From the NCBI RefSeq assembly GCF_000744375.1, contig NZ_JQLU01000005.1:186001-250000 (forward strand): a stretch of DNA of 64,000 bases. Reading direction: 5' to 3'. Of the stretch, positions 1 to 64,000 are shown piece by piece (the stretch's first letter is position 1; every line of letters starts with the position of its first letter). Under the pieces are notes generated by a model that made no database searches, had not been told where the DNA came from, and saw only the letters and a list, made by a program, of their open reading frames with translations. The position numbers were made by a program, and so were the translations under genes. Origin of the DNA: Carnobacterium gallinarum DSM 4847 (GTDB lineage: Bacteria > Bacillota > Bacilli > Lactobacillales > Carnobacteriaceae).

Positions 1-413
1 TCTCCACCAATTAATGCAGCTCCCGCTTGAACACAACCTTCTGCTACACCTGCAACAATTTGTTCTAAACGAGCAGGGATATTTTTTCCTGTTGCAATAT
101 AATCTAAGAAATATAATGGCTCTGCTCCTTGGGCAATCACATCATTGACACACATAGCGACACAATCAATTCCAATCGTTTCATGCTGGTCCATTGCAAT
201 AGCAATCATTAATTTCGTTCCAACGCCATCTGTTCCAGAAACTAAAACCGGCTCTTTCACCCCAGTAGTCGTTAAATCGAAGCATCCACCAAAGCCACCT
301 AATGCTCCCATCACACCTAAGCGTTCAGTTCGTTTGACGTGTTTTTTGATTCGCTCTACTGTTTCATAACCTGCTTCAACATCTACTCCAGCCTTTGAAT
401 AGGCATTTGCCAT
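1..413 (-). CDS. purM: Phosphoribosylformylglycinamidine cyclo-ligase (AIR synthetase), N-terminal part
   Basis: This is the first 137 codons of PurM; the rest lies beyond the left edge (the family is about 345 residues). PurM closes the imidazole ring: FGAM + ATP gives AIR, in the cytosolic de novo purine pathway. The visible part has the glycine-rich GALGGFGG segment and the SGTDGVGTK motif of the AIR-synthetase N-terminal domain. The ATG at 413 has a GGAGG about nine bases upstream. It lies 71 bases after purF on the same strand and is the last visible gene of purC-S-Q-L-F-M; purN/H/D may follow outside. Sure of identity; the missing C-terminus cannot be judged. Confidence 0.96.
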
Positions 414-484
414 TTTATTTGTCCTCCATCTCGTAAAATTCCCCAGAGATTTACGTCTTGAAACGCAAAACTCTGTAAATTTGT

Positions 485-1924
485 CTACTTCTGTTCTTGA
501 GTTTCTTCTAAAGATTTCAAATAATCTGCTTCATAATCATACAAATCCGTTGGAAAATCGCCGTTAAAATAAGCCATACATAAACCGCTATACGGTGCAT
601 CATAATTCAGACCAATTGATTCAATTAAACCATCTTCACTTAGATACGCTAAGCTGTCAGCACCAATCAGACTTTCAATTTCTTTGACTGAATGATTCGC
701 TGCAATTAATTCTTCTCGTGTTTGAATGTCAATTCCATAAAAACATGGATAACGTAGAGGAGGTGAACCGATGCGGACATGAACCTCACTAGCTCCAGCC
801 TCTCTTAACAAATCAACAATTCTGCGACTCGTTGTGCCACGAACAATTGAATCATCTACCATAACCACTTTTTTCCCTTCCACTACACCACGAACTGCTG
901 AAAGTTTCATACGAACGCCTTGCTCTCTTAGTTCTTGTGTTGGTTGAATAAAGGTTCGAGCGACATATTGATTTTTCACTAGACCCATTTCATACGGAAT
1001 CCCACTCATTTCAGCATAACCACTAGCAGCTGATAAAGAAGAATTTGGCACTCCAATAACAATATCTGCATCAACAGGAGCTTCTACTGCCAAACGACGT
1101 CCCATATTTTTGCGAGCCGTATGGACATTGACACCTGCAATATCTGAATCCGGTCTAGCAAAGTAAATATATTCCATTGAACAAATAGACATCGTTGTCT
1201 CGTTTGTATATTTTTCAATACGGTAACCTGCATCGTCAATAATCACAATTTCTCCTGGCATTACTTGGCGCACAAATTTAGCACCAACAACATCTAATGC
1301 ACAAGTTTCACTAGCTAAAATATAGGCTCCATTTTGCATTTGACCAATTGAAAGGGGACGAAAACCATTGGGATCTAATGCGCCAATCATGGCATCTTCC
1401 GTTAAAAGTAAATAAGCAAATCCACCTTTAACAATATTCAAGCTCTCTTTTAACTTTTCTAAAAAGGTTTCTTCTTTACTACGACGAATCAGATGCATTA
1501 AAACTTCCGTATCAGAATTTGAGTGAAAAATCGCACCTTCACGTTCCAATTCAAAACGTAAGCTTTTAGCATTAATTAAATTTCCATTATGAGCCAAAGC
1601 TACTTCGCTATCATAGAACTTAAATAAGAACGGTTGGATGTTATTAATTCCACCACTACCAGATGTTCCGTAACGCACATGACCAATTGCTGCATTGCCT
1701 TTTAAACGCTCTAGCTCAGCTTCATCTTTAAAAACTTCAGCAATCAAACCAACATTCCGATGACCTTTTAATTTCCCTTTGTTATTTGCAACAATTCCAG
1801 CACCTTCTTGACCACGATGTTGCAAACTATGCAAACCAAAATAGCTTAATCGAGCTGCATCATGATGTCCCCAGACACCAAAAACACCACATTCTTCATT
1901 TAAACTTTTTACTTCAGTAGGCAT
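485..1924 (-). CDS. purF: Amidophosphoribosyltransferase
   Basis: PurF catalyses the first committed purine step: PRPP + glutamine gives phosphoribosylamine. From the chosen start, an 11-residue propeptide ([11 protein letters not shown]) precedes CGVFG, where Cys12 becomes the N-terminal nucleophile after processing. The Ntn glutaminase domain is followed by a phosphoribosyltransferase domain with the PRPP loop [14 protein letters not shown]. Cysteines that could bind an Fe-S cluster, as in B. subtilis PurF, are present near CSMEY and in the C-terminal part. An in-frame ATG lies at 1942, but the GGGAGG ribosome site overlaps that codon, whereas it is ten bases upstream of the ATG at 1924, so the latter is preferred. 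The gene overlaps the 3' end of purL by 16 bases, suggesting translational coupling. Confidence 0.96.
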
Positions 1925-4143
1925 GGAATCGCATCCTCCCATAGTTGTTTCAACTCAGAAACCGTTGCTTCAATTTTGTCATTTTCAGCTTGAATCGTTA
2001 ATTTCCCATCAGCTGTTACGGTCCCAACTTGACTAGCATCTTCACCAAATAACTCACTAAATGCAGCAACATTCTCTGGTTTCACAGAAATAACATAACG
2101 TGATTGTGTTTCACTAAATAACCAATTAACTGGTAAATCAACTGAAATAGTCAATCCTAGATTCGTAGCTGTCCCACCAAATGCTGATTCAGCTAAAGCT
2201 ACTGCCAATCCACCTTCTGATGTATCATGGGCACTAGCGACTAACCCACCTTGAATCGCTGCCAAAACTTTGTCTTGTCGAGCTTTCTCAACGGCTAAAT
2301 CAAAGTCCATTAGCTGACCTTCAATTTTACCTATTTCTAATTTTTGTAATTCTGAACCATTAAAATCTGCTGCTGTCGTTCCAACAATAAAAATAACATC
2401 TCCATCATTTTTAAAGTCTTGCGTAGTTACATCCTTTAAATTCTGAATTAAACCAACCATCCCAATCATTGGTGTTGGATAAATCGCTTGACTATTAAAT
2501 TCATTGTACATCGAAACATTTCCAGAAATAACTGGAGTATCAAGTGTTGTACAAGCTGCTGCAATTCCATCTGCTGAAGTCCATAATTCCCAGAATATTT
2601 CTGGTTTATCAGGATTTCCATAATTTAAACAATCGGTAATTGCCAATGGTTTTCCACCACTACAAACAATGTTACGTGCCGCTTCTGCGACTGCAATTTG
2701 CCCACCAATTTCTGGGTTTAAATACAAGTAACGTGCATTACAATCCGTTGTTAAAGCCAAGGCTTTCTCCGTTCCACGAATACGAACAACCGCTGCATCA
2801 CTTCCTGGTCCAACAACTGTACTTGTTCGTACCATTGAATCATATTTTTCAAAGATTGAACGTTTTGAAGCAATTGTAGGTTGTTGTACTAATTTTTCTA
2901 GTGTTTCAGTTGGATTGGTAGCAGTTGGAATATAATCGGCCATCTCTGCAAATTCTTTCACTCGAGCTGGTTCTTTGTAAGGTTTATAATAAGTTGGAGC
3001 ATCCTCTGCTAGTGCATCTACAGGTAAATCTGCAACTAACTTTCCTTCGTGATATAAACGGTACATACCATCATCTGTCACATGTCCAATTGTAACGGCC
3101 TCTAATTCATAGCGGTCAAACAATTCTTTGACACGTTCCTCAGAGCCTTTCTCTACACAAATCAACATCCGCTCTTGCGATTCAGAAAGCATCATTTCAT
3201 AGGGAGTCATTTCCGTTTCTCGCTGTGGCACATCATCTAAATTCAAGATTAAGCCACTGCCTGCTTTAGAAGCCATTTCTGAACTTGAAGAAACCAAACC
3301 AGCTGCTCCCATATCTTGAATTCCAATTAGAATATCTTGATAATCATAAATCAATTCTAAACAAGCTTCTAATAATAATTTTTCCATGAAAGGATCTCCA
3401 ACTTGAACTGCAGAACGTTGTGTTTCCTCTTCATCGCTAAATTCTTCTGATGCAAATGTTGCTCCATGAATTCCGTCGCGTCCAGTTTTCGCACCCACAT
3501 ACATAATTGAATTACCGACACCTTTTGCTTGTCCTTTTTGAATATCTTTATGGTCAATTAATCCAACACACATCGCATTCACTAACGGATTTCCAGCATA
3601 GCAAGGATCAAAAGCAATCTCACCACCAACCGTTGGAATCCCAATACAGTTTCCATATCCAGCAATCCCTGCAACTACTTCTTCCAGCAAATATTTTGTT
3701 CGTTGATTATCTAATTCACCAAAACGCAATGAATCTAAGATTGCAATCGGTCTAGCACCCATACTAAAGATATCACGAATAATACCCCCAACTCCTGTAG
3801 CTGCCCCTTCATAAGGCTCCACAGCTGATGGATGATTATGGCTTTCAGCTTTAAAAACAACTGCTTGATTGTCGCCAATATCAACAATCCCCGCACCTTC
3901 ACCAGGTCCTTGTAAAACCTGTGGTCCACTTGTTGGAAATTTTTTCAAGACAGGTTTCGAATTTTTATACGAACAATGTTCACTCCACATCACTGAAAAA
4001 AGCCCAGTTTCCGTATAATTAGGTAAACGTTTCAAAATACAATCGGTAATCATATAATATTCTTCATCCGTTAACCCCCATTGTTGATAAATTTTACGCT
4101 CTTTAATTTCTTCTGGAGTTGGTTCATGTACTAGTTTCGTCAT
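1909..4143 (-). CDS. purL: Phosphoribosylformylglycinamidine synthase, large subunit (small-type PurL)
   Basis: PurL converts FGAR to FGAM using ATP and ammonia supplied by PurQ, in a complex bridged by PurS. At 744 residues it is the short Gram-positive/archaeal form lacking the fused glutaminase and PurS-like domains of the roughly 1300-residue E. coli enzyme, consistent with separate purS and purQ upstream. It has two AIR-synthetase-like halves; [21 protein letters not shown] and the QDMGAAGL segment are typical of the catalytic half. Its ATG overlaps the TAA of purQ by one base (TAATG), a classic coupling junction. Confidence 0.97.
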
Positions 4144-4820
4144 TAGTTTGTCACCTTTCCATAATTCTCTACAATTGATTTAAAGAAACGTAGTCCATCA
4201 CTAGAACCTAGAATATTTTCTACTGCACGTTCTGGATGTGGCATCATACCAAAAACATTTCCTTCCTTATTCACAATTCCCGCAATATCAGCTAGACTCC
4301 CATTTGGGTTCTCATTTGCATAAGTAAAAACAATTTGATTGTTCGTCTTTAGCTCTTCAAGAGTAGTTTCATCACAGTAATAATTTCCTTCTCCATGAGC
4401 AATCGGAATTTGGATAACTTCGTCTTTTTCATACTCTGAAGTAAATTTAGTCTGGTTATTTACTACTTTTAGTCCTACTGTCTTACAAATAAAATGTAAG
4501 GATTCATTTCGACGTAAAGCCCCTGGCAATAAGCCTGCTTCTAATAAAATTTGAAAACCATTACACGTTCCGAATACTGGTTTTCCTTCTTTAGCAAAAC
4601 GGATAACCTCAGGCATAATTGCCGAAAATCGAGCAATCGCACCACAACGCAAATAATCACCATAAGAGAAACCACCTGGTAATAACACTCCGTCAAAACC
4701 AGCTAAACTCGTTTCTTGATGGCGCACATATTCTGCTTCTTCACCTAAAATATCCGTTATAGCAGAAAGCATATCCATATCACAATTTGATCCTGGAAAA
4801 ACGATCACAGCAAATCTCAT
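4143..4820 (-). CDS. purQ: Phosphoribosylformylglycinamidine synthase, glutaminase subunit
   Basis: PurQ is the class I glutamine amidotransferase subunit of FGAM synthase; it hydrolyses glutamine and channels ammonia to PurL. The catalytic triad is visible: Cys86 in GTCNGFQ, and His195 with Glu197 in PHPERA. The 225-residue length is normal for the stand-alone subunit. It begins immediately after the purS stop (no gap) and overlaps purL by one base, so the three subunits of the complex are made in order from one transcript. Confidence 0.97.
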
Positions 4821-5069
4821 CTAGACTTCCTCCTGAATTTCATAACGGTAACTTTCCATTACTACGTTGGCTAATAATTTGTCACAAACAGCTTCAATCG
4901 TTTCTTCAATTGGACGATCTACTTTTGCAACTTTAATCTCAAAATATTTTCCGATGCGAATATCTTGAATTTCTTCATATCCTAAACGATGAACAGCTCC
5001 TTTAACAGCCTCACCTTGTGGATCTAAAACCGATTCCTTATACATAACATAAACTTTTACAAGATACAT
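4821..5069 (-). CDS. purS: Phosphoribosylformylglycinamidine synthase, PurS subunit
   Basis: PurS is the small (82 residue) structural subunit that joins PurQ and PurL in the Gram-positive FGAM synthase. The sequence begins YLVKVYVMYKESVLDPQGEAV, the standard PurS opening, and contains the IRIGKYFEI segment of the fold. It follows purC by 20 bases and abuts purQ directly. It is not expected to be catalytic. Identity is clear from sequence and operon position. Confidence 0.95.
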   Translation of the reverse strand: MYLVKVYVMYKESVLDPQGEAVKGAVHRLGYEEIQDIRIGKYFEIKVAKVDRPIEETIEAVCDKLLANVVMESYRYEIQEEV

Positions 5070-5089
5070 TTTTAGTTGCCCCTTTATTC

Positions 5090-5803
5090 TTAATTTAATT
5101 TTTTTAAACGTGTTAAAACTTCCTCATATACTGGAACTAAATCGCCTAAATCTAAACGATAAATATCTTTATCTAAATGCTCATTTGTTGCTAAATCCCA
5201 TAAACGACATGTATCTGGTGAAATCTCATCTGCTAAAATAATTGTGCCGTCTTGGCGTTTGCCGAATTCAAGTTTGAAGTCCACTAAACGAATTCCAATG
5301 TCTTTAAATAACTGAATCAATGCTAAATTAATCCTGTGAGCCAGTTCTTTAATTTGCTGAACTTCTGATTTTGTTGCAATTTTTAAATAAGCAATATGGT
5401 CTTCATTAATCATAGGATCATCTAATTTATCTTCTTTAAAATAAAATTCTAAGATTGGAAAATCTAGTGCTGTACCTTCTGAAATTCCTAATCGTTTAGA
5501 AAAGCTTCCTGCTGCCACATTACGAATAACAACTTCTAATGGAAACATCTTAACAGCTTCAATCAATTGATCAGTTTCAGAAATTTGTTGAATAAAATGA
5601 CTGTTGATTCCAGCTTGCTTTAAATAACTAAAAATCAAACTAGTAATCTGATTATTTAATTGCCCCTTACCAGCAATAGTATCTTTTTTGACACCATTTA
5701 ATGCTGTTGCTTGATTCAGATAAGTTACCCATAACTTTTCTTCCTCATTTGTTTTAAATAATTTTTTTGCCTTTCCTTCATACAAAAGCTCTTTTTTCTC
5801 CAC
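5090..5803 (-). CDS. purC: SAICAR synthetase
   Basis: PurC ligates aspartate to CAIR using ATP to give SAICAR. The 237-residue product opens with LLYEGKAKKLF, and carries VVIRNVAAGS and VDFKLEFG, hallmark segments of the family; DEISPDTCRLWD is the C-terminal signature. It is the first gene of the minus-strand operon purC-S-Q-L-F-M. Upstream (5887-5961) lie a strong promoter and paired PurR-type boxes, so the operon is probably repressed by PurR and induced by PRPP as in B. subtilis and lactococci (established for those species, inferred here). Confidence 0.97.
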   Translation of the reverse strand: MEKKELLYEGKAKKLFKTNEEEKLWVTYLNQATALNGVKKDTIAGKGQLNNQITSLIFSYLKQAGINSHFIQQISETDQLIEAVKMFPLEVVIRNVAAGSFSKRLGISEGTALDFPILEFYFKEDKLDDPMINEDHIAYLKIATKSEVQQIKELAHRINLALIQLFKDIGIRLVDFKLEFGKRQDGTIILADEISPDTCRLWDLATNEHLDKDIYRLDLGDLVPVYEEVLTRLKKLN

Positions 5804-5886
5804 TTAATCAAGACCTCCTAATTTTATTCCCAAATACATGAACATTAAAATATAATAAAAGGAAATCATTCATGTTTTATACTTTT

Positions 5887-5915
5887 ATTTTAACAAGACT
5901 AAAATGCTCTGTCAA
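5887..5915 (-). promoter_or_regulatory. Promoter of the purC operon
   Basis: On the minus strand TTGACA (5910-5915) and TAAAAT (5887-5892) are separated by exactly 17 bases: a perfect -35 and a five-of-six -10. The predicted start lies about 80 bases upstream of purC. Confidence 0.85.
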
Positions 5916-5923
5916 CTAAATTT

Positions 5924-5961
5924 ACGAATATTTTAACGAACTTAAATATTTAATGTTCGTG
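5924..5961 (-). promoter_or_regulatory. Paired PurR boxes (purC operon)
   Basis: Just upstream of the -35 are AATGTTCGTG (5952-5961, plus strand) and AACGAACTT (5935-5943), an inverted pair with the CGAAC core of the Gram-positive PurBox; a weaker ACGAATATT sits at 5924-5932. The same arrangement is seen at purE, which supports a shared PurR-type regulator. No purR gene is in the window. Confidence 0.75.
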
Positions 5962-5999
5962 TTTTTAAAAATACAAATTATTGTTGAAGTTATTTATTT

Positions 6000-6028
6000 T
6001 TGATATCTAGTGCATAGTTTAGTACAAT
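6000..6028 (+). promoter_or_regulatory. Promoter of gloA
   Basis: TTGATA (6000-6005) and TACAAT (6023-6028) with a 17-base spacer; an AAGGAGC ribosome site follows before the ATG at 6063. Confidence 0.8.
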
Positions 6029-6062
6029 TAATGTGTAACCTATTTATAAAGGAGCTTAAATC

Positions 6063-6443
6063 ATGACAAACAAAATGTTACACACTTGTATTCGTGTTCA
6101 AAATCTAGATAAATCAATGGCTTTTTATACAAAAGCATTAAATTTAAAAGAAACTAGGCGCAAAGATTTTCCTGAGCACCAATTTACACTTGTTTACTTA
6201 GCCTTTGAAGACGGTGGCTATGAGCTTGAATTAACTTACAATTACGATAAAGCCGAACCCTATGAGATTGGTGATGGCTATGGGCATATCGCCATTGGAG
6301 TGGATGATTTAAAAGCTAGCCATGCCGCGCACGAAGCTGAGGGGTATAATGTGACTAAATTAATGGGGTTACCGGGAACAGATCCAACTTACTACTTCAT
6401 TAAAGATCCTGATGGTTACAAGACTGAAGTTATCCAAAATTAA
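6063..6443 (+). CDS. gloA: Lactoylglutathione lyase / glyoxalase I family (VOC) protein
   Basis: A 126-residue protein of two beta-alpha-beta-beta-beta VOC modules. The four metal ligands known for E. coli GloA have matching residues at nearly the same positions: His7, Glu56, His75 and Glu122. Such enzymes isomerise the methylglyoxal-thiol hemithioacetal to a lactoyl thioester, detoxifying methylglyoxal in the cytosol. It is monocistronic: its own promoter is at 6000-6028 and a shared terminator separates it from the convergent tuf gene. The thiol cofactor in this organism is not evident from sequence. Confidence 0.9.
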   Translation: MTNKMLHTCIRVQNLDKSMAFYTKALNLKETRRKDFPEHQFTLVYLAFEDGGYELELTYNYDKAEPYEIGDGYGHIAIGVDDLKASHAAHEAEGYNVTKLMGLPGTDPTYYFIKDPDGYKTEVIQN

Positions 6444-6455
6444 AGATAGATAAAA

Positions 6456-6504
6456 AAACTAGCTCTAGTTGATTGCAATTACACAATTCAACTAGAGCTA
6501 GTTT
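6456..6504. terminator. Bidirectional terminator between gloA and tuf
   Basis: Seventeen-base perfect arms at 6456-6472 and 6488-6504 (core ACTAGCTCTAGTTGA) flanked by an A-run on the left and TTTAATTTATT on the right. It can end both the plus-strand gloA and the minus-strand tuf transcripts. Confidence 0.85.
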
Positions 6505-6510
6505 AATTTA

Positions 6511-7698
6511 TTATTTTTCGATTTCAGTGACTACTCCAGCACCAACTGTTCTTCCACCTTCACGGATGGAGAATTTAGTCCCTACTTCAACAGCGATTGG
6601 AGCAATTAACTCAACATCAATAGTAACATTATCCCCTGGCATAACCATATCAATTCCTACTGGCAACTCAATTACACCAGTTACATCCGTAGTTCGGATA
6701 TAGAATTGTGGGCGATAATTAGTGAAGAATGGAGTATGACGTCCACCTTCTTCTTTAGATAGAATATACACTTCACCTTTAAATTTTGTATGAGGCGTAA
6801 TGCTACCTGGTTTAGCTAAAACTTGACCACGTTCAATTTCATCACGTCCGATTCCACGTAATAGAATCCCAACGTTATCTCCTGCTTCACCTAAATCTAG
6901 AATTTTTTTAAACATTTCAATCCCTGTAACAGTTGTCTTTTTCACTTCTGGGAACAAGCCAATTAATTCAACTTCTTCACCAACTTTAACTGTCCCACGA
7001 TCAATTCTACCACTTGCTACTGTTCCACGACCTGTGATGGTAAAGACATCTTCAATCGGCATCAAAAATGGTTTATCCATATCTCTTTCTGGGGTAGGAA
7101 TATAGCTATCCACCGTATCCATTAATTCCATAATTTTTGCTTCTGCATCGGCATCACCTTCTAAAGCTTTAAGTGCTGAACCACGAATCACAGGAATATC
7201 ATCACCTGGATAATTGTATTCAGAAAGCAATTCACGAATTTCCATTTCCACTAAATCAAGTAATTCTTCATCATCAACTAGATCAACTTTATTCATAAAG
7301 ACAATTAAATTAGCTACTCCAACTTGGTTTGCTAATAAAATATGCTCACGAGTTTGTGGCATTGGTCCATCTGTTGCAGATACTACTAAGATTGCTCCAT
7401 CCATTTGTGCAGCACCAGTAATCATATTTTTTACATAATCCGCATGTCCTGGTGCATCGATATGTGCATAGTGACGTTTTTCAGTTTCATATTCAACATG
7501 GGCAGTGTTAATTGTAATTCCTCTTTCGCGCTCTTCAGGGGCAGCATCGATGCTTGCGTAATCTTGAGGATTTGCAAGACCTTTCTTAGCTAAGACCGAA
7601 GTAATTGCCGCTGTCAGTGTAGTCTTTCCGTGGTCAACGTGACCAATTGTTCCGATGTTAACGTGTTCTTTTGTTCTTTCATAATGTTGTTTTGCCAT
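6511..7698 (-). CDS. tuf: Translation elongation factor Tu
   Basis: EF-Tu (395 residues) is the GTPase that delivers aminoacyl-tRNA to the ribosome. GTP-binding motifs are intact: GHVDHGKTT (G1, about residues 19-27), DAPGHADY (G3) and NKVD (G4), followed by the two beta-barrel domains. An AAGGAGG site precedes the ATG. The gene stands alone: no fusA or rps genes are beside it, so this is not the classical str operon copy arrangement. A strong promoter (7787-7815) is followed by a CtsR-like direct repeat (7756-7772), an unusual regulatory hint for this gene. Confidence 0.99.
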
Positions 7699-7755
7699 AA
7701 CTTACAAACCTCCTTGAGTGATTCGTTTAGCCTTAAACTAAACCCCTTTTATGAG

Positions 7756-7772
7756 TTTGACCTTTATTGACC
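7756..7772 (-). promoter_or_regulatory. CtsR-like operator in the tuf promoter region
   Basis: Reading the minus strand: GGTCAAT, a three-base AAA spacer, then GGTCAAA. The CtsR consensus is two RGTCAAA heptads separated by NAN. Thirteen of fourteen heptad positions and the spacer fit. It lies about 14 bases downstream of the -10, where a repressor would block transcription. The match is seen directly; CtsR binding is inferred. Confidence 0.6.
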
Positions 7773-7786
7773 AACCTCATAACATA

Positions 7787-7815
7787 GTTATACACCCATT
7801 TAAGATAAATAGCAA
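7787..7815 (-). promoter_or_regulatory. Promoter of tuf
   Basis: Minus strand TTGCTA (7810-7815) and TATAAC (7787-7792), 17-base spacer. The leader to the tuf ATG is about 80 bases. Confidence 0.75.
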
Positions 7816-7978
7816 GAACTTTTACTTATTTTTTGTAAGTTATAATTTGAAAACAATTTTAGTTAGAGAGAATCTTGGGCAAAACTAAAAAATAGCTTTA
7901 CCTCAAACTTTTTATTTTCATAAATAATGGTTAAATAAACATTTTTTTACTAGCCTCTTTAATTAAATTTGAACTAGA

Positions 7979-8749
7979 CTATTTGATTATTTTTCGTTCT
8001 TTTGTAAATTTCAATTGAGCAACAATCATGATACTGATAATAATCAACAAATACCAACTTGTAATTTTTCCTAAATGAACCAACCGCCATTTAGCCAGTT
8101 GATCGGGATAGGACCAAGCACCAAAAAAACTGGCAATATTTTCAGCTATCCAGATAAAAAAAGCGATACAGAAAAAAGACACACTCATAGGCATTTTAAA
8201 AGTTTTTTCACCTACTTTGAAATAAACCCAAGTTCGGTAAAATAAAACAAAAACTAAGAACATCAATAACCAACGGAAATCCCAAACATAATGATGGGTA
8301 TAAAAATTAAAATAAATAGCACTACTAAGTAAAACTACCAATTTCTGGTTAGGCCAACGACTCATTTGTAAATCAAAAACTTTCCACGCTTTGCAAATAT
8401 AACTTCCAATACTTGAATACATAAAACCACTATATAATGGAACTCCCCCTAGTTTCCAAAATCCGTCACCTGGATAACTCCATGACCCGATATTCACTTT
8501 ATATATTTCCAAAGCCAAGCCAATAATATGAAATAGCATAATTACTTTTAGTTCATCTATTGTTTCCAATTTAAAAAACAACAATCCTACTTGAATTAAG
8601 ATACAAATTGCTAAAAGTAAATCATAGCGTGCAATACCCGGTACCATTAAGTATTTTGTCAGTGCTAGTGAAAGAAAAATTAGACCTGGAAATAAACAAC
8701 ATAAAACTTGCTGATACGTAAATTGGCTCAACACTTTAATAACTCGCAT
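7979..8749 (-). CDS. DUF817 family integral membrane protein
   Basis: A 256-residue hydrophobic protein with about eight predicted membrane segments. It carries the paired WSYP motifs (GSWSYPGDGF near residue 90 and GAWSYPDQLAKW near residue 220) and the HHYVWDFRW segment that I associate with the DUF817 family. Function is not known for the family; the conserved His, Trp and Asp residues around membrane segments could form a binding or catalytic site (inference). It appears monocistronic, separated from tuf by about 280 bases. Confidence 0.75.
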   Translation of the reverse strand: MRVIKVLSQFTYQQVLCCLFPGLIFLSLALTKYLMVPGIARYDLLLAICILIQVGLLFFKLETIDELKVIMLFHIIGLALEIYKVNIGSWSYPGDGFWKLGGVPLYSGFMYSSIGSYICKAWKVFDLQMSRWPNQKLVVLLSSAIYFNFYTHHYVWDFRWLLMFLVFVLFYRTWVYFKVGEKTFKMPMSVSFFCIAFFIWIAENIASFFGAWSYPDQLAKWRLVHLGKITSWYLLIIISIMIVAQLKFTKERKIIK

Positions 8750-8830
8750 TTACTAAACACTCCTTCTACTAATAAAGTATCTACTTATTTACTAAAGAAA
8801 TTCTTAATAAGATGCAAAGAAATTCATAAA

Positions 8831-8896
8831 AGTCATATTTTTTTCACATTTTTAAATTAATTTAGTCATAAATTCTTCATATTTTACTTGTATACT
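8831..8896 (+). promoter_or_regulatory. Phased 11-bp repeats and -10 of a small-RNA promoter
   Basis: Six consecutive 11-base units run from 8831 to 8896. Four carry a TCATA/TCACA core at the same offset (units at 8831, 8842, 8864 and 8875), and the last ends in a TATACT -10 (8891-8896). No good -35 exists at the right distance. Tandem 11-base repeats replacing a -35 are typical of OmpR/PhoB-family activator sites; 8863-8882 matches about 14 of 20 positions of the E. coli PHO box. The regulator is inferred. Confidence 0.5.
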
Positions 8897-8902
8897 ATAT
8901 TT

Positions 8903-9005
8903 ATACTAAAAATAACAAAACAAAACTTTTTCATTTTCTTTACTCCTCCAAAGTAAAGAACCAACTCCTTTTAGCCACTCATCCTCCAAATGAGTGGCTT
9001 TTTTT
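8903..9005 (+). ncRNA. Candidate trans-acting small RNA with twin anti-Shine-Dalgarno loops
   Basis: No open frame is present, yet the stretch has a promoter-like -10 (8891-8896), two hairpins and a T-run. Hairpin 1 pairs CTTTACT (8938-8944) with AGTAAAG (8952-8958). Hairpin 2 pairs AGCCACTCAT (8973-8982) with ATGAGTGGCT (8990-8999) and is followed by seven Ts: a rho-independent terminator. Both loops are the same seven bases, CCTCCAA, and the linker holds ACTCCTTTT (8964-8972). All three are complementary to GGAGG/AAAGGAGT ribosome sites. This resembles the design of Listeria LhrC and streptococcal csRNAs (established families), but I see no sequence identity to claim homology. The transcript would be about 100 nt. 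Confidence 0.6.
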
Positions 9006-9210
9006 ACTAAAATTAATTTCTTGAACTACGCTAATCAGCAATCCCATAGTGATAAATTATTTATTTTCTCACTTTCTATTTAGATTTCTCCTTCTAATGA
9101 AGGCCTAGCAAATATTTTTTTCTCGAGGTAAATTTATCCAATCGTAGTTTTTTATTGTTTTTATACTATTTAAAGGATAATGAAACATACATGTTTTATT
9201 TTAAAGAAAA

Positions 9211-9256
9211 AAACTATTGCCAAGCTTCCTAATAAAGAAATGCTTAACAATAGTTT
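9211..9256 (-). terminator. Terminator of purE-K-B
   Basis: AAACTATTG (9211-9219) pairs with CAATAGTTT (9248-9256), extended by AAGC/GCTT inside; the minus-strand transcript runs into a T-rich tract. Confidence 0.8.
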
Positions 9257-9262
9257 CTCTTT

Positions 9263-10561
9263 TTATTTGCCTAAACCGACACGATCAAAAATAACATCAA
9301 CATTTTTCAAATGATAGTGATAGTCAAAAGCATCATCTAATTCTGCTGGACTTAAGACTGTCGTAATTTGTGGATCAGCATCTAATAAAGGACGGAAAGC
9401 CACTTGCTCATCCCATGAAATAGCTGTTTTAGGTTGAACTAAATCATAAGCAGCTTCACGGCTCATTCCGTTATCAATTAATTTCAATAATACACGTTGG
9501 CTGTAGATCAAACCAAAAGTCGCATCCATATTACGTAACATGTTTTCTGGGAAAACCGTCAGATTTTTAACAATATTGCTAAAACGATTCAACATATAGT
9601 CCAATAAAATCGTTGCATCTGGCAAAATAATTCGCTCCGCTGACGAATGTGAAATATCTCGTTCATGCCATAAACTAACATTCTCATAGGCCGTTACCAT
9701 ATGTCCACGAATGACACGAGCTAAGCCTGACATATTTTCAGAACCAATAGGATTGCGTTTATGAGGCATTGCTGATGATCCTTTTTGTCCTTTAGCAAAG
9801 AACTCTTCCACTTCGCGAGTTTCTGATTTTTGTAAACCACGAATTTCCGTAGCAAATTTTTCAATACTTGTCGCAATTAACGCAATTGAGCTCATATATT
9901 CTGCATGCAAATCACGAGGCAGAACTTGAGTTGAAATCTCTTGAGGACGAATTCCAAGTTTGTTACAAACAAATTCTTCAACAAAGGGAGGCGTATTTGC
10001 AAAAGTTCCAACAGCTCCACTAATCTTACCAGCTTCAACACCTTTAGCTGCATGATCAAAACGTTCAATATTTCGTTTCATTTCTGAGTACCAAAGAGCT
10101 AATTTTAAGCCAAATGTAGTCGGTTCTGCATGAACACCATGGGTTCTCCCCATCATAACTGTCATTTTATGTTCTTTTGCTTTTGCTCCAACAATTTCTA
10201 AAAAGTTTTGCAAATCTTGACGTAAAAGATCATTGACTTGTTTTAATTGATAACCATAAGCCGTATCCACAATATCCGTACTTGTTAAACCGTAGTGAAC
10301 CCATTTGCGTTCATATCCTAAAGATTCTGAAACGGCACGAGTAAAAGCGACTACATCATGACGGGTTTCTGCTTCAATCTCTAAAATACGGGCTACATCA
10401 AAAGAAGCTCTTTCACGAATCTTTGCCACATCTTCTTTAGGAATTTCTCCAAGTTCTGCCCAAGCTTCCGAAGCTAAAATTTCTACCTCAAGCCAAGTTT
10501 GATAACGGTTTTTATCTGTCCAAATAGCACCCATCTCAGGTCGTGTATAACGTTCAATCAT
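9263..10561 (-). CDS. purB: Adenylosuccinate lyase
   Basis: PurB acts twice in purine synthesis: SAICAR to AICAR + fumarate, and adenylosuccinate to AMP + fumarate. The 432-residue product has the fumarase/aspartase signature [10 protein letters not shown] and the [12 protein letters not shown] catalytic-histidine segment. The start at 10561 gives the canonical [10 protein letters not shown] opening, with AGGAG at ten bases; an in-frame extension to 10600 would overlap purK and lacks a better ribosome site. It is the last gene of purE-K-B and ends at a strong terminator. Confidence 0.97.
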
Positions 10562-10574
10562 TCGTTTTTCGCTC

Positions 10575-11705
10575 CTATTCCCAAATTCCTGTATTTTCAA
10601 TTGTTTCTAATGTTCGTTCAATATTTTCTGTCAAAATAGTAATATGCCCCATTTTGCGTCCTAACTTAGGCATATCTTTGCCATAATAATGAAAATGCCA
10701 ATCTGGTTTCAGTAAAATTTGAAAAACTGATTCTTCAATTTGTTCGCCTAATATATTTACCATAACTGCTTTTGACAGTAGCTTCACTTCTGGTAGTGGC
10801 CAACCACAAATCCCACGAATATGAAGATCAAATTGTGAAAATGAACAAGCTTCAATACTATAATGTCCTGAATTATGAGGACGTGGTGCCAATTCATTTA
10901 CATAAAGAGAACCTGACGATGTTAAAAACATTTCAATTCCTAAAACACCAACTAAGTTCAATTTTTCCGCAATTCTTGTTGCTACAAGCTGAACTTCTTC
11001 CGTAATCTCTTCGTCTATTCGAGCAGGTACAATGGTTTCATGTAAAATATTGTTACGATGTAAATTCTCGGCTACAGGCATGACACTAATCTCGCCAGCT
11101 TCATTCCGAGCAACCATGACAGAACATTCACGTTCAAAAGGAATCCAGGCTTCTAACACACATATACCTGTTTTTAATAAAAGCTCACACTTAGAAATAT
11201 CTTCTTCACCATATAAAACAATTTGACCTTTACCATCATACCCACCACGAATTGTTTTTAACACACAGGGAAATCCAATACTATCAATTGAATCTGCGAT
11301 ATCTTGTAATTCAATAATCGTCGCATAGGGGGCAATATTGATATTGTTCTCTTCTAGATAAGCTTTTTCCAATAGACGATCTTGAGTGATTGAAAGCAAT
11401 TCACTACCTTGTGGCAAATGAACCAGATGCTCAATCTTAGTAATCGCATCCACATCTACATTTTCAAATTCATACGTCACAACATCGCTACGAAGCGCCA
11501 GCTCTCTCAATGCTTCTACATCATTGTATTTTGCCGTAATGTGCCAATCAGCTACTTGAGCAGTCGGGCAATTTCTTTCTGGATCTAAAACGCCAACAAC
11601 ATAGCCCATTTTTTTTGCGGCCAAAGTCATCATGCGACCTAACTGCCCACCACCAATAATACCAATTGTTTTACCAGGGATAATCAAATTAGACAAGTTC
11701 ATCAC
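10575..11705 (-). CDS. purK: N5-carboxyaminoimidazole ribonucleotide synthase (ATPase subunit)
   Basis: PurK carboxylates AIR with bicarbonate and ATP to N5-CAIR, the substrate of PurE. The 376-residue protein begins with the [13 protein letters not shown] dinucleotide-like motif of ATP-grasp PurK, has [15 protein letters not shown] in the ATP-grasp domain and [17 protein letters not shown] near the active site. It overlaps the 3' end of purE by 17 bases and is followed by purB after 13 bases, so the three are co-translated from one message. Either of two adjacent ATG codons (11705, 11702) could serve. Confidence 0.96.
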
Positions 11706-12177
11706 TACTTTCCATTACTTTTTCTTTTAATTTTGCTCTTCTCTTATCTAGTTTATCAGCAATTCCCTCGTCTGTCATTGACAACATTTCTAAAGCAAGT
11801 AATCCAGCATTGGTTGCGCCAGCTTTACCGATTGCTACAGTTGCAACAGGAACTCCACCAGGCATCTGCACAATCGATAATAAGGAGTCTATTCCTTTTA
11901 ATATCTTCGTTTCAATTGGAACACCGATTACTGGTAATGTTGTTTTTGCCGCTACCATTCCTGGTAAATGAGCTGCACCACCGGCTCCTGCAATAATAAC
12001 CTGAATCCCATTTTTACGAGCATTTTCAGCAAATTCAAACATATAATCTGGTGTTCGATGAGCCGAAATAACTTTTTTTTGATACTCAACATCAAACTCA
12101 TCTAAAATCTCACAAGCTAACTTCATTGTTTCCCAATCTGATGTGCTTCCCATAATAATTGCAATTTTCTGACTCAA
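11689..12177 (-). CDS. purE: N5-CAIR mutase
   Basis: PurE (class I) converts N5-CAIR to CAIR. The 162-residue product has the GSTSDWE phosphate-binding loop at the N-terminus, His40 in SAHRTP and the glycine-rich [12 protein letters not shown] segment, all family hallmarks. It is the first gene of the minus-strand purE-K-B operon. Its promoter (12212-12240) and paired PurR boxes (12244-12286) match those of the purC operon, so both are likely controlled together. Confidence 0.97.
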
Positions 12178-12211
12178 GTCTAGTCCCCCATTTTCTCGTA
12201 TCTTCCCTTTT

Positions 12212-12240
12212 ATTCTAACAAGCTACTAAATACATGTCAA
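12212..12240 (-). promoter_or_regulatory. Promoter of purE-K-B
   Basis: Minus strand TTGACA (12235-12240) and TAGAAT (12212-12217) with a 17-base spacer. Confidence 0.85.
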
Positions 12241-12243
12241 AAT

Positions 12244-12286
12244 ATTTTCGAATATTATTATTATTTTCTAACAAAATGTTCGTATT
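12244..12286 (-). promoter_or_regulatory. Paired PurR boxes (purE operon)
   Basis: ATTTTCGAATAT (12244-12255) and AAATGTTCGTATTT (12274-12287) place two TTCG/CGAA cores just upstream of the -35. The second is a close match to the Gram-positive PurBox (AAATACGAACATTT on the minus strand). Confidence 0.7.
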
Positions 12287-12308
12287 TAAAACTAATAAGA
12301 CAGATTTT

Positions 12309-12857
12309 TCAGCTATTCCCTTGGTTATTTTGTCTTCTTTTTACTTTTTTCGTCCAAAATCCACCACTTATATATTTAGGCTCATAGGAAATCAAAAAGG
12401 CTTTTGGTTCTAAATTATGAACTTCTTTATAAAGAGCACGCTCATTTTTACGAGGACTTAAAATTTCTAAAATCATTCGCTCACCTTCACGTCCATAAGC
12501 ATAATTCATCGTCACACCATACCCTAAATCACGTAATTCTTCTGGTAATTTACTTTCCGTATCTTGAATAATTACCGTCACCATAATATAGCCAAGTGCT
12601 AAAAACTCCTCGATTCGGATACCAATGCCAATACCAACCCCATAACCAATAGCATAAGCTGCCAAATTCCAAGGGTTATCTAAACGATTTAAGACTAGAC
12701 TCAGCCCTAAAACATAAATTGTAATTTCAAAAACACTAACAATAGGGGCAATAAAACGATACCCTTTCATCGTCAACATAAAGCGAAGTGTATTTAGTGT
12801 AATATAGGCCAAACTAATTCCAAAAATCATCACCAACATCTTAATATCAATTCCCAT
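12309..12857 (-). CDS. UPF0316 / DUF2179 membrane protein
   Basis: A 182-residue protein with three N-terminal membrane helices (about residues 5-85) and a soluble C-terminal DUF2179-type domain (about 95-180) containing GVTMNYAYGREGERMILEILSPRKN. The layout fits the UPF0316 (YebE-type) family, of unknown function. It starts three bases after the stop of the upstream 128-residue membrane protein, so the two are probably one operon. No pathway can be assigned. Confidence 0.8.
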   Translation of the reverse strand: MGIDIKMLVMIFGISLAYITLNTLRFMLTMKGYRFIAPIVSVFEITIYVLGLSLVLNRLDNPWNLAAYAIGYGVGIGIGIRIEEFLALGYIMVTVIIQDTESKLPEELRDLGYGVTMNYAYGREGERMILEILSPRKNERALYKEVHNLEPKAFLISYEPKYISGGFWTKKVKRRQNNQGNS

Positions 12858-12860
12858 TTT

Positions 12861-13247
12861 TTATTCCACCCTTCTAAAACCAAAAATTCCACTGTTCAAA
12901 ACAATTAAAGCGACTACCCCAAATAGAATATCTAATAACTCAAATTTCCCATTACTAAAATACATATAATAGGCTTCAGATACTACCTGTAAAATAAATG
13001 TACCTGCTAATAAAGAATAAATAACTCTCCTAGATAAAGATTTTTTAGCTACTAAATTTCCAACTATGATTAGAAAACTAGGCAACATCCATGCAGTTCC
13101 AAAATTCGGCATCGCCCCTAAGAAAAAATTAGCTACCGAATTAGTCACCTCAAAATTATGTCGAATGACTAATGTTCCAATCCACAAAATTGTTCCAAAA
13201 ATAAAAAAATAACTAGCAAAATAAATTTGCTTTTGATTCTGCTTCAA
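12861..13247 (-). CDS. Small four-helix membrane protein, function unknown
   Basis: A 128-residue protein with four predicted membrane segments (about residues 10-28, 53-68, 77-92 and 107-122) and short charged loops. I do not recognise a family. The conserved-looking features are a basic loop (KKSLSRR) between helices two and three and a basic C-terminus (FRRVE). It precedes the UPF0316 gene by three bases, implying co-expression. It could be an accessory partner of that protein, but nothing in the sequence proves it. Confidence 0.7.
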   Translation of the reverse strand: MKQNQKQIYFASYFFIFGTILWIGTLVIRHNFEVTNSVANFFLGAMPNFGTAWMLPSFLIIVGNLVAKKSLSRRVIYSLLAGTFILQVVSEAYYMYFSNGKFELLDILFGVVALIVLNSGIFGFRRVE

Positions 13248-13317
13248 TTTATATCCTTCTTTCTAAAACATATCTTACTCCTTACATTAGCAATCCTAGC
13301 GAAAATTGCAAGAAAAA

Positions 13318-13352
13318 ACAACGAAAGAAAAATTAAGTTTTTCTTTCGTTGT
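13318..13352 (-). terminator. Terminator of xpt-pbuX
   Basis: Fifteen-base perfect arms (ACAACGAAAGAAAAA and its complement) around a five-base loop; the minus-strand product ends in TTTTTT. Both arms are A/G-rich, unusual but stable. Confidence 0.85.
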
Positions 13353-13383
13353 CGCTATTTTATTTAATGAAACGTTAAATGAA

Positions 13384-14712
13384 TTAATGACTATTTCCTG
13401 TATCAGCAAATTCACTACCTAGTTCTTTTGCCGAATCACCTTGTTGTTGACGCTCTTTACGATTAAATACTATATTTAAAATAATTGAAGTTAAACTAGC
13501 CACAACAATACCATTTCCAGTAAATAATTGAAGTGTTGTTGAGAAATTTTTGAATATATCAGGAACAACTGTTACGCCTAAACCTAATCCTATCGACATT
13601 GCAACAATCAGTAAATTACTTTCATTGTTGAAATTAACATGAGCTAGCATACGAATTCCTTGCGTTGCAACCATTCCAAACATTACAAGCATCGCTCCAC
13701 CAAGAACAGGTTCAGGAATAATCGTAGCCACTGCACCAATTTTTGGTAATAACCCTAGAATAATTAAGAAACCAGCTGAAAAATAAATTGGTTTACGATC
13801 TTTGATTCCAGATAATTGTACCAGTCCAACATTTTGAGAAAAACCAGTATAAGGGAACGTATTAAAAATACCACCTAATAACACCGCTAATCCCTCTGCA
13901 CGATACCCTCGTTTCAAATCATCTTCATTCACTTTCTTATCAGTAATTTCTCCCAAAGCAAAGTAAACACCTGTTGATTCAACCATGCTCACTAAAGAAA
14001 TTAAAATCATCGTTAAAATAGAAGACCATTCAAACGTTGGTGTTCCAAAATAAAAAGGTTGAGGCATATGGAACCAAGTCGCTTCAGCTACCGGAGCCAA
14101 GTCTACCATTCCCATCAAAGCAGCTAATCCTGTTCCAACTAATAAACCAATCAAAACAGCAATTGAGCGCATAAAGCCAATTCCATATACTTGAACAATT
14201 AAAATGATTGCAACTGTTACAAAAGCTAACAATAAAAACTTACTATCGCCAAAATCTGACATCGTTTTACTGCCACCACCCATTTTCTCAAGGGCTACAG
14301 GAATCAACGTCAATCCAATAACCGTAATAACTGTTCCTGTTACAACAGGCGGGAAAAAGCGTTTCACCTTAGAGAAGACTCCTGAAATCAATACAATGAA
14401 AATACCTGCAACAATAATTGATCCATACATTGCACCAATTCCTTGGTTAGAACCAATTAGGATTAATGGTGAAACAGCTTGAATCGCACAACCTAACACA
14501 ACTGGTAAACCAATTCCAAAAAATTTATTGACAGTTAATTGTAACAACGTAGCAACGCCACACATAAATATATCAATTGAGACTAAGTAAGTCATTTGTT
14601 CAGGACTAAAATTCAATGCTCCACCAATTAATAAAGGAACAATAACTGCTCCTGCATACATTGCTAATACATGTTGTAACCCTAATGCTGCTGATTTTCC
14701 ATTTGATAACAT
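13384..14712 (-). CDS. pbuX: Xanthine permease (NCS2 family)
   Basis: A 442-residue NCS2 nucleobase:cation symporter with about 14 membrane segments. It opens with ALGLQHVLAMYAGAVIVPLLIGGAL, typical of the family, and has the QNVGLVQLSGIKDR motif. It imports xanthine/guanine-type purines. The ATG at 14712 follows the xpt stop by only a few bases and has AGGAGG 12 bases upstream; a longer in-frame start inside xpt lacks support. Co-transcription with xpt behind a guanine riboswitch is the standard xpt-pbuX arrangement, so uptake and phosphoribosylation are shut off together when guanine is plentiful. Confidence 0.93.
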   Translation of the reverse strand: MLSNGKSAALGLQHVLAMYAGAVIVPLLIGGALNFSPEQMTYLVSIDIFMCGVATLLQLTVNKFFGIGLPVVLGCAIQAVSPLILIGSNQGIGAMYGSIIVAGIFIVLISGVFSKVKRFFPPVVTGTVITVIGLTLIPVALEKMGGGSKTMSDFGDSKFLLLAFVTVAIILIVQVYGIGFMRSIAVLIGLLVGTGLAALMGMVDLAPVAEATWFHMPQPFYFGTPTFEWSSILTMILISLVSMVESTGVYFALGEITDKKVNEDDLKRGYRAEGLAVLLGGIFNTFPYTGFSQNVGLVQLSGIKDRKPIYFSAGFLIILGLLPKIGAVATIIPEPVLGGAMLVMFGMVATQGIRMLAHVNFNNESNLLIVAMSIGLGLGVTVVPDIFKNFSTTLQLFTGNGIVVASLTSIILNIVFNRKERQQQGDSAKELGSEFADTGNSH

Positions 14713-14716
14713 TGAC

Positions 14717-15307
<591 letters not shown>

Positions 15308-15351
15308 TCAAGCTCCTTTTCCACTATTTTTTTGCATTAGATAAAATAAAA

Positions 15352-15408
15352 AAACTGTAGCTTTTTCCCTTACTTTAAAAGAAAAGTAAAGAAAAAGGGC
15401 TACAGTTT
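15352..15408 (-). terminator. Riboswitch-controlled terminator of xpt-pbuX
   Basis: AAACTGTAGC... (15352 onward) pairs with its complement ending at 15408; the stem is long and the minus-strand product continues into TTTTTTTATTTT. It lies between the aptamer and xpt, as an attenuator should. Confidence 0.85.
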
Positions 15409-15429
15409 AAACTTGTGTCCTTTATTCCT

Positions 15430-15499
15430 CACTTATAGTCCAGTCAATTACGGTGCTGGGTAGAAACTCGTCGACCATCTCTCGACTATTATACAAGTG
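15430..15499 (-). promoter_or_regulatory. Purine (guanine-class) riboswitch aptamer
   Basis: On the minus strand P1 pairs CACTTGTA (15492-15499) with TATAAGTG (15430-15437). P2 pairs GTCGA with TCGAC around a seven-base loop GAGATGG; P3 pairs CCAG with CTGG. The invariant GTTTCTACC and CACCGTAA segments are present. The J3/1 base that selects ligand (position 74 of B. subtilis xpt) is C in GACTATA, so guanine/hypoxanthine rather than adenine is expected. A terminator follows at 15352-15408: ligand binding should lead to termination. Confidence 0.95.
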
Positions 15500-15513
15500 G
15501 TATTATTTTATCT

Positions 15514-15542
15514 AATATAGCGCCAAAACACAGGATTGTCAA
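15514..15542 (-). promoter_or_regulatory. Promoter of xpt-pbuX
   Basis: Minus strand TTGACA (15537-15542) and TATATT (15514-15519), 17-base spacer, just upstream of the riboswitch aptamer. Confidence 0.85.
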
Positions 15543-15577
15543 CATATTATTAAAATTTATTCATTATAAAATGGATT

Positions 15578-16168
15578 TTATTTTTCATTAAATCCCATCA
15601 AATCTTTGACTTTCAACATATTTTCTCGTGAAGTTAGCTTTTCTAAAGTTAAAAAGGCTACCTCAAATGCTGTTCCAGGATTATAGGAAGTAATCATATT
15701 TCCATCAACTACAATTGGATCTGGTTGCAAAACAGCTCCAAAATCAGCTAGCTGACCCAGGCGAATGCTTGTTGGATGGCTATACGTCGTTGCCTTTCTA
15801 CCTTTCAATACCCCAGCGTTCCCTAAACTCAAAGCCGCTACACAAATCGTTCCAATTAACTTCTGATTTATAGCAAAATAGCGAATGATTTCTGAAAACT
15901 CCTGACTATAAGCATCTTTAAAAAAGCCAGCTGATTCAAATCCACCAGGAATAACTAATGCATCAAATTCAGTCAAGTCAATCTCCGACACTAATTTTTC
16001 TGGTATTACTGAAAAATTCCAAGTACATTGAAGTGGACTACGTAAGCCAACCGTTACAACTTCAGTTGTTCCATCTCCCTCTAACTGATTCCAACCTAAA
16101 ACATCCGTAAATACACTAGCCTCAACTGCTTCAAATCCATCTGCCAGTAGCAACATAATTTTTTTCAT
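15578..16168 (-). CDS. DJ-1/PfpI family protein
   Basis: A 196-residue DJ-1 superfamily protein. The nucleophile elbow Cys109 (GTICVAA) and the supporting Glu13 (GFEAVE) are both present, as in bacterial YajL/DJ-1 proteins that act as glyoxalase-like or deglycase enzymes or redox chaperones. PGGFESAGFF is the glycine-rich stretch before the active site. It appears monocistronic, divergent from the Lrp-type regulator that starts 138 bases away, so the regulator may control it (inference). Exact substrate unknown. Confidence 0.85.
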   Translation of the reverse strand: MKKIMLLLADGFEAVEASVFTDVLGWNQLEGDGTTEVVTVGLRSPLQCTWNFSVIPEKLVSEIDLTEFDALVIPGGFESAGFFKDAYSQEFSEIIRYFAINQKLIGTICVAALSLGNAGVLKGRKATTYSHPTSIRLGQLADFGAVLQPDPIVVDGNMITSYNPGTAFEVAFLTLEKLTSRENMLKVKDLMGFNEK

Positions 16169-16306
16169 TTGAATACCCCCTTTTTCTATTTTTAGTATAT
16201 AATAGTTTTAACTTTAAACAAATAAACTAAACAAAGCGTTTACGTTATTTACTTTATCTAATAAAGCTTTTCATTGGAATAAACTTATAAAAAAAGGAAG
16301 GGTACT

Positions 16307-16738
16307 ATGCTCGATCAAACCGATAAAAAGATCCTCACAATCTTAGAAAAAAATGCTCGTATTTCTATGAAAGAACTAGCAAATAAAGTTACCTTAACAC
16401 CTCCTGCTGTTAAAGAACGCGTCTTAAAACTAGAAGAAGCCGGAGTCATCCAAGGATACCAAACACTTCTTTCTTTAGAAGCTCTAAATCGTCCGGTAAC
16501 AGCCTTTATCCTTTTTGAAACACATAATTGTCAAGCCTTATATGATTTAGCCATTCAACATCCTGATGTAGTAGAATGTCATCGTCTAGCTGGTCAATTT
16601 AGTTATCTTATTAAAATAAGTACTCAGTCTATGATTACTTTAGAAGAATTTATTGATCAAGCTATCCAATATGGTAAATCTTCGACTCATATGATTTTTT
16701 CTTCCACTATGAAACCAATTTTCCCTATAAAAGAATAA
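16307..16738 (+). CDS. Lrp/AsnC family transcriptional regulator
   Basis: A 143-residue regulator: N-terminal winged helix (about 1-60, with DKKILTILEKNARISMKELA) and a C-terminal RAM/ligand-binding domain (about 65-143). Such proteins bind DNA as multimers and sense amino acids or similar small ligands. It is divergent from the DJ-1 gene and ends at a good terminator, so it is monocistronic. Ligand and targets cannot be read from sequence. Confidence 0.88.
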   Translation: MLDQTDKKILTILEKNARISMKELANKVTLTPPAVKERVLKLEEAGVIQGYQTLLSLEALNRPVTAFILFETHNCQALYDLAIQHPDVVECHRLAGQFSYLIKISTQSMITLEEFIDQAIQYGKSSTHMIFSSTMKPIFPIKE

Positions 16739-16745
16739 AATTTTA

Positions 16746-16773
16746 GCAAGTTATTTCCCAGGAAATAACTTGC
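16746..16773 (+). terminator. Terminator of the Lrp/AsnC gene
   Basis: GCAAGTTATTTCC (16746-16758) and its perfect complement (16761-16773) with a two-base gap, then TTGTTTGATT. Also suits the convergent GntR gene. Confidence 0.7.
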
Positions 16774-16786
16774 TTGTTTGATTAAA

Positions 16787-17506
16787 TTATACACTTTTAA
16801 TATTTACAACTAACACATCACCTTTATCATAACGATGACGGCTTTGTGAGTATTCAAAAGGAACACCATTTGTCAAATAAACAACTTGGTCAATTTCCAA
16901 CACTGGATCCGCTATCTCACACTCTAGATACATTCGATCCAATTCATTTGGTTTATCTGCTCGGATATGTCGATTAGCTCCACCAAATTTTAACCCTAGT
17001 TCACCTTTGATATATTCATAAATTGACTTTGTTAGAATTTCCTCACTAATTCCAGGAATCACATGAACTGGCATGACTGTATGTTCAATTAAAAAAGGTT
17101 CATCATCTACAAAACGCAAGCGAACTATATCATACACAGGTTGTGTTTTATCAATTAGTAGTTTTTCACATTCCAATTCATTAGGAAATCGCACATCAAA
17201 CTTTAAAATCTGACTAGCGATAGAACTTCGATCTGCTAATTGATGAGCAACTCCAACATATTCATCTAATTGATTATCTAATTTTGACATCTGTAAAGCA
17301 TTTTTTCGGACATACGTTCCTGAACCTTGTTTACTATAAACTAATCCCTCAACAGCCAGTAATTCCAGCGATTTCTTCACAGTAACACGGCTTGTTTGGA
17401 ACTCTTTTGCTAAATTGATTTGATCTGGTAGTGCTTTATCAACTGGATAAACACCTGTAACAATCCGCTCTCTGATTTCCTCTGCAATTTTGATATATTT
17501 TGCCAT
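16787..17506 (-). CDS. GntR family regulator with UTRA domain (HutC/YvoA-type)
   Basis: A 239-residue repressor type protein: GntR winged helix (about 1-70; SRVTVKKSLELLAVEGLVYSKQGSGTYV) and a UTRA effector domain (about 90-235; QPVYDIVRLRFVDDEPFLIE, FEYSQSRHRYDKG). This subfamily often responds to sugars such as N-acetylglucosamine-6-P or trehalose-6-P, but the ligand here is unknown. The ATG at 17506 has GGAG 12 bases upstream; a TTG eighteen bases earlier overlaps that site and is rejected. No obvious target gene is adjacent, so it may act elsewhere. Confidence 0.9.
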   Translation of the reverse strand: MAKYIKIAEEIRERIVTGVYPVDKALPDQINLAKEFQTSRVTVKKSLELLAVEGLVYSKQGSGTYVRKNALQMSKLDNQLDEYVGVAHQLADRSSIASQILKFDVRFPNELECEKLLIDKTQPVYDIVRLRFVDDEPFLIEHTVMPVHVIPGISEEILTKSIYEYIKGELGLKFGGANRHIRADKPNELDRMYLECEIADPVLEIDQVVYLTNGVPFEYSQSRHRYDKGDVLVVNIKSV

Positions 17507-17596
17507 AGCTTTATCTATCTCCAATTTAGTTAATTTGGCCTCACCTATCCTACTACTCTTATTTATTATATTTTACTTTTTTAAGAAAAGCTATCC

Positions 17597-18244
17597 CTAT
17601 AAATATTTTGAAGCTTCCCGAATAGCCAAAGCACTTAATTCAGGATACTTTTTGAGAAAATTACACACCCAAGTAGGATTAGTTTTACTATAATCTCGTA
17701 ACGCCCAACCAATTGATTTCTGAATAAAAAACTCGTTCGTATCAATATCTCGTAAAATAGCTTGTTCTAGAAGTTCATGATTGGTTTTTTCCTTGAAACC
17801 TAACTGCAAATTCAAGGCTACTCTTCGATCCCAAAAACTTTCACTGGTCGTAAAATAATTAAATAGATCCTCAAACTTATCTGGATGGATTAAACACCAT
17901 TTTGAAAATGAGCTTCGCAAAATATCCACTGAATCCCACCAAGATTTTTCGTTAATTAAATAAAACAAACTTTGTAATTCAACATAGCTCAAACGTTTAA
18001 AAGTTCTTGCCAATAAGTCTGCAGCAACATATTGATATTCACGCTCGTTAAGCTGATAGTAACGCTTAATTTCTCCTATAACCGTTGCAACTGACCAATC
18101 TTTACTATCCTGTAACATAGCTTTTTCAGCTAATCGTCTTTCTGGCGCACGCACGCCCATAAAAGAGAAATGATTTTTCATATAGTTTTCCATAGGGATT
18201 TTATTGATTTTATTTTCAATTAATACAACTCGCTTCACACTCAT
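17597..18244 (-). CDS. DNA alkylation repair protein, AlkD-like HEAT-repeat family
   Basis: A 215-residue all-helical protein matching AlkD/AlkC-type DNA glycosylases that remove N3/N7-alkylated purines without base flipping. Telling segments are LINEKSWWDSVDILRSS, FWDRRVALNLQLGFK and FIQKSIGWALRDYSKTNPTWV, the Trp/Asp/Arg-rich helices that line the DNA-binding groove in the family. It stands alone between GntR and the penicillin-binding protein. Substrate range is assumed from family. Confidence 0.85.
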   Translation of the reverse strand: MSVKRVVLIENKINKIPMENYMKNHFSFMGVRAPERRLAEKAMLQDSKDWSVATVIGEIKRYYQLNEREYQYVAADLLARTFKRLSYVELQSLFYLINEKSWWDSVDILRSSFSKWCLIHPDKFEDLFNYFTTSESFWDRRVALNLQLGFKEKTNHELLEQAILRDIDTNEFFIQKSIGWALRDYSKTNPTWVCNFLKKYPELSALAIREASKYL

Positions 18245-18276
18245 TCATCCTTTCCACTTACATACCTACAAAAAAG

Positions 18277-18403
18277 GAGTGGAACATACGTCTTAAAATA
18301 GTAGAAATCCCAAGAAATCCATTTTTTCAAATGTTGATTTCTTGGGATTTCTCATTTTTTAATTGACTGATTTCCATGCTCAATTACAGTTTTTGTCCCA
18401 CTC
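18277..18403. repeat. Degenerate copy of the GTGGGACA hairpin repeat
   Basis: GAGTGGAACA (18277-18286) and TGTCCCACTC (18394-18403) are the ends of the same inverted repeat found at 47653 and 51992, but about 107 bases lie between them here, containing a separate 16-base perfect hairpin (18304-18351). This looks like a repeat copy with an insertion, at the 3' end of the penicillin-binding protein gene. Confidence 0.5.
18304..18351. terminator. Strong hairpin downstream of the PBP gene
   Basis: Perfect 16-base arms: GAAATCCCAAGAAATC (18304-18319) and its complement (18336-18351). A T-run follows only on the plus strand (TCATTTTTT), where no gene reads into it; on the minus strand it could still end the PBP transcript. 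Confidence 0.5.
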
Positions 18404-18421
18404 ACACTTTATTTTTGGTGT

Positions 18422-20449
18422 TTATTCAGCACCATAGATTGTTTGAAGAACAGGTTTCATTTTTTCAATCACAACATGGCTACTTTGACCTTCAATCATT
18501 GCAACCATTAAATAGCTATTTTTATCTGCATCCAGTGCCAATAGGAAACCATTTTCTTTTCCTTTTGTATCTTGCTCTTCTTTCAACTCAGCAGTCCCTG
18601 TCTTCGCCGCAATCTTCCGTCCTGGAATCGCTAAACTACGAGCTGTTCCATTTGGGTCTTCTACAACTTGAATCATAGCCTCTTTCACAAGTGCTGCTGA
18701 TTCAGCCTTAATTGCTTGCTTAGATTTTGCTGTTTTTTGATCCTCTGTTAACTTAGGATAAACTAACATCCCACTATTTGCAAAAGGACTATAAGAAACT
18801 GCTTGTTGGATTGGATTCATTAACAACTGTCCTTGCCCATAGGCTGTATCTGCTAATAAAATATCTGTATTTAAGCCTGATTTATTAGCAACTTGAGCAG
18901 GATCCATGGCAATAGGTACATCAAGTTTTTCACCAAAGACAAATTTACTTAACCCCGCTTCAAAAGTCTTCTGTCCCATTTCTAGCCCTTCTTGAGCAAA
19001 GTATATATTATCTGAATAAATTAAAGCTTGATTCATATTGACTGGTGAAACATCCGATACACGAGTAACAAAATAATTGCCCCAAGATTTATTCTCTTGC
19101 CATTTTAACCCAGAAATATCTCTAGTTTTATCAGCTTTTGTGATTCCTGCATCTAACCCAATTCCAGCAGTAATCGTTTTAAATGTTGAACCAGGCGCAT
19201 AGCCACTAGCATATCTAGCTAAAAATGGAAGATTTTCATTATTAGCATACGCCTCATACTCTTTACTAGAAATTCCGGCAGTCATTAGATTCGGATCATA
19301 AGAAGGTGTACTGACTAATGCTAGTAAGCTACCATCTTGTGGATTCATAATAACTGCTGACCCATTCGTATCACTCAATTGATCAAAAGTTTGCTTTTGT
19401 AACTTGCTATCAATTGTTAACTTAATTGTTTCCCCGTCTTTTTTTTCAGCTTCTTGTAAGACTTTTTTCAAATTGCCATCTTGATCGTTAATGACGATTC
19501 TTCCACCATCTTTACCACGTAATCGTTTTTCAAAAGTAGCTTCTAATCCTGATTTACCAATCACATCACCAACTTTCAATGATGGATTCTTATCAATATC
19601 CTCAGCAGAAACTTCACCAACATAACCGATTAAATGTGCAGCGGCTTGATTAATAGGATAAGAGCGCATTTCTTTTGACGCATATTGAACGCCTTTCATG
19701 ACTGGCGTGTCTCCTTTAGCCCAGACTTTAATTGGGACATATAATTCAGGAGTTACCCATTCAGCAGTCAATTTACTTTCCAAGTTCTCAACTGAAATAG
19801 CAAATTTTTCACTAATGGCTTGCAAGCTTGCTTCTCGTTCCGTACCTTCCCCCAGTTCTTTAGGAATAATTCCCACTTCAGGATATTCAGCTAGTAAAGC
19901 TAAAGGTAAGCTATTTCGATCGATAATTGATCCACGAAGCCCTCTGGTTGTAGTTATATTAATCTTATCTGTTGGTTCCATTTCTGGGAAAATCAAGTGT
20001 GCATTCCAGTCAACTAGAAAACCATCTCCAGCAGATTCTAATGTCGCCTCATATTTCTCTTCTTTCAGTTTACCTAAATCCGTTTCCATATTCAGTGTAT
20101 ACGTCATAGTAAATCCATCTTGCTTTTCAATAGGAGTTACCTTTACATTTGTAATTTTAATATTCTTAGCACCTATTCCATCAAATATAACTAAATATTT
20201 ATCTGCCAAAGAGGTCTTTGTATATCCTGCTTTCTTTAAAGAATCTGATGTAGTTAGCTCACTGATTGTTCCAAAATCTCGCTGACTCAGCGCATTAGTG
20301 AAATCCTCAGCAACTGCAGTTGCGGCACGTTCCCCTTTTTGACTTATATTCCAAAAATAAAAAATCGTTCCCCCGATCATTGTTGCTACCAATACGATTG
20401 AACAAACAATCATTAAAACTAATTTATTTTTATTTTTTGTCTTATGCAA
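18422..20449 (-). CDS. Class B penicillin-binding protein with MecA N-terminal domain (PBP5-like, low-affinity type)
   Basis: A membrane-anchored transpeptidase (675 residues from the TTG at 20449; 678 from the ATG at 20458). One membrane helix (about 12-35) is followed by an NTF2-like MecA_N domain (about 45-155), a dimerisation domain and the transpeptidase domain with all three motifs: STFK (Ser424 in 678-residue numbering), SDN (482-484) and KTG (619-621). Length and layout match enterococcal PBP5, which confers intrinsic beta-lactam tolerance; that phenotype here is inference. The GGAGG site touches the ATG with no spacing but is nine bases from the TTG at codon four, so TTG is the likelier start. 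Peptidoglycan genes follow nearby. Confidence 0.9.
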   Translation of the reverse strand: MHKTKNKNKLVLMIVCSIVLVATMIGGTIFYFWNISQKGERAATAVAEDFTNALSQRDFGTISELTTSDSLKKAGYTKTSLADKYLVIFDGIGAKNIKITNVKVTPIEKQDGFTMTYTLNMETDLGKLKEEKYEATLESAGDGFLVDWNAHLIFPEMEPTDKINITTTRGLRGSIIDRNSLPLALLAEYPEVGIIPKELGEGTEREASLQAISEKFAISVENLESKLTAEWVTPELYVPIKVWAKGDTPVMKGVQYASKEMRSYPINQAAAHLIGYVGEVSAEDIDKNPSLKVGDVIGKSGLEATFEKRLRGKDGGRIVINDQDGNLKKVLQEAEKKDGETIKLTIDSKLQKQTFDQLSDTNGSAVIMNPQDGSLLALVSTPSYDPNLMTAGISSKEYEAYANNENLPFLARYASGYAPGSTFKTITAGIGLDAGITKADKTRDISGLKWQENKSWGNYFVTRVSDVSPVNMNQALIYSDNIYFAQEGLEMGQKTFEAGLSKFVFGEKLDVPIAMDPAQVANKSGLNTDILLADTAYGQGQLLMNPIQQAVSYSPFANSGMLVYPKLTEDQKTAKSKQAIKAESAALVKEAMIQVVEDPNGTARSLAIPGRKIAAKTGTAELKEEQDTKGKENGFLLALDADKNSYLMVAMIEGQSSHVVIEKMKPVLQTIYGAE

Positions 20450-20481
20450 ATTCTCCATCCTCCACTAATTAGTGTCTTTTA

Positions 20482-21168
20482 TTATTGATAGTTTGATTCT
20501 TCTTGATGACGATACTTTTCCATTTTTTGGCTAAATAGCGCACCATTTGTTGGTGGTGTATAAGTAATTGTATTCGCCCCTGCTTCAATTGTTTCTAAAA
20601 TAGATTCTTCTGTTGGACCACCTGTTGCCATAATAGCTATTTCGGGAAATTCTTGTCGGATTTTGCGAACAATCTTAGCTGTATCTGCCCCACCGCTAAC
20701 ATTTAAAATACTAACTCCGGCATCTAGTCGTTCTTTAATATCTGTATACTCTGAAACTATAGTTCCAACAATCGGAATATCAATATTCGCATAAATTTCT
20801 CTAATTGTTTCAAGCGGTGTTGGTGCATTTACAACAACACCAATTGATCCCTGCGCTTCTGCAAATAAACTAATATTTGCGGAACGTTTCCCTTGTGTTA
20901 GTCCACCACCAACTCCTGAGAAGACAGGAATATTCGCAACCATTGTAATACTCTGAATAATTGCTGGATGAGGTGTAAATGGATAAACAGCTATTACTGC
21001 ATCTGCATCATTGTTCGCAATGATCGAAATATCCGTAGTAAAAATAATTGACTTAATCCGCTTGCCAAATACACGCATTCCACTAGCTTCAGCAATCACT
21101 TTAGGAACTTCAATAAGATCTTTTCGTAAATCTGTTGTAATCGTTGGTATTAATTTCTTTTCAGACAT
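20482..21168 (-). CDS. TIM-barrel-like protein, function unknown
   Basis: A 228-residue soluble protein with the alternating strand/helix pattern and glycine-rich ends of a TIM barrel (VFSGVGGG, ILNVSGGADTAKIV, IMATGGPTEESILETIEAGANTITYTPP). The GG/NVSGG stretches resemble phosphate-binding loops of HisA/TrpC-type barrels. Similar proteins in lactic acid bacteria are often just called hydrolases; I cannot assign a reaction. It sits between the PBP5-like gene (32 bases) and the GH73 gene (21 bases), on the same strand, so it is probably in their operon. Confidence 0.6.
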   Translation of the reverse strand: MSEKKLIPTITTDLRKDLIEVPKVIAEASGMRVFGKRIKSIIFTTDISIIANNDADAVIAVYPFTPHPAIIQSITMVANIPVFSGVGGGLTQGKRSANISLFAEAQGSIGVVVNAPTPLETIREIYANIDIPIVGTIVSEYTDIKERLDAGVSILNVSGGADTAKIVRKIRQEFPEIAIMATGGPTEESILETIEAGANTITYTPPTNGALFSQKMEKYRHQEESNYQ

Positions 21169-21189
21169 TCGTTCTCCTCCTAATAACTT

Positions 21190-21819
21190 TTACTGAGCAT
21201 CAAACTGATTTAGCTGATATTGTTGAATTAATTCAATTAATTTTTCTGGATAAGTTGGATCAGTCGCGTAACTACTGGCTTGCAAAGCATAGGCAGCCTC
21301 TTGGTAATTTTTTGACGCTAAAACCGTCGCATATTGTTGTGGGTTCCATGTCGTTCCCTCTGTAAATAATCGAGCATGAGCCTCCATTGATTCCTGCCAA
21401 GTTTCATAAATTCTAAAGCGACCACTGATTTCAATCCACTCTTCATTAACATATTCTTTTGTATTTAACTCAACTGTATTGGACTCTTCGCTACCCTTAA
21501 TACCATAAAAATTATTGTATTTTTTCGATAGTTCACTTTCACCCCAGTTAGACTCTAAAATCGCTTGAGCAATACTGATACTTGGCAACACACCATATTT
21601 TTCCTGTAGGATTTTGGCATAGCCACCAATTTTATCAATAAAAACCTGTTCCTTGTTAATTTCGCTACTCGCCATTTGGCTCACTTCAGTTGGTTTATTC
21701 GACAAAACTGAAAGTGTACCAAAAAAAAGCAAACAGCTAATAAAGATAGCAGCAATGATATAGCTAGGTACTAGCTTGAATGACTTTAGCTGTTTTTGCC
21801 ATTTAGTTTTATTCGCCAC
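21190..21819 (-). CDS. GH73-type endo-beta-N-acetylglucosaminidase, membrane-anchored
   Basis: A 209-residue protein: cytoplasmic basic N-terminus, one membrane segment (about 16-40), then a glucosaminidase domain (about 60-200). ISIAQAILESNWGES holds the predicted catalytic Glu89, and NNFYGIKG is the second family motif. It would cleave the glycan strands of peptidoglycan at the membrane surface. No LysM or other wall-binding repeats are present, unlike AtlA-type autolysins. It is followed by the TIM-barrel and PBP genes on the same strand, fitting a role in wall turnover. Confidence 0.87.
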   Translation of the reverse strand: MANKTKWQKQLKSFKLVPSYIIAAIFISCLLFFGTLSVLSNKPTEVSQMASSEINKEQVFIDKIGGYAKILQEKYGVLPSISIAQAILESNWGESELSKKYNNFYGIKGSEESNTVELNTKEYVNEEWIEISGRFRIYETWQESMEAHARLFTEGTTWNPQQYATVLASKNYQEAAYALQASSYATDPTYPEKLIELIQQYQLNQFDAQ

Positions 21820-21860
21820 TTAATCCCTCCCTTCCATACTCAATTTACTTTAATTAAGCC

Positions 21861-22625
21861 TTATTTTCCTGCTTCTTTTAATTTCGCAATATATTCTTCT
21901 AAACTTAAGTTATTCTCAATAATATAAGCAGCATTTTCTTTTCCAACATAACGGAAATGCCACGATTCATAACTAATCTTTGTTGATGCTTCTTTTGACT
22001 TTGGAAAACGTAAAATAAATCCATAATCTTTCATTGTTTGCATTAACCATTTTTGTGATGCTGTTTGGTCATATTCTGGAATAAGACCTTTTCCTGTTGC
22101 TAACCAATCACTATCTACCATATCTACTGCCAAAGCAGAATGGTGTTCACTTGCTCCTGGGTAAGCCACATAAGCATTGGTTTCTTTTAAAGCTGTCTCA
22201 TAATCTTTTCCTTGATTCAAGTAATCTTGAATCGATTGGTCATAGACCGTTTTTTGTAAATCGATAGAACGATAGGCTGAAATTAACACCATGCTTAAAC
22301 CAGCATTTTTAGCAGCATCCATCCAAGCCGTATAGTCTGGTTCCATTCGTTGATCAATCTGTAACCCATTACTTAGGACCGTTAACGGTATTTCTCTAGA
22401 TGAATCCATAGGGTTATCCGAATTTACTAATAATAAATTCCAATCTGCTGTTGATACATTTGGTAAAACTGGTTCTTTTTTCTCTGGTTCCACTGATGAT
22501 GTAGTTTCAGTACTTGTAGATACTACATTTTTCCCACTTGAATCAGCTGTTCCATCTCCATTTAATGCTTGACACCCTGTTAATAAAACTACCGCGGCGA
22601 GGGAGACTAAAATCTTTTTATTCAT
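21861..22625 (-). CDS. D-alanyl-D-alanine carboxypeptidase lipoprotein (VanY/M15B)
   Basis: A 254-residue lipoprotein: signal peptide with lipobox LLTGC (Cys18), a Ser/Thr-rich linker (about 22-50), then a peptidase M15B domain. Zinc-ligand motifs are present: SEHHSALAVDM (His and Asp of SxHxxGxAxD) and SWHFRY. It should remove the terminal D-Ala from pentapeptide stems outside the membrane. The ATG at 22625 gives a perfect signal peptide; the open frame extends 53 codons further upstream but that part is implausible. It lies 41 bases upstream of the GH73 gene, making a peptidoglycan-processing group with the PBP. Confidence 0.9.
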   Translation of the reverse strand: MNKKILVSLAAVVLLTGCQALNGDGTADSSGKNVVSTSTETTSSVEPEKKEPVLPNVSTADWNLLLVNSDNPMDSSREIPLTVLSNGLQIDQRMEPDYTAWMDAAKNAGLSMVLISAYRSIDLQKTVYDQSIQDYLNQGKDYETALKETNAYVAYPGASEHHSALAVDMVDSDWLATGKGLIPEYDQTASQKWLMQTMKDYGFILRFPKSKEASTKISYESWHFRYVGKENAAYIIENNLSLEEYIAKLKEAGK

Positions 22626-22843
22626 GATAGCTGACCAACTTTCTAAATTAATTAAGTTTCTAAGCAAACTCTTCTGTTTCAAATTCAATAATAACATAAA
22701 CCAGCAACTTTTTATTTTCTTTTTTATGTTATTTGTGTAACATTTATCAATTACAAAATGAACTGAACAACTACAAAACAGCATACCATTTAAACTTTAA
22801 CTTTTTGATAAATCTCTTCTATATTTTTTCCAAAATAAAAAAA

Positions 22844-22871
22844 ACACTAACTAATTTTATTTAGCTAGTGT
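22844..22871 (-). terminator. Terminator of the 177-residue hypothetical gene
   Basis: ACACTAGCTAA/TTAGTTAGTGT hairpin with one G-T mismatch followed by eight Ts on the minus strand. Confidence 0.75.
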
Positions 22872-22886
22872 AAGAATACTGATAAC

Positions 22887-23420
22887 TTAGTATGCAGTTG
22901 GGAATTTCTCATCAATATTTTCATTGAACCATTCTAATAAATCTTGTTTTTCTCGTTCAATTTGCTGCTGGATTACACCTGGTAAACGCAATTCAATCAT
23001 GTCCCGGTAACTCCAAAAATCATAATTCACTGAGATTTTTAATGTTGTTACAGCAGGTTTACGCATCGCCTCTTCATCATCGCTAGAATCATCTCGTTTA
23101 AATTCCAGCTCTGCAATGCCACTATTCGCCCATTTCTTTGCAACATGGAATTTCATATGTTGAAATTCGGAAACAGGATTGGCGGCTACTTCTGGCAGAA
23201 ATAGCGCATTTCGACAAACTTTTTGAACCATCATCCATTCATAATCTGTAAAAAGTAAGGATATTTTTTGCATATTTTCAGTCTTTAAACCTTGTTCACC
23301 TTTTTTCCAACGATCCCAGCTTTGAGGAGTAATCCCTAATTGATCGTGGTAAAAAGCTTTCTCGCTAACAAACTGTTCCTTAATTGCCATTAAAACAATT
23401 TGGACTAATGCTTGATTCAT
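22887..23420 (-). CDS. Conserved-looking hypothetical protein with HTH-like N-terminus
   Basis: A 177-residue soluble acidic protein I do not recognise. The first 60 residues (VSEKAFYHDQLGITPQSWDRWKKGEQGLK) read like a helix-turn-helix of the Cro/XRE type: a loop-helix with W, R and K where DNA contacts are made. The rest contains an acidic stretch (DDSSDDEE) and a C-terminal helix rich in Glu/Gln. AAGGAGG precedes the ATG and it has its own terminator, so it is a monocistronic real gene. A regulatory role is only a guess. Confidence 0.65.
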   Translation of the reverse strand: MNQALVQIVLMAIKEQFVSEKAFYHDQLGITPQSWDRWKKGEQGLKTENMQKISLLFTDYEWMMVQKVCRNALFLPEVAANPVSEFQHMKFHVAKKWANSGIAELEFKRDDSSDDEEAMRKPAVTTLKISVNYDFWSYRDMIELRLPGVIQQQIEREKQDLLEWFNENIDEKFPTAY

Positions 23421-23577
23421 TAAAATTCCTCCTTCATAAAAATGAAAAAATTGATAAATTAAAATAAGTTCTTTCTCTCTATTTTACACTTAATAAGTGA
23501 ACTTTCAACGAATAACCCTTCGTTTCTTCTAATAAAAAAACAGTCTACCCAATTTTCTTGAGAGACCATTTTTAGTA

Positions 23578-24618
23578 TCAACTATCTGAACTTATTTTTT
23601 TCTTTTTCATTCCATTTTGAATGGCTTTTACATCAAGTAAATCTAGTAAAAATACAAAGATTGGAATTCCCACAATCAAACCCCAGATTCCTAAAAAGCG
23701 TTCTGAAAATAGTAAGATGACAAAAGTATAAAAAATCGGCAATTCTGTTTTACTAGACATTAATTTCGGATTTAAAACATACGATTCCAGCGCATGAACC
23801 ACTGCAATCATACCTAAAATATAGATTACATCTGTAAAACCACCAATACTATATCCAATTAAAGCTAATGGAATACAGGAAATAATCGCTCCTGCAACTG
23901 GAATTAAACTTAAGATAAAGACCATAATAGATAAACTAACTAGCTGTGGCAATCCCATAAAGTAAAGTCCTATTGTTGTAATAACGGTATTCACTAAAGC
24001 AATTAGAAATTGTGCTTCTAAAACAACACCAAAGGTTTTAATAAACTTACTACCGAGATAAGCGACATCTTCAGAAAACCAACCAATTTTACTAGTAAAA
24101 AATAGTTTGCTAAAATCTCTCACATGTCCTTCTTCAATTGAAAAGAAAAAACTTAAAATAAAAGATAAAAATAAAGTTGCTCCCATTGAACCAATACTTG
24201 TTAAGTACGTAAACGCTAACCCTAAACCACTTTTTAGTTGATCTTTAATCTCAGATGCATCTAAATTCTGTCCCACCCAGTTTAAAACTACATTGTCTTT
24301 TGCCGGTGATTCATAAAAATGATACACAGATTCAATCATTTGACCTGTTTGATAGATTATTTTTGGGATGTAATGAGTCAATGCAAAATAAAAAAGTGAA
24401 ACAATTAATGCATAGGTTACAACAACTATCAACGTCTGAGGAATTTTAATGTACTGCTGGACAAGCTTCACTAAACGTAAAATTAAAAAAGTGAAAATGA
24501 ATGTTAATAAAATCATACTTAGTGTTTCACGAATTAAATATAAAACCAAACAAATCACTAAAAAGACCGTAAATCGTCTCAAAGACTCATTTGTTTTAAA
24601 CTTTTTCCAAATCTCCAT
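23578..24618 (-). CDS. AI-2E family transporter (UPF0118/PerM)
   Basis: A 346-residue polytopic membrane protein with about eight segments, matching the AI-2E exporter family (formerly UPF0118). Typical landmarks are the long periplasmic-equivalent loop after helix three, the FFFSIEEG motif, and the C-terminal block LSLIPVAGAIISCIPLALIGY and ALESYVLNPKLMSSKTELP. Family members are implicated in autoinducer-2 export or in sodium/proton exchange; which applies here is unknown. It is monocistronic and divergent from the oxidoreductase gene. Confidence 0.87.
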   Translation of the reverse strand: MEIWKKFKTNESLRRFTVFLVICLVLYLIRETLSMILLTFIFTFLILRLVKLVQQYIKIPQTLIVVVTYALIVSLFYFALTHYIPKIIYQTGQMIESVYHFYESPAKDNVVLNWVGQNLDASEIKDQLKSGLGLAFTYLTSIGSMGATLFLSFILSFFFSIEEGHVRDFSKLFFTSKIGWFSEDVAYLGSKFIKTFGVVLEAQFLIALVNTVITTIGLYFMGLPQLVSLSIMVFILSLIPVAGAIISCIPLALIGYSIGGFTDVIYILGMIAVVHALESYVLNPKLMSSKTELPIFYTFVILLFSERFLGIWGLIVGIPIFVFLLDLLDVKAIQNGMKKKKISSDS

Positions 24619-24805
24619 AAATCAAATTCATCTCCTTCTTCAATCATTCTATTTTACCCCACTTATCGTTAGAATAGAACCACTTTTCATTTAATTTAAG
24701 TGAACTCGTTATTTTCTATTGTTCTCCTATCGATTTTTCTTAAATTTTGTTACAATGAAAACGAACACAATTCAAAAAAGGATTGTGAATCTAGGAGGTA
24801 ATCTG

Positions 24806-25774
24806 ATGACAACCGTAAATTGGGCTATTTTAGGCTTAGGATCAATCGCAAAAAGTTTTGCTAGTCGTTTTAATGTAGAAAACGGGCATTTATATGCAGC
24901 TGGGTCACGTTCTTTAGAAAAGGCAACCACGTTTAGTGAAAAATACAACATTGAAAAAGCCTATGGTAATTATGATGAAATGCTCCAAGACGAAAAAATT
25001 GATGTTGTTTATATTGCAACACCTCACAGTCACCATTTTGATTTAATTATTAGTAGTCTTCAGCACGGCAAACATGTTCTTTGTGAAAAAGCCATCACCA
25101 TGAATGGCGTTCAATTACAAACAGCCATAGATTTAGCTAAAGAAAAAGGGCTAATTTTAGCTGAAGCGATGACCATTTATCATATGCCACTTTATCAAAA
25201 GTTAAAAGAGATTTTAGATTCTGGAACACTAGGGAAATTAAAAATGTTACAAGTTTCTTTTGGTAGTCTAAAAGAAACAGATCCAACGAATCGCTTTTAC
25301 AACAAAGAATTAGCTGGTGGTGCTATGCTAGATATTGGTACGTATGCCTTATCTTTCGCTCGCTTTTTCCTAAACAGCCAACCTCACGAGATAGTAACAA
25401 CCATGAATCTTTTTGAAACAGGTGTAGATGAACAATCAGGGATTATCTTAAAAAATGACCGTAATGAAATGGCGGTTGTGTCACTGACGTTTAGAGCCAA
25501 AATGCCAAAACGCGGCATCATTGCTTGTGAAGATGGCTATATTACAGTTGATGACTATCCACGTGGCACAAGCGCAACGATTATTCGTCCAGATGGTTCT
25601 TCAGAAGTACTTGAAGCTGGTGAGAAATCGCAAGCATTAAATTATGAAGCTCAAGAAATGACCAATCGTATCTTAACAAAACAGGGAAATGACTATATTC
25701 AACTTTCTCGTGACGTGATGGAAATTATGGATACAGCTCGTGCTAAATGGGGCTTGCACTACGATTTTGAATAG
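24806..25774 (+). CDS. Gfo/Idh/MocA family oxidoreductase
   Basis: A 322-residue NAD(P)-dependent dehydrogenase: Rossmann fold (about 1-120, ILGLGSIAKSFASRF; the EKAIT motif with its catalytic-type Lys follows at about 95) and a C-terminal alpha/beta dimerisation domain. Family members oxidise sugars, cyclitols or related alcohols; LAB orthologues are often near dihydrodiol or myo-inositol-like dehydrogenases. The ATG at 24806 has AGGAGG nearby; an upstream in-frame extension to 24719 lacks a ribosome site. Monocistronic, ended by a strong terminator. Substrate unknown. Confidence 0.88.
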   Translation: MTTVNWAILGLGSIAKSFASRFNVENGHLYAAGSRSLEKATTFSEKYNIEKAYGNYDEMLQDEKIDVVYIATPHSHHFDLIISSLQHGKHVLCEKAITMNGVQLQTAIDLAKEKGLILAEAMTIYHMPLYQKLKEILDSGTLGKLKMLQVSFGSLKETDPTNRFYNKELAGGAMLDIGTYALSFARFFLNSQPHEIVTTMNLFETGVDEQSGIILKNDRNEMAVVSLTFRAKMPKRGIIACEDGYITVDDYPRGTSATIIRPDGSSEVLEAGEKSQALNYEAQEMTNRILTKQGNDYIQLSRDVMEIMDTARAKWGLHYDFE

Positions 25775-25790
25775 ACTAGATTAACAGAAC

Positions 25791-25829
25791 GACCTCGAAA
25801 AAAACTAAAAAATAGTTTTTTTCGAGGTC
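25791..25829 (+). terminator. Terminator of the Gfo/Idh/MocA gene
   Basis: Seventeen-base arms GACCTCGAAAAAAACTA (25791-25807) and complement (25813-25829), then TTTTT. Confidence 0.85.
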
Positions 25830-25870
25830 TTTTTCTGTATAGAAACTGGTAAAAAACAGTTCCTTTAATT

Positions 25871-26090
25871 TTATTTTTCTTTCAATAATTGAATTATAAT
25901 ACCATATGGATCTTCAATAAATGTCGTTTTCCAGTCTTTGCTGTTTGAATTACTAAAAGAAAATCCAAAGAATCCTACTTTACTTTATTGCAATAATTAA
26001 CAGCACTTTTTCAAAAAGCAAATAAAAATAATTTTCTTTTGATGCTATTGGGATATCTTTCGTTTTCCCAGAGATTTCTTTTCTACCTAC
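25871..26090 (-). pseudogene. Decayed VOC/glyoxalase-family gene remnant
   Basis: No intact gene spans 25830-26102, but minus-strand 25871-25986 reads GFFGFSFSNSNSKDWKT then TFIEDPYGIIIQLLKEK and a stop, the C-terminal strand of a VOC (glyoxalase/bleomycin-resistance) protein where the metal-ligand strand reads DPxGxxxxL. Just upstream a stop interrupts the frame, and a neighbouring frame reads KDIPIASKENYFYLLFEK, suggesting a frameshift. The 5' part has been lost. No start codon or ribosome site remains. Confident that it is dead; moderately confident of the family. Confidence 0.6.
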
Positions 26091-26102
26091 TTTTAATCAA
26101 AA

Positions 26103-26140
26103 AAACACCTCATAAAGCTTAACCAAGCTTTATGAGGTGT
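26103..26140 (-). terminator. Terminator of the liv operon
   Basis: Perfect 17-base arms AACACCTCATAAAGCTT (26103-26119) and complement (26124-26140) with T-runs on both strands; it closes livJHMGF-CBS. Confidence 0.85.
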
Positions 26141-26153
26141 TTTTTATGAGCCA

Positions 26154-26804
26154 TTATTGGCCTTCTTTTAAAATACAAGAACTAACAATATATCCATTCT
26201 CCGTTAGTTTTTGTTTGATTATTTCAAGTTCTAAACTGGCAACTTGAATGACAACTTGAGTTAATCCTTCTTGACGATAAACAGCAATTTGATCGATACT
26301 CATATTTTCTTCAGTAAATAAATGTGTCAGTTTTTCTAAAATCCCCGTATGATCTTCCGTGATATCAACCACCACACGGGTTCCTTGATTATAGTAGCCT
26401 AGTAGATCAAGAAATGCAGCAAAGATATCTTTTTCAGTGATAATCCCAATAATTTGATTATCCGCTGTAACAACTGGTAAAACACTAATTTGATTTTTAC
26501 GCATTGTATCTGCCGCTTCTTCTAGTAAAGCATCCGATGTGATTGTCACAACTTTCTTCAACATAATATCGCCAACGACTGTCTTAGTTAATAAATAGTT
26601 CATTTCATGAATACTTAAACTTGTTGCGCTTGAAGGAGAGTTTGCTTGAATAACTCCTTCTGATACTAAACCTATTAATTTTCCTGACTCAACAACTGGC
26701 AAACGATGAATGTTATGCTCTTTCATCAAATCTAAGGCTTCTAAAACTCGTGTTGTTTTAGAAATAGTTACGACATTTGTTGTCATATAATTTTTTACAT
26801 ACAT
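26154..26804 (-). CDS. CBS-pair plus ACT domain protein (AcuB-like), liv operon
   Basis: A 216-residue cytosolic protein: CBS motif 1 (about 7-60, NYMTTNVVTISKTTRVLEALDLM), CBS motif 2 (about 77-130) and a C-terminal ACT-like domain (about 140-210, TRVVVDITEDHTGILEKLTHLF). CBS pairs bind adenosyl nucleotides; ACT domains bind amino acids. It is the last gene of the branched-chain amino acid uptake operon; the final codons of livF (CTA GGA GGA TAA) provide its ribosome site. A sensor coupling amino acid and energy state to uptake is plausible but is inference. Confidence 0.88.
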   Translation of the reverse strand: MYVKNYMTTNVVTISKTTRVLEALDLMKEHNIHRLPVVESGKLIGLVSEGVIQANSPSSATSLSIHEMNYLLTKTVVGDIMLKKVVTITSDALLEEAADTMRKNQISVLPVVTADNQIIGIITEKDIFAAFLDLLGYYNQGTRVVVDITEDHTGILEKLTHLFTEENMSIDQIAVYRQEGLTQVVIQVASLELEIIKQKLTENGYIVSSCILKEGQ

Positions 26805-26807
26805 GCT

Positions 26808-27512
26808 TTATCCTCCTAGGTATGCTTTTTGAACTTCATCACTTGCTAATAATTCTGCACCTGTACCACTTAACACAACTTTTCCAGTCTCTAACACATA
26901 ACCTCGATCAGAAATGGATAAAGCTACTTTAGCATTTTGTTCAATTAATAAAACGGTTGTACCTTGTTCGTTAATCGCTTGAATAATATTAAATATTTCC
27001 TTAATAAAAATAGGTGCCAAACCCATTGAAGGCTCATCCAATAATAACAACTTAGGGCGCGACATCATTGCGCGTCCCATAGCTACCATTTGTTGCTCAC
27101 CACCAGATAAAGTAGCTGTGTCTTGTTTTTTACGTTCTGCAAGTACTGGGAAACGTTCATAAATATTTTCTAAATCTTGTTTAATCCCATCTTTATCCTT
27201 ACGTAGGTAAGCTCCCAGCTCTAGATTTTCTAAAACAGTCATTCCACTAAAAACATGGCGACCCTCTGGAACTAGAGAAATACCAGATTCAACGATTTTC
27301 TTTGTAGACGCCTGTTGAATTGGCGTATCTTTAAATAAAATTTCCCCATTACTTGGACGATACAACCCAGAAATAGCTTTCAAAATCGTCGATTTTCCAG
27401 CTCCATTGGCTCCAATTAAAGAAACAATTTCACCTTCATTGACTTCAAAGTTAATCTTATTGATGGCTTGAATAACACCATAATGAACGGATAAATCTTT
27501 TACTTTCAACAT
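26808..27512 (-). CDS. livF: Branched-chain amino acid ABC transporter, ATP-binding protein
   Basis: LivF ATPase, 234 residues. Walker A GANGAGKST, signature LSGGEQQMVAMGRAMM and Walker B LLLLDEPSMGLAP are intact; SMGLAP after the Walker B and the short length are typical of LivF. It pairs with LivG to energise uptake of leucine, isoleucine and valine. It begins two bases after the livG stop and is followed by the CBS-ACT gene. Confidence 0.94.
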   Translation of the reverse strand: MLKVKDLSVHYGVIQAINKINFEVNEGEIVSLIGANGAGKSTILKAISGLYRPSNGEILFKDTPIQQASTKKIVESGISLVPEGRHVFSGMTVLENLELGAYLRKDKDGIKQDLENIYERFPVLAERKKQDTATLSGGEQQMVAMGRAMMSRPKLLLLDEPSMGLAPIFIKEIFNIIQAINEQGTTVLLIEQNAKVALSISDRGYVLETGKVVLSGTGAELLASDEVQKAYLGG

Positions 27513-27514
27513 TG

Positions 27515-28288
27515 CTAGTCACCACCCAAGTAAGCTTTAATTACGGCTTCGTTATTTTTAATTTCATTTGGCGTACCATGAGCAATCATACGACCATATT
27601 CTAATACATAAATTCGTTCACAAATATTCATGACTAAGGACATATCATGCTCAATTAGTAAGATTGTAATTTTAAACTCTTTTTGAATTTTACGAATTAA
27701 ATCAGTTAATTCAGCAGTTTCTTGTGGATTCATTCCTGCAGCTGGTTCATCTAAAAAGAGAATTTTCGGCTTAGTTGCTAAAGCACGTACGATTTCTAAA
27801 CGACGTTGCTCACCATAGGGTAAATTTTTAGACAAGTGATCAATTTTATTTTCTAATTGAAAAATAGCTAGTAATTCAAGTGCTTCTTTCCGCATCTCAG
27901 CTTCTGAACGATAAAAACTTGGTGTACGTAAAACACTTGCCAATCCACCTGTTTTATTTTTAGCATGCATAGCAATCAAGACATTGTCTAAGACGGTCAA
28001 TTCTTTAAATAAACGAATATTTTGAAACGTACGAGCTAATCCCAGATCCGTAATTTTATAAGGTTTCTGATTATTTAAAGTCTTCTTTTTGCCCTCAATC
28101 GTTAAATCAATTGTTCCTTCGCTAGGAACATAAACCCCAGTTAATAGGTTAAACAAAGTTGTTTTACCTGCTCCGTTAGGACCGATTAGCCCAACTAATT
28201 CATTGTCACCAAGTTCTAGGTTTACCATTGAAACCGCAGCAAGACCACCAAAATTTTTGGTTAATTTCTTTACTTCTAATAAACTCAT
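27515..28288 (-). CDS. livG: Branched-chain amino acid ABC transporter, ATP-binding protein
   Basis: LivG ATPase, 257 residues: Walker [10 protein letters not shown], signature [16 protein letters not shown] (the LivG version with YGEQ), Walker [14 protein letters not shown], switch His in LLIEHDMS. The [10 protein letters not shown] segment is characteristic. It starts a base after livM ends and precedes livF. Confidence 0.94.
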
Positions 28289-28289
28289 A

Positions 28290-29261
28290 TTATTTTTCCT
28301 CCTTATTCTTAGGAGTTTTTTTGCTCAGTTTCGCTAGTAACCCACTGATTGTAAATTCTTTTGTACCTAATAAACCTGAAGGCTTAAAGACCATAATAGC
28401 AATTAAGGCTACGGCATAAATAATCATCCGAATCGATCCAAAATCTTGAAGCAGTACATTAATAATACCTAAAACGATGGCTGCAATAAAAGTACCTGTA
28501 ATGCTACCTAAGCCACCAAATACAACAATAATCAAAACATCCACAGATTTCATAAAACCGAAGTCAGATGGAGTAATTACACTGAAATAGCTAGCATAGA
28601 TTGCTCCTGCAACACTAGCCGTCGCTGCACCGATAATAAAGGCGATTGTTTTGTATTTTGTTGTATTAATCCCCATTGATTCCGCAGCAATCTCGTCCTC
28701 ACGAATTGCAACCGTTGCTCTACCAGGACTGCTACGAATATAATTGACAATAATGATCGTTGTTAACACAATAAAAATAAATAAAAGTGGCCATGTCGTA
28801 AGTGCTGGAATTCCACTTAGTCCAGCTGCTCCATTCGTCAAATCACCCATATTTAAAACAGCGATTCGGATAATTTCACTAACTCCTAATGTTGCAATCG
28901 CTAAATAGTCACCTTTCAAACGCAATGTTGGAATTCCAACAATCAGTGCTACAACACTTGCAACGACAATTCCTAATAAAATACCACTAAAAAAGCCAAT
29001 CCAGTTAGGCATTTTGATTGTCATAATTCCACAACAATAGGCTCCAATTGACATAAACCCTGCGTGACCTAATGAGAACTGACCAGAAAAGCCAATAATT
29101 AAATTTAAACCTAATGCTAAAATAATATTAATTCCGATTGTAATCAACGTAATTTCATAAAAGGCATCAATGAGCCCTGTATAAATTCCAACTCCAATTA
29201 TCGCGTAGATACCTGCAATAAAAATGAGCCAGCCAAGATTTGTTTTATTGAATTGTTTCAT
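28290..29261 (-). CDS. livM: Branched-chain amino acid ABC transporter, permease
   Basis: LivM, 323 residues from the preferred ATG at 29261, with about nine membrane segments. [28 protein letters not shown] is the family signature, and the cytoplasmic loop [20 protein letters not shown] is the ATPase-coupling EAA-like motif. AGGTG lies about eight bases before 29261; alternative starts at 29267 or GTG 29270 overlap that site. It forms the membrane channel with LivH. Confidence 0.92.
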
Positions 29262-29270
29262 TTTCATCAC

Positions 29271-30149
29271 CTACACTTTTTCTTTTGTATTTTTGCCTAA
29301 TAGACCAGATGGTTTCACAATTAAAATAATAATTAAAATGATATATACAACAGCATCTTTAATCATTGAATTGCCATATCCACTAATCAATGTTTCAATA
29401 ATTCCAATGGTAAATCCACCAAACATGGCACCAGGAATTAGTCCTATTCCACCTAATACTGCGGCAATAAATGCTTTTAGACCAGGGGCTGTTCCCATCA
29501 TTGGTGAGATTGAATTATAATAAATCCCAACTAGAACACCTGCTGCACCTGCTAATGAAGAACCTAATGCAAAGGTAAAAGAAATCGTATTGTTAACATT
29601 GATTCCCATTAATTTTGCTGCATCTGCATCTACACTAACTGCACGCATTGCTTTGCCCATTTTGGTTTTCTTTACAATAAATTGCAAAGCTAACATGAGT
29701 ACAATTGTAACAATAAAGATTGTAATTTGTTGCTGATCTATTGTGATACCACCTAAAGAATAACTTTTATTCGCTATTGTTTCAGGGAATGCTCGAACTT
29801 CTGGTCCCATAATTAGCAACATAACATATTGTAACAAGAAAGAAACACCAATTGCGGTAATCAAAGCTGCTACACGAGTTGCTTTTCGTAACGGCTTATA
29901 GGCAATTCTTTCAATTACAACTCCTAATAACGCACAAAAGACCATTGAAAAAATCAAGGCAGGAATTAATCCCATATTAAAATTACGAATAACTGTATAG
30001 CCTACATAAGAACCTACCATGTACACTTCACCATGAGCAAAGTTGATTAATTTTATAATGCCATAAACCATCGTATACCCTAATGCAATTAAGGCATAGA
30101 TACTTCCCAAAGACAAACCATTAATTAATTGTTGAATAAAATTTTCCAT
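29271..30149 (-). CDS. livH: Branched-chain amino acid ABC transporter, permease
   Basis: LivH, 292 residues, about eight membrane segments. Opening FIQQLINGLSLGSIYALIALGYTMVYGIIKLINFAHGEVYM is the LivH signature and AMRAVSVDADAAKLMGIN is the coupling loop. It follows livJ after a 108-base gap containing a terminator-like hairpin (30204-30237), which should lower membrane-component expression relative to the binding protein. Confidence 0.94.
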   Translation of the reverse strand: MENFIQQLINGLSLGSIYALIALGYTMVYGIIKLINFAHGEVYMVGSYVGYTVIRNFNMGLIPALIFSMVFCALLGVVIERIAYKPLRKATRVAALITAIGVSFLLQYVMLLIMGPEVRAFPETIANKSYSLGGITIDQQQITIFIVTIVLMLALQFIVKKTKMGKAMRAVSVDADAAKLMGINVNNTISFTFALGSSLAGAAGVLVGIYYNSISPMMGTAPGLKAFIAAVLGGIGLIPGAMFGGFTIGIIETLISGYGNSMIKDAVVYIILIIILIVKPSGLLGKNTKEKV

Positions 30150-30203
30150 ATATGCACCTCTTTTTACTACCTATTTTTACTCTTATTTTTCATTTTATAA
30201 AAA

Positions 30204-30237
30204 AGGTGCTAAGAGAAATCTCTTTCTCAGAGCACCT
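30204..30237 (-). terminator. Leaky intercistronic terminator between livJ and livH
   Basis: AGGTGCT (30231-30237 complement) pairs with AGCACCT across a loop containing a second AGAGA/TCTCT stem, followed on the minus strand by TTTTTTAT. Since livH-F lack another visible promoter, partial read-through is likely. Confidence 0.7.
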
Positions 30238-30257
30238 GATTTTAAGTCTTCGCTAAA

Positions 30258-31412
30258 TTATGGTTTAACTACAGTGTTGCTAACTTCTTCACCATTTTCC
30301 AATTTAATTACCAATGTTGATTTAATCGGGTTATGATTTTTATCCATTGTAATATTCCCTGTGATACCATCAAAATCTTTAATTTTAGCTAATTCATCTT
30401 TAACTTTTTCAGGAGTTGCTTCACCTGCATTTTCAATTGCTTTAGCAATCATGTAAACAGCATCATATGCAAGAGCTGAGAAGGCATCTGGCGCTTTATT
30501 ATATTTTGCTTTAAAAGCTGCTACAAAATCAACAACCTTTTTCTCTTCACTCTTATTAGAATAGTGAGCTGTATAGTATACATTGTTTAAGTTTTTCCCT
30601 TGAGCTAAATCAACTAATTTATCATTACCAAAACCGTCTGCTCCTAGAATTGGTTGAGTAATTCCTAGTTCACGGGCTTGTTTAATAATCAAACCAGCCT
30701 CTTCATAGTATGAAGGCATATATAAGACATCAAAATCTTTGTCTTTAATTTTTGTTAAAACGGCTTTAAAGTCTTTATCCCCTGTAGTGAAGTTAACTTC
30801 ATCAACAATCTTTCCTTTAAAGCTATCTTTGAAACTCTTTGTTAAGCCTTTTGCGTAATCACTTGAGCTATCTCCAATAATTACAGCTTTTTTAGCTCCT
30901 AAGTTATCTTGTGCAAAGTTAGCCAATGTAACTCCTTGGAAAGAATCTTGGAAGGATACACGATACACATAATCCCAAACTTTTCCATTTTCAACAGTTA
31001 CAGTGTCATCTGTTCCTGATGGTGTAACCATTGGGACTTTCGCTTTAGTAACACTTGGTGTAGCTGCTTTTGAAGTTCCTGATGTTGCTGGTCCAACAAT
31101 GGCTACTACTTTTTCTTTTGTTGCTAATTTAGTCGCAACACTGGCTGCTTCTGCTTTATCTGATTTATTATCTAAGTCTACTAGGCTTAATTGCTTTCCT
31201 AATACACCACCATTTTTATTAATTTCATCAATTGCTAAATTAATTCCATCAAGCTCTGCCGTTCCATAAGCTGAAACCGGTCCAGATAATTCCAAATTTG
31301 CACCAATTTTAATGGTTTTTGAATCCTTTTCCGATGAACCTCCGCTTGCACAACCTGTTGCTATTACTGCTACTGCTGCTAAACTTGCCAAACCTATGAT
31401 TACTTTCTTCAT
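30258..31412 (-). CDS. livJ: Branched-chain amino acid ABC transporter, substrate-binding lipoprotein
   Basis: A 384-residue type I periplasmic-binding-protein-fold lipoprotein. The signal peptide ends at lipobox IATGC (Cys21). Conserved segments GPVSAYGTAELDGINLAIDEINKNGGVLG and VGPATSGTSKAATPSVTKAKVPMVTPSGTD line the ligand cleft of LivJ/K-type proteins. It would capture branched-chain amino acids outside the membrane for LivHMGF. First gene of the operon; upstream are a 21-base palindrome over the promoter and a CodY-like box. Ligand specificity is inferred from family and operon. Confidence 0.93.
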   Translation of the reverse strand: MKKVIIGLASLAAVAVIATGCASGGSSEKDSKTIKIGANLELSGPVSAYGTAELDGINLAIDEINKNGGVLGKQLSLVDLDNKSDKAEAASVATKLATKEKVVAIVGPATSGTSKAATPSVTKAKVPMVTPSGTDDTVTVENGKVWDYVYRVSFQDSFQGVTLANFAQDNLGAKKAVIIGDSSSDYAKGLTKSFKDSFKGKIVDEVNFTTGDKDFKAVLTKIKDKDFDVLYMPSYYEEAGLIIKQARELGITQPILGADGFGNDKLVDLAQGKNLNNVYYTAHYSNKSEEKKVVDFVAAFKAKYNKAPDAFSALAYDAVYMIAKAIENAGEATPEKVKDELAKIKDFDGITGNITMDKNHNPIKSTLVIKLENGEEVSNTVVKP

Positions 31413-31526
31413 ATCTTTTCCCCCTACTGGTTGTTAAGCGTGTTTCGATTTTATTGGTAGGTTTCTCTTTTTTACTAGCAAACCTACTCTTATTAAACAG
31501 CTAATTCCAATTTTTTAGTTTATTAA

Positions 31527-31541
31527 AATTTTCTAAATGTT
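31527..31541 (-). promoter_or_regulatory. CodY-like box upstream of livJ
   Basis: AATTTTCTAAATGTT (plus strand) matches the CodY consensus AATTTTCWGAAAATT at 12 of 15 positions. CodY control of branched-chain amino acid uptake is established in Gram-positives; this site is a candidate only. Confidence 0.4.
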
Positions 31542-31548
31542 TTCTAAT

Positions 31549-31569
31549 ATATTCTATAGTATAGAATAT
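31549..31569. promoter_or_regulatory. Perfect 21-bp palindrome in the liv promoter
   Basis: ATATTCTATA, a central G, then TATAGAATAT: arms are exact complements. On the minus strand TTGTCA (31572-31577) lies just upstream and TAGAAT (31551-31556) falls within the palindrome, so a bound repressor would cover the -10. The regulator is not identified. Confidence 0.55.
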
Positions 31570-31605
31570 TCTGACAATTTAATCAACCATAATTTACTTA
31601 AATTA

Positions 31606-31652
31606 AAAAAAGTTGTGTCTAAGATATTCAAACTGTCTAGACACCACTTTTT
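31606..31652 (-). terminator. Hairpin downstream of the broken sensor-like gene
   Basis: AAAAAGTGGTGTCTA and TAGACACAACTTTTT (minus strand) form a stem with one mismatch followed by Ts. It is just 3' of the pseudogene at 31696-31944. Confidence 0.6.
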
Positions 31653-31695
31653 AAGTGTAGATAAATCCCTATTTAAAGATGTTTTTAATTTTATT

Positions 31696-31944
31696 TTACT
31701 TATATCTTAAAAATTTAATTGAATCTGATTTTACAATTCGACATGCAGATATAGTTCCAGTAAGAAATGGAATTCCCACAACCACTAAAATAATGATTCC
31801 TGAAAATACAAGTAAAAACCGAATTAATGTGAATCCGATTAGGAAAATCAGGAAAGAATCCTACCGGAGGTTATTAGCATAACTGTAAGGAACATTACGA
31901 ATCATTGTAAATTTACCTTTCATGCTATCCCATGTCATTTTCAT
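31696..31944 (-). pseudogene. Membrane protein gene with an in-frame amber codon
   Basis: Minus strand 31944 to 31696 is one open frame of 83 codons except for a TAG at 31861-31863 (codon 28). Before it reads MKMTWDSMKGKFTMIRNVPY; after it comes a two-helix membrane segment, FLIFLIGFTLIRFLLVFSGI and ILVVVGIPFLTGTISACRIV. The layout resembles the start of Pfam-type putative sensor domains found on histidine kinases, but no kinase follows: the frame ends at 31696 before a terminator-like hairpin. No good ribosome site precedes the ATG. Rest of the 31413-32011 interval holds the liv control region. Family assignment is tentative. Confidence 0.5.
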
Positions 31945-32011
31945 TTACTTTGATGATTTCTTACTCTATTAGAAGAAATGGTATTTTTGATTGTTTTATT
32001 TGAAACATTTT

Positions 32012-32986
32012 TTAAATAACCTTTTCTTTTTTAGGTGAAAATTCCTGATAAAAAACTTGTTTAATCTCGATAAAATGCATAAAATCATTTAACATTTTAA
32101 ATAACATTGCTCGATTTTCAAATTCAGCACGAGTTTTAGGTAATTCACTATTACGAAAATGATCAAATAAATTTTGAATTTCTTGCATCAATTCATTCGC
32201 CGGATTGTCTTCATGTAACTTTTCTGCAGTTTGAATAAGCATTCCTGCCAATTTCTCATTCTCTAATGTAGGTAGTTGACATTGTCCCAGATCTTCTTTA
32301 ATCTGTCTTAAAACATGGGCTTGCATTTGACGCATATCAAAATACTTTATATAGTAGTAACTTTGTCCAAACAATTGGTTATTGTATTGATTTCGTGCCA
32401 ATAAAACTGCTTCATCTAATTCTTGAGTGAGTTTTTCTAGATACGAATTTTGAAGTTGAGACAGTCCTCCATTGCGCAAGGTACCGGATAAATCTAACAA
32501 AACTAGCTTCATTGTACTTTCAATATTGGTTTGTAGTTCATGCACTTTTTTTTCACTGGAAGGCATATATAAATTGGCAAGAATCGCAATTGTTAAACCA
32601 ATTAACATTAAACCAAAACTATTAAAAATCCACTGTAAACTTGTACTTTTTTCAATTAGTAGGTGCGTCACTAATACAGAACTCACTACAATCCCATCTG
32701 TAATCGAAAATTCAACAGCCAACGGAATAAAAATCAATAAATAGAGACCAAAGGCAATTGGGTTAAATCCCAATATATTAAATAAAATTGTCGCAATCCC
32801 TAAAGCTAAAGCCGTTGATAAAATTCGTTGCCCTGCTAAAGTAATTGATTTTTTTTTGGTATTTTGAACACTTAAGATTGTAATAATTCCAGCTGATACG
32901 GCATAACTTAAATGAAATTGTTCAGCAATTAAAATAGCAATAGCGGCTCCTGCTGCAGTCTTAATCGTTCGTAAACCAATTTTCAT
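32012..32986 (-). CDS. Aromatic acid exporter / FUSC family membrane protein with C-terminal cytoplasmic domain
   Basis: A 324-residue protein: five to six N-terminal membrane segments (about 10-150) of the ArAE/FUSC type starting with IGLRTIKTAAGAAIAILIAEQ, then a helical cytoplasmic domain (about 155-320) as in the Firmicutes YgaE/DUF939-C proteins. Family members are thought to export small aromatic acids or other organic anions; substrate here unknown. It is divergent from the YkyA-type lipoprotein gene, and a second, shorter FUSC-type gene follows that on the plus strand. Confidence 0.82.
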   Translation of the reverse strand: MKIGLRTIKTAAGAAIAILIAEQFHLSYAVSAGIITILSVQNTKKKSITLAGQRILSTALALGIATILFNILGFNPIAFGLYLLIFIPLAVEFSITDGIVVSSVLVTHLLIEKSTSLQWIFNSFGLMLIGLTIAILANLYMPSSEKKVHELQTNIESTMKLVLLDLSGTLRNGGLSQLQNSYLEKLTQELDEAVLLARNQYNNQLFGQSYYYIKYFDMRQMQAHVLRQIKEDLGQCQLPTLENEKLAGMLIQTAEKLHEDNPANELMQEIQNLFDHFRNSELPKTRAEFENRAMLFKMLNDFMHFIEIKQVFYQEFSPKKEKVI

Positions 32987-33160
32987 CCCATCACCTTTTC
33001 TTTTTTCTTACTATCATAGCATGTTTTTTAGTAAAAATGGAAGTTCCTCAATTAAGAAAAAAATTATTTTCTCTGAAAAAATTTGTACGTCACAACTTGC
33101 AATTATTCAATTTTCCTTTATCATAGTCTAAGTAAAGAAAATTAAAAGGAGCCTGCCATT

Positions 33161-33799
33161 ATGAAGTACAAAAAAGTAAGCCTAACCCTAATTCTCACTC
33201 TACTAATTATTTTAGTTGCAGCTTGTGGGAATACCGAGGAACGCGCAGGTGCAAAAGCCATCGCTAAACAAAACGCCACCTTTATTGCAAAAATAACTAC
33301 TAATTTAGAATCCTACGAAAATTTAGAAGAAGAGATGATGGCTGCACTAAGTACCGATTTAAAAGCAGATAATGCTGTTGCCATACTTACAAAAGAAAAT
33401 GGTGACGTTGGTAAAAATTTTAAAGCCCGTCAAAAAGAAATTACTACAGTTGAAAAAAATATGAAACAAGTCAAAGAAAATCTTAAAACTTTAACTGAAT
33501 ACCAAGAAAAAAAAGCTGTAGATGTACCTGAAACCGAATTGAACCAAAGCATTCAAACTTTAAAACAGCTAGAAATTACTTATGATTTATTCTACAACTA
33601 CTATCAATCAGCTGAGACAGCAGAAAAAGATTTCTATCAAAATTATACATCTGATATTAGTAAAGAAGATTTAACTACTGCACTTAGTACCATCAATCAA
33701 ACCCATGGTGCTGCCTATCAACAATTGGAAGTTTTATATGCTGATTTAAGTTCTGCATTAGTGGCTATGACTAACTTAAATGACGCAATCGATAACTAA
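33161..33799 (+). CDS. YkyA family lipoprotein
   Basis: A 212-residue lipoprotein: signal peptide with lipobox LVAAC (Cys22), then an almost entirely alpha-helical, Lys/Glu-rich domain with heptad character (about 30-205). It fits the YkyA family of putative cell-wall-binding lipoproteins known from Bacillus and lactobacilli; function not established. AAAGGAG precedes the ATG. The FUSC-type gene begins 82 bases downstream on the same strand and may be co-transcribed. Confidence 0.82.
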   Translation: MKYKKVSLTLILTLLIILVAACGNTEERAGAKAIAKQNATFIAKITTNLESYENLEEEMMAALSTDLKADNAVAILTKENGDVGKNFKARQKEITTVEKNMKQVKENLKTLTEYQEKKAVDVPETELNQSIQTLKQLEITYDLFYNYYQSAETAEKDFYQNYTSDISKEDLTTALSTINQTHGAAYQQLEVLYADLSSALVAMTNLNDAIDN

Positions 33800-33881
33800 T
33801 CTTTTAGTGAATAACTACATTTAGTTATTCACTAATACATAGCAAGTAGACTCAACTATAAAAAGTAAGGTGAAGTGATTA

Positions 33882-34460
33882 ATGGAACTTGGACATTTTA
33901 GATTAGGAATGCGAACCGTCAAGACTGGAATCGCTGTTGGAATTTGTATTTTTATTTTTCATTTTTTAAATCGTGGTACGCCAATGATTGCTTCTTTAGC
34001 TGCTGTTTTTGCCTTAAGACAAGACGTAGAAACAACGGTAAAATTTGGTAAATCACGAATTTTAGGAAACTCAATTGGGGCATTAGTAGCTGCTTTATTT
34101 ATTTTTGCTCATCGTGAACTTGGAAGTTCTTTTATTGTCGAAGTCATCGGTATCCCTCTTTGTATCATGTTTATTATTATTCTATGTGATGGAATTGATT
34201 ATAATAGTGGAATTATCGGTGCGATTGCAACGTTGCTAATTATTTACTTTACCATTCCCACAACAGATACGTTTATTTATGCTTTGGATCGTGTTGTAGA
34301 TACCTTTATTGGAACCTTTATTGCTCTTGCAGTCAACCACCTAATCAAAACACCCATCCCTGAAAAAGTTTCTGAAATTAATGAAGAAATTCAACAGCTA
34401 GATACAGAAAAAGCAGAATTAACCCAATTAGAAGAAGAAAAATCAGAATCGAATAAATAA
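33882..34460 (+). CDS. Small FUSC/ArAE-type membrane protein
   Basis: A 192-residue protein with six predicted membrane segments (about 15-155) in the FUSC-like pattern (GMRTVKTGIAVGICIFIFHFL, FALRQDVETTVKFGKSRILGN) and a short charged coiled-coil tail (about 165-192, EEIQQLDTEKAELTQLEEEK). It lacks the large C-terminal domain of its neighbour at 32012. The opening GMRTVKTGIAV echoes GLRTIKTAAGA of that neighbour, so the two are distant paralogues. Substrate unknown. Confidence 0.8.
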   Translation: MELGHFRLGMRTVKTGIAVGICIFIFHFLNRGTPMIASLAAVFALRQDVETTVKFGKSRILGNSIGALVAALFIFAHRELGSSFIVEVIGIPLCIMFIIILCDGIDYNSGIIGAIATLLIIYFTIPTTDTFIYALDRVVDTFIGTFIALAVNHLIKTPIPEKVSEINEEIQQLDTEKAELTQLEEEKSESNK

Positions 34461-34499
34461 AACAGTGTCCGTCCTCTTTATCAAGGATTGACACTGTTT
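34460..34499. terminator. Bidirectional terminator between the FUSC gene and floT
   Basis: AAACAGTGTC (34460-34469) and GACACTGTTT (34490-34499), T-rich on both outer sides; it serves two convergent genes. Confidence 0.8.
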
Positions 34500-34506
34500 T
34501 ATTATT

Positions 34507-35967
34507 TTACTCTTTATCTTGGTGGATATCTTGATGAATTGTTTGTGGTGCTTTAGTAACAAATTTTTCAATTAAATCTTTTACATCTAAACCTGTTGTT
34601 TCTTTTAAGGTTTCTTGAGTTGTTGCTAATAAATTCGTTGCATAACTAGCAACACGGTTTGCACCACTACTAGCACCTTCACCTTGACCATTATCAATAA
34701 CAGTAATTTTCTCAATGTTCCCCATTGGTTGTGCTGCTTCTTTCACCATACTTGGCAATACATCAACAACCATTGCCAGAATCGCTGCCTCACCGTATTG
34801 TTTAAAGGCTTCGGCAATTTTAGCTTTTGATTCAGCCTCTGCTTGTCCTTTAGCTAAAATAGCATCAGCTAACGCTTGTCCTTCAAGACGAACTTGATTG
34901 GCATTGGCTGTTGCCATTGCTTCCACACGGAACTGATCAGCTTCAGCTTCGGCTACTTCACGAGCTTTATTCCCTAAGGCTTCTTGTTCTTTGGCATAAC
35001 GATCTGCATCAGCTTTTTTCTTCACTTCTGAATCGTATTGTTTCTCACGACGAGTAATTTCTTTTTCTTCTAATTCAATTTGTTTTTGACGCTCGATGAT
35101 TTTAACAGTCATTTCTTCTTCGGTTACTTGTTGTTGGGCTTTTGCACTTTCCAATCCATAGGCTTGATCGGCTTGGGCTTTTGCAATATCTTGTTCTTGT
35201 TTGTAAGCAGCTAATTTTAATTCTTTTTCTTTTAATGCTTCAGCTACTTCAGTTTCACGTTCTAACTCAGATTTTTTCGAGTTCTTTTCAGCCTCGGCAC
35301 GCTTAATACGAGTTTCTTTATCTGCTTCAGCAATGGCGATATCGGCGTCACGTTTTACTTGAGCAATTCTTGGTTTCCCAAGTGAATCTAAATAGCCATT
35401 TTTATCTTTTACTTCTTTAATCGTGAAGGAAACAATAATTAAACCCATTTTTGCCAAATCAACACTGGCTACTTCTTGCACACTTTGGCTAAATTTATCA
35501 CGATTTTGGTAAATTTCTTCTACTGTCATTGAACCTAAGATTGAACGCAAATGTCCTTCAAGAACTTCGCGAGCCTCATTCTCTAATTCATCTCTAGTTT
35601 TACTTAAAAATTGCTCTGCTGCTGTAGCAATCTCTTCAACAGATGAACCTATTTTAATAATAGAGGTACCATCTGCCATAACCGGCACACCTTGTTCTGT
35701 GTATACTTCTGGTGTTGAAACATCTAATTTACTAGATAATAAACTTAAACGGTTTGAACGCTGGAAAACAGGTAGCACAAAAGCTCCTCCACCACGAACA
35801 ATTTTAATCTTATTACCTGAATCATCCTTAAATACATTCTTAGTTCCTAAATAGCTCCCACTGATAATTAAAGCCTCATCAGGATTAGCAGTTTGATATT
35901 TTGAAATAAATATCACTAAACACATTAAGACAACAAAAACACATAAACCAATTACAAAATACGACAT
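34507..35967 (-). CDS. floT: Flotillin-like protein
   Basis: A 486-residue flotillin: N-terminal membrane hairpin/helix (about 3-22), SPFH/band-7 domain (about 30-190, ending before the coiled coil) and a long Ala/Glu-rich flotillin coiled coil (about 200-400) with repeated AEAE, KAQADQA and EALGNKAREVAEAEADQ segments. Such proteins scaffold functional membrane microdomains and influence membrane fluidity. Its start is 28 bases after the NfeD-like gene, the usual yuaF-floT partnership of Firmicutes. Confidence 0.92.
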   Translation of the reverse strand: MSYFVIGLCVFVVLMCLVIFISKYQTANPDEALIISGSYLGTKNVFKDDSGNKIKIVRGGGAFVLPVFQRSNRLSLLSSKLDVSTPEVYTEQGVPVMADGTSIIKIGSSVEEIATAAEQFLSKTRDELENEAREVLEGHLRSILGSMTVEEIYQNRDKFSQSVQEVASVDLAKMGLIIVSFTIKEVKDKNGYLDSLGKPRIAQVKRDADIAIAEADKETRIKRAEAEKNSKKSELERETEVAEALKEKELKLAAYKQEQDIAKAQADQAYGLESAKAQQQVTEEEMTVKIIERQKQIELEEKEITRREKQYDSEVKKKADADRYAKEQEALGNKAREVAEAEADQFRVEAMATANANQVRLEGQALADAILAKGQAEAESKAKIAEAFKQYGEAAILAMVVDVLPSMVKEAAQPMGNIEKITVIDNGQGEGASSGANRVASYATNLLATTQETLKETTGLDVKDLIEKFVTKAPQTIHQDIHQDKE

Positions 35968-35995
35968 TCTTATTTTCCTCCTTTATTTTTGTTCA

Positions 35996-36523
35996 TTAAA
36001 ATACTTCTTGATAAGGTACCACGTAAGCTACCCGCTCTCTAATCTCAATCACGAGAACCTTCTCACCAGTTTTTATCGAATGGTCTTCTGGTTTATAAAG
36101 CGATGCTGGTCTTGTACTTGAACCCGTCACACTCTTCAAACTAATTTCACCCATTCCTTTTACTGGGATTGGTGTAGTCACAATTCCAACTCGACCTTCC
36201 ATATCTTTTTCAGATGTAGACAATGTCGTCTCAGCATCACGCATCGGCACAATTAGATAAAAGTTTAACAAGAAGATAAGTATCGAAGCTAGTATTAAGC
36301 TACCAATTAAAATCCAACCACTTCCTAAACCAATCAGTGTCTCACCTAGATAACCAAACAATGAAGTAAAGGCAAAAAACGGAATAATTAACACCGGATC
36401 TATCGGACCATCAAAATCAATGATATCTCCAATAAAAAAGGTAACTACAGCTAAAATAGCGGTAACAATTAGAACATAAAAATAAAGCGTTTCATACGTT
36501 ATTCCCCAAATCAACTTTCTCAC
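35996..36523 (-). CDS. NfeD-family membrane protein (YuaF-like)
   Basis: A 175-residue protein with three membrane segments (about 12-35, 45-70, 72-95) and a C-terminal NfeDC OB-fold domain (about 105-172; EGRVGIVTTPIPVKGMGEI, GEKVLVIEIRERVAYV). YuaF-type proteins co-occur and act with flotillin in membrane organisation. It directly precedes floT on the same strand. No protease domain is fused. Confidence 0.87.
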   Translation of the reverse strand: MRKLIWGITYETLYFYVLIVTAILAVVTFFIGDIIDFDGPIDPVLIIPFFAFTSLFGYLGETLIGLGSGWILIGSLILASILIFLLNFYLIVPMRDAETTLSTSEKDMEGRVGIVTTPIPVKGMGEISLKSVTGSSTRPASLYKPEDHSIKTGEKVLVIEIRERVAYVVPYQEVF

Positions 36524-36652
36524 CTCTTTCCCCCTCTATAGTTCATATTGTAGCAATATTCTGTTACAAATGATATCTTTTTCTCTAACTAATGGTTGGC
36601 TAGTCCTATAAAAAAAAGGTTCTTAATAGGAAGATTTTTTTTAAATTTTAAT

Positions 36653-37162
36653 TCATTTTTTTATATTCTTAATAAATTCTTTAACTTCACGAGGTGATTT
36701 AAGACAAATTAATTTTTCCTCACTGGTTAATTTTGACAGTTTATTTATAAGTTCAGGGCGGCGCTTCTTAAATGTCCAAACAAACTGAATAAATTCAAAA
36801 TCCATTTTCTCTTCACAACCAGCTGCCATATCAGGTCGAACTTTTTTAAAATATTGAAAATAACGCTTAAATATTCTTGGAAAATAAATGTAGCGTGGTA
36901 GATCTAAAAAAACAATAGTGTCTGCATAGCTGAAACGCAAATCGAAGCTATCTGTATAATTTCCATCAACAATCCATTGTGGCTGACTTTCAAAAATCTG
37001 TTTTTGCTTTTCAAACAGTTCTTCTTGAGAACCCGGTTGCCAGTTCTCTGTCCAAAATAATTGATCTAAGTGATAAACCGGGACTTCTAATTTTTCTGAA
37101 AGTTGTCTTGCTAATGTTGATTTTCCACTACCGCTTGACCCAACTATAACGATTTTTTCCAT
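36653..37162 (-). CDS. P-loop NTPase, adenylate kinase-like (FlaR/topology-modulation type)
   Basis: A 169-residue nucleoside kinase-like protein: Walker A GSSGSGKST at residues 8-16, YHLDQLFWTENW and WIVDGNYTDSFDLRF substrate-side motifs and VFLDLPR near the Walker B position. These define the family annotated as AAA/topology modulation protein or FlaR in Firmicutes. The true substrate is not known; I would treat it as a small-molecule phosphotransferase. It stands alone. Confidence 0.82.
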   Translation of the reverse strand: MEKIVIVGSSGSGKSTLARQLSEKLEVPVYHLDQLFWTENWQPGSQEELFEKQKQIFESQPQWIVDGNYTDSFDLRFSYADTIVFLDLPRYIYFPRIFKRYFQYFKKVRPDMAAGCEEKMDFEFIQFVWTFKKRRPELINKLSKLTSEEKLICLKSPREVKEFIKNIKK

Positions 37163-37224
37163 TTAGAATCTCCTCCTCTAATAAAAGCGTTATTCTATTG
37201 TACTAGATAACCAAAAAAAACACC

Positions 37225-37258
37225 ACCATCTTTAAGAAATACTTCTCTTAAAAATGGT
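37225..37258 (-). terminator. Terminator of the FtsX-type ABC operon
   Basis: ACCATTTTTAAGA pairs with TTTAAAGATGGT-like arm (one bulge), followed by GGTGTTTTTTTT on the minus strand. Confidence 0.65.
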
Positions 37259-37274
37259 CATGTTTTCATTTACT

Positions 37275-40200
37275 TTAATCAACTGATTTTAAGGCTTCAA
37301 TCATATCGATTTTCTTTAATTTTATATGCATAGCAAACATAACCATTCCTGAGAAAAGCAAGGTTAGTAAACCTGAATAAACATAACTCATTAATTTAAT
37401 TGTTGGACTAAACATCATAATATCGACCTCAGCTGTTTCTAGCACAAAACCATGTAACAGCACTCCTAGAAATAGGCCTACACCAATCCCCATAAAGGTT
37501 AAAATAATATTTTCACGGTAAATATAAAGACTGACTTCACTATCATAAAATCCTAATACCTTGATAGTTGAAAGCTCTCGAATCCGCTCAGAAACATTGA
37601 TATTGGTCAGATTATATAACACGACAAAAGCTAATAATGCTGCTGAAACAATCAGAACGAGAGTCACAATATCTAGACTAGACATGGTATCTTCAAAACT
37701 ACCTCCTACTTGACTAACAAAGGTTGCTACAGCGACCCTTGGATTAGACGTTAGCTTTTCACCAAAATTACTTTCCCATTTGCGACTTTCTTGATACGTT
37801 AACAATTGTGTATTGTAGTTTGGCTTTTCCTTAACTATTTCTTGATAATAACTTGGACTCATATAAATATTATGACCTGCATAATTTTCCGTAATCCCTT
37901 TAACGGTTACTTTAAACGCTTGGTTATCTGAATTTTCCACTTCAAAGGTAGCTCCTACTTTTAAATCAAAGAGCTTCGCTAACTTTTCAGTAACGATAAC
38001 ACCATTTTTAGGAATTTTGTATTTTTCCCCCGTTTGACGATTTCGCAGACTGACAAATTGATCAAAATTCTCAATTGTTTCTGGAACAAAAATACTAGCT
38101 TCTTGAGTATTTACGTCCTTTTTCGTTACAGTATAATTTTCTTGACTTACATTTAAATTCTTTGTAATCTCTTTTGTATTTTTGATTAACTGATTGTAAC
38201 TATTGACATCCTCTTGTGTTGCATCAGGGTTAAACGCCACAATCGCTTGATAGCGCATAATTTTTCCGTACTGTAAATCCGCAATATCGGCAATTGAATT
38301 CTTCAAACCAAAACCAGTTAAGATCAAGGCTGTACAACCAGCAATACCTAGAATTGTCATTAACATTCGCTGTTTATAGCGAAATAAATTTCTAGCTGTG
38401 ACTTTTTGATTAAAACCAAAACGATTCCAAATAAATGGAATGCGTTCTAATAAAATTCGTTTGCCACTTTTTGGAGCTTTAGGACGCATTAAGGTTGCTG
38501 CATTGCTTTTTAGTTCAACCCATGTAACCACTAAAGCTGAAACCACGGTACACAATAACGAAACCACTAATGAAATCAAGGCATAGCTGATATAATAGGT
38601 GATTCGGATTGATGGCAAATTGTAAAGAGCACCATATGCATTAAAAATCAAAGCTGGAAATAATTGATAACCAATGGCTAAACCTACAATACTAGCACTA
38701 ACGCTGGCTAATAATGCATAAAGAATAAACTTCATTGCGATATCTCGCTCTTGATAGCCTAACGCTTTTAATGTTCCAATTTGTAAACGCTGTTCTTCCA
38801 CCATTCGGGTCATTGTTGTTAAACTAACTAGGGCGGCAATTAGGAAGAAAAAGACTGGAAAGACTTGAGCTATTGCTGAAATACGATCTGCATTGTCACG
38901 AAACTCACCGTATCCTGGATTCGTTGTCCGATCTAACACATAGTAATCTGGTTGAGAGATTTTCTTTAACTGATCTTGTGCATCAGCTAATTCTTTTTCA
39001 CCGTTGGCAATTTCAGCTTCCCCACTAGCTTTCTTAGTTGTAAATTCAGCCAAAGCTGTTTGATAGCTAGTTTGACCTGCATCTAATTCAACCCTTGAGC
39101 TAGCTAATTGAGATTCACCATTTGTTTTTTCCTCAATCAATTGAGCCCTTCCAGCTGTAAGTGCTGCTTGACCATCCTGTAGTTGAGCATATGCACTTGC
39201 TAATTGAGCTTTGCCATTCGTTAACTCTTGCTGTTTTTGATTTAATTGAGCTTCAGCACTAGCCAACTCATTCGTTGAAGCTGTTAATTTTTGATTGCTA
39301 TTATCCAATGCAGCTGTTACTTGCTCCTTTGGTACTACTCCTGAAAAATAACCGGTTAATAGCTGTCCAAAATTTGGATCAAGCTGACTTGCTCCAAGAG
39401 CCAATCCTTGACTCATCTCAACTGGGACTTCTTGAATTGGAAGAGCAATTGCCTGACGAATTTGTTCACTAACACTTCTACCTTGCTGTATTTGTGCCTC
39501 TGCCGCAGACTTTTTAGTTTGAAATTCGCTTCTTGCTGTAGCTAATTGTGTCTCTCCATTTGTTAAAGCAGCTTGTTTATTGGTTAATTCAGCATTGCCT
39601 GTATCTACTTCATTTTGTTTATCTACTAAGGTTGCTTCAGCATTTGCTAGTTCCGTTTGTAGTTGATTGACACCATCAGCGTAGGCTACTTCACCTGCAT
39701 CTAATTTAATTTTTGCAGCATCTAGTTGCTGTTGTCCACTTTCGATTTGAGCCTTAGCATCCGCTATTTTTTGCTGCCCATCCGTTAGCTTGTTCTCTGC
39801 TTCTGCCTTAATTTCAGCTAAACGAAGTTTCGGTCGCTGTTTAACAGCTTCTTTGACAGCTTTTTGATTTTTTTCAATCTGTTCTTCATATTTAGTTGAA
39901 TAGGCTTGTAATTTTTGCGTATTTTTAAATGTTAAATAGGCTTCCGTATAATAGTCTAACTTAAAATTAGTCTCTGAAATCACTCCAAATCCATCTATGG
40001 TTCCTTTACCAATCGAGCTTGTTCCACGAGTATAGGTTTCAATGTACATGGGACTATTGACGAATCCAACTATTTTATAGGTTAATTGTTGAAAATTATT
40101 TTTTAAATCAGCGTCTTTGCCTTCTCCACCTGTAAAGGTAACTTCATCACCAATTTTATATTTTTTTGTTATTTTTTTTACATTATCTAATGCGATCTCA

Positions 40201-40586
40201 CCATTTTTTTCTGGCAAACGGCCTTCAATTACTCGGTAACCATTCACTGGATTTTTTTGATTCGATAAAGACATTACTTTGGCAACTAAGCCTGTATTTC
40301 CAAGGAAAACTTCCTGCGTATAACTGGGAATCACGTCAGCACCATTAACTTTTCCTAAAGCTGCTAAGTCATCTTGATTTAAGCCATAAGTAGAAACAAC
40401 TTTAAGATCCATTAAGTCTTTTTGCTTAAAATAATGATCGGCAGTATCTATCATATTAGGACCTGTTGCTTTAATTCCTGAGAAAAAACCTACACCTAAC
40501 GTAATAATCGCAAAAATCGAAAGAAAACGAGCTTTTGTTTGCCAGATTTCTCTAAATATATCTTTGTAAAGAGCTGATTTTTTCAT
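37275..40586 (-). CDS. FtsX-like ABC transporter permease with long extracytoplasmic coiled coil
   Basis: A 1103-residue MacB/FtsX-type permease: membrane helix at about 20-40, an extracytoplasmic domain (about 45-215), then about 330 residues of helical repeats rich in Ala, Gln, Leu and Lys (roughly 215-560), full of related units such as LTNGKAQLASAYAQLQDGQAAL. Two FtsX domains follow (about 580-710 and 985-1095), separated by a second extracytoplasmic domain. Such proteins are mechanotransmission-type exporters, removing lipids, peptides or antibiotics, or signalling to a sensor kinase; the role here is unknown. Its ATPase lies 14 bases upstream. Repeat-rich region may vary in length between strains. 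Confidence 0.88.
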   Translation of the reverse strand: MKKSALYKDIFREIWQTKARFLSIFAIITLGVGFFSGIKATGPNMIDTADHYFKQKDLMDLKVVSTYGLNQDDLAALGKVNGADVIPSYTQEVFLGNTGLVAKVMSLSNQKNPVNGYRVIEGRLPEKNGEIALDNVKKITKKYKIGDEVTFTGGEGKDADLKNNFQQLTYKIVGFVNSPMYIETYTRGTSSIGKGTIDGFGVISETNFKLDYYTEAYLTFKNTQKLQAYSTKYEEQIEKNQKAVKEAVKQRPKLRLAEIKAEAENKLTDGQQKIADAKAQIESGQQQLDAAKIKLDAGEVAYADGVNQLQTELANAEATLVDKQNEVDTGNAELTNKQAALTNGETQLATARSEFQTKKSAAEAQIQQGRSVSEQIRQAIALPIQEVPVEMSQGLALGASQLDPNFGQLLTGYFSGVVPKEQVTAALDNSNQKLTASTNELASAEAQLNQKQQELTNGKAQLASAYAQLQDGQAALTAGRAQLIEEKTNGESQLASSRVELDAGQTSYQTALAEFTTKKASGEAEIANGEKELADAQDQLKKISQPDYYVLDRTTNPGYGEFRDNADRISAIAQVFPVFFFLIAALVSLTTMTRMVEEQRLQIGTLKALGYQERDIAMKFILYALLASVSASIVGLAIGYQLFPALIFNAYGALYNLPSIRITYYISYALISLVVSLLCTVVSALVVTWVELKSNAATLMRPKAPKSGKRILLERIPFIWNRFGFNQKVTARNLFRYKQRMLMTILGIAGCTALILTGFGLKNSIADIADLQYGKIMRYQAIVAFNPDATQEDVNSYNQLIKNTKEITKNLNVSQENYTVTKKDVNTQEASIFVPETIENFDQFVSLRNRQTGEKYKIPKNGVIVTEKLAKLFDLKVGATFEVENSDNQAFKVTVKGITENYAGHNIYMSPSYYQEIVKEKPNYNTQLLTYQESRKWESNFGEKLTSNPRVAVATFVSQVGGSFEDTMSSLDIVTLVLIVSAALLAFVVLYNLTNINVSERIRELSTIKVLGFYDSEVSLYIYRENIILTFMGIGVGLFLGVLLHGFVLETAEVDIMMFSPTIKLMSYVYSGLLTLLFSGMVMFAMHIKLKKIDMIEALKSVD

Positions 40587-40600
40587 TTATTTCTGCCCCC

Positions 40601-41302
40601 TTACCATTCAATATCATTTACTGACATTGGATTTTCATTAATCGTAACCTTCCGAACTTGTGCATTGTTGATCTCAATCACTCGGTCAGCCATCGGGGCA
40701 ATTGCTGAGTTGTGAGTAATGACAATTACAGTTGTACCTGTATTCACACACGTATCTTGTAAAAGTTTCAACACCTGTTTTCCTGTCTCATAGTCTAATG
40801 CCCCCGTTGGTTCATCACACAATAACAATTTTGGTTGTTTCGCCAAAGCTCGAGCGATTGCTACACGTTGTTGTTCACCGCCAGATAATTGTGCTGGGAA
40901 ATTGCCTAAACGCTCACCTAATCCAACTTGTCTTAAGACCGTTTCGGCATCTAACGCATGGGGGGAAATCTGCGAAGCCAACTCTACATTTTCTTTTGTT
41001 GTTAAGTTAGGTACTAGATTATAAAATTGAAAAACAAAACCAACATCATTACGACGATATCCTGTCAATTGACGTTTCGTAAATTTAGCAATATCAATAT
41101 TATCAACTAAAACTTGTCCTTCATCGGCGATATCCATTCCACCAAGAATATTCAACACAGTTGATTTCCCAGCTCCACTAGGACCAACAATAATTGCAAA
41201 TTCTCCTTTTTCAATTTCAAAGCTAATTCCATCGTTAGCTGTAATCGTTGTATCTCCCATTTTGTAACGTTTGTATTCATTTTTTATACTGACAAATGCC
41301 AT
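40601..41302 (-). CDS. ABC transporter ATP-binding protein (MacB/LolD type)
   Basis: A 233-residue ATPase with Walker [10 protein letters not shown], signature [15 protein letters not shown], Walker [13 protein letters not shown] and switch His in VITHN: MacB/LolD/FtsE-type subfamily that partners FtsX-like permeases. The ATG at 41302 has AGGTGG at five bases; an upstream GTG overlaps that site and is rejected. Immediately precedes the 1103-residue permease. Confidence 0.92.
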
Positions 41303-41348
41303 GATTTCCACCTAACTTTCTCTTGTTCACGCTTTCTTTAGTTTAACA

Positions 41349-41398
41349 TAAAAAATAGCAAACATAGAAAAATTACTTCTCTAAATTTGCTATTTTTT
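41349..41398. terminator. Terminator between the APC permease gene and the ABC ATPase
   Basis: AAAAAATAGCAAA and TTTGCTATTTTTTA form a 12-14 base stem with T-runs on either side; it ends the minus-strand permease transcript. Confidence 0.7.
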
Positions 41399-41408
41399 AT
41401 ATTATTAG

Positions 41409-42791
41409 TTATTTTCCTAACTCGCTGTGCTTGTATCCGTATAAGAAATAAATCAACAAACCCGCTACTACCCAAATACCAAAAGCAATCCATGTTGCCA
41501 TCCCTAGTTGAGTCATTAAATAGAAACAAACTAGCATTGAAATAATTGGAAAAATCGGAACAAGAGGAACTTTAAATTCATTGATCTTAGGTTCGCCAAA
41601 GTCTTTTCGTAATTTGATGATTCCTGCAGCCATAATAGCAAAGGCCATCAACGTCACGATACTTGTTAATTCAGCTAATTTTTCTAAAGGTATAATACCT
41701 GATAAGATAGCTGAAACAATCCCAATTGCAATCGTTGCATTTTTTGGTGTTTTGGTTTTCTCATCAACAACACTTAATGTTTTTGGCAATAGACCATCAC
41801 GACCGATTACATAAACCATCCGTGTCAAACCATACATCATAGAAATCATAACTGTTAATAAAGTCAAAATAGCACCAACTGAAATAATTCCTGCAACAAA
41901 ATCATGTCCTACAAAGCGCATAGCAAAAGCTACTGGATCCTTAACATTCAGATTCGTGTAAGGTACCATTCCAGTTAACACTAGAGTAACTGCAATATAA
42001 AGAGCTGTTGCAATCACTAATGAACCAATAATCCCACGAGGAATATCGCGTTGTGGATTCTTCACTTCTTCGGCAGCTGTACTCACTGCATCAAAACCAA
42101 GAAAAGCAAAGAAAACAATCGCTGCCCCTGTCGTAATTCCTTTTACGCCAAACGGTGCAAATGGTGTCCAGTTATCTGGAGCCACATAGAAAATACCTAC
42201 AAGTAAGAAAATAACAATTAAACTGAATTTTACAATAACCATAATGTTATTTAAACGTAAGGCTTTTTTAGCTCCTTGCATCACCACATAGGTGACAACT
42301 AATGTAATCAAAATAGCAATAATATCCACATATGTGCCATTTGCAACATTATACGATGCTTTTAATGCTAAAGGAAAATGAATGCCCATTCCTTCTAGAA
42401 ATCCATGGACATAACCGGACCAACCGGATCCTACCGAAGCAATTGCCAATAAATACTCACAGATGACAAGCCATGCTGTCATCCAGCCAATAATCTCCCC
42501 AAAGATTGAATACGCATACGAATACGCCCCACCCGAAGTTGGGATTCGAGAAGCAAACTCCGCATAGCATAAAGCAGACAATGCACATGAAAAAGCTGCA
42601 ATGACAAAGGAAATAATTAATGATGGACCAGCATTATTTGCTGCAGTTGTTCCTGTAATCACAAAAATTCCCGTTCCCACCATTGCCCCTAAACCAAGTA
42701 AAATTAAATCAACGGTCTTTAACTCTTTTCGTAATTTTGATGATTGATGATGTGAAGGATCAATTGTTTTTTTTCGCATGTAATTCTTCAT
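41409..42791 (-). CDS. APC family amino acid permease
   Basis: A 460-residue permease with twelve membrane segments. The first helix motif LGAMVGTGIFVITGTTAANNAGPSL, and AFLGFDAVSTAAEEVKNPQRDIPRGI on helix six, are hallmarks of the CAT/YfnA-type cationic amino acid transporter group. It would import an amino acid by proton symport. AGGAC lies about five bases before the ATG. It is monocistronic with its own terminator. Specific substrate cannot be read from sequence. Confidence 0.9.
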   Translation of the reverse strand: MKNYMRKKTIDPSHHQSSKLRKELKTVDLILLGLGAMVGTGIFVITGTTAANNAGPSLIISFVIAAFSCALSALCYAEFASRIPTSGGAYSYAYSIFGEIIGWMTAWLVICEYLLAIASVGSGWSGYVHGFLEGMGIHFPLALKASYNVANGTYVDIIAILITLVVTYVVMQGAKKALRLNNIMVIVKFSLIVIFLLVGIFYVAPDNWTPFAPFGVKGITTGAAIVFFAFLGFDAVSTAAEEVKNPQRDIPRGIIGSLVIATALYIAVTLVLTGMVPYTNLNVKDPVAFAMRFVGHDFVAGIISVGAILTLLTVMISMMYGLTRMVYVIGRDGLLPKTLSVVDEKTKTPKNATIAIGIVSAILSGIIPLEKLAELTSIVTLMAFAIMAAGIIKLRKDFGEPKINEFKVPLVPIFPIISMLVCFYLMTQLGMATWIAFGIWVVAGLLIYFLYGYKHSELGK

Positions 42792-42912
42792 TTTTAGTCC
42801 TACCTTACTCGTTAATAGTTAAACGTTTTTTACTTATGATTTTTTTATTTATAAATCGTTTATTAGTTTAACATAGATTAAAAAGAATGATGGAATTCTC
42901 TTAAAAGTCTCA

Positions 42913-43764
42913 TTAAGATTTAAGATAACCAAGTAACATTCCACCAGCAATAACTAGCAAACAACCTGCTACTACATAACGAAATTCGCGCTTTGTTTTC
43001 TTTTCGCCCAACAACCAAATACTTCCTAATGTTGAGATGATAATTCCCGTTTGTGATAATGAAAAACTAACAGCTAGTCCGACATTCTTCATTGAAATTA
43101 ACATAAATATATTTCCAATAGCCCATAAAAAGCCAGTAATTAAATTTCTAAGAGTGTATTTATTAAAGACATCTTGATGAATCGAAAATAAAATACTACC
43201 GATTAACATTCCAACTGATTGTGGTAAAATAACGGCCATTGCATCAACTCCAGCAGCATTAATGATAATTGTATATAAACCATAACCAACTGTGGAAATT
43301 GCAATTGCTCGATATCCCTTGCCTTTTTCGCCTTTGTTTGTATGTTCACTCTCTTCACTAACTGCTGTAAATCGTGCCCCAACAATTAAAATGAGTAGTG
43401 CTATCACACCTAGGGTAACATCACGACCAGATTTCCATTCATGAAAAAGTAAAGCTCCTGCTAATGTATTTACAATTAATTGGCTACCTGTAGAAATCGG
43501 TAAGGCTCCTGAAACACCCAGAGTCTTCATACTTTGAAATTGTTGTTGTTGCCCTAATACCCAAAATAAACCTGATAACAAACCAACAATGATTACTTTA
43601 ACATCCATTGCGGGTTGATATATTCCATAAATTCCAATTGAGAAGATAAATGCACCAATTGTCATTCCTAAAGTTTGATTGTAGGCAGTTCCTCCAATCT
43701 TATTACTTACTAGACCGATACTTCCCCAAGCAATTGCCGGAATAATCGCGATTAAAATTTCCAT
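42913..43764 (-). CDS. GRP family sugar transporter (GlcU/RbsU-type)
   Basis: A 283-residue protein with ten membrane segments and internal two-fold repeat of the DMT/GRP family. The N-terminal AIAWGSIGLVSNKIGG and GALPISTGSQLIVNTLAGALLFHEWK are typical. GRP proteins take up glucose or ribose by proton symport. It stands alone; no sugar kinase or dehydrogenase is adjacent, so the substrate is not settled by context. Confidence 0.88.
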   Translation of the reverse strand: MEILIAIIPAIAWGSIGLVSNKIGGTAYNQTLGMTIGAFIFSIGIYGIYQPAMDVKVIIVGLLSGLFWVLGQQQQFQSMKTLGVSGALPISTGSQLIVNTLAGALLFHEWKSGRDVTLGVIALLILIVGARFTAVSEESEHTNKGEKGKGYRAIAISTVGYGLYTIIINAAGVDAMAVILPQSVGMLIGSILFSIHQDVFNKYTLRNLITGFLWAIGNIFMLISMKNVGLAVSFSLSQTGIIISTLGSIWLLGEKKTKREFRYVVAGCLLVIAGGMLLGYLKS

Positions 43765-43951
43765 TAGTATACCTCTCTCTTTTGAAATAAAATTCCTTCG
43801 TTCCTTATCCTACCAAAGAAAACGTTCGCAGTTCAAGGTGAAACGACTCTATCTATCAATATTCTCATAAACTAACTCTCTCATTGATTGCTTTTCGAGT
43901 AATTTATGATACATTTATTAATGAAGATTGAATAGAAATGGGGAAATTCAA

Positions 43952-45217
43952 ATGAAGAAGTACTCAGTCATTGTAATTGGTGGCGGTACAAGTGGTATGA
44001 TGGCAGCTATTGCAGCTGCAGAAAATGGCGCGGATGTACTTGTAATTGAAAAAAATAAAAAATTAGGTCGCAAGCTATTAGTTACTGGTGGCGGACGTTG
44101 TAATGTTACTAATAATCGTGATGCAGATGAAATCATTGCTCATATTCCTGGAAATGGACGTTTTTTATATAGCGCCTTTCATCAATTTGATAACTACGAT
44201 ATTATTAACTTTTTTGAATCTAATGGGGTTCGTTTGAAGGAAGAAGATCATGGACGGATGTTTCCTGTCACTGACAAATCTAAAACTATTTTAGAAGCGC
44301 TAATGGCAAAAATGGAACAATTAGGGGTAACGATTTTAACCGAGAATCCAGTTGTTACCGTCGTATATGAAGATCATGCTGTTAAAGGAGTACTTTTAGA
44401 AGATGGGACAGAAATTTTAGCTTCAGCAATTATTTTATCAACTGGTGGTCGAGCAATGCCTCGTACTGGTTCAACTGGAGATGGCTATAAATGGGCAAAG
44501 AAAGCTGGACATACGTTGAAGCCACTTTACCCAACAGAAGCACCGATTCTTTCTGATGAACCTTTTATTATTCATAAAACATTACAAGGTTTGTCTTTAA
44601 GAGACGTCGCCTTAAGTGTTTTAAATAAAAAAGAAAAACGTGTGATTACGCACCAAATGGATATGATTTTTACTCATTTTGGTGTTTCTGGTCCTGCAGC
44701 ATTACGTTGTTCGATGTTTGTTCATCAAACAATGCAGCGAGACAAAACCGATCAAGTGACCATGACTTTAGATGTTTTACCAAATTTTTCTGTTGGACAG
44801 CTTACCCAACAATTCCAACAACTCATTAAGAAGGATGGCGATAAAAGTCTAAAGAATGCCTTGAAAGGTTTGGTTCCAGAACGTTATTTATTATTTGCTA
44901 TTGAGCGTCTTAAATTAGATGAAGGACAACCTTTAAAACAATGTACTACTGAACAAATCGACGGATTAATTGCCTTCTTTAAAGATTTTCGATTTACTGC
45001 GAATGGGACACATCCGTTAGAAAAGGCTTTTGTAACGGGTGGCGGAATTCATACTAAAGAAATTAATCCTAAAACGATGGAAAGTAAATTAGCGAAGGGG
45101 CTATATTTTACTGGAGAGATTATGGATATCAATGGCTATACTGGTGGATATAATATTACAGCTGCCTTTGTAACTGGACGAATTGCAGGAATGCATGCTA
45201 GTCAGATATCTGAATAG
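43952..45217 (+). CDS. HI0933/YhiN family flavoprotein (NAD(P)/FAD-dependent oxidoreductase)
   Basis: A 421-residue FAD protein: GGGTSGMMAAIAAAENGADVLVIEKN is the dinucleotide-binding motif, followed by the family block KKLGRKLLVTGGGRCNVTN and C-terminal FVTGGGIHTKEINPKTMESKL and GGYNITAAFVTG. Members include BaiN and enzymes that reduce double bonds, but many have unknown substrates. ATG at 43952 follows GGGGAAA; an upstream TTG lacks a ribosome site. Monocistronic with a strong terminator. Confidence 0.9.
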   Translation: MKKYSVIVIGGGTSGMMAAIAAAENGADVLVIEKNKKLGRKLLVTGGGRCNVTNNRDADEIIAHIPGNGRFLYSAFHQFDNYDIINFFESNGVRLKEEDHGRMFPVTDKSKTILEALMAKMEQLGVTILTENPVVTVVYEDHAVKGVLLEDGTEILASAIILSTGGRAMPRTGSTGDGYKWAKKAGHTLKPLYPTEAPILSDEPFIIHKTLQGLSLRDVALSVLNKKEKRVITHQMDMIFTHFGVSGPAALRCSMFVHQTMQRDKTDQVTMTLDVLPNFSVGQLTQQFQQLIKKDGDKSLKNALKGLVPERYLLFAIERLKLDEGQPLKQCTTEQIDGLIAFFKDFRFTANGTHPLEKAFVTGGGIHTKEINPKTMESKLAKGLYFTGEIMDINGYTGGYNITAAFVTGRIAGMHASQISE

Positions 45218-45225
45218 AAAGAAAA

Positions 45226-45258
45226 AACTTCTCACTCCTAAATTAGGAGTGAGAAGTT
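45226..45258. terminator. Terminator between the flavoprotein and the DUF1307 lipoprotein
   Basis: AACTTCTCACTCCTA pairs perfectly with TAGGAGTGAGAAGTT around a few bases, then TTTTTTAATT on the plus strand and AAAAAA-complement on the minus: bidirectional for two convergent genes. Confidence 0.85.
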
Positions 45259-45271
45259 TTTTAATTAATCA

Positions 45272-45721
45272 TCATTTTTCTTTATATCCAGCAGCTTTTA
45301 AGATTTTTTCACTTTCTTTCATACTAATTTTCTTACTTTTGGCATCGGCATTGCCAGATGTTCCTGGAAGATCTCCTAATTTAGATAAATCAACTTTAGA
45401 ATAATCAACAGCTACTGTTTCTGTAGCGTACGTATCACTATACTCAATTTTTTCTTCTAGTCCATCAATATTTTGGAATTTTTTTGACTGTTCATCTAAA
45501 ATGGTTTTTGCTTGCTCTTTAGTTTCAATTCCAAGTGCTTTATACTCTATTTTACTCGTTGTTACTTGTTTTGTTACAGTATCTCCCTCATACGTGTATG
45601 TTAAGACCATCTCAATACCAGCTTGATTCATAGTAAAAGATTTTGTTTCCTCCTTAGCTCCACACGCTACCAGAAAGAACGCTACCAAAACTAGCATCAT
45701 ACCACTAACAATTTTTTTCAT
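45272..45721 (-). CDS. DUF1307 lipoprotein (YehR-like)
   Basis: A 149-residue lipoprotein: signal peptide with lipobox FLVAC (Cys20), then the DUF1307 domain (about 28-149) with SKKFQNIDGLEEKIEYSDTYATETVAVDYSKVDL. YehR-type proteins are surface-attached and of unknown function. Monocistronic. The 234 bases up to the YbaK gene hold only AT-rich sequence. Confidence 0.85.
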   Translation of the reverse strand: MKKIVSGMMLVLVAFFLVACGAKEETKSFTMNQAGIEMVLTYTYEGDTVTKQVTTSKIEYKALGIETKEQAKTILDEQSKKFQNIDGLEEKIEYSDTYATETVAVDYSKVDLSKLGDLPGTSGNADAKSKKISMKESEKILKAAGYKEK

Positions 45722-45955
45722 ATCTTATTCTCCCCCCGAAAAATTATTTTATGAACTTAAATATAATTCATTAAAAATCCTTTGTCAACGGGAAAAATAA
45801 ATAACGTTCTTTTATTATAAACTTGTTATTTTATAATAAAAATAGCGCCTCATATCTTTATTATACAACAAGAAATTTGCTTATTTAGATTTTTATAGCT
45901 TCTACAACTACTCTTATTTTTATAACTTAAATCTACATAGTTTATTCAAAAAAAC

Positions 45956-46441
45956 TTAATCTGTAATATCAGCGAATTGTGCATGAGCCACCTGGCTTAA
46001 TGCCCTTGGATCCAAAGCAATCTGCATACCACGTTTGCCTGCCGAAATAATCACTTCAGCTTGATCTTGCGCTTCGCTTGCAATGAAAGTAGGAAATTCT
46101 TTTTTCATTCCAATTGGCGAACATCCCCCACGAATATAACCCGTTGTTTTTTCTAAATCTTTCATAGGCAACATCTCGATTTTTTTATTGCCACTGACCT
46201 TTGCTAAGGCTTTTAAATTCAATTCATGAACACCGGATAAGCACGCTATCGTAATACCCGATTTATCGCCAACCGTCACCAAGGTTTTATAGAGATTTTC
46301 TCGCTTTATTCCAATCTTATCAGCCACTGAATTGGCATCCAAATGATCTTCACTCCATGGAAACTCATACACATGATAATCGATTTTAGCTTGATCCAAG
46401 ATCCGGCAAGCATTAGTTTTATGAATTTTTTTTGCTTTCAT
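45956..46441 (-). CDS. ybaK: Cys-tRNA(Pro)/Cys-tRNA(Cys) deacylase, YbaK family
   Basis: A 161-residue trans-editing protein that hydrolyses tRNA mischarged with cysteine. KTNACRILDQAKIDYHVYEF opens the fold; LYKTLVTVGD contains the conserved Lys used in catalysis, and YIRGGCSPIGMKKEFPTFI the glycine loop. Length and motifs match YbaK/EbsC. Monocistronic, divergent from lacD. Confidence 0.9.
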   Translation of the reverse strand: MKAKKIHKTNACRILDQAKIDYHVYEFPWSEDHLDANSVADKIGIKRENLYKTLVTVGDKSGITIACLSGVHELNLKALAKVSGNKKIEMLPMKDLEKTTGYIRGGCSPIGMKKEFPTFIASEAQDQAEVIISAGKRGMQIALDPRALSQVAHAQFADITD

Positions 46442-46600
46442 TACTAAACAACCCTTCTGAAAAATAGCTTTTATTTGCTAATAGTTTAACATAAGTCTCG
46501 TTCTTTTGCGAAGTCTATTTCTCAGCAGAAGGGCTATGATTTGAATTTTAAATCCCTTGGGGCTACAATCAAGTTATACTGATAGTTGGAGGGATTTTTC

Positions 46601-47644
46601 ATGACAAAGAAAAGAATTTCACGAGGCAAATTTGAAAAAATGCAACAGTTATCCAATCAAGATGGAGTCATTGCTGCTTTAGCAATTGATCAACGTGGTT
46701 CTATGAAAAAAATGATGGAAAGTGCAGTTGGTCCGGATACCTATAACATTGATATGGTTTATGAATTCAAAGGGTTAGTTTCACAAGAGTTGACTAAATA
46801 CGTTAGTGCTATTCTATTAGATGAAGAGCTTGGATTTAAAGGAATTCAAGATAAAAATCCACAAGCTGGTTTAATTTTGTCCTATGAAAAAACTGGCTAC
46901 GATGCCAATACTCCCGGTCGTTTACCTGAATTATTACCTGATATGTCCGCTCAACGTTTAATTGCCAAAGGGGCAGATGCGGCAAAGGTTTTAGTTTATT
47001 TTAATCCTGATGAAGCTGATGAGATTATACAAAAGAAACTGGGATTTTTAGAGCGTCTTGGTGATGAAGCTCGAGCTGCTGATATTCCTGTCTTTGTTGA
47101 ACCCATTGTTTATGATGATAAAATCACTGATGATCACAGTCCTGAATTTGCTAAAATTAAACCTAAAAAAGTAATTGATACAATTAAAGAATTGACTAAA
47201 GACAAATACCATATTGATGTGTTAAAAGTTGAAGTGCCAGTACTCTTTAAATATGTGGAAGGTTACACTGAAAATGACGATTCTCATGTTTATACACAAG
47301 AAGAAGCTTTGAGTTATTTTAAAGAAGCCAGCGATGCTGCAACTCGTCCCTTCATCTATCTAAGTGCTGGCGTTCCAACTAAAACTTTCCAAGAAGAATT
47401 ACGTTTTGCCAAACTTGCTGGTGCTACTTATAGCGGGATTCTTGGTGGACGTGCTACTTGGTTTGAAGGTGTGGCCGCCTATGCAGAAAATGGCAAAGAA
47501 GGCTTAGTAAAATGGCTTGATACAACTGGTAAAGCCAATGTTGAAACCTTGAATACAATTTTAAAAGATGGTGCTGTTCCTTGGTATGATGCTTATGGCG
47601 GTTTAGAGAATATTGAAGTCTTTGATTTAAATCTAGCTGATTAA
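46601..47644 (+). CDS. lacD: Tagatose 1,6-bisphosphate aldolase
   Basis: A class I-like (LacD) aldolase splitting tagatose-1,6-bisphosphate to DHAP and glyceraldehyde-3-P, 347 residues from the ATG at 46601. Conserved segments AALAIDQRGSMKKM, ILLDEELG, DVLKVEVPVLF (Schiff-base-region Lys) and YSGILGGRATW are present. The ribosome site is GGAGGG. It is monocistronic: lacA/B/C and the lac PTS are not beside it, so it may serve broader sugar phosphate metabolism, or regulation as with LacD.1 of S. pyogenes (established there; not shown here). Confidence 0.92.
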   Translation: MTKKRISRGKFEKMQQLSNQDGVIAALAIDQRGSMKKMMESAVGPDTYNIDMVYEFKGLVSQELTKYVSAILLDEELGFKGIQDKNPQAGLILSYEKTGYDANTPGRLPELLPDMSAQRLIAKGADAAKVLVYFNPDEADEIIQKKLGFLERLGDEARAADIPVFVEPIVYDDKITDDHSPEFAKIKPKKVIDTIKELTKDKYHIDVLKVEVPVLFKYVEGYTENDDSHVYTQEEALSYFKEASDAATRPFIYLSAGVPTKTFQEELRFAKLAGATYSGILGGRATWFEGVAAYAENGKEGLVKWLDTTGKANVETLNTILKDGAVPWYDAYGGLENIEVFDLNLAD

Positions 47645-47652
47645 TAAACAGA

Positions 47653-47698
47653 AAAGTGAGTGGGACAAAACTAAAAATAGTTTTGTCCCACTCACTTT
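47653..47698. repeat. GTGGGACA hairpin repeat, perfect copy (bidirectional terminator)
   Basis: Perfect 21-base arms at 47653-47673 and 47678-47698 with a four-base AAAA loop; core GAGTGGGACAAAAC. It sits between convergent lacD and the GGDEF gene. Related copies: 51992-52038 and, degenerate, 18277-18403. Confidence 0.8.
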
Positions 47699-47731
47699 CT
47701 TTACATAAATGACAGTAAAAAAACACCTCAT

Positions 47732-48829
47732 TTATTTACCAGTCAAATACTCTTCACCTAAATGAACTTGATTCCGTCCTGAATTCTTAGCTTGATACAA
47801 AGCTTTATCTGCATCTTCAATAATCTCTGAGTAGTCTTTTCCAGTTCCACTTTTTATAGAAACACCAATTGACGTTGTAATCTCAACAACATCATCCTCA
47901 GCAATAATAAATGAATACTCAGAAATAAGCTGACGCATAATTTCTGCTATGTCGCATGCTTCAACCAAGCCGACATTCTTAAGCAAAACAATAAATTCTT
48001 CTCCACCATAACGAAAACTCATATTTTTTTGTTCAAACGCAGATTTAATTATTTTAGAGAATTGTTTTAACACTTGATCTCCTGCTAAATGCCCATATTG
48101 ATCATTGATTAACTTAAAATGATCAATATCTAACATTAAAATGCAATAATTTTTATTTTTAGAATCTAAGTTTTTCAGTGTTGTCACTAAGTAATTTCGA
48201 TTGTATAAGCCTGTTAGAAAGTCTTTTTTCGTTTCTTCGATTAACTGTATATGACTCAAAAAATAAATTCGCTGTTGATTCACAAAATAATAACAAATGA
48301 TGGAAGATAAATAACAAAACGTTTCAAATAAAAAAATATCTGGTGATTTCCAAGTATCTGGATAATAAAAACTTAGCATAAAGATGGAATAAACAATCAT
48401 AATCAACAAATGCAGTGAAAATCGTTTAGGAGAGTTATTTTTCCATCCTTTTACTAAAAGCATAAACACAATTAAAACGGAATAATACAATATATTAAGC
48501 CATTCAAAAGTCCAGTTAGGAGTAGTCAATGCATCGAAAAGATACATAACTGAAAAACTAGTAAGTCCACTTAATGGGCCAGCAATGTAAAAACAAATAA
48601 AAATTGGAATAAAACTATAAGTTAAACTACTTTCCCCAATAACAATAGCTGTATACATTAATAGCTCTGCTACTAGCCCAAAAACGACCCCAAATAATAC
48701 TCGCTTCCACCAAACTGAAGAAACGGACAACAAACTATTTCCATCAACTAAATAAAAAGTTAGCGAAAGCAAAAAGTAAATCACGCTAATATTTTCGATT
48801 GATCGAATAACCAACTCACCAATATTCAT
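47732..48829 (-). CDS. Membrane-anchored GGDEF diguanylate cyclase
   Basis: A 365-residue protein: five to six membrane segments (about 10-190), resembling a 5TM-LYT-type sensor, then a GGDEF domain (about 198-360). The active-site motif is GGEEF (275-279), with LTGLYNR at 206-212, so synthesis of cyclic di-GMP is expected. The RxxD inhibitory site that would normally precede GGEEF by five residues is absent (EQKN there), so product inhibition through it is unlikely. No EAL/HD-GYP gene is in the window. Ligand of the sensor unknown. Confidence 0.9.
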   Translation of the reverse strand: MNIGELVIRSIENISVIYFLLSLTFYLVDGNSLLSVSSVWWKRVLFGVVFGLVAELLMYTAIVIGESSLTYSFIPIFICFYIAGPLSGLTSFSVMYLFDALTTPNWTFEWLNILYYSVLIVFMLLVKGWKNNSPKRFSLHLLIMIVYSIFMLSFYYPDTWKSPDIFLFETFCYLSSIICYYFVNQQRIYFLSHIQLIEETKKDFLTGLYNRNYLVTTLKNLDSKNKNYCILMLDIDHFKLINDQYGHLAGDQVLKQFSKIIKSAFEQKNMSFRYGGEEFIVLLKNVGLVEACDIAEIMRQLISEYSFIIAEDDVVEITTSIGVSIKSGTGKDYSEIIEDADKALYQAKNSGRNQVHLGEEYLTGK

Positions 48830-48874
48830 ATTTACTCTCCCCCTATCGCTTAGATAACTTTTAAAAACTAAGCT

Positions 48875-50053
48875 CTATTTTTTACGTAAAATCCAGACCT
48901 TTAAATAACTACCTTCTGGAAATTGTGGGTTTAATTTAAAATCACTAGGCAATTGATAGCTCTCCAGCCATTCAAACTGACTATTTTGATTCACAAAAGC
49001 CTTTTTAATCATACCTTCAAATTTTTCCATTGTAACATTGGCAGCATTTGTTGAAGCAACAATCACGCCATTTGGATTAGTAATCGCAATAACTTCTTCT
49101 AATAGTTGACTATAATCTTTCGCCACACTAAATGTTTTTTTCTTTGAGCGAGCAAAACTTGGCGGATCAACTACAATCGTATCAAATGAAAGCTCTTTGC
49201 GGGCAGCGTATTTGAAATAATCGAAAACATCCATCACGATGATTTTCTGTGTTGCTGGATCAATACCATTTACAGAGAATTGTTCTTGAGTTTTAGGCAA
49301 GCTCCGATTGGCCAAATCAACGCTAGTCGTTTCAAGTGCGCCACCCATAGCAGCTGCTACTGAAAATGCGCCTGTATAGCTAAACGTATTCAGAATTGTT
49401 TTTCCAACTGAGTATTTTTCCCGAATTGCTTCGCGGACTTCACGTTGATCTAAGAAGATCCCTGTCATTAGACCATCATCTAAATAAGTTGCATACTGAA
49501 TCCCATTCTCCACAACTATCAAAGGTTCTGGTGCTGTTTCCCCAAATATATGGCTATCATAAGTTGCCCCTTTTGTATCATAACGGAATTTTTGATAAAT
49601 CCCTTTTCTAGATGGAACAGCTTTTTTGAAAGCTTCTAGGATCATTTTTTGATGTTGATAAATCCCAACACTATACCAAGAAAAAACGTAATAATCAGCA
49701 TAATAATCAATTGTTAATCCGCCTAATCCGTCTCCTTCTCCATTAAAAAAGCGATAAGCTGTTGTCTCATCATCAGCCTTTAAGGCAGCTCGATTTGCTT
49801 CAGCTTCATGGAAAAGACCTTCATAAAATTTTTGATTAATGGGTTGATTTGGAAGTATAGATAGAACCCAACCGTCCCCTTTATTTTGTGTCGCTAAATA
49901 GCCATGAGCTACAAATTTTTGTTGTGAATCAATTAATTCAACAAGCGTTCCTTCAGCAACTTTAGGTTCTTTTACAAAATCTCCTTTTACTAATAATGGA
50001 TAACCACTACGAATTCTACCTGTTGCTTGCTTTTTTAACATCATTTTTTCCAT
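48875..50053 (-). CDS. Class I SAM-dependent rRNA methyltransferase (RlmI-type)
   Basis: A 392-residue protein: N-terminal PUA domain (about 1-75), linker, and a Rossmann methyltransferase domain (about 190-390). LDDGLMTGIFLDQREVR and NTFSYTGAFSVAAAMGG are SAM-binding segments, VVDPPSFARSKK is motif IV. It matches RlmI/YwbD-type enzymes that make m5C in 23S rRNA; the exact target base is inferred from family. AAAGGAG lies eleven bases before the ATG. Likely co-transcribed with or close to the MFS gene (27-base gap). Confidence 0.88.
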   Translation of the reverse strand: MEKMMLKKQATGRIRSGYPLLVKGDFVKEPKVAEGTLVELIDSQQKFVAHGYLATQNKGDGWVLSILPNQPINQKFYEGLFHEAEANRAALKADDETTAYRFFNGEGDGLGGLTIDYYADYYVFSWYSVGIYQHQKMILEAFKKAVPSRKGIYQKFRYDTKGATYDSHIFGETAPEPLIVVENGIQYATYLDDGLMTGIFLDQREVREAIREKYSVGKTILNTFSYTGAFSVAAAMGGALETTSVDLANRSLPKTQEQFSVNGIDPATQKIIVMDVFDYFKYAARKELSFDTIVVDPPSFARSKKKTFSVAKDYSQLLEEVIAITNPNGVIVASTNAANVTMEKFEGMIKKAFVNQNSQFEWLESYQLPSDFKLNPQFPEGSYLKVWILRKK

Positions 50054-50080
50054 TTTATAAAAAACTCCTTTGATTGTCTA

Positions 50081-51289
50081 TTAAGATGTAGGCTTTTGCT
50101 TTTTGATACTTTTTGTATTTCGTTGAACTAAGAATAGATTCATCACAATAAACAGCGGCGTAATCAGAAATACACTACTAAAACCAAAACTAGCGGATAC
50201 CATTGAACCGACTAGTGGACCCATTACATTTCCCATTGCCTGAAAAGACTGATTATAACTAAAAACACGCCCTGCCACAACATGTGGGCTATTTTTGGTT
50301 AAAATTGCTTGAACTGCTGGAATCAACGCGGCATCGGAAATACCTAATAAAAAGCGTAAAACCGCCAGTTGCCAGACTTGTGTTACGAAAGCCATCGGAA
50401 TCAAAATAATAATTGAAAAAACTAAACCAGCTTTTAAAACACGTTCACTCCCAATTCGATCTCCTAATGCCCCTAATCTTGGTGCTGCAATCAAGGTAGC
50501 TATTCCAGGTACCGAGGCGACAATCCCACTAATAAAAGCAATATTACCAGAATTTCCAGCTAATTGCTTCACATATAAACTAAGTATTGGGCTGATGGAA
50601 TTGGAGGCGACTTGAATCATCATCGTGGTCACAAACATTCCAACAATCACGCGAGGGTTTTTAAGCTGATGCAAAACATCTTTCCCACTAAGTTCTTCAC
50701 TTTTTAAAATCGGAACAAATTCTTCTTTTACAAAAAATAAACAGAGTAAGAAGACTAAGAATAATAACAGTCCGGTAATAAAGAAGGTGACTCGAAAACC
50801 AAAAAATCCAGCAATCGTACCACCTGCCAAGGGACCTAATAAGGTTCCTGTAACACTTCCTGTTGTTAACGTTCCAAGTGTGGCACCACTTTTTTCACGA
50901 GGAACTTGAGTCGCAATTAGTGCTGTTGCATTGGAAATAAAACCAGCAAAAACACCTTGCAGTAAGCGCAAAGCAATTAATTGATACACATTTTGCACAA
51001 TACCCATTAATCCAAGTACAATTGCCATCCCTAATGCAGTTCGTAAAAGCATGAGCTTTCGTCCTTGTCGATCAGCTAATTTCCCCCAAAAAGGTGACAC
51101 AATCGCTGTGACTAAAAAGGTTGAACTAAAAGTAATGCCGCTCCAAAGACTCAATTGCTTTTGTGTAAAATCGCCTAAGGTATTAATGTAAAGTGCCATA
51201 AATGGCATAACTAAACTAAATCCCATACCTGCTAAAAAACAGCCAAACCATAAAATCTTTAAATTCGTTTGCCAAATTGATTTATTCAC
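50081..51289 (-). CDS. MFS drug/metabolite exporter
   Basis: A 402-residue major facilitator protein with twelve membrane segments. Motif A between helices two and three is present (GKLADRQGRKLMLL), and motif C-like glycine-rich helix five (LGTLTTGSVTGTLLGPLAGG) is typical of drug:H+ antiporters such as MdtG/TetA-type. Exporting of toxic compounds is likely; substrate unknown. Just upstream of the methyltransferase on the same strand. Confidence 0.88.
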   Translation of the reverse strand: MNKSIWQTNLKILWFGCFLAGMGFSLVMPFMALYINTLGDFTQKQLSLWSGITFSSTFLVTAIVSPFWGKLADRQGRKLMLLRTALGMAIVLGLMGIVQNVYQLIALRLLQGVFAGFISNATALIATQVPREKSGATLGTLTTGSVTGTLLGPLAGGTIAGFFGFRVTFFITGLLLFLVFLLCLFFVKEEFVPILKSEELSGKDVLHQLKNPRVIVGMFVTTMMIQVASNSISPILSLYVKQLAGNSGNIAFISGIVASVPGIATLIAAPRLGALGDRIGSERVLKAGLVFSIIILIPMAFVTQVWQLAVLRFLLGISDAALIPAVQAILTKNSPHVVAGRVFSYNQSFQAMGNVMGPLVGSMVSASFGFSSVFLITPLFIVMNLFLVQRNTKSIKKQKPTS

Positions 51290-52047
51290 GTGCTGTCCAC
51301 CACTTTTCTGAATTCTTCATCTACTATTATAGCACAGCTTTTTTCAGCTAAAAGCTTAGTTTGCTTGACAGGCTATTTAAAATAGGAAAGCACTTACACT
51401 TCAACTAACTTTATTCGTCCTTTAGTTTACATTCATAGCTAGATAGTGTTCAGTAAAAAACCTGTTAAAATTTAGAATTTTTAACAGTCTAAATCATTTT
51501 GGTGGACTTATTTCCAAACTAGTTAAAGGATTTTGCGCCCCATTTCATATTCAACCAAGGACTTGCATTATTGGTTAAAAGCCAGTTCAATCTCAATTAG
51601 ATCAACTTTCTACCTAATTTAGAGCAAATTAAAGCTATTCTTAAGGGACAAACATAGGCACTCATTTTCTTTTCTAATGAAATAGGGGCTTCTTTTATAT
51701 CTTGGTACATTTTTTAGCTCTTCCTGTTCTTCTTTTCTTTCTTTAGTAAATTTGAATACTCACGCCATCTGAATCGCTTCCTTTTTACCTTTCTATTCTT
51801 ACGATAAACTAAGCTATGATGACTAAATCCCCAACTCTATGTAGCATAACTATAACTATTTTCAGATTACTATCTCCTGATTAATCTCTATTAAAATAAC
51901 CTATACTTCCCCCTCTTCCTTCTCAAGATTAATTTTTTGAATAAATAGGAATTATAAATAGAGACTACATTTTACCAAACTATATGCAGATAAAGTGAGT
52001 AGAACAAAACTAAATAAATCGTTTTGTCCCACTCACTTCAGATTCAA
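51290..52047. other. 758-base interval without an intact gene; decayed coding traces
   Basis: No gene with start and ribosome site is present. Two traces look like old coding sequence. Plus strand about 51520-51656 reads DFAPHFIFNQGLALLVKSQ and FLPNLEQIKAILKGQT with one TAG between (a C-to-T change of CAG would explain it). Minus strand about 51620-51830 has SLVYRKNRKVKRKRFRWREYS, then, after a frame change, KEEQEELKNVPRYKRSPYF. A CTGTTAAAA/TTTTTAACAG hairpin is at about 51461-51487. The GTGGGACA repeat ends the interval. Confidence 0.4.
51992..52038. repeat. GTGGGACA hairpin repeat, second copy (terminator of the PTS operon)
   Basis: AAAGTGAGTAGAACAAAAC (51992-52010) opposite GTTTTGTCCCACTCACTT (52021-52038). 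The two differences from the 47653 copy become G-U pairs in the minus-strand RNA, so the hairpin still folds for the malY-end of the operon. Confidence 0.7.
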
Positions 52048-53226
52048 TTAACTTAGCGCTATTTTTAACCTTGTGATGCCTTCTTGGATTTTATTATGAG
52101 ATGCGCCAATATTCATTCGCAAATAATTAGTACCAGCTACACCATAGGTATCGCCCCGCATTAAAGCAACTTTTCCACGATTCACTAATTTTTTTTGTAA
52201 TTGATCCATTGAAATCCCTAGATCCGCAACATGAATCCAAGCTAAATATGAAGCTTCTGGAATAGTAAATTTGATTCCAGCGATCTGATTTAATTCTTTT
52301 TCTAGATACAAAAACTCTTGATCCATATGTTGGCAAAGTTGATTGACCCACTGCTCTTCCCTATTGTAACATTCCATATGTGCCAATAATCCTAGATAAG
52401 ATGCGGAAGATAAACCATTTTCTGCCTTTAATTTGCCTAAAAAAGCTTCACGTAATTGAAAATCTGGAATAACACAATATGAAAAAATTAAGCTAGGCGT
52501 ATTAAAAGTTTTTGAAGAAGAAGAGACCAGCGCCAAGCGATTTCCTAGTAGCTTTTGAAACATCGTAATTGGTAAATGCCTTTGACCAGCTCGCAAAATA
52601 TCCATATGAATCTCATCACTAATGACAAATAATTCATATTTATGACAAAGTGCCATTAACTTTTCCAACTCCCACTGTCGCCAAACGCGACCTGTTGGAT
52701 TATGAGGACTACATAATAGAAATACTTTAGCCTGTGTCTGTTTTATTTGCTTCTCAACATCTTGGAAATCGATTTCAAAATACCCCGCTTCATTGGGAAC
52801 TAAATCTGATCCAATCAATTGGCGCTGATTCGCTGTAACTGTCTGAATAAATGCATCATAACAAGGCATTAAAGTAAGAACTGTATCTTTTGGTTGACTC
52901 ACTAATTCAAGAATTTTGGCAATACTGAATAAAACACTGGGACTGTAAACTAACCAATCTGGCTCAAGAGTTGCTGCAAATCGCTTTTCAAACCAATTCA
53001 CCGTGCTATCCTTAAAATCAGCATGATTCCAACGGGTATAACCAAATACACCTTTTTTTACTGCATCTTCTAAGACCAACAACGTTCCATCAGGGACTTT
53101 AAAATCCGTATCTGAGATTGTGAACGGTAGTAAATTTTTTTCACCAAAACGGTCTTGAACATAGTCCCACTGAGTGGAATAGGTATTACTACGAGAAATA
53201 ACTTGATTAAAATCAGCGTTAGTCAA
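52048..53226 (-). CDS. MalY/PatB family PLP-dependent C-S lyase
   Basis: A 392-residue aminotransferase-fold enzyme. The PLP lysine is Lys239 in SSSSKTFN; LLCSPHNPTGRVW and VISDEIHMDI are standard family motifs. MalY/PatB enzymes perform beta-elimination on cystathionine or cysteine conjugates, releasing a thiol, pyruvate and ammonia. The start is a TTG at 53226: AGGAGG, embedded in the last codons of the M42 gene, lies eight bases upstream, and the two genes overlap by eight bases. Last gene of the PTS-peptidase operon, so it probably acts on the same imported compound (inference). Confidence 0.88.
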   Translation of the reverse strand: MTNADFNQVISRSNTYSTQWDYVQDRFGEKNLLPFTISDTDFKVPDGTLLVLEDAVKKGVFGYTRWNHADFKDSTVNWFEKRFAATLEPDWLVYSPSVLFSIAKILELVSQPKDTVLTLMPCYDAFIQTVTANQRQLIGSDLVPNEAGYFEIDFQDVEKQIKQTQAKVFLLCSPHNPTGRVWRQWELEKLMALCHKYELFVISDEIHMDILRAGQRHLPITMFQKLLGNRLALVSSSSKTFNTPSLIFSYCVIPDFQLREAFLGKLKAENGLSSASYLGLLAHMECYNREEQWVNQLCQHMDQEFLYLEKELNQIAGIKFTIPEASYLAWIHVADLGISMDQLQKKLVNRGKVALMRGDTYGVAGTNYLRMNIGASHNKIQEGITRLKIALS

Positions 53227-54289
53227 TCGCCAGACCTCCTTCTTGATCGATTGTTTGAATAAATTTCACCAATAATGCTACACAATTTTTAACATCCTCT
53301 AACTGAATAATCGATGCACCACTGTGACAATAACGAACGCCTAAGCTAATCACAATTGTTGGAATACTCCCGCCAGTCAACTGAACAGAACCAGCATCTG
53401 TTCCACCCCCTGATAATTGATCATATTGATAGGGAATCTGATGTATTTCAGCAACTTCAACCATTTTATCTACTAAATGTAGGTCTGCCAAGGCCGTTTT
53501 ATCATAAAGTACAATCCCCGGACCTTTTCCTAATTCACGATTTCGGTAGCGATCTGCTTGAGGTGTATCTTTGGCCGTTGCAACATCTAACACAATCGCC
53601 ACATCAGGCAATACTTTTTTTGCGGCAATTTTAGAACCTCTAGTTCCAACTTCCTCTTGCACCGAGCCAACGCCAACTACATTAAATTCTGTTAAAGAGA
53701 GCCGGCTCATTTCATTTAATACCTCAGCCATTATGCCACAGCCTACTCGGTCGTCCCATGCTTTGCCTAATAAATAATTCTCATCTGCCATCGCAATCGA
53801 TTCCGTATAAGGAGTAATCATGTCCCCAGGCAATATTCCTAAATCGGATACTGCTTTTCGGCTACTGACACCAAGATCAATATACATGTCCGTTGGCGCG
53901 ATGACTTTTTCAGGAGCGTGATTTTTAGATGGAGTCGTTCCAATCACACCACGATATTTTAGTTTATTCTTTCGAGCTGTCACCGTTACTAGTTGCCCTA
54001 ATAAAACATGTCCCCACCAACCACCTAAAGGTTGAAAATAGATAAACCCCTCTTCCGTGATATGCTTGACTAAGAAGCCGACTTCATCTGTATGAGCCAT
54101 TAACATGACTTTTTTAGTCTGAGGCAAATCCGTTGTAACATAGAAATTACCAAAGCCATCGACTTCTTGCTTTAAAGCGTCATTTTTATTAAAAAAATTA
54201 GCTAAAACATCTCGAACTTCTTGTTCTCTACCTGCCACACCATCTGCCATCGACAAGGCTTGATAAAACTCACGAGTTTTTCTTTTCAT
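53219..54289 (-). CDS. M42 family metallo-aminopeptidase (FrvX/YpdE/SgcX type)
   Basis: A 356-residue dinuclear zinc/cobalt aminopeptidase. All metal ligands of the family are visible: MAHTDEVGF (His), KAWDDRVG (Asp), VQEEVGTRG (Glu-Glu), VLDVATAKDTP (Asp) and YCHSGAS (His). Older annotations call such proteins cellulase M or endoglucanase; the fold and ligands indicate a peptidase. E. coli FrvX, SgcX and YpdE sit in PTS operons in the same way. ATG directly follows the stop of the M24 gene. Confidence 0.92.
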   Translation of the reverse strand: MKRKTREFYQALSMADGVAGREQEVRDVLANFFNKNDALKQEVDGFGNFYVTTDLPQTKKVMLMAHTDEVGFLVKHITEEGFIYFQPLGGWWGHVLLGQLVTVTARKNKLKYRGVIGTTPSKNHAPEKVIAPTDMYIDLGVSSRKAVSDLGILPGDMITPYTESIAMADENYLLGKAWDDRVGCGIMAEVLNEMSRLSLTEFNVVGVGSVQEEVGTRGSKIAAKKVLPDVAIVLDVATAKDTPQADRYRNRELGKGPGIVLYDKTALADLHLVDKMVEVAEIHQIPYQYDQLSGGGTDAGSVQLTGGSIPTIVISLGVRYCHSGASIIQLEDVKNCVALLVKFIQTIDQEGGLAID

Positions 54290-55357
54290 TTATAACTCAA
54301 TCCATTCTCTTGTTGATTTTGTTAAACTTGTCGCTATTCCGTTTGGTTGAAGCCAGATATCATCTTCAATCCGTACGCCACCTTTTTCAGGTAAATAAAT
54401 CCCCGGTTCAATTGTAAATACCATTTGAGGTTGCAACGGTAAGTTTGTTGTTTGATTAAGAGCTGGAAATTCATGGCAGCTTAAGCCAATTCCATGACCT
54501 GTCCCATGACCAAAGTAAGCACCATAACCTGCTTCATGGATAAACTCACGGCACACGGCATCCACTTCTTGACATGTTTTACCAATCTCAACGGCAGCCA
54601 ACCCTTTTTCACCTGCAGCATTAACAATTTGATAGATCTGTTTCAGTTCAGAATCTACCGCTCCAAGGGCAATCGTACGAGTCATATCAGAGTAATAATT
54701 TTGATAAATGACCCCAAAATCTAACGTAATCAACTCGTTTTTTTGGATTACTTTTTCGCTCGCATGTCCATGTGGCAACGCCGAGCGCCAGCCAGAAGCA
54801 ACAATCGTTTCAAATGCACTTCCAGTAGCTCCTAACTCCCTTAAATAAGAATCAATTTTTGCAGCTGTCGCTTGTTCGGTCATTCCTGGTTCGACTATCT
54901 TTAAAAAATAGGAAAAAACTTCATCTGTTAGTGCAGCAGCTTGTTGCATTATTTTTATCTCATTTGGTTCCTTAATCATTCGTAACGCTTCAACTAAATG
55001 TTCCGTTTCTTGAAGTCTGACGCCACCATTGAGCAATTGAAAATAATCTTTTGTAATCAGATACTCCGCTTCATAACCAACTTGTTTTAACTTTAATTGT
55101 TGAACCAACTCGACAGTCCTCTGATACATCTGACCTTTATGATCCACTACTTCAAAATCTGGTGCTTGCTCTTTTAATTGTTGAAAATAACGAAAATCAG
55201 TAATAATATACGCTTTAGTTTGGGTAATTAAAAACACTGCTGAACTCCCAGTAAAATTAGACAAATAAATTCGATTGGTCTTATCTGATACTAGAAAACC
55301 ATCTAAGTCCTGTTCTTTCATCCTTTTCCGTAATTCCGTTAACCGTTTCATTTCCAT
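54290..55357 (-). CDS. M24 family Xaa-Pro aminopeptidase-like protein
   Basis: A 355-residue pita-bread-fold peptidase: N-terminal creatinase-like domain (about 1-125) and catalytic domain (about 130-355). Five metal ligands are present: Asp in LDFGVIYQNYYSDM (two), His in HGTGHGIGLSCHE, Glu in TIEPGIYL and Glu in VRIEDD. E. coli YpdF, in a PTS operon with the M42 peptidase YpdE, is a close functional parallel. It would trim N-terminal residues, often before proline. Co-operonic with IIC upstream (36-base gap) and M42 downstream. Confidence 0.91.
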   Translation of the reverse strand: MEMKRLTELRKRMKEQDLDGFLVSDKTNRIYLSNFTGSSAVFLITQTKAYIITDFRYFQQLKEQAPDFEVVDHKGQMYQRTVELVQQLKLKQVGYEAEYLITKDYFQLLNGGVRLQETEHLVEALRMIKEPNEIKIMQQAAALTDEVFSYFLKIVEPGMTEQATAAKIDSYLRELGATGSAFETIVASGWRSALPHGHASEKVIQKNELITLDFGVIYQNYYSDMTRTIALGAVDSELKQIYQIVNAAGEKGLAAVEIGKTCQEVDAVCREFIHEAGYGAYFGHGTGHGIGLSCHEFPALNQTTNLPLQPQMVFTIEPGIYLPEKGGVRIEDDIWLQPNGIATSLTKSTREWIEL

Positions 55358-55393
55358 AAAATTAACCAGCTTTCATTTAGTCTTCCTAAAAAA

Positions 55394-56731
55394 TTAAAAA
55401 TCTAAATCACCTAGTAATACTTCATCTTCTTTAGAAATCACAGATTTCTTAATTTCATTTTCTGCTTCACGTTTTAATTCTTGTTTTTCTAGAACTTTAA
55501 AGAATGGCAAATACAGACCAAATGATAACAGTATTTGAACGCCGTTGACTAAAATAGAGCGCCAATCAAATCCCACTAAAAAGCCTTCCATAAAAACAGG
55601 AACATAAGGCGGATCAAAGATGGGAGAATTTAGAAGACCTAATTTCATCATCACCATCGGAAATAGCCCTACTAGCGAACCACCAAAGATAAAGGGAATT
55701 AACAATATCGGATTTAAAATAATCGGAACTCCGAATAAAACTGGTTCGTTGATTCCAAATAATGATGGCAACAATCCTACTGCCCCGACTTTTTTATAAC
55801 GTTGTGATCGACTAAATAACATTGCAATTACTAAACCAATCGTTACTCCAGATCCGGTAAAGTTTGCATAAGCAGATAAAGACCCGCCTGTTAAAACATG
55901 GGCTAATGGTTCACCAGCTGCTTTTGATGCGATGTTTTCTGATAAATACTGCACCGCAATTGGTGAAATAATCGGTGACAATACAGCTGAATGAATACCA
56001 AAGAACCAAAAAGTTAAACGTAACACTAATACTACATAAATCACCCATAATGAATCCATGCCACCAATTGCTGGTGCAAGAGCGCTCATAATAATCTGTG
56101 GAACTAAAATACCATTTGTTAAACTATCTGCTACTGCCCGAATCACAATAAAAATAATACCAATTGCAGCGGTTGGCGTAATCAATTCAAAGGAACTAGA
56201 AACAAAATCTGGAACTCCTTCTGGCATCTTAATCACCAACTTATGTCGTGTAAAGAAGCGGTAGATTTCCACCGCAATTAAAGCGACAAAGATAGCCGTA
56301 AACAGCCCTTTTGAATCTAAATACGTAGCAATTAAATTCCCACTATCATCAATATCCAATGCTAATAATAAAAAGGCAATCGTGGCTAACAACATAGAGC
56401 CAACAGTATACAACTTATAATGTTCACTTAAAAAATAAGAAATTCCTAAAACAGCATATAAACCGACTAATCCTAATGAAACCTTTGAGATTAAACTAAA
56501 AATATAACCATATTGCTCAAACCAATTCACAACTCCTTGATTAGGAATAAACTCTGGAATTGAGGGGAAAATGGCAGCGATTGAACCTAATAATAAGACT
56601 GGTGTTAATACAACCATCCCTTTTTTGATTGCTGTTAAATGAGGCTGGTTATCAACTTTATTGGCAATTGGAACTAATGTTTTCTGAATGACTGCTTCAA
56701 ATTTTGCGAATAAACCTTCTGTTTGAGACAT
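55394..56731 (-). CDS. PTS lactose/cellobiose-family IIC component
   Basis: A 445-residue membrane permease of the Lac/Cel (lichenan/cellobiose) PTS family, with about ten membrane segments. FTGSGVTIGLVIAMLFSRSQRYKKVG and LPSLFGINEPVLFGVPIILNPILLIPFI hold the substrate-region Glu of the NEPV motif. It transports a sugar or glycoside with phosphorylation through the separate IIB/IIA. Neighbours suggest an unusual substrate that also needs peptidases and a C-S lyase. Confidence 0.92.
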   Translation of the reverse strand: MSQTEGLFAKFEAVIQKTLVPIANKVDNQPHLTAIKKGMVVLTPVLLLGSIAAIFPSIPEFIPNQGVVNWFEQYGYIFSLISKVSLGLVGLYAVLGISYFLSEHYKLYTVGSMLLATIAFLLLALDIDDSGNLIATYLDSKGLFTAIFVALIAVEIYRFFTRHKLVIKMPEGVPDFVSSSFELITPTAAIGIIFIVIRAVADSLTNGILVPQIIMSALAPAIGGMDSLWVIYVVLVLRLTFWFFGIHSAVLSPIISPIAVQYLSENIASKAAGEPLAHVLTGGSLSAYANFTGSGVTIGLVIAMLFSRSQRYKKVGAVGLLPSLFGINEPVLFGVPIILNPILLIPFIFGGSLVGLFPMVMMKLGLLNSPIFDPPYVPVFMEGFLVGFDWRSILVNGVQILLSFGLYLPFFKVLEKQELKREAENEIKKSVISKEDEVLLGDLDF

Positions 56732-56746
56732 CCTTCTTCCTCCTTT

Positions 56747-57076
56747 TTAATTAGCCAGATTTTTACGATAGGCAATAATCGCCTGCTTCACAACTGTACC
56801 ACCATCCATTGCGCCATAAATTTCAGATGTTAGCAATACAGCTGGTTTATCACGTTTTTTAGCTTCCTCTGCCACATAATCAAATTTATGACTTAATTGT
56901 GGACCAACTAAAATCACTTCATAATTGTCGATATTTTGTTCCAAACGATCGACACCAATCGCTTCCATTGGAAAATCTTCAATCGCTAATTTTTCAGAAC
57001 CATTAATTACCTTTTTCATGGCTTCCATCATCATTGTTGTTGAAAAACCACCTGCACAAACTAAAAGAATTTTCAT
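56747..57076 (-). CDS. PTS lactose/cellobiose-family IIB component
   Basis: A 109-residue soluble IIB protein; the phospho-cysteine is Cys7 in LLVCAGGFSTTMMMEAM, the standard P-loop of CelA-type IIB. It relays phosphate from IIA to the sugar bound by IIC. It lies 15 bases before IIC and 21 bases after IIA. Confidence 0.93.
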   Translation of the reverse strand: MKILLVCAGGFSTTMMMEAMKKVINGSEKLAIEDFPMEAIGVDRLEQNIDNYEVILVGPQLSHKFDYVAEEAKKRDKPAVLLTSEIYGAMDGGTVVKQAIIAYRKNLAN

Positions 57077-57097
57077 TTTTCATCGACTCCTCTGTTT

Positions 57098-57415
57098 TTA
57101 TTTTTTTTGATAAATTTCTTCTAACATGCCAACCATTTCTTCAATTAAATCACGAGCTAACATGGATGACATCAAATGATCTTGCGCATGAACCATCAAT
57201 AGGCTAACTTCGGTTTTATCCCCTTGGGTTTCTTTAGTAATTAAATGTGTTTGAACTTCGTGGGCGGCAAGACTTTTTTCCTTCGCCTCTTTTAGTTTCT
57301 CCTTAGCTCCTACAAAATCTTGTTTTCGTGCCAACCCTAATGCTGCAAAGGCTGCTCCACGACTGTCACCTGACGAGGCAATTATCTTAAATATTTCTAA
57401 TTCTGCTGCTTCCAT
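57098..57415 (-). CDS. PTS lactose/cellobiose-family IIA component
   Basis: A 105-residue trimeric IIA protein; phospho-histidine His76 in LMVHAQDHLM, as in LacF/CelC-type IIA. It takes phosphate from HPr. Starts 12 bases after the PRD regulator and precedes IIB. Confidence 0.93.
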   Translation of the reverse strand: MEAAELEIFKIIASSGDSRGAAFAALGLARKQDFVGAKEKLKEAKEKSLAAHEVQTHLITKETQGDKTEVSLLMVHAQDHLMSSMLARDLIEEMVGMLEEIYQKK

Positions 57416-57427
57416 ATTTACACTTCC

Positions 57428-59359
57428 CTAACGAATAGTTTGAATAACTTGTTTAAATTCTTGGTAATTTTGACTTCGTAAAACTCGTGCCAATAACTCA
57501 TCATCTTCCATCATCTTCATCAATAACAAACTAATTTCTTTATGCACCCATAAATGACCTTTATTTAAATTAATTAAAAAAATCAATTGAACTTTTTTCT
57601 GCAAATAGAAGATTGGCTGCTCTAATAAAATCACACTAATGCATTCAATCTTTGCCCCCATCTCAATCCCATGAGGTCCAGCAACTCCATTTTGATAAAT
57701 AGTATTCATTCGCTTTTCTCGTTCCATGACTTTAGCCGGATAGTGAGGTTCCCCATAGCCTAACTCAACTAATTCATTGGCACCTTCTTCAAGTAACGTT
57801 AAATAGTCACCATGATAATCTAAACGCTGAAAACAATCTTCTTTGAAATAATCTAAGATTGTATGAATAGCTGTTTTTGATTGCCTTTGCTGCAATTCTC
57901 CCGCTAAAAAGAGCGTATCTCTGATTTTATTTAATTCTTTTTCATTTAATAGATTAGATACTTCAATAACTGGTACTCGAAACAAGGGATCAACTAATGG
58001 CAATGTTGAAATAACAACATCAAAGTTTCCTTGTTTAATCTTGGCAATCTCATTAATAGAAAAAGTTTCAATCATTCCCGTTGAAAATAAACTCTCAAGC
58101 TTAATTTTTAATAAAAATGCTGCACCACCACCACTGGAACAGACCACTGCAATTTTATCGTATTGACTCAATATTCGATTTTTTTCTTTCTCTAGACTGG
58201 CTGCTAAATAAATAGCAACGTATCCAATCTCATCTTTTGATACAGTTAATGAATACTCCTTGCCAATTAATTGAATAAAAAATAATGCACTGTTAAAAAC
58301 GTTAGCATATCGTGTATAAATATCTTCAATGATTGGATTGTCTAATTGCATGTTGTAATGTAAACGCATCAATAAAGGATACACATGCATCAATAAAGCT
58401 TGAATCAATTCTTCATCTTTGCTAAAAGTAGTCATAAAAGCTTGATCCACTTCTATTAAAGCGCTGACAATTTGTTGATATAATTTATCTTTTTCAACTT
58501 GATTGATACTATCCAAGGTTACTTTTCCAACTAAATGTTCAGTAAGATAAGCTATTTCAGTCTCTGGAAGCTCCACTTGGAATTCTTGTTTTAGATACGC
58601 ACTAATATCTTGACTTAATTGCTGACACGGCTGAAAGGTAGAAGCATTTGCCAAGTCCTGATTTAACTCCATTGAACGAATGTAATTGTGCTGGGATACT
58701 CGGAATAGTAACATTCGCAAATGCTCAATAATATTTTGAAAGGCCTGATCACTGAGATATATCTTATAGAACCCAATTCGTTTCCAGAGATAGTCTGCTA
58801 GATTTGTCATATCCAGCGTTTCCATAAAGTTCTGATAATCTGACGTTTTCAATAATTGAATTTCCGATTGGTTAAAAACTTGTTGTAAAGCTTTTCTACG
58901 TACAGCCTCGTCTCCTACTAATCTCAGTCCATAGTGAGCTCGTCTTTCTAATGAAAGTCCCTGTTGAATCAAAAAAGTATCAATTTTTTTTAAATCCGTT
59001 TGAATAGTTGAAGGACTAACTTGTGAGTTTTCTGCCAGACTTCCAATCGTAATGTATCCATTAGCTTGAAATAATAGTAATAAACTATCATTGATTCGCT
59101 GCTGAATCGTATAATGCTCTGCGGAAACATACAAAGATGAATAGTAAGCTAAGAATTGATGTTGTTCCTTAATAACCAAGCGATATCCTACATTCCGAAC
59201 ACGTTCTACTTCAAATCCATGATTTCTCCCAATTGTATTTAGTGTTTTTATTTCATTTCTAACTGTTCGATCCGAGATTGTACACAGATTCATTAAGTCA
59301 TGACTTGCAACGACTTGATCTGATTCAACTAAATAAATCAACATTGTATCCGCTCTCAA
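57428..59359 (-). CDS. PRD-containing transcriptional activator with PTS IIB and IIA domains (LicR-type)
   Basis: A 643-residue multidomain regulator: winged HTH (1-60), second Mga-like HTH (about 85-145), PRD1 (about 185-290; His213 and His275), PRD2 (about 300-400; His325), GAT/IIB-like domain (Cys407 in VVCSSGGGAAF) and IIA domain (His563 in GPHG). The second PRD2 position that normally holds His is Tyr384 (GYVAIYLAAS), an oddity. Phosphorylation by HPr or the PTS components would set activity according to substrate. The start is TTG at 59359 with AAGGAGG nine bases upstream; the in-frame ATG at 59344 lies too far from it. First gene of the operon. Confidence 0.92.
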   Translation of the reverse strand: MRADTMLIYLVESDQVVASHDLMNLCTISDRTVRNEIKTLNTIGRNHGFEVERVRNVGYRLVIKEQHQFLAYYSSLYVSAEHYTIQQRINDSLLLLFQANGYITIGSLAENSQVSPSTIQTDLKKIDTFLIQQGLSLERRAHYGLRLVGDEAVRRKALQQVFNQSEIQLLKTSDYQNFMETLDMTNLADYLWKRIGFYKIYLSDQAFQNIIEHLRMLLFRVSQHNYIRSMELNQDLANASTFQPCQQLSQDISAYLKQEFQVELPETEIAYLTEHLVGKVTLDSINQVEKDKLYQQIVSALIEVDQAFMTTFSKDEELIQALLMHVYPLLMRLHYNMQLDNPIIEDIYTRYANVFNSALFFIQLIGKEYSLTVSKDEIGYVAIYLAASLEKEKNRILSQYDKIAVVCSSGGGAAFLLKIKLESLFSTGMIETFSINEIAKIKQGNFDVVISTLPLVDPLFRVPVIEVSNLLNEKELNKIRDTLFLAGELQQRQSKTAIHTILDYFKEDCFQRLDYHGDYLTLLEEGANELVELGYGEPHYPAKVMEREKRMNTIYQNGVAGPHGIEMGAKIECISVILLEQPIFYLQKKVQLIFLINLNKGHLWVHKEISLLLMKMMEDDELLARVLRSQNYQEFKQVIQTIR

Positions 59360-59482
59360 TTATAAGTTCCTCCTTAGATACTCCAAGTTTACTGTTCTGT
59401 TTACACTTTTAAAATAGTAAATTTTTCAATAATTTTTGGCAAAAGCTACCACATACTTCAAATTAACCATAACTTACAAAAA

Positions 59483-59526
59483 AATACTATCAAATCTTAG
59501 GAATTAAACCTAGATTTGATAGTATT
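59483..59526 (-). terminator. Terminator of the VanZ-family gene
   Basis: AATACTATCAAATCT (59483-59497) pairs with AGATTTGATAGTATT (59512-59526); minus-strand product ends in TTTTTTT. Confidence 0.8.
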
Positions 59527-59537
59527 GATGTTGGATG

Positions 59538-60194
59538 TTACGTTTTTCTTTTATGCCTTTTTTGTTTAATCAAAAAGTAAATTTCATAACACAAAAAACC
59601 TACAACGCCACCAAGAGTATTAAATATGACATCATCAATATCTGCTACACCCGTTTGAAATAAAAATTGTAAGCTTTCAATTAACAGGGAAGCGAACATA
59701 CCGATGACAACCGTTTTTATAAAGGGATGATGTTTCTCAGAGAGATAGGCTATACAAAAACCCATTGGAATAAACCAGAAAATATTGCCATATAAATTAT
59801 AGTAGAAATCAAACTTTGATGTACCTTGAGTTAGTTTTAGCGTTTCTGTAAATGGCTCCCAATTGACTTCACTTAATGGTCGTAATTCAATATGAACATT
59901 CATAATGCTAGATTCACCACGAAAAACAGTTAATTGAAATAGTAAAATTAGATAGAAAACAAAAAAATGTACTAACAATTCTCTAGCTATAGAGAAGGAT
60001 TTTCCATTGTTTGAAGGGGACTTTTTAACAACTTTTTGATAGCCTAAGTAGATTCCACGAATAACCAACCAAATAATAAAATATTGTAATGTTCGATCAA
60101 GGCTATAAAATATGAGCCGAATAAGCGGAAAATGATTGATTGTGTCCCCAAAAACCGAGTCAGTGTAATTGTATAAATTTTGTAAGAAAAACAT
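59538..60194 (-). CDS. VanZ family membrane protein
   Basis: A 218-residue protein with four or five membrane segments. The VanZ-like core (about 70-210) contains NIFWFIPMGFCIAYL and the helix IESLQFLFQTGVADIDDVIFNTLGGVVGF, the family signature. VanZ itself gives low-level teicoplanin resistance; VanZ-like proteins are widespread and their normal role is unclear. No van genes are near. Monocistronic. Confidence 0.88.
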   Translation of the reverse strand: MFFLQNLYNYTDSVFGDTINHFPLIRLIFYSLDRTLQYFIIWLVIRGIYLGYQKVVKKSPSNNGKSFSIARELLVHFFVFYLILLFQLTVFRGESSIMNVHIELRPLSEVNWEPFTETLKLTQGTSKFDFYYNLYGNIFWFIPMGFCIAYLSEKHHPFIKTVVIGMFASLLIESLQFLFQTGVADIDDVIFNTLGGVVGFLCYEIYFLIKQKRHKRKT

Positions 60195-60348
60195 TCTTTG
60201 GGAACCTCCTTTTTTTAGTCTTCTAATAGTATAACTGAAAGTTAAAAAAAAAGATGCAGTGGAAGTTTAAGATTTCTTTAAAATCAAAAAATGTCACCAA
60301 AATTGTATCCTCATTGACTTTTGAAAGAGTTACTTTTCTGGTATATAT

Positions 60349-60377
60349 TTGACATAGTTCTGTTAAAACGGTAAAAT
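60349..60377 (+). promoter_or_regulatory. Promoter of the LTA-synthase-family gene
   Basis: TTGACA (60349-60354) and TAAAAT (60372-60377), 17-base spacer. The leader of about 115 bases up to the TTG start holds no obvious riboswitch. The rest of 60195-60348 is AT-rich with nothing recognised. Confidence 0.8.
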
Positions 60378-60497
60378 ATTAGATGCTATACTTGTTGATA
60401 GTTTAAAGAAGAGCACGTGACAAAGGGAATACGTGATACTTCTTTTTTTAATGGAAAACTATACAAACTTGTCTACTTTTTAAGGAGGACGCTAGAA

Positions 60498-62705
60498 TTG
60501 AAAATTATCGAAAAAACAAAATCACTATTAAATACACGCTTGGGGTTCTTTACACTTGCTGTGATCCTATTTTGGGCTAAAACCTATTATAGCTATCAAA
60601 CTGCATTCTCATTGGGGGTAACTGGACCACTACAACAATTTCTCTTGTTCATTAACCCTGTGGCTACAACGCTATTTATTTTCTCAATAGCCTTATTCTT
60701 CAAAAATCCTAAACGAGCTTACATCGCTCTATTCGTTTTATATTTACTGGCAACTGTACTTGTCTATGCCAATGTAATTTATTATCGTGAGTTTACAGAT
60801 TTCTTAACAGTCAATACAATGTTAGGCGCTAAAAGCGTATCTGGTGGATTGAACACAAGCGCGTTTGCATTAACTTCATTTTCTGATATCTTCTATATCT
60901 TAGACTTTATTATTTTATTAGGTTTATTGTTAAGCAAGCAAGTCAAAATCGATCCAAGACCCTTTAAAAAACGTTATGCCTTTGCCATTATGGCTTTATC
61001 TGTAGCTATATTTGGTGCTAACTTAAGTCTTGCCGAAAGCAATCGCCCACAACTATTAACTAGAACATTTGACCGTAATTACATTGTGAAATACTTAGGT
61101 TTAAATGTTTTTACTGTTTATGATGGCGTAAAAACAGCTCAAGCCAACCAAGTTAAAGCAAATGCTGATAGCTCAGATATGGCGAATGTCATTTCTTATT
61201 TAGATAAACGTCGTACAGAACCAAATCCCATCACATTTGGTTCTGCTAAAGGAAAAAATGTTATTTATATTCATTTAGAAAGTTTCCAACAATTCTTAAT
61301 CGATTACAAATTAAAAGATGCAAATGGTGTTGAACGTGAAGTAACACCTTTCTTAAATAGCTTATATCACGATCAAAGTACAACTTCTTATGAGAATTTC
61401 TTCCATCAAGTTGGACAAGGAAAAACAAGTGATGCTGAAACGCTTTTAGAAAATTCACTATTTGGTTTACCACAAGGTTCTGCCTTTACTCAAGCTGGTT
61501 CAACAAATATTTTCCAAGCTGCACCACAAATACTACGTGACAATGGCAACTATACAAGTGCTGTTTTCCATGGTAATGTTGGTTCTTTCTGGAATCGTGA
61601 CAACACGTATAAATCATTTGGCTATAACTATTTCTTTGATGCAAGTTACTATGATGTATCAGACGGCAATACGTTAGAATATGGTCTAAAAGATAAATTG
61701 CTCTTCAATGAATCTGTTCAATATTTAGAAAAATTACCACAACCATTTTATGCAAAATTCTTAACGGTAACGAATCACTTCCCTTATCCATTGGATCAAG
61801 AGAATGTTGAATTTCCAAGAGCCACTACTGGAGATAGTACAATTGATGGCTATTTCGCCACTGCTCACTATTTAGATCAATCGGTTAAAGAATTCTTTGA
61901 CTATTTAAAAGCTTCTGGATTGTATGATAACTCAATGATTGTTCTTTACGGCGATCACTATGGGATCTCTAATTCTAGAAATACAACATTAGCTCCATTA
62001 CTTGGCAAAACAGCTGAAGAGTGGACAGAATATGACAATGCTCAATTACAACGCGTACCATTTATGTACCATATTCCTGGTCAAAAAAATGGAGGCATTA
62101 AATCAGAATACGGTGGTCAAGTTGATGTATTACCAACTCTGCTTAACCTATTAGGTGTTGATACATCAAATAAAGATGGCTTCATTCAATTTGGAACAGA
62201 CTTAAATTCCAAACAACATGATCAAACCGTTGCTTTCCGAAATGGGAGCTTCGTAACACCTAAGTATACGGTTATGGGGACTGATATTTATGATACTCCA
62301 ACTGGCAAGCTAATTGAAAAACCTTCTGAGGAAGTTTTACAGGAAGTTCAAACCCTACGTACTGGTGTTGAAAAACAATTAAATCTTTCTGATAGTATCA
62401 TCAATAGTGATTTGCTACGTTTCTATACGCCTGCAAGTTTCACACCTGTTGATCCAAGTAAATTTAATTATAAAAACCAAGTGAAACAATTGGATGATGC
62501 TTCAAAAGAATTAGGCGATCAAAATACTAGCTTAATTACTAAAAAAGCTGGTACTTCTACTGTTGATTTATATAAAACAGATGCTCCAGAACTAATGACA
62601 GAAGCTGAAAAAGCAGCTAAAGCTGCAGCTGACTCAGCAGCTAGTTCTAGTAGTCCTGCTACAGAAGGTGCCGACAAACCAGTTACAACCAATGAAGCAA
62701 AATAA
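60498..62705 (+). CDS. LTA synthase family (sulfatase-fold) membrane enzyme
   Basis: A 735-residue protein: five membrane helices in the first 215 residues, then an extracellular sulfatase-type domain. The catalytic Thr is Thr310 in GQGKTSDAE, and HLESFQ, SFWNRDNTYKSFGY and LYGDHYGISN carry substrate and metal-site residues of LtaS. It should polymerise or prime glycerol-phosphate of lipoteichoic acid at the membrane exterior. The C-terminal 100 residues end in an Ala/Ser/Lys-rich tail. The start is TTG at 60498, with AAGGAGG nine bases upstream; a GTG at 60417 has no ribosome site. Confidence 0.92.
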   Translation: MKIIEKTKSLLNTRLGFFTLAVILFWAKTYYSYQTAFSLGVTGPLQQFLLFINPVATTLFIFSIALFFKNPKRAYIALFVLYLLATVLVYANVIYYREFTDFLTVNTMLGAKSVSGGLNTSAFALTSFSDIFYILDFIILLGLLLSKQVKIDPRPFKKRYAFAIMALSVAIFGANLSLAESNRPQLLTRTFDRNYIVKYLGLNVFTVYDGVKTAQANQVKANADSSDMANVISYLDKRRTEPNPITFGSAKGKNVIYIHLESFQQFLIDYKLKDANGVEREVTPFLNSLYHDQSTTSYENFFHQVGQGKTSDAETLLENSLFGLPQGSAFTQAGSTNIFQAAPQILRDNGNYTSAVFHGNVGSFWNRDNTYKSFGYNYFFDASYYDVSDGNTLEYGLKDKLLFNESVQYLEKLPQPFYAKFLTVTNHFPYPLDQENVEFPRATTGDSTIDGYFATAHYLDQSVKEFFDYLKASGLYDNSMIVLYGDHYGISNSRNTTLAPLLGKTAEEWTEYDNAQLQRVPFMYHIPGQKNGGIKSEYGGQVDVLPTLLNLLGVDTSNKDGFIQFGTDLNSKQHDQTVAFRNGSFVTPKYTVMGTDIYDTPTGKLIEKPSEEVLQEVQTLRTGVEKQLNLSDSIINSDLLRFYTPASFTPVDPSKFNYKNQVKQLDDASKELGDQNTSLITKKAGTSTVDLYKTDAPELMTEAEKAAKAAADSAASSSSPATEGADKPVTTNEAK

Positions 62706-62721
62706 AGTTAACCAGAACAAA

Positions 62722-62757
62722 AAACAAGTTGATTATCTTTTATCAACTTGTTTTTTT
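62722..62757 (+). terminator. Terminator of the LTA-synthase-family gene
   Basis: ACAAGTTGAT (62724-62733) and ATCAACTTGT (62742-62751) with a T-run. The stop codon of the inserted transposase lies in this stem, so the IS end must be close by. Confidence 0.8.
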
Positions 62758-64000
62758 ATTTAGTATTTTTAAGATAAAAAATAAAGGCCTACTGCCTTTC
62801 CATAGCCACATAGCTAATTTTTTTAAATTCATAGCAGCAAACTTAAGCATCGTATGCACTGTAACTTTTTCCAAGCTTCTGTACTTGGTCCAGCGCATCC
62901 CATGCTTTTCTTTTACATCTGCAAATACTCGTTCAATGGTTTCTTTTCTCTTTTTATAAAGTTCTTTGTTAAACGCCGTATGGCGTAAATGCTCCAATTC
63001 ATCCATCAGGTTTGACCAAACATGCCTCGTCACAAGTTTTTAATAATGGGCAGTTGATGCATTTTTTCGAATCAGATTTATATTCTCGATAGCCTTCACG
63101 ATTAATTGTTGTAAATTTCAAAACACCGTTTGCTGGACATAAATAACAATCAAAATAAGTATCATAGACAAAATTATTTTTTCTGAAAAGTGTTTTATCG
63201 CCACGCGGTCGAGTATAAGGAAGGATTGCTTGGAGTTTCAAGTGTGTTAAAAAGTGGACAAATTTTGGTGTTTTATAACCTGCATCCGCAATCACGTTTT
63301 TTATTGAAGGAAACGTTCTTTTAGATTTTTTCACCAGTTGAAAAGCAACTTGGCTATCATGAATATTCCCTGGTGTGACAATGGTACTGATAATAAATCC
63401 ATTATCATCACAAGTTGTATGTGTGGAATAAGCAAATTGTTTTTCTCGCTCTCCTTTAACGTAATAGCCACTTTCAGGATCTGATTTACTAATTTTTCGT
63501 TCTTTCAACTCACTTTCTGTGCCCCATGTAAAAGGATTTTTTCCTTCTTTTATTCGTTGTTCATTGATTTCATTTTCTAATTCATCTTGATAAGCTCTTG
63601 CCTCACTATAAGTCATTTCTTTATTAAATTTATGTTTATTTGCGTTGGCTTTAATATGAGTAGAATCCATATAAAGATTATCTTCTGTGACAAAGCCTGC
63701 CTTAACTGCTTGTTCTAAAACATAGGAAAAAATTTTTTCAAACAACGTGGTTTCTCTAAAACGTCGCACATAATTCTTTCCAAATGTTGAAAAATGCGGC
63801 ACTTTATCATCGAACGAATAGCCTAAAAACCACCGATAAGCAACATTTGGCTCAATTCCCTTAATCGTTTGTCTCATGGATCGAATACCGAATAGGTATT
63901 GAATAAAAACTAATTTAATTAATACAACAGGATCAACACTTGGGCGACCTAAGGTCGAATACGTTGATTCAACAATAGGATAAATAAACTCAAAATTAAT
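62743..64000 (-). pseudogene. IS1182-type transposase, frameshifted and cut by the right edge
   Basis: Two frames on the minus strand make one protein. The N-terminal part (from the edge to 62999) contains GRPSVDPVVLIKL, LYMDSTHIKANANKHK and VIADAGYKTPKFVHFL, carrying the first two DDE Asp residues. The C-terminal part (from about 63033 to 62743) has RKETIERVFADVKEKHGMRW with the catalytic Glu. The shift occurs near ACTTGTGACG (about 63028-63037): restoring two bases of a TGTG run would read LKTCVTRHVW, the expected order. Without the Glu region in frame the enzyme should be inactive unless frameshifting occurs. The 5' end lies outside. Confidence 0.8.
62755..64000 (-). mobile_element. IS1182-family insertion sequence, partial
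   Basis: The transposase pseudogene above defines the element. Its downstream boundary is near 62750-62780, inside or just after the terminator of the LTA-synthase gene; I could not identify a terminal inverted repeat because the other end is beyond the window. Confidence 0.6.

Follow-up and report, generated by a model that had tools for sequence, protein, structure and literature searches.

The intergenic stretch upstream of purB in Carnobacterium gallinarum DSM 4847 almost certainly encodes, to judge from its sequence, a regulatory RNA of ~100 nt that the genome holds in at least six copies and that probably turns off genes for exported proteins under cell-surface stress. We put at roughly 0.78 the probability that it is a trans-acting small RNA (sRNA) of the LhrC/Ref84 kind, activated by an OmpR-type regulator and blocking the Shine–Dalgarno (SD) site and AUG of exported-protein genes that start with MKK. 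The locus lies in a stretch of 64000 nt (the window; C5:186001–250000) of a 4.04 Mb genome in five contigs. A first-pass annotation, made from the letters alone, had already described an sRNA of LhrC type that is non-coding and acts on the SD sites of several targets, a description borne out by the sequence, by covariation, by homology and by the conserved box. What it overlooked is a conserved single-stranded anti-start segment, AACTTTTTCAT. The present analysis adds three things: LhrC and Ref84 are linked, the activator box is conserved, and the anti-AUGAAAAAG segment shows a bias towards exported proteins.

The conserved ATACCA start places the putative +1 near position 8903, and the plus strand is probably transcribed from there up to an intrinsic terminator (Table 1). 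The window copy carries three CU-rich anti-SD sites (8942–8951, 8964–8972 and 8983–8989); the linker ACTCCTTTT and the T-run were confirmed as first described by sequence, fold and terminator analysis. Read as its reverse complement, the combination CTTTTTCAT...ACTCCTCC gives GGAGGAGT...ATGAAAAAG. The gene has no open frame, as had been noted: within the RNA the plus strand contains no ORF of 50 or more amino acids, and no minus-strand ORF is kept between copies. Elsewhere in the window, a purine riboswitch aptamer at 15416–15516 (minus strand, 68.8 bits) is the sole Rfam match above cut-off.

Table 1. Features of the sRNA locus in window coordinates; half-site means are from 22 Carnobacteriaceae and 34 Vagococcus-type copies
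Feature	Position	Strand	Basis or remark
Neighbouring membrane-protein gene	7979–8749	−	divergent from the sRNA gene
TCATA half-site, −70	8833–8837	+	sequence; 11-nt register with 8844
TCACA half-site, −59	8844–8848	+	ranks third among half-site positions in copies from Carnobacteriaceae
TCATA half-site, −37, core activator box	8866–8870	+	mean match 4.41/5 (Carnobacteriaceae) and 3.74/5 (Vagococcus type)
TCATA half-site, −26, core box overlapping the −35 position	8877–8881	+	mean match 4.95/5 and 4.53/5, respectively
−10 element TATACT	8891–8896	+	sequence; box pattern
sRNA, about 103 nt (putative)	8903–9005	+	model R1 match 8903–9004, 93.9 bits (this copy is itself in the R1 training set); predicted fold z −6.9, none of 200 shuffles equally stable
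A/C-rich single-stranded 5′ leader	8903–8925	+	ATACYAA start kept in aligned copies
Anti-start segment CTTTTTCAT, complement of ATGAAAAAG	8926–8934	+	almost every aligned copy reads CTTTTT[C/T]AT
Hairpin A	8936–8960	+	loop CCTCCAA 8945–8951; anti-SD ACTCCTCC 8942–8949; fold, alignment and stem covariation
Single-stranded linker ACTCCTTTT, second anti-SD motif	8964–8972	+	fold and alignment
Intrinsic terminator	8973–9005	+	hairpin 8973–8999; loop CCTCCAA 8983–8989; T-run 9000–9005
Neighbouring purB	9263–10600	−	convergent with the sRNA gene

The 201-nt DNA of the locus matches five further places in the same genome, giving six copies, and a search with the same DNA found homologues in 30 of 59 relatives. 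In two sister species the intergenic DNA is 74% identical along some 201 nt (E about 1e-25), and the gene order tuf–membrane gene–sRNA–purB is kept. In an alignment of 26 copies (A1), the 5′ ATACCA, the motif AACTTTTT[C/T]AT and loop A (ACTCCTCCAAAG) are invariant or nearly so, the ACTCC linker being less strict. The first-pass annotation had centred on two hairpins with identical CCTCCAA loops and expected both to be conserved in the syntenic region. Both hairpins are present here and the region is conserved, but the terminator loop varies among relatives, and thus the two identical loops are a peculiarity of the window copy rather than a family trait. Hairpin A covaries, with 19 double-changed cells compared with 7.2 in shuffles, a count that leans somewhat towards structure because the alignment used (A3) was assembled by hand from 25-mers; the covariation score was matched by none of 500 shuffles and dropped when the partner columns were slid.

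A covariance-model search of related genomes, which had been proposed as a check, returned the family widely. At E ≤ 0.01, model R1 had matches in 105 of 295 Lactobacillales genomes, including all 18 genomes of the own family; matches also occurred in f8 genomes (a group that includes Vagococcus), with up to 13 copies per genome, in many f2 genomes (a group with Ref84 matches above the Rfam cut-off), and in some f4 and f6 genomes. R1 also confirmed copies in named Vagococcus records, Vagococcus loci having been returned by a loose pattern scan of contigs and upheld by R1. That scan was otherwise set aside, its matches being mostly due to chance and the one in Enterococcus xiangfangensis (L056) being the complement of a real gene start rather than an sRNA. 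No phage copies of the sRNA were found.

The arrangement of the copies varies. In Vagococcus fluvialis, a full-length sRNA sits on small plasmids of 4.5 and 10 kb (L360:4396–4498 and L361:2979–3081), on L361 directly upstream of a helix-turn-helix gene, and an f8 genome (G099; L197:381–1125) has four near-identical tandem copies ~212 nt apart, like the lhrC arrays. Own-genome copies at L235:3474–3615, 5151–5298 and 8604–8752 and at L236:1697–1947 (minus strand) have one more hairpin, placed after hairpin A and before the linker; the L236 copy also has an insert that parts the leader from hairpin A. In the same genome, part of the 120-kb contig C2 is 99.9% identical to a Carnobacterium maltaromaticum plasmid, and positions 1–12000 of contig C1 match conjugative plasmids from Enterococcus, Lactococcus and Vagococcus at 97–98% identity.

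Analysis of the promoter region revealed no sigma-70 −35/−10 pair in 8500–9300, in agreement with the earlier description of a −10 element lacking a −35 and preceded by phased repeats. In place of the −35 there is an 11-bp-phased box whose TCATA/TCACA units share one register, the unit at 8855 being empty. Its half-sites are position-locked at −26/−37 in two families, and the spacing TCAYA-N6-TCAYA-N9-TATANT is kept among copies. Across the 18 family genomes, the pattern (T)CAYA-N6-TCAYA-N9-TATANT occurs at 43 sites, compared with nine for the reversed pattern, and the majority of the 43 head family sRNA copies. The nine box sites of the present genome precede the six sRNA copies, an FtsX-type transporter gene, a VncR/VanR-like response-regulator gene and an RNA-like stretch; across the family genomes, the boxed genes include one for an FtsX-type permease (three species of the genus) and one for a small membrane protein (two species). 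Because the half-sites are locked at −26/−37 and form direct repeats at the −35 position, a response regulator of the OmpR family is the probable activator, and its inducing signal may be envelope stress. A literature search for a CroR or LisR binding motif yielded nothing usable.

We also considered the box-bearing response regulator at C5:2555877 as the activator. Close relatives of it were present in only a few of the 59 genomes, and it was therefore taken as a possible member of the regulon. The VncR/VanR-like response regulator and a kinase (L232:5378–7494, near C5:2555877) have an exact activator box in their promoter and sit downstream of FtsX, ABC and PASTA-domain genes. A small FtsX-type permease gene followed by an ATPase-like gene (L233:2612–3980; the permease gene also in G001 and G002) has a conserved activator box. 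The box at C5:1424781 (minus strand) heads an RNA-like stretch (within C5:1423500–1425500) with ACTACCTCC and a terminator-like end, which is convergent with a Na/phosphate-symporter-like gene, scores 18 bits with R1 and has a fold z of −2.9.

The anti-start segment is the complement of AUGAAAAAG, implying that the natural targets would start Met-Lys-Lys, as lipoproteins and other exported proteins do. Target statistics were drawn from 773 genes called in an 864-kb sample of this one genome (the window plus two 400-kb stretches), with gene calls and protein classes assigned by simple rules. The share of MKK starts was 52% among lipoproteins and 24% among other exported proteins, compared with 5% among polytopic and 3% among cytoplasmic proteins. 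RNAduplex energies to translation starts were stronger for exported proteins (AUC 0.643, p 6e-7), a value reached by none of 100 dinucleotide-shuffled tails in which the anti-SD loop was kept. The same preference was shown by four other RNAs, namely another copy from this genome, one from a sister species, one from Vagococcus and LhrC itself, for each of which none of 24 mononucleotide shuffles reached its own AUC. The anti-start segment plus anti-SD alone gave AUC values of 0.63–0.66, and the loop alone a non-significant 0.53. An in silico target search, which the first-pass annotation had suggested, did predict duplexes running through SD and AUG, for example in the lipoprotein genes C5:572595 and 526776 and the secreted-protein genes 1805001 and 1752965, but 20 of the 40 strongest predicted pairings were with cytoplasmic proteins. 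The preference for exported proteins is thus statistical and moderate, and with half of the best 40 being cytoplasmic we put forward class-wide repression of export only as a hypothesis. Pairing of the A/C leader with signal-peptide codons is not claimed, as in two of the three RNAs examined the preference was hardly affected when the leader was removed or shuffled.

On the mechanism that we propose, an OmpR-family regulator, probably sensing envelope stress, would bind the direct TCAYA repeats at −37/−26 and switch on the window copy and at least five paralogues together. The RNAs would expose up to three anti-SD motifs (loop A, linker and terminator loop), one of which would capture the SD of a target; hairpin A would then open and pairing would continue along the anti-start segment, covering SD, AUG and first codons and thereby blocking translation. 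In the case of LhrC4, lapB mRNA is first contacted by any of three redundant CU-rich sites, whereupon stem A opens and a duplex with the mRNA forms from −21 to +7 (PMC4132741).

An alternative to be taken seriously, although unlikely, is that the RNA blocks SD sites generically, without any preference for exported proteins, CTTTTTCAT being kept for another role such as RNA stability or chaperone binding. Anti-SD motifs alone could indeed pair with most SD sites, and the many cytoplasmic proteins among the best 40 predicted targets would be expected of such an RNA, as would the non-significant AUC of the loop alone. However, in five RNAs, LhrC among them, no shuffled tail attains the AUC of the real one, the anti-start segment plus anti-SD by themselves already give the preference, and start-codon pairing of LhrC4 has been probed (PMC4132741).

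The remaining alternatives concern the box, the strand and the hairpin itself. The first-pass annotation had read the repeats as a PHO-type box, which would make this an sRNA activated by PhoP/PhoB under phosphate limitation. PHO boxes have a direct-repeat form which the 11-bp-phased repeats resemble, but in this genome no phosphate-uptake gene is preceded by any of the nine box sites; the phosphate link is not supported, and we regard such control as improbable. Even less credible is a gene for a small secreted peptide on the minus strand (RBS GGAGG, then ATGAAAAAG...), of which the plus-strand features would be a shadow. Although an SD-like GGAGG lies 10 nt before an ATG on that strand and short MKK-starting frames occur in many copies, the frames (MKK, MKI, MKR and MKKFVRVVLLV, each ended by a stop) shift in length and sequence between close copies, and promoter, box and T-run are all oriented along the plus strand. 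The position of a hairpin between divergent and convergent neighbours might also suggest a mere terminator for purB combined with chance upstream similarity; as the T-run is on the plus side only, with purB on the minus strand, and conservation spans promoter, leader and hairpin A, this has almost no likelihood in our judgement.

The preferred reading, an sRNA of the LhrC/Ref84 kind acting on SD and AUG, raises the question of how closely the three groups are related. The first-pass annotation had called the RNA analogous to LhrC; the LhrC type stands, but analogy is an understatement, as homology to both Ref84 and LhrC is detectable. By Rfam thresholds the window copy belongs to neither family, scoring 36.6 bits with the Ref84 model (RF02846; cut-off 52 bits) and 33.3 bits (E 0.005) with the LhrC model (RF00616; cut-off 110 bits), for which it is the best match in the whole genome. 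One Carnobacteriaceae copy (G008) does exceed the Ref84 cut-off with 62.9 bits, and sub-threshold Ref84 matches coincide with R1 copies, such as the purB-linked copy of G002 (44.8 bits). The raw window DNA matches a Listeria locus (G043:C164; E = 1.4e-4) which the LhrC model calls LhrC, and R1 with filters off found LhrC copies at their exact coordinates with 22–39 bits, the best non-family match scoring 20.6 bits. The Ref84, LhrC and R1 models thus meet at the same coordinates, mostly under Rfam cut-offs. Since the models find each other's members, the window RNA links the two families, and we take all three groups as one superfamily. A literature search for a published LhrC–Ref84 link found none, which is not proof of absence.

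The consequence is that two sRNA families kept apart in Rfam are joined and extended to Carnobacterium and Vagococcus, that the promoter box can be used for finding the regulator of these sRNAs, and that the action of LhrC-type RNAs on surface proteins would have a simple, testable reason, a match to exported-protein gene starts as a class. We suggest more tentatively, and with somewhat more doubt than confidence, that the superfamily is an ancient one of Lactobacillales (including Listeria) acting as a secretome brake. If so, each RNA would be the antisense of a generic exported-protein start (SD plus AUGAAAAAG), and a surface-stress regulator could reduce the cell's overall export load by means of one short RNA class, without individually tuned target sites.

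Compared with Ref84, the window copy has the UACCAA...AACAAC leader (here AUACUAAAAAUAAC), the U-rich segment CUUUUU, hairpin A, the ACUCC linker (ACUCCUUUU) and the terminator in identical order. It differs in its loop, CCUCCAA instead of the CUUAUUGAG-like enterococcal loop, and in its promoter, the enterococcal one having a TAGACA-type −35 without a TCAYA box. Within the f2 (Enterococcaceae-type) genomes, the main Ref84 has an ordinary −35 (L362–L371) and some other copies (L032 and L033) have TCAYA-like sequence at the expected place, suggesting two regulatory branches. Enterococcus faecalis sRNA_109 and E. faecium sRNA_093 have been described as similar to Ref84 (PMC7724050).

LhrC1–5 of Listeria are likewise multicopy, in tandem, the window sRNA having its six copies in one genome. 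Both have an ACAACAA leader, an (A/C)UUUUCAUU segment, hairpin A, a ACUCCCUUUUU linker and a terminator loop, containing CUCCC in LhrC, and both offer three anti-SD sites, in loop A, linker and terminator loop. The motifs are CUCCC/CCCC in LhrC compared with CCUCC here, and the TCAYA-like promoter half-sites of lhrC are at −39/−48/−59 rather than −26/−37. A responsive region from −53 to −75 was reported for lhrC without a consensus, with LisR-responsive positions at −55, −57 to −59 and −72 to −75 (PMC4132741).

The csRNAs of Streptococcus, controlled by CiaRH, are also multicopy, combine anti-SD with anti-AUG pairing and have a direct-repeat box for an OmpR-family regulator (PMC3091779). They differ in that their CiaR box, NTTAAG-N5-TTTAAG, is absent at the window locus (TTTAAG-N5-TTTAAG was not found in 8820–8900) and in that CiaRH is reported in streptococci only; R1 had no match in the sampled f3 genomes, which are presumably streptococcal. 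In physiological terms, the RNAs described here would be a Gram-positive counterpart of the enterobacterial envelope-stress sRNAs, which reduce the synthesis of outer-membrane proteins.
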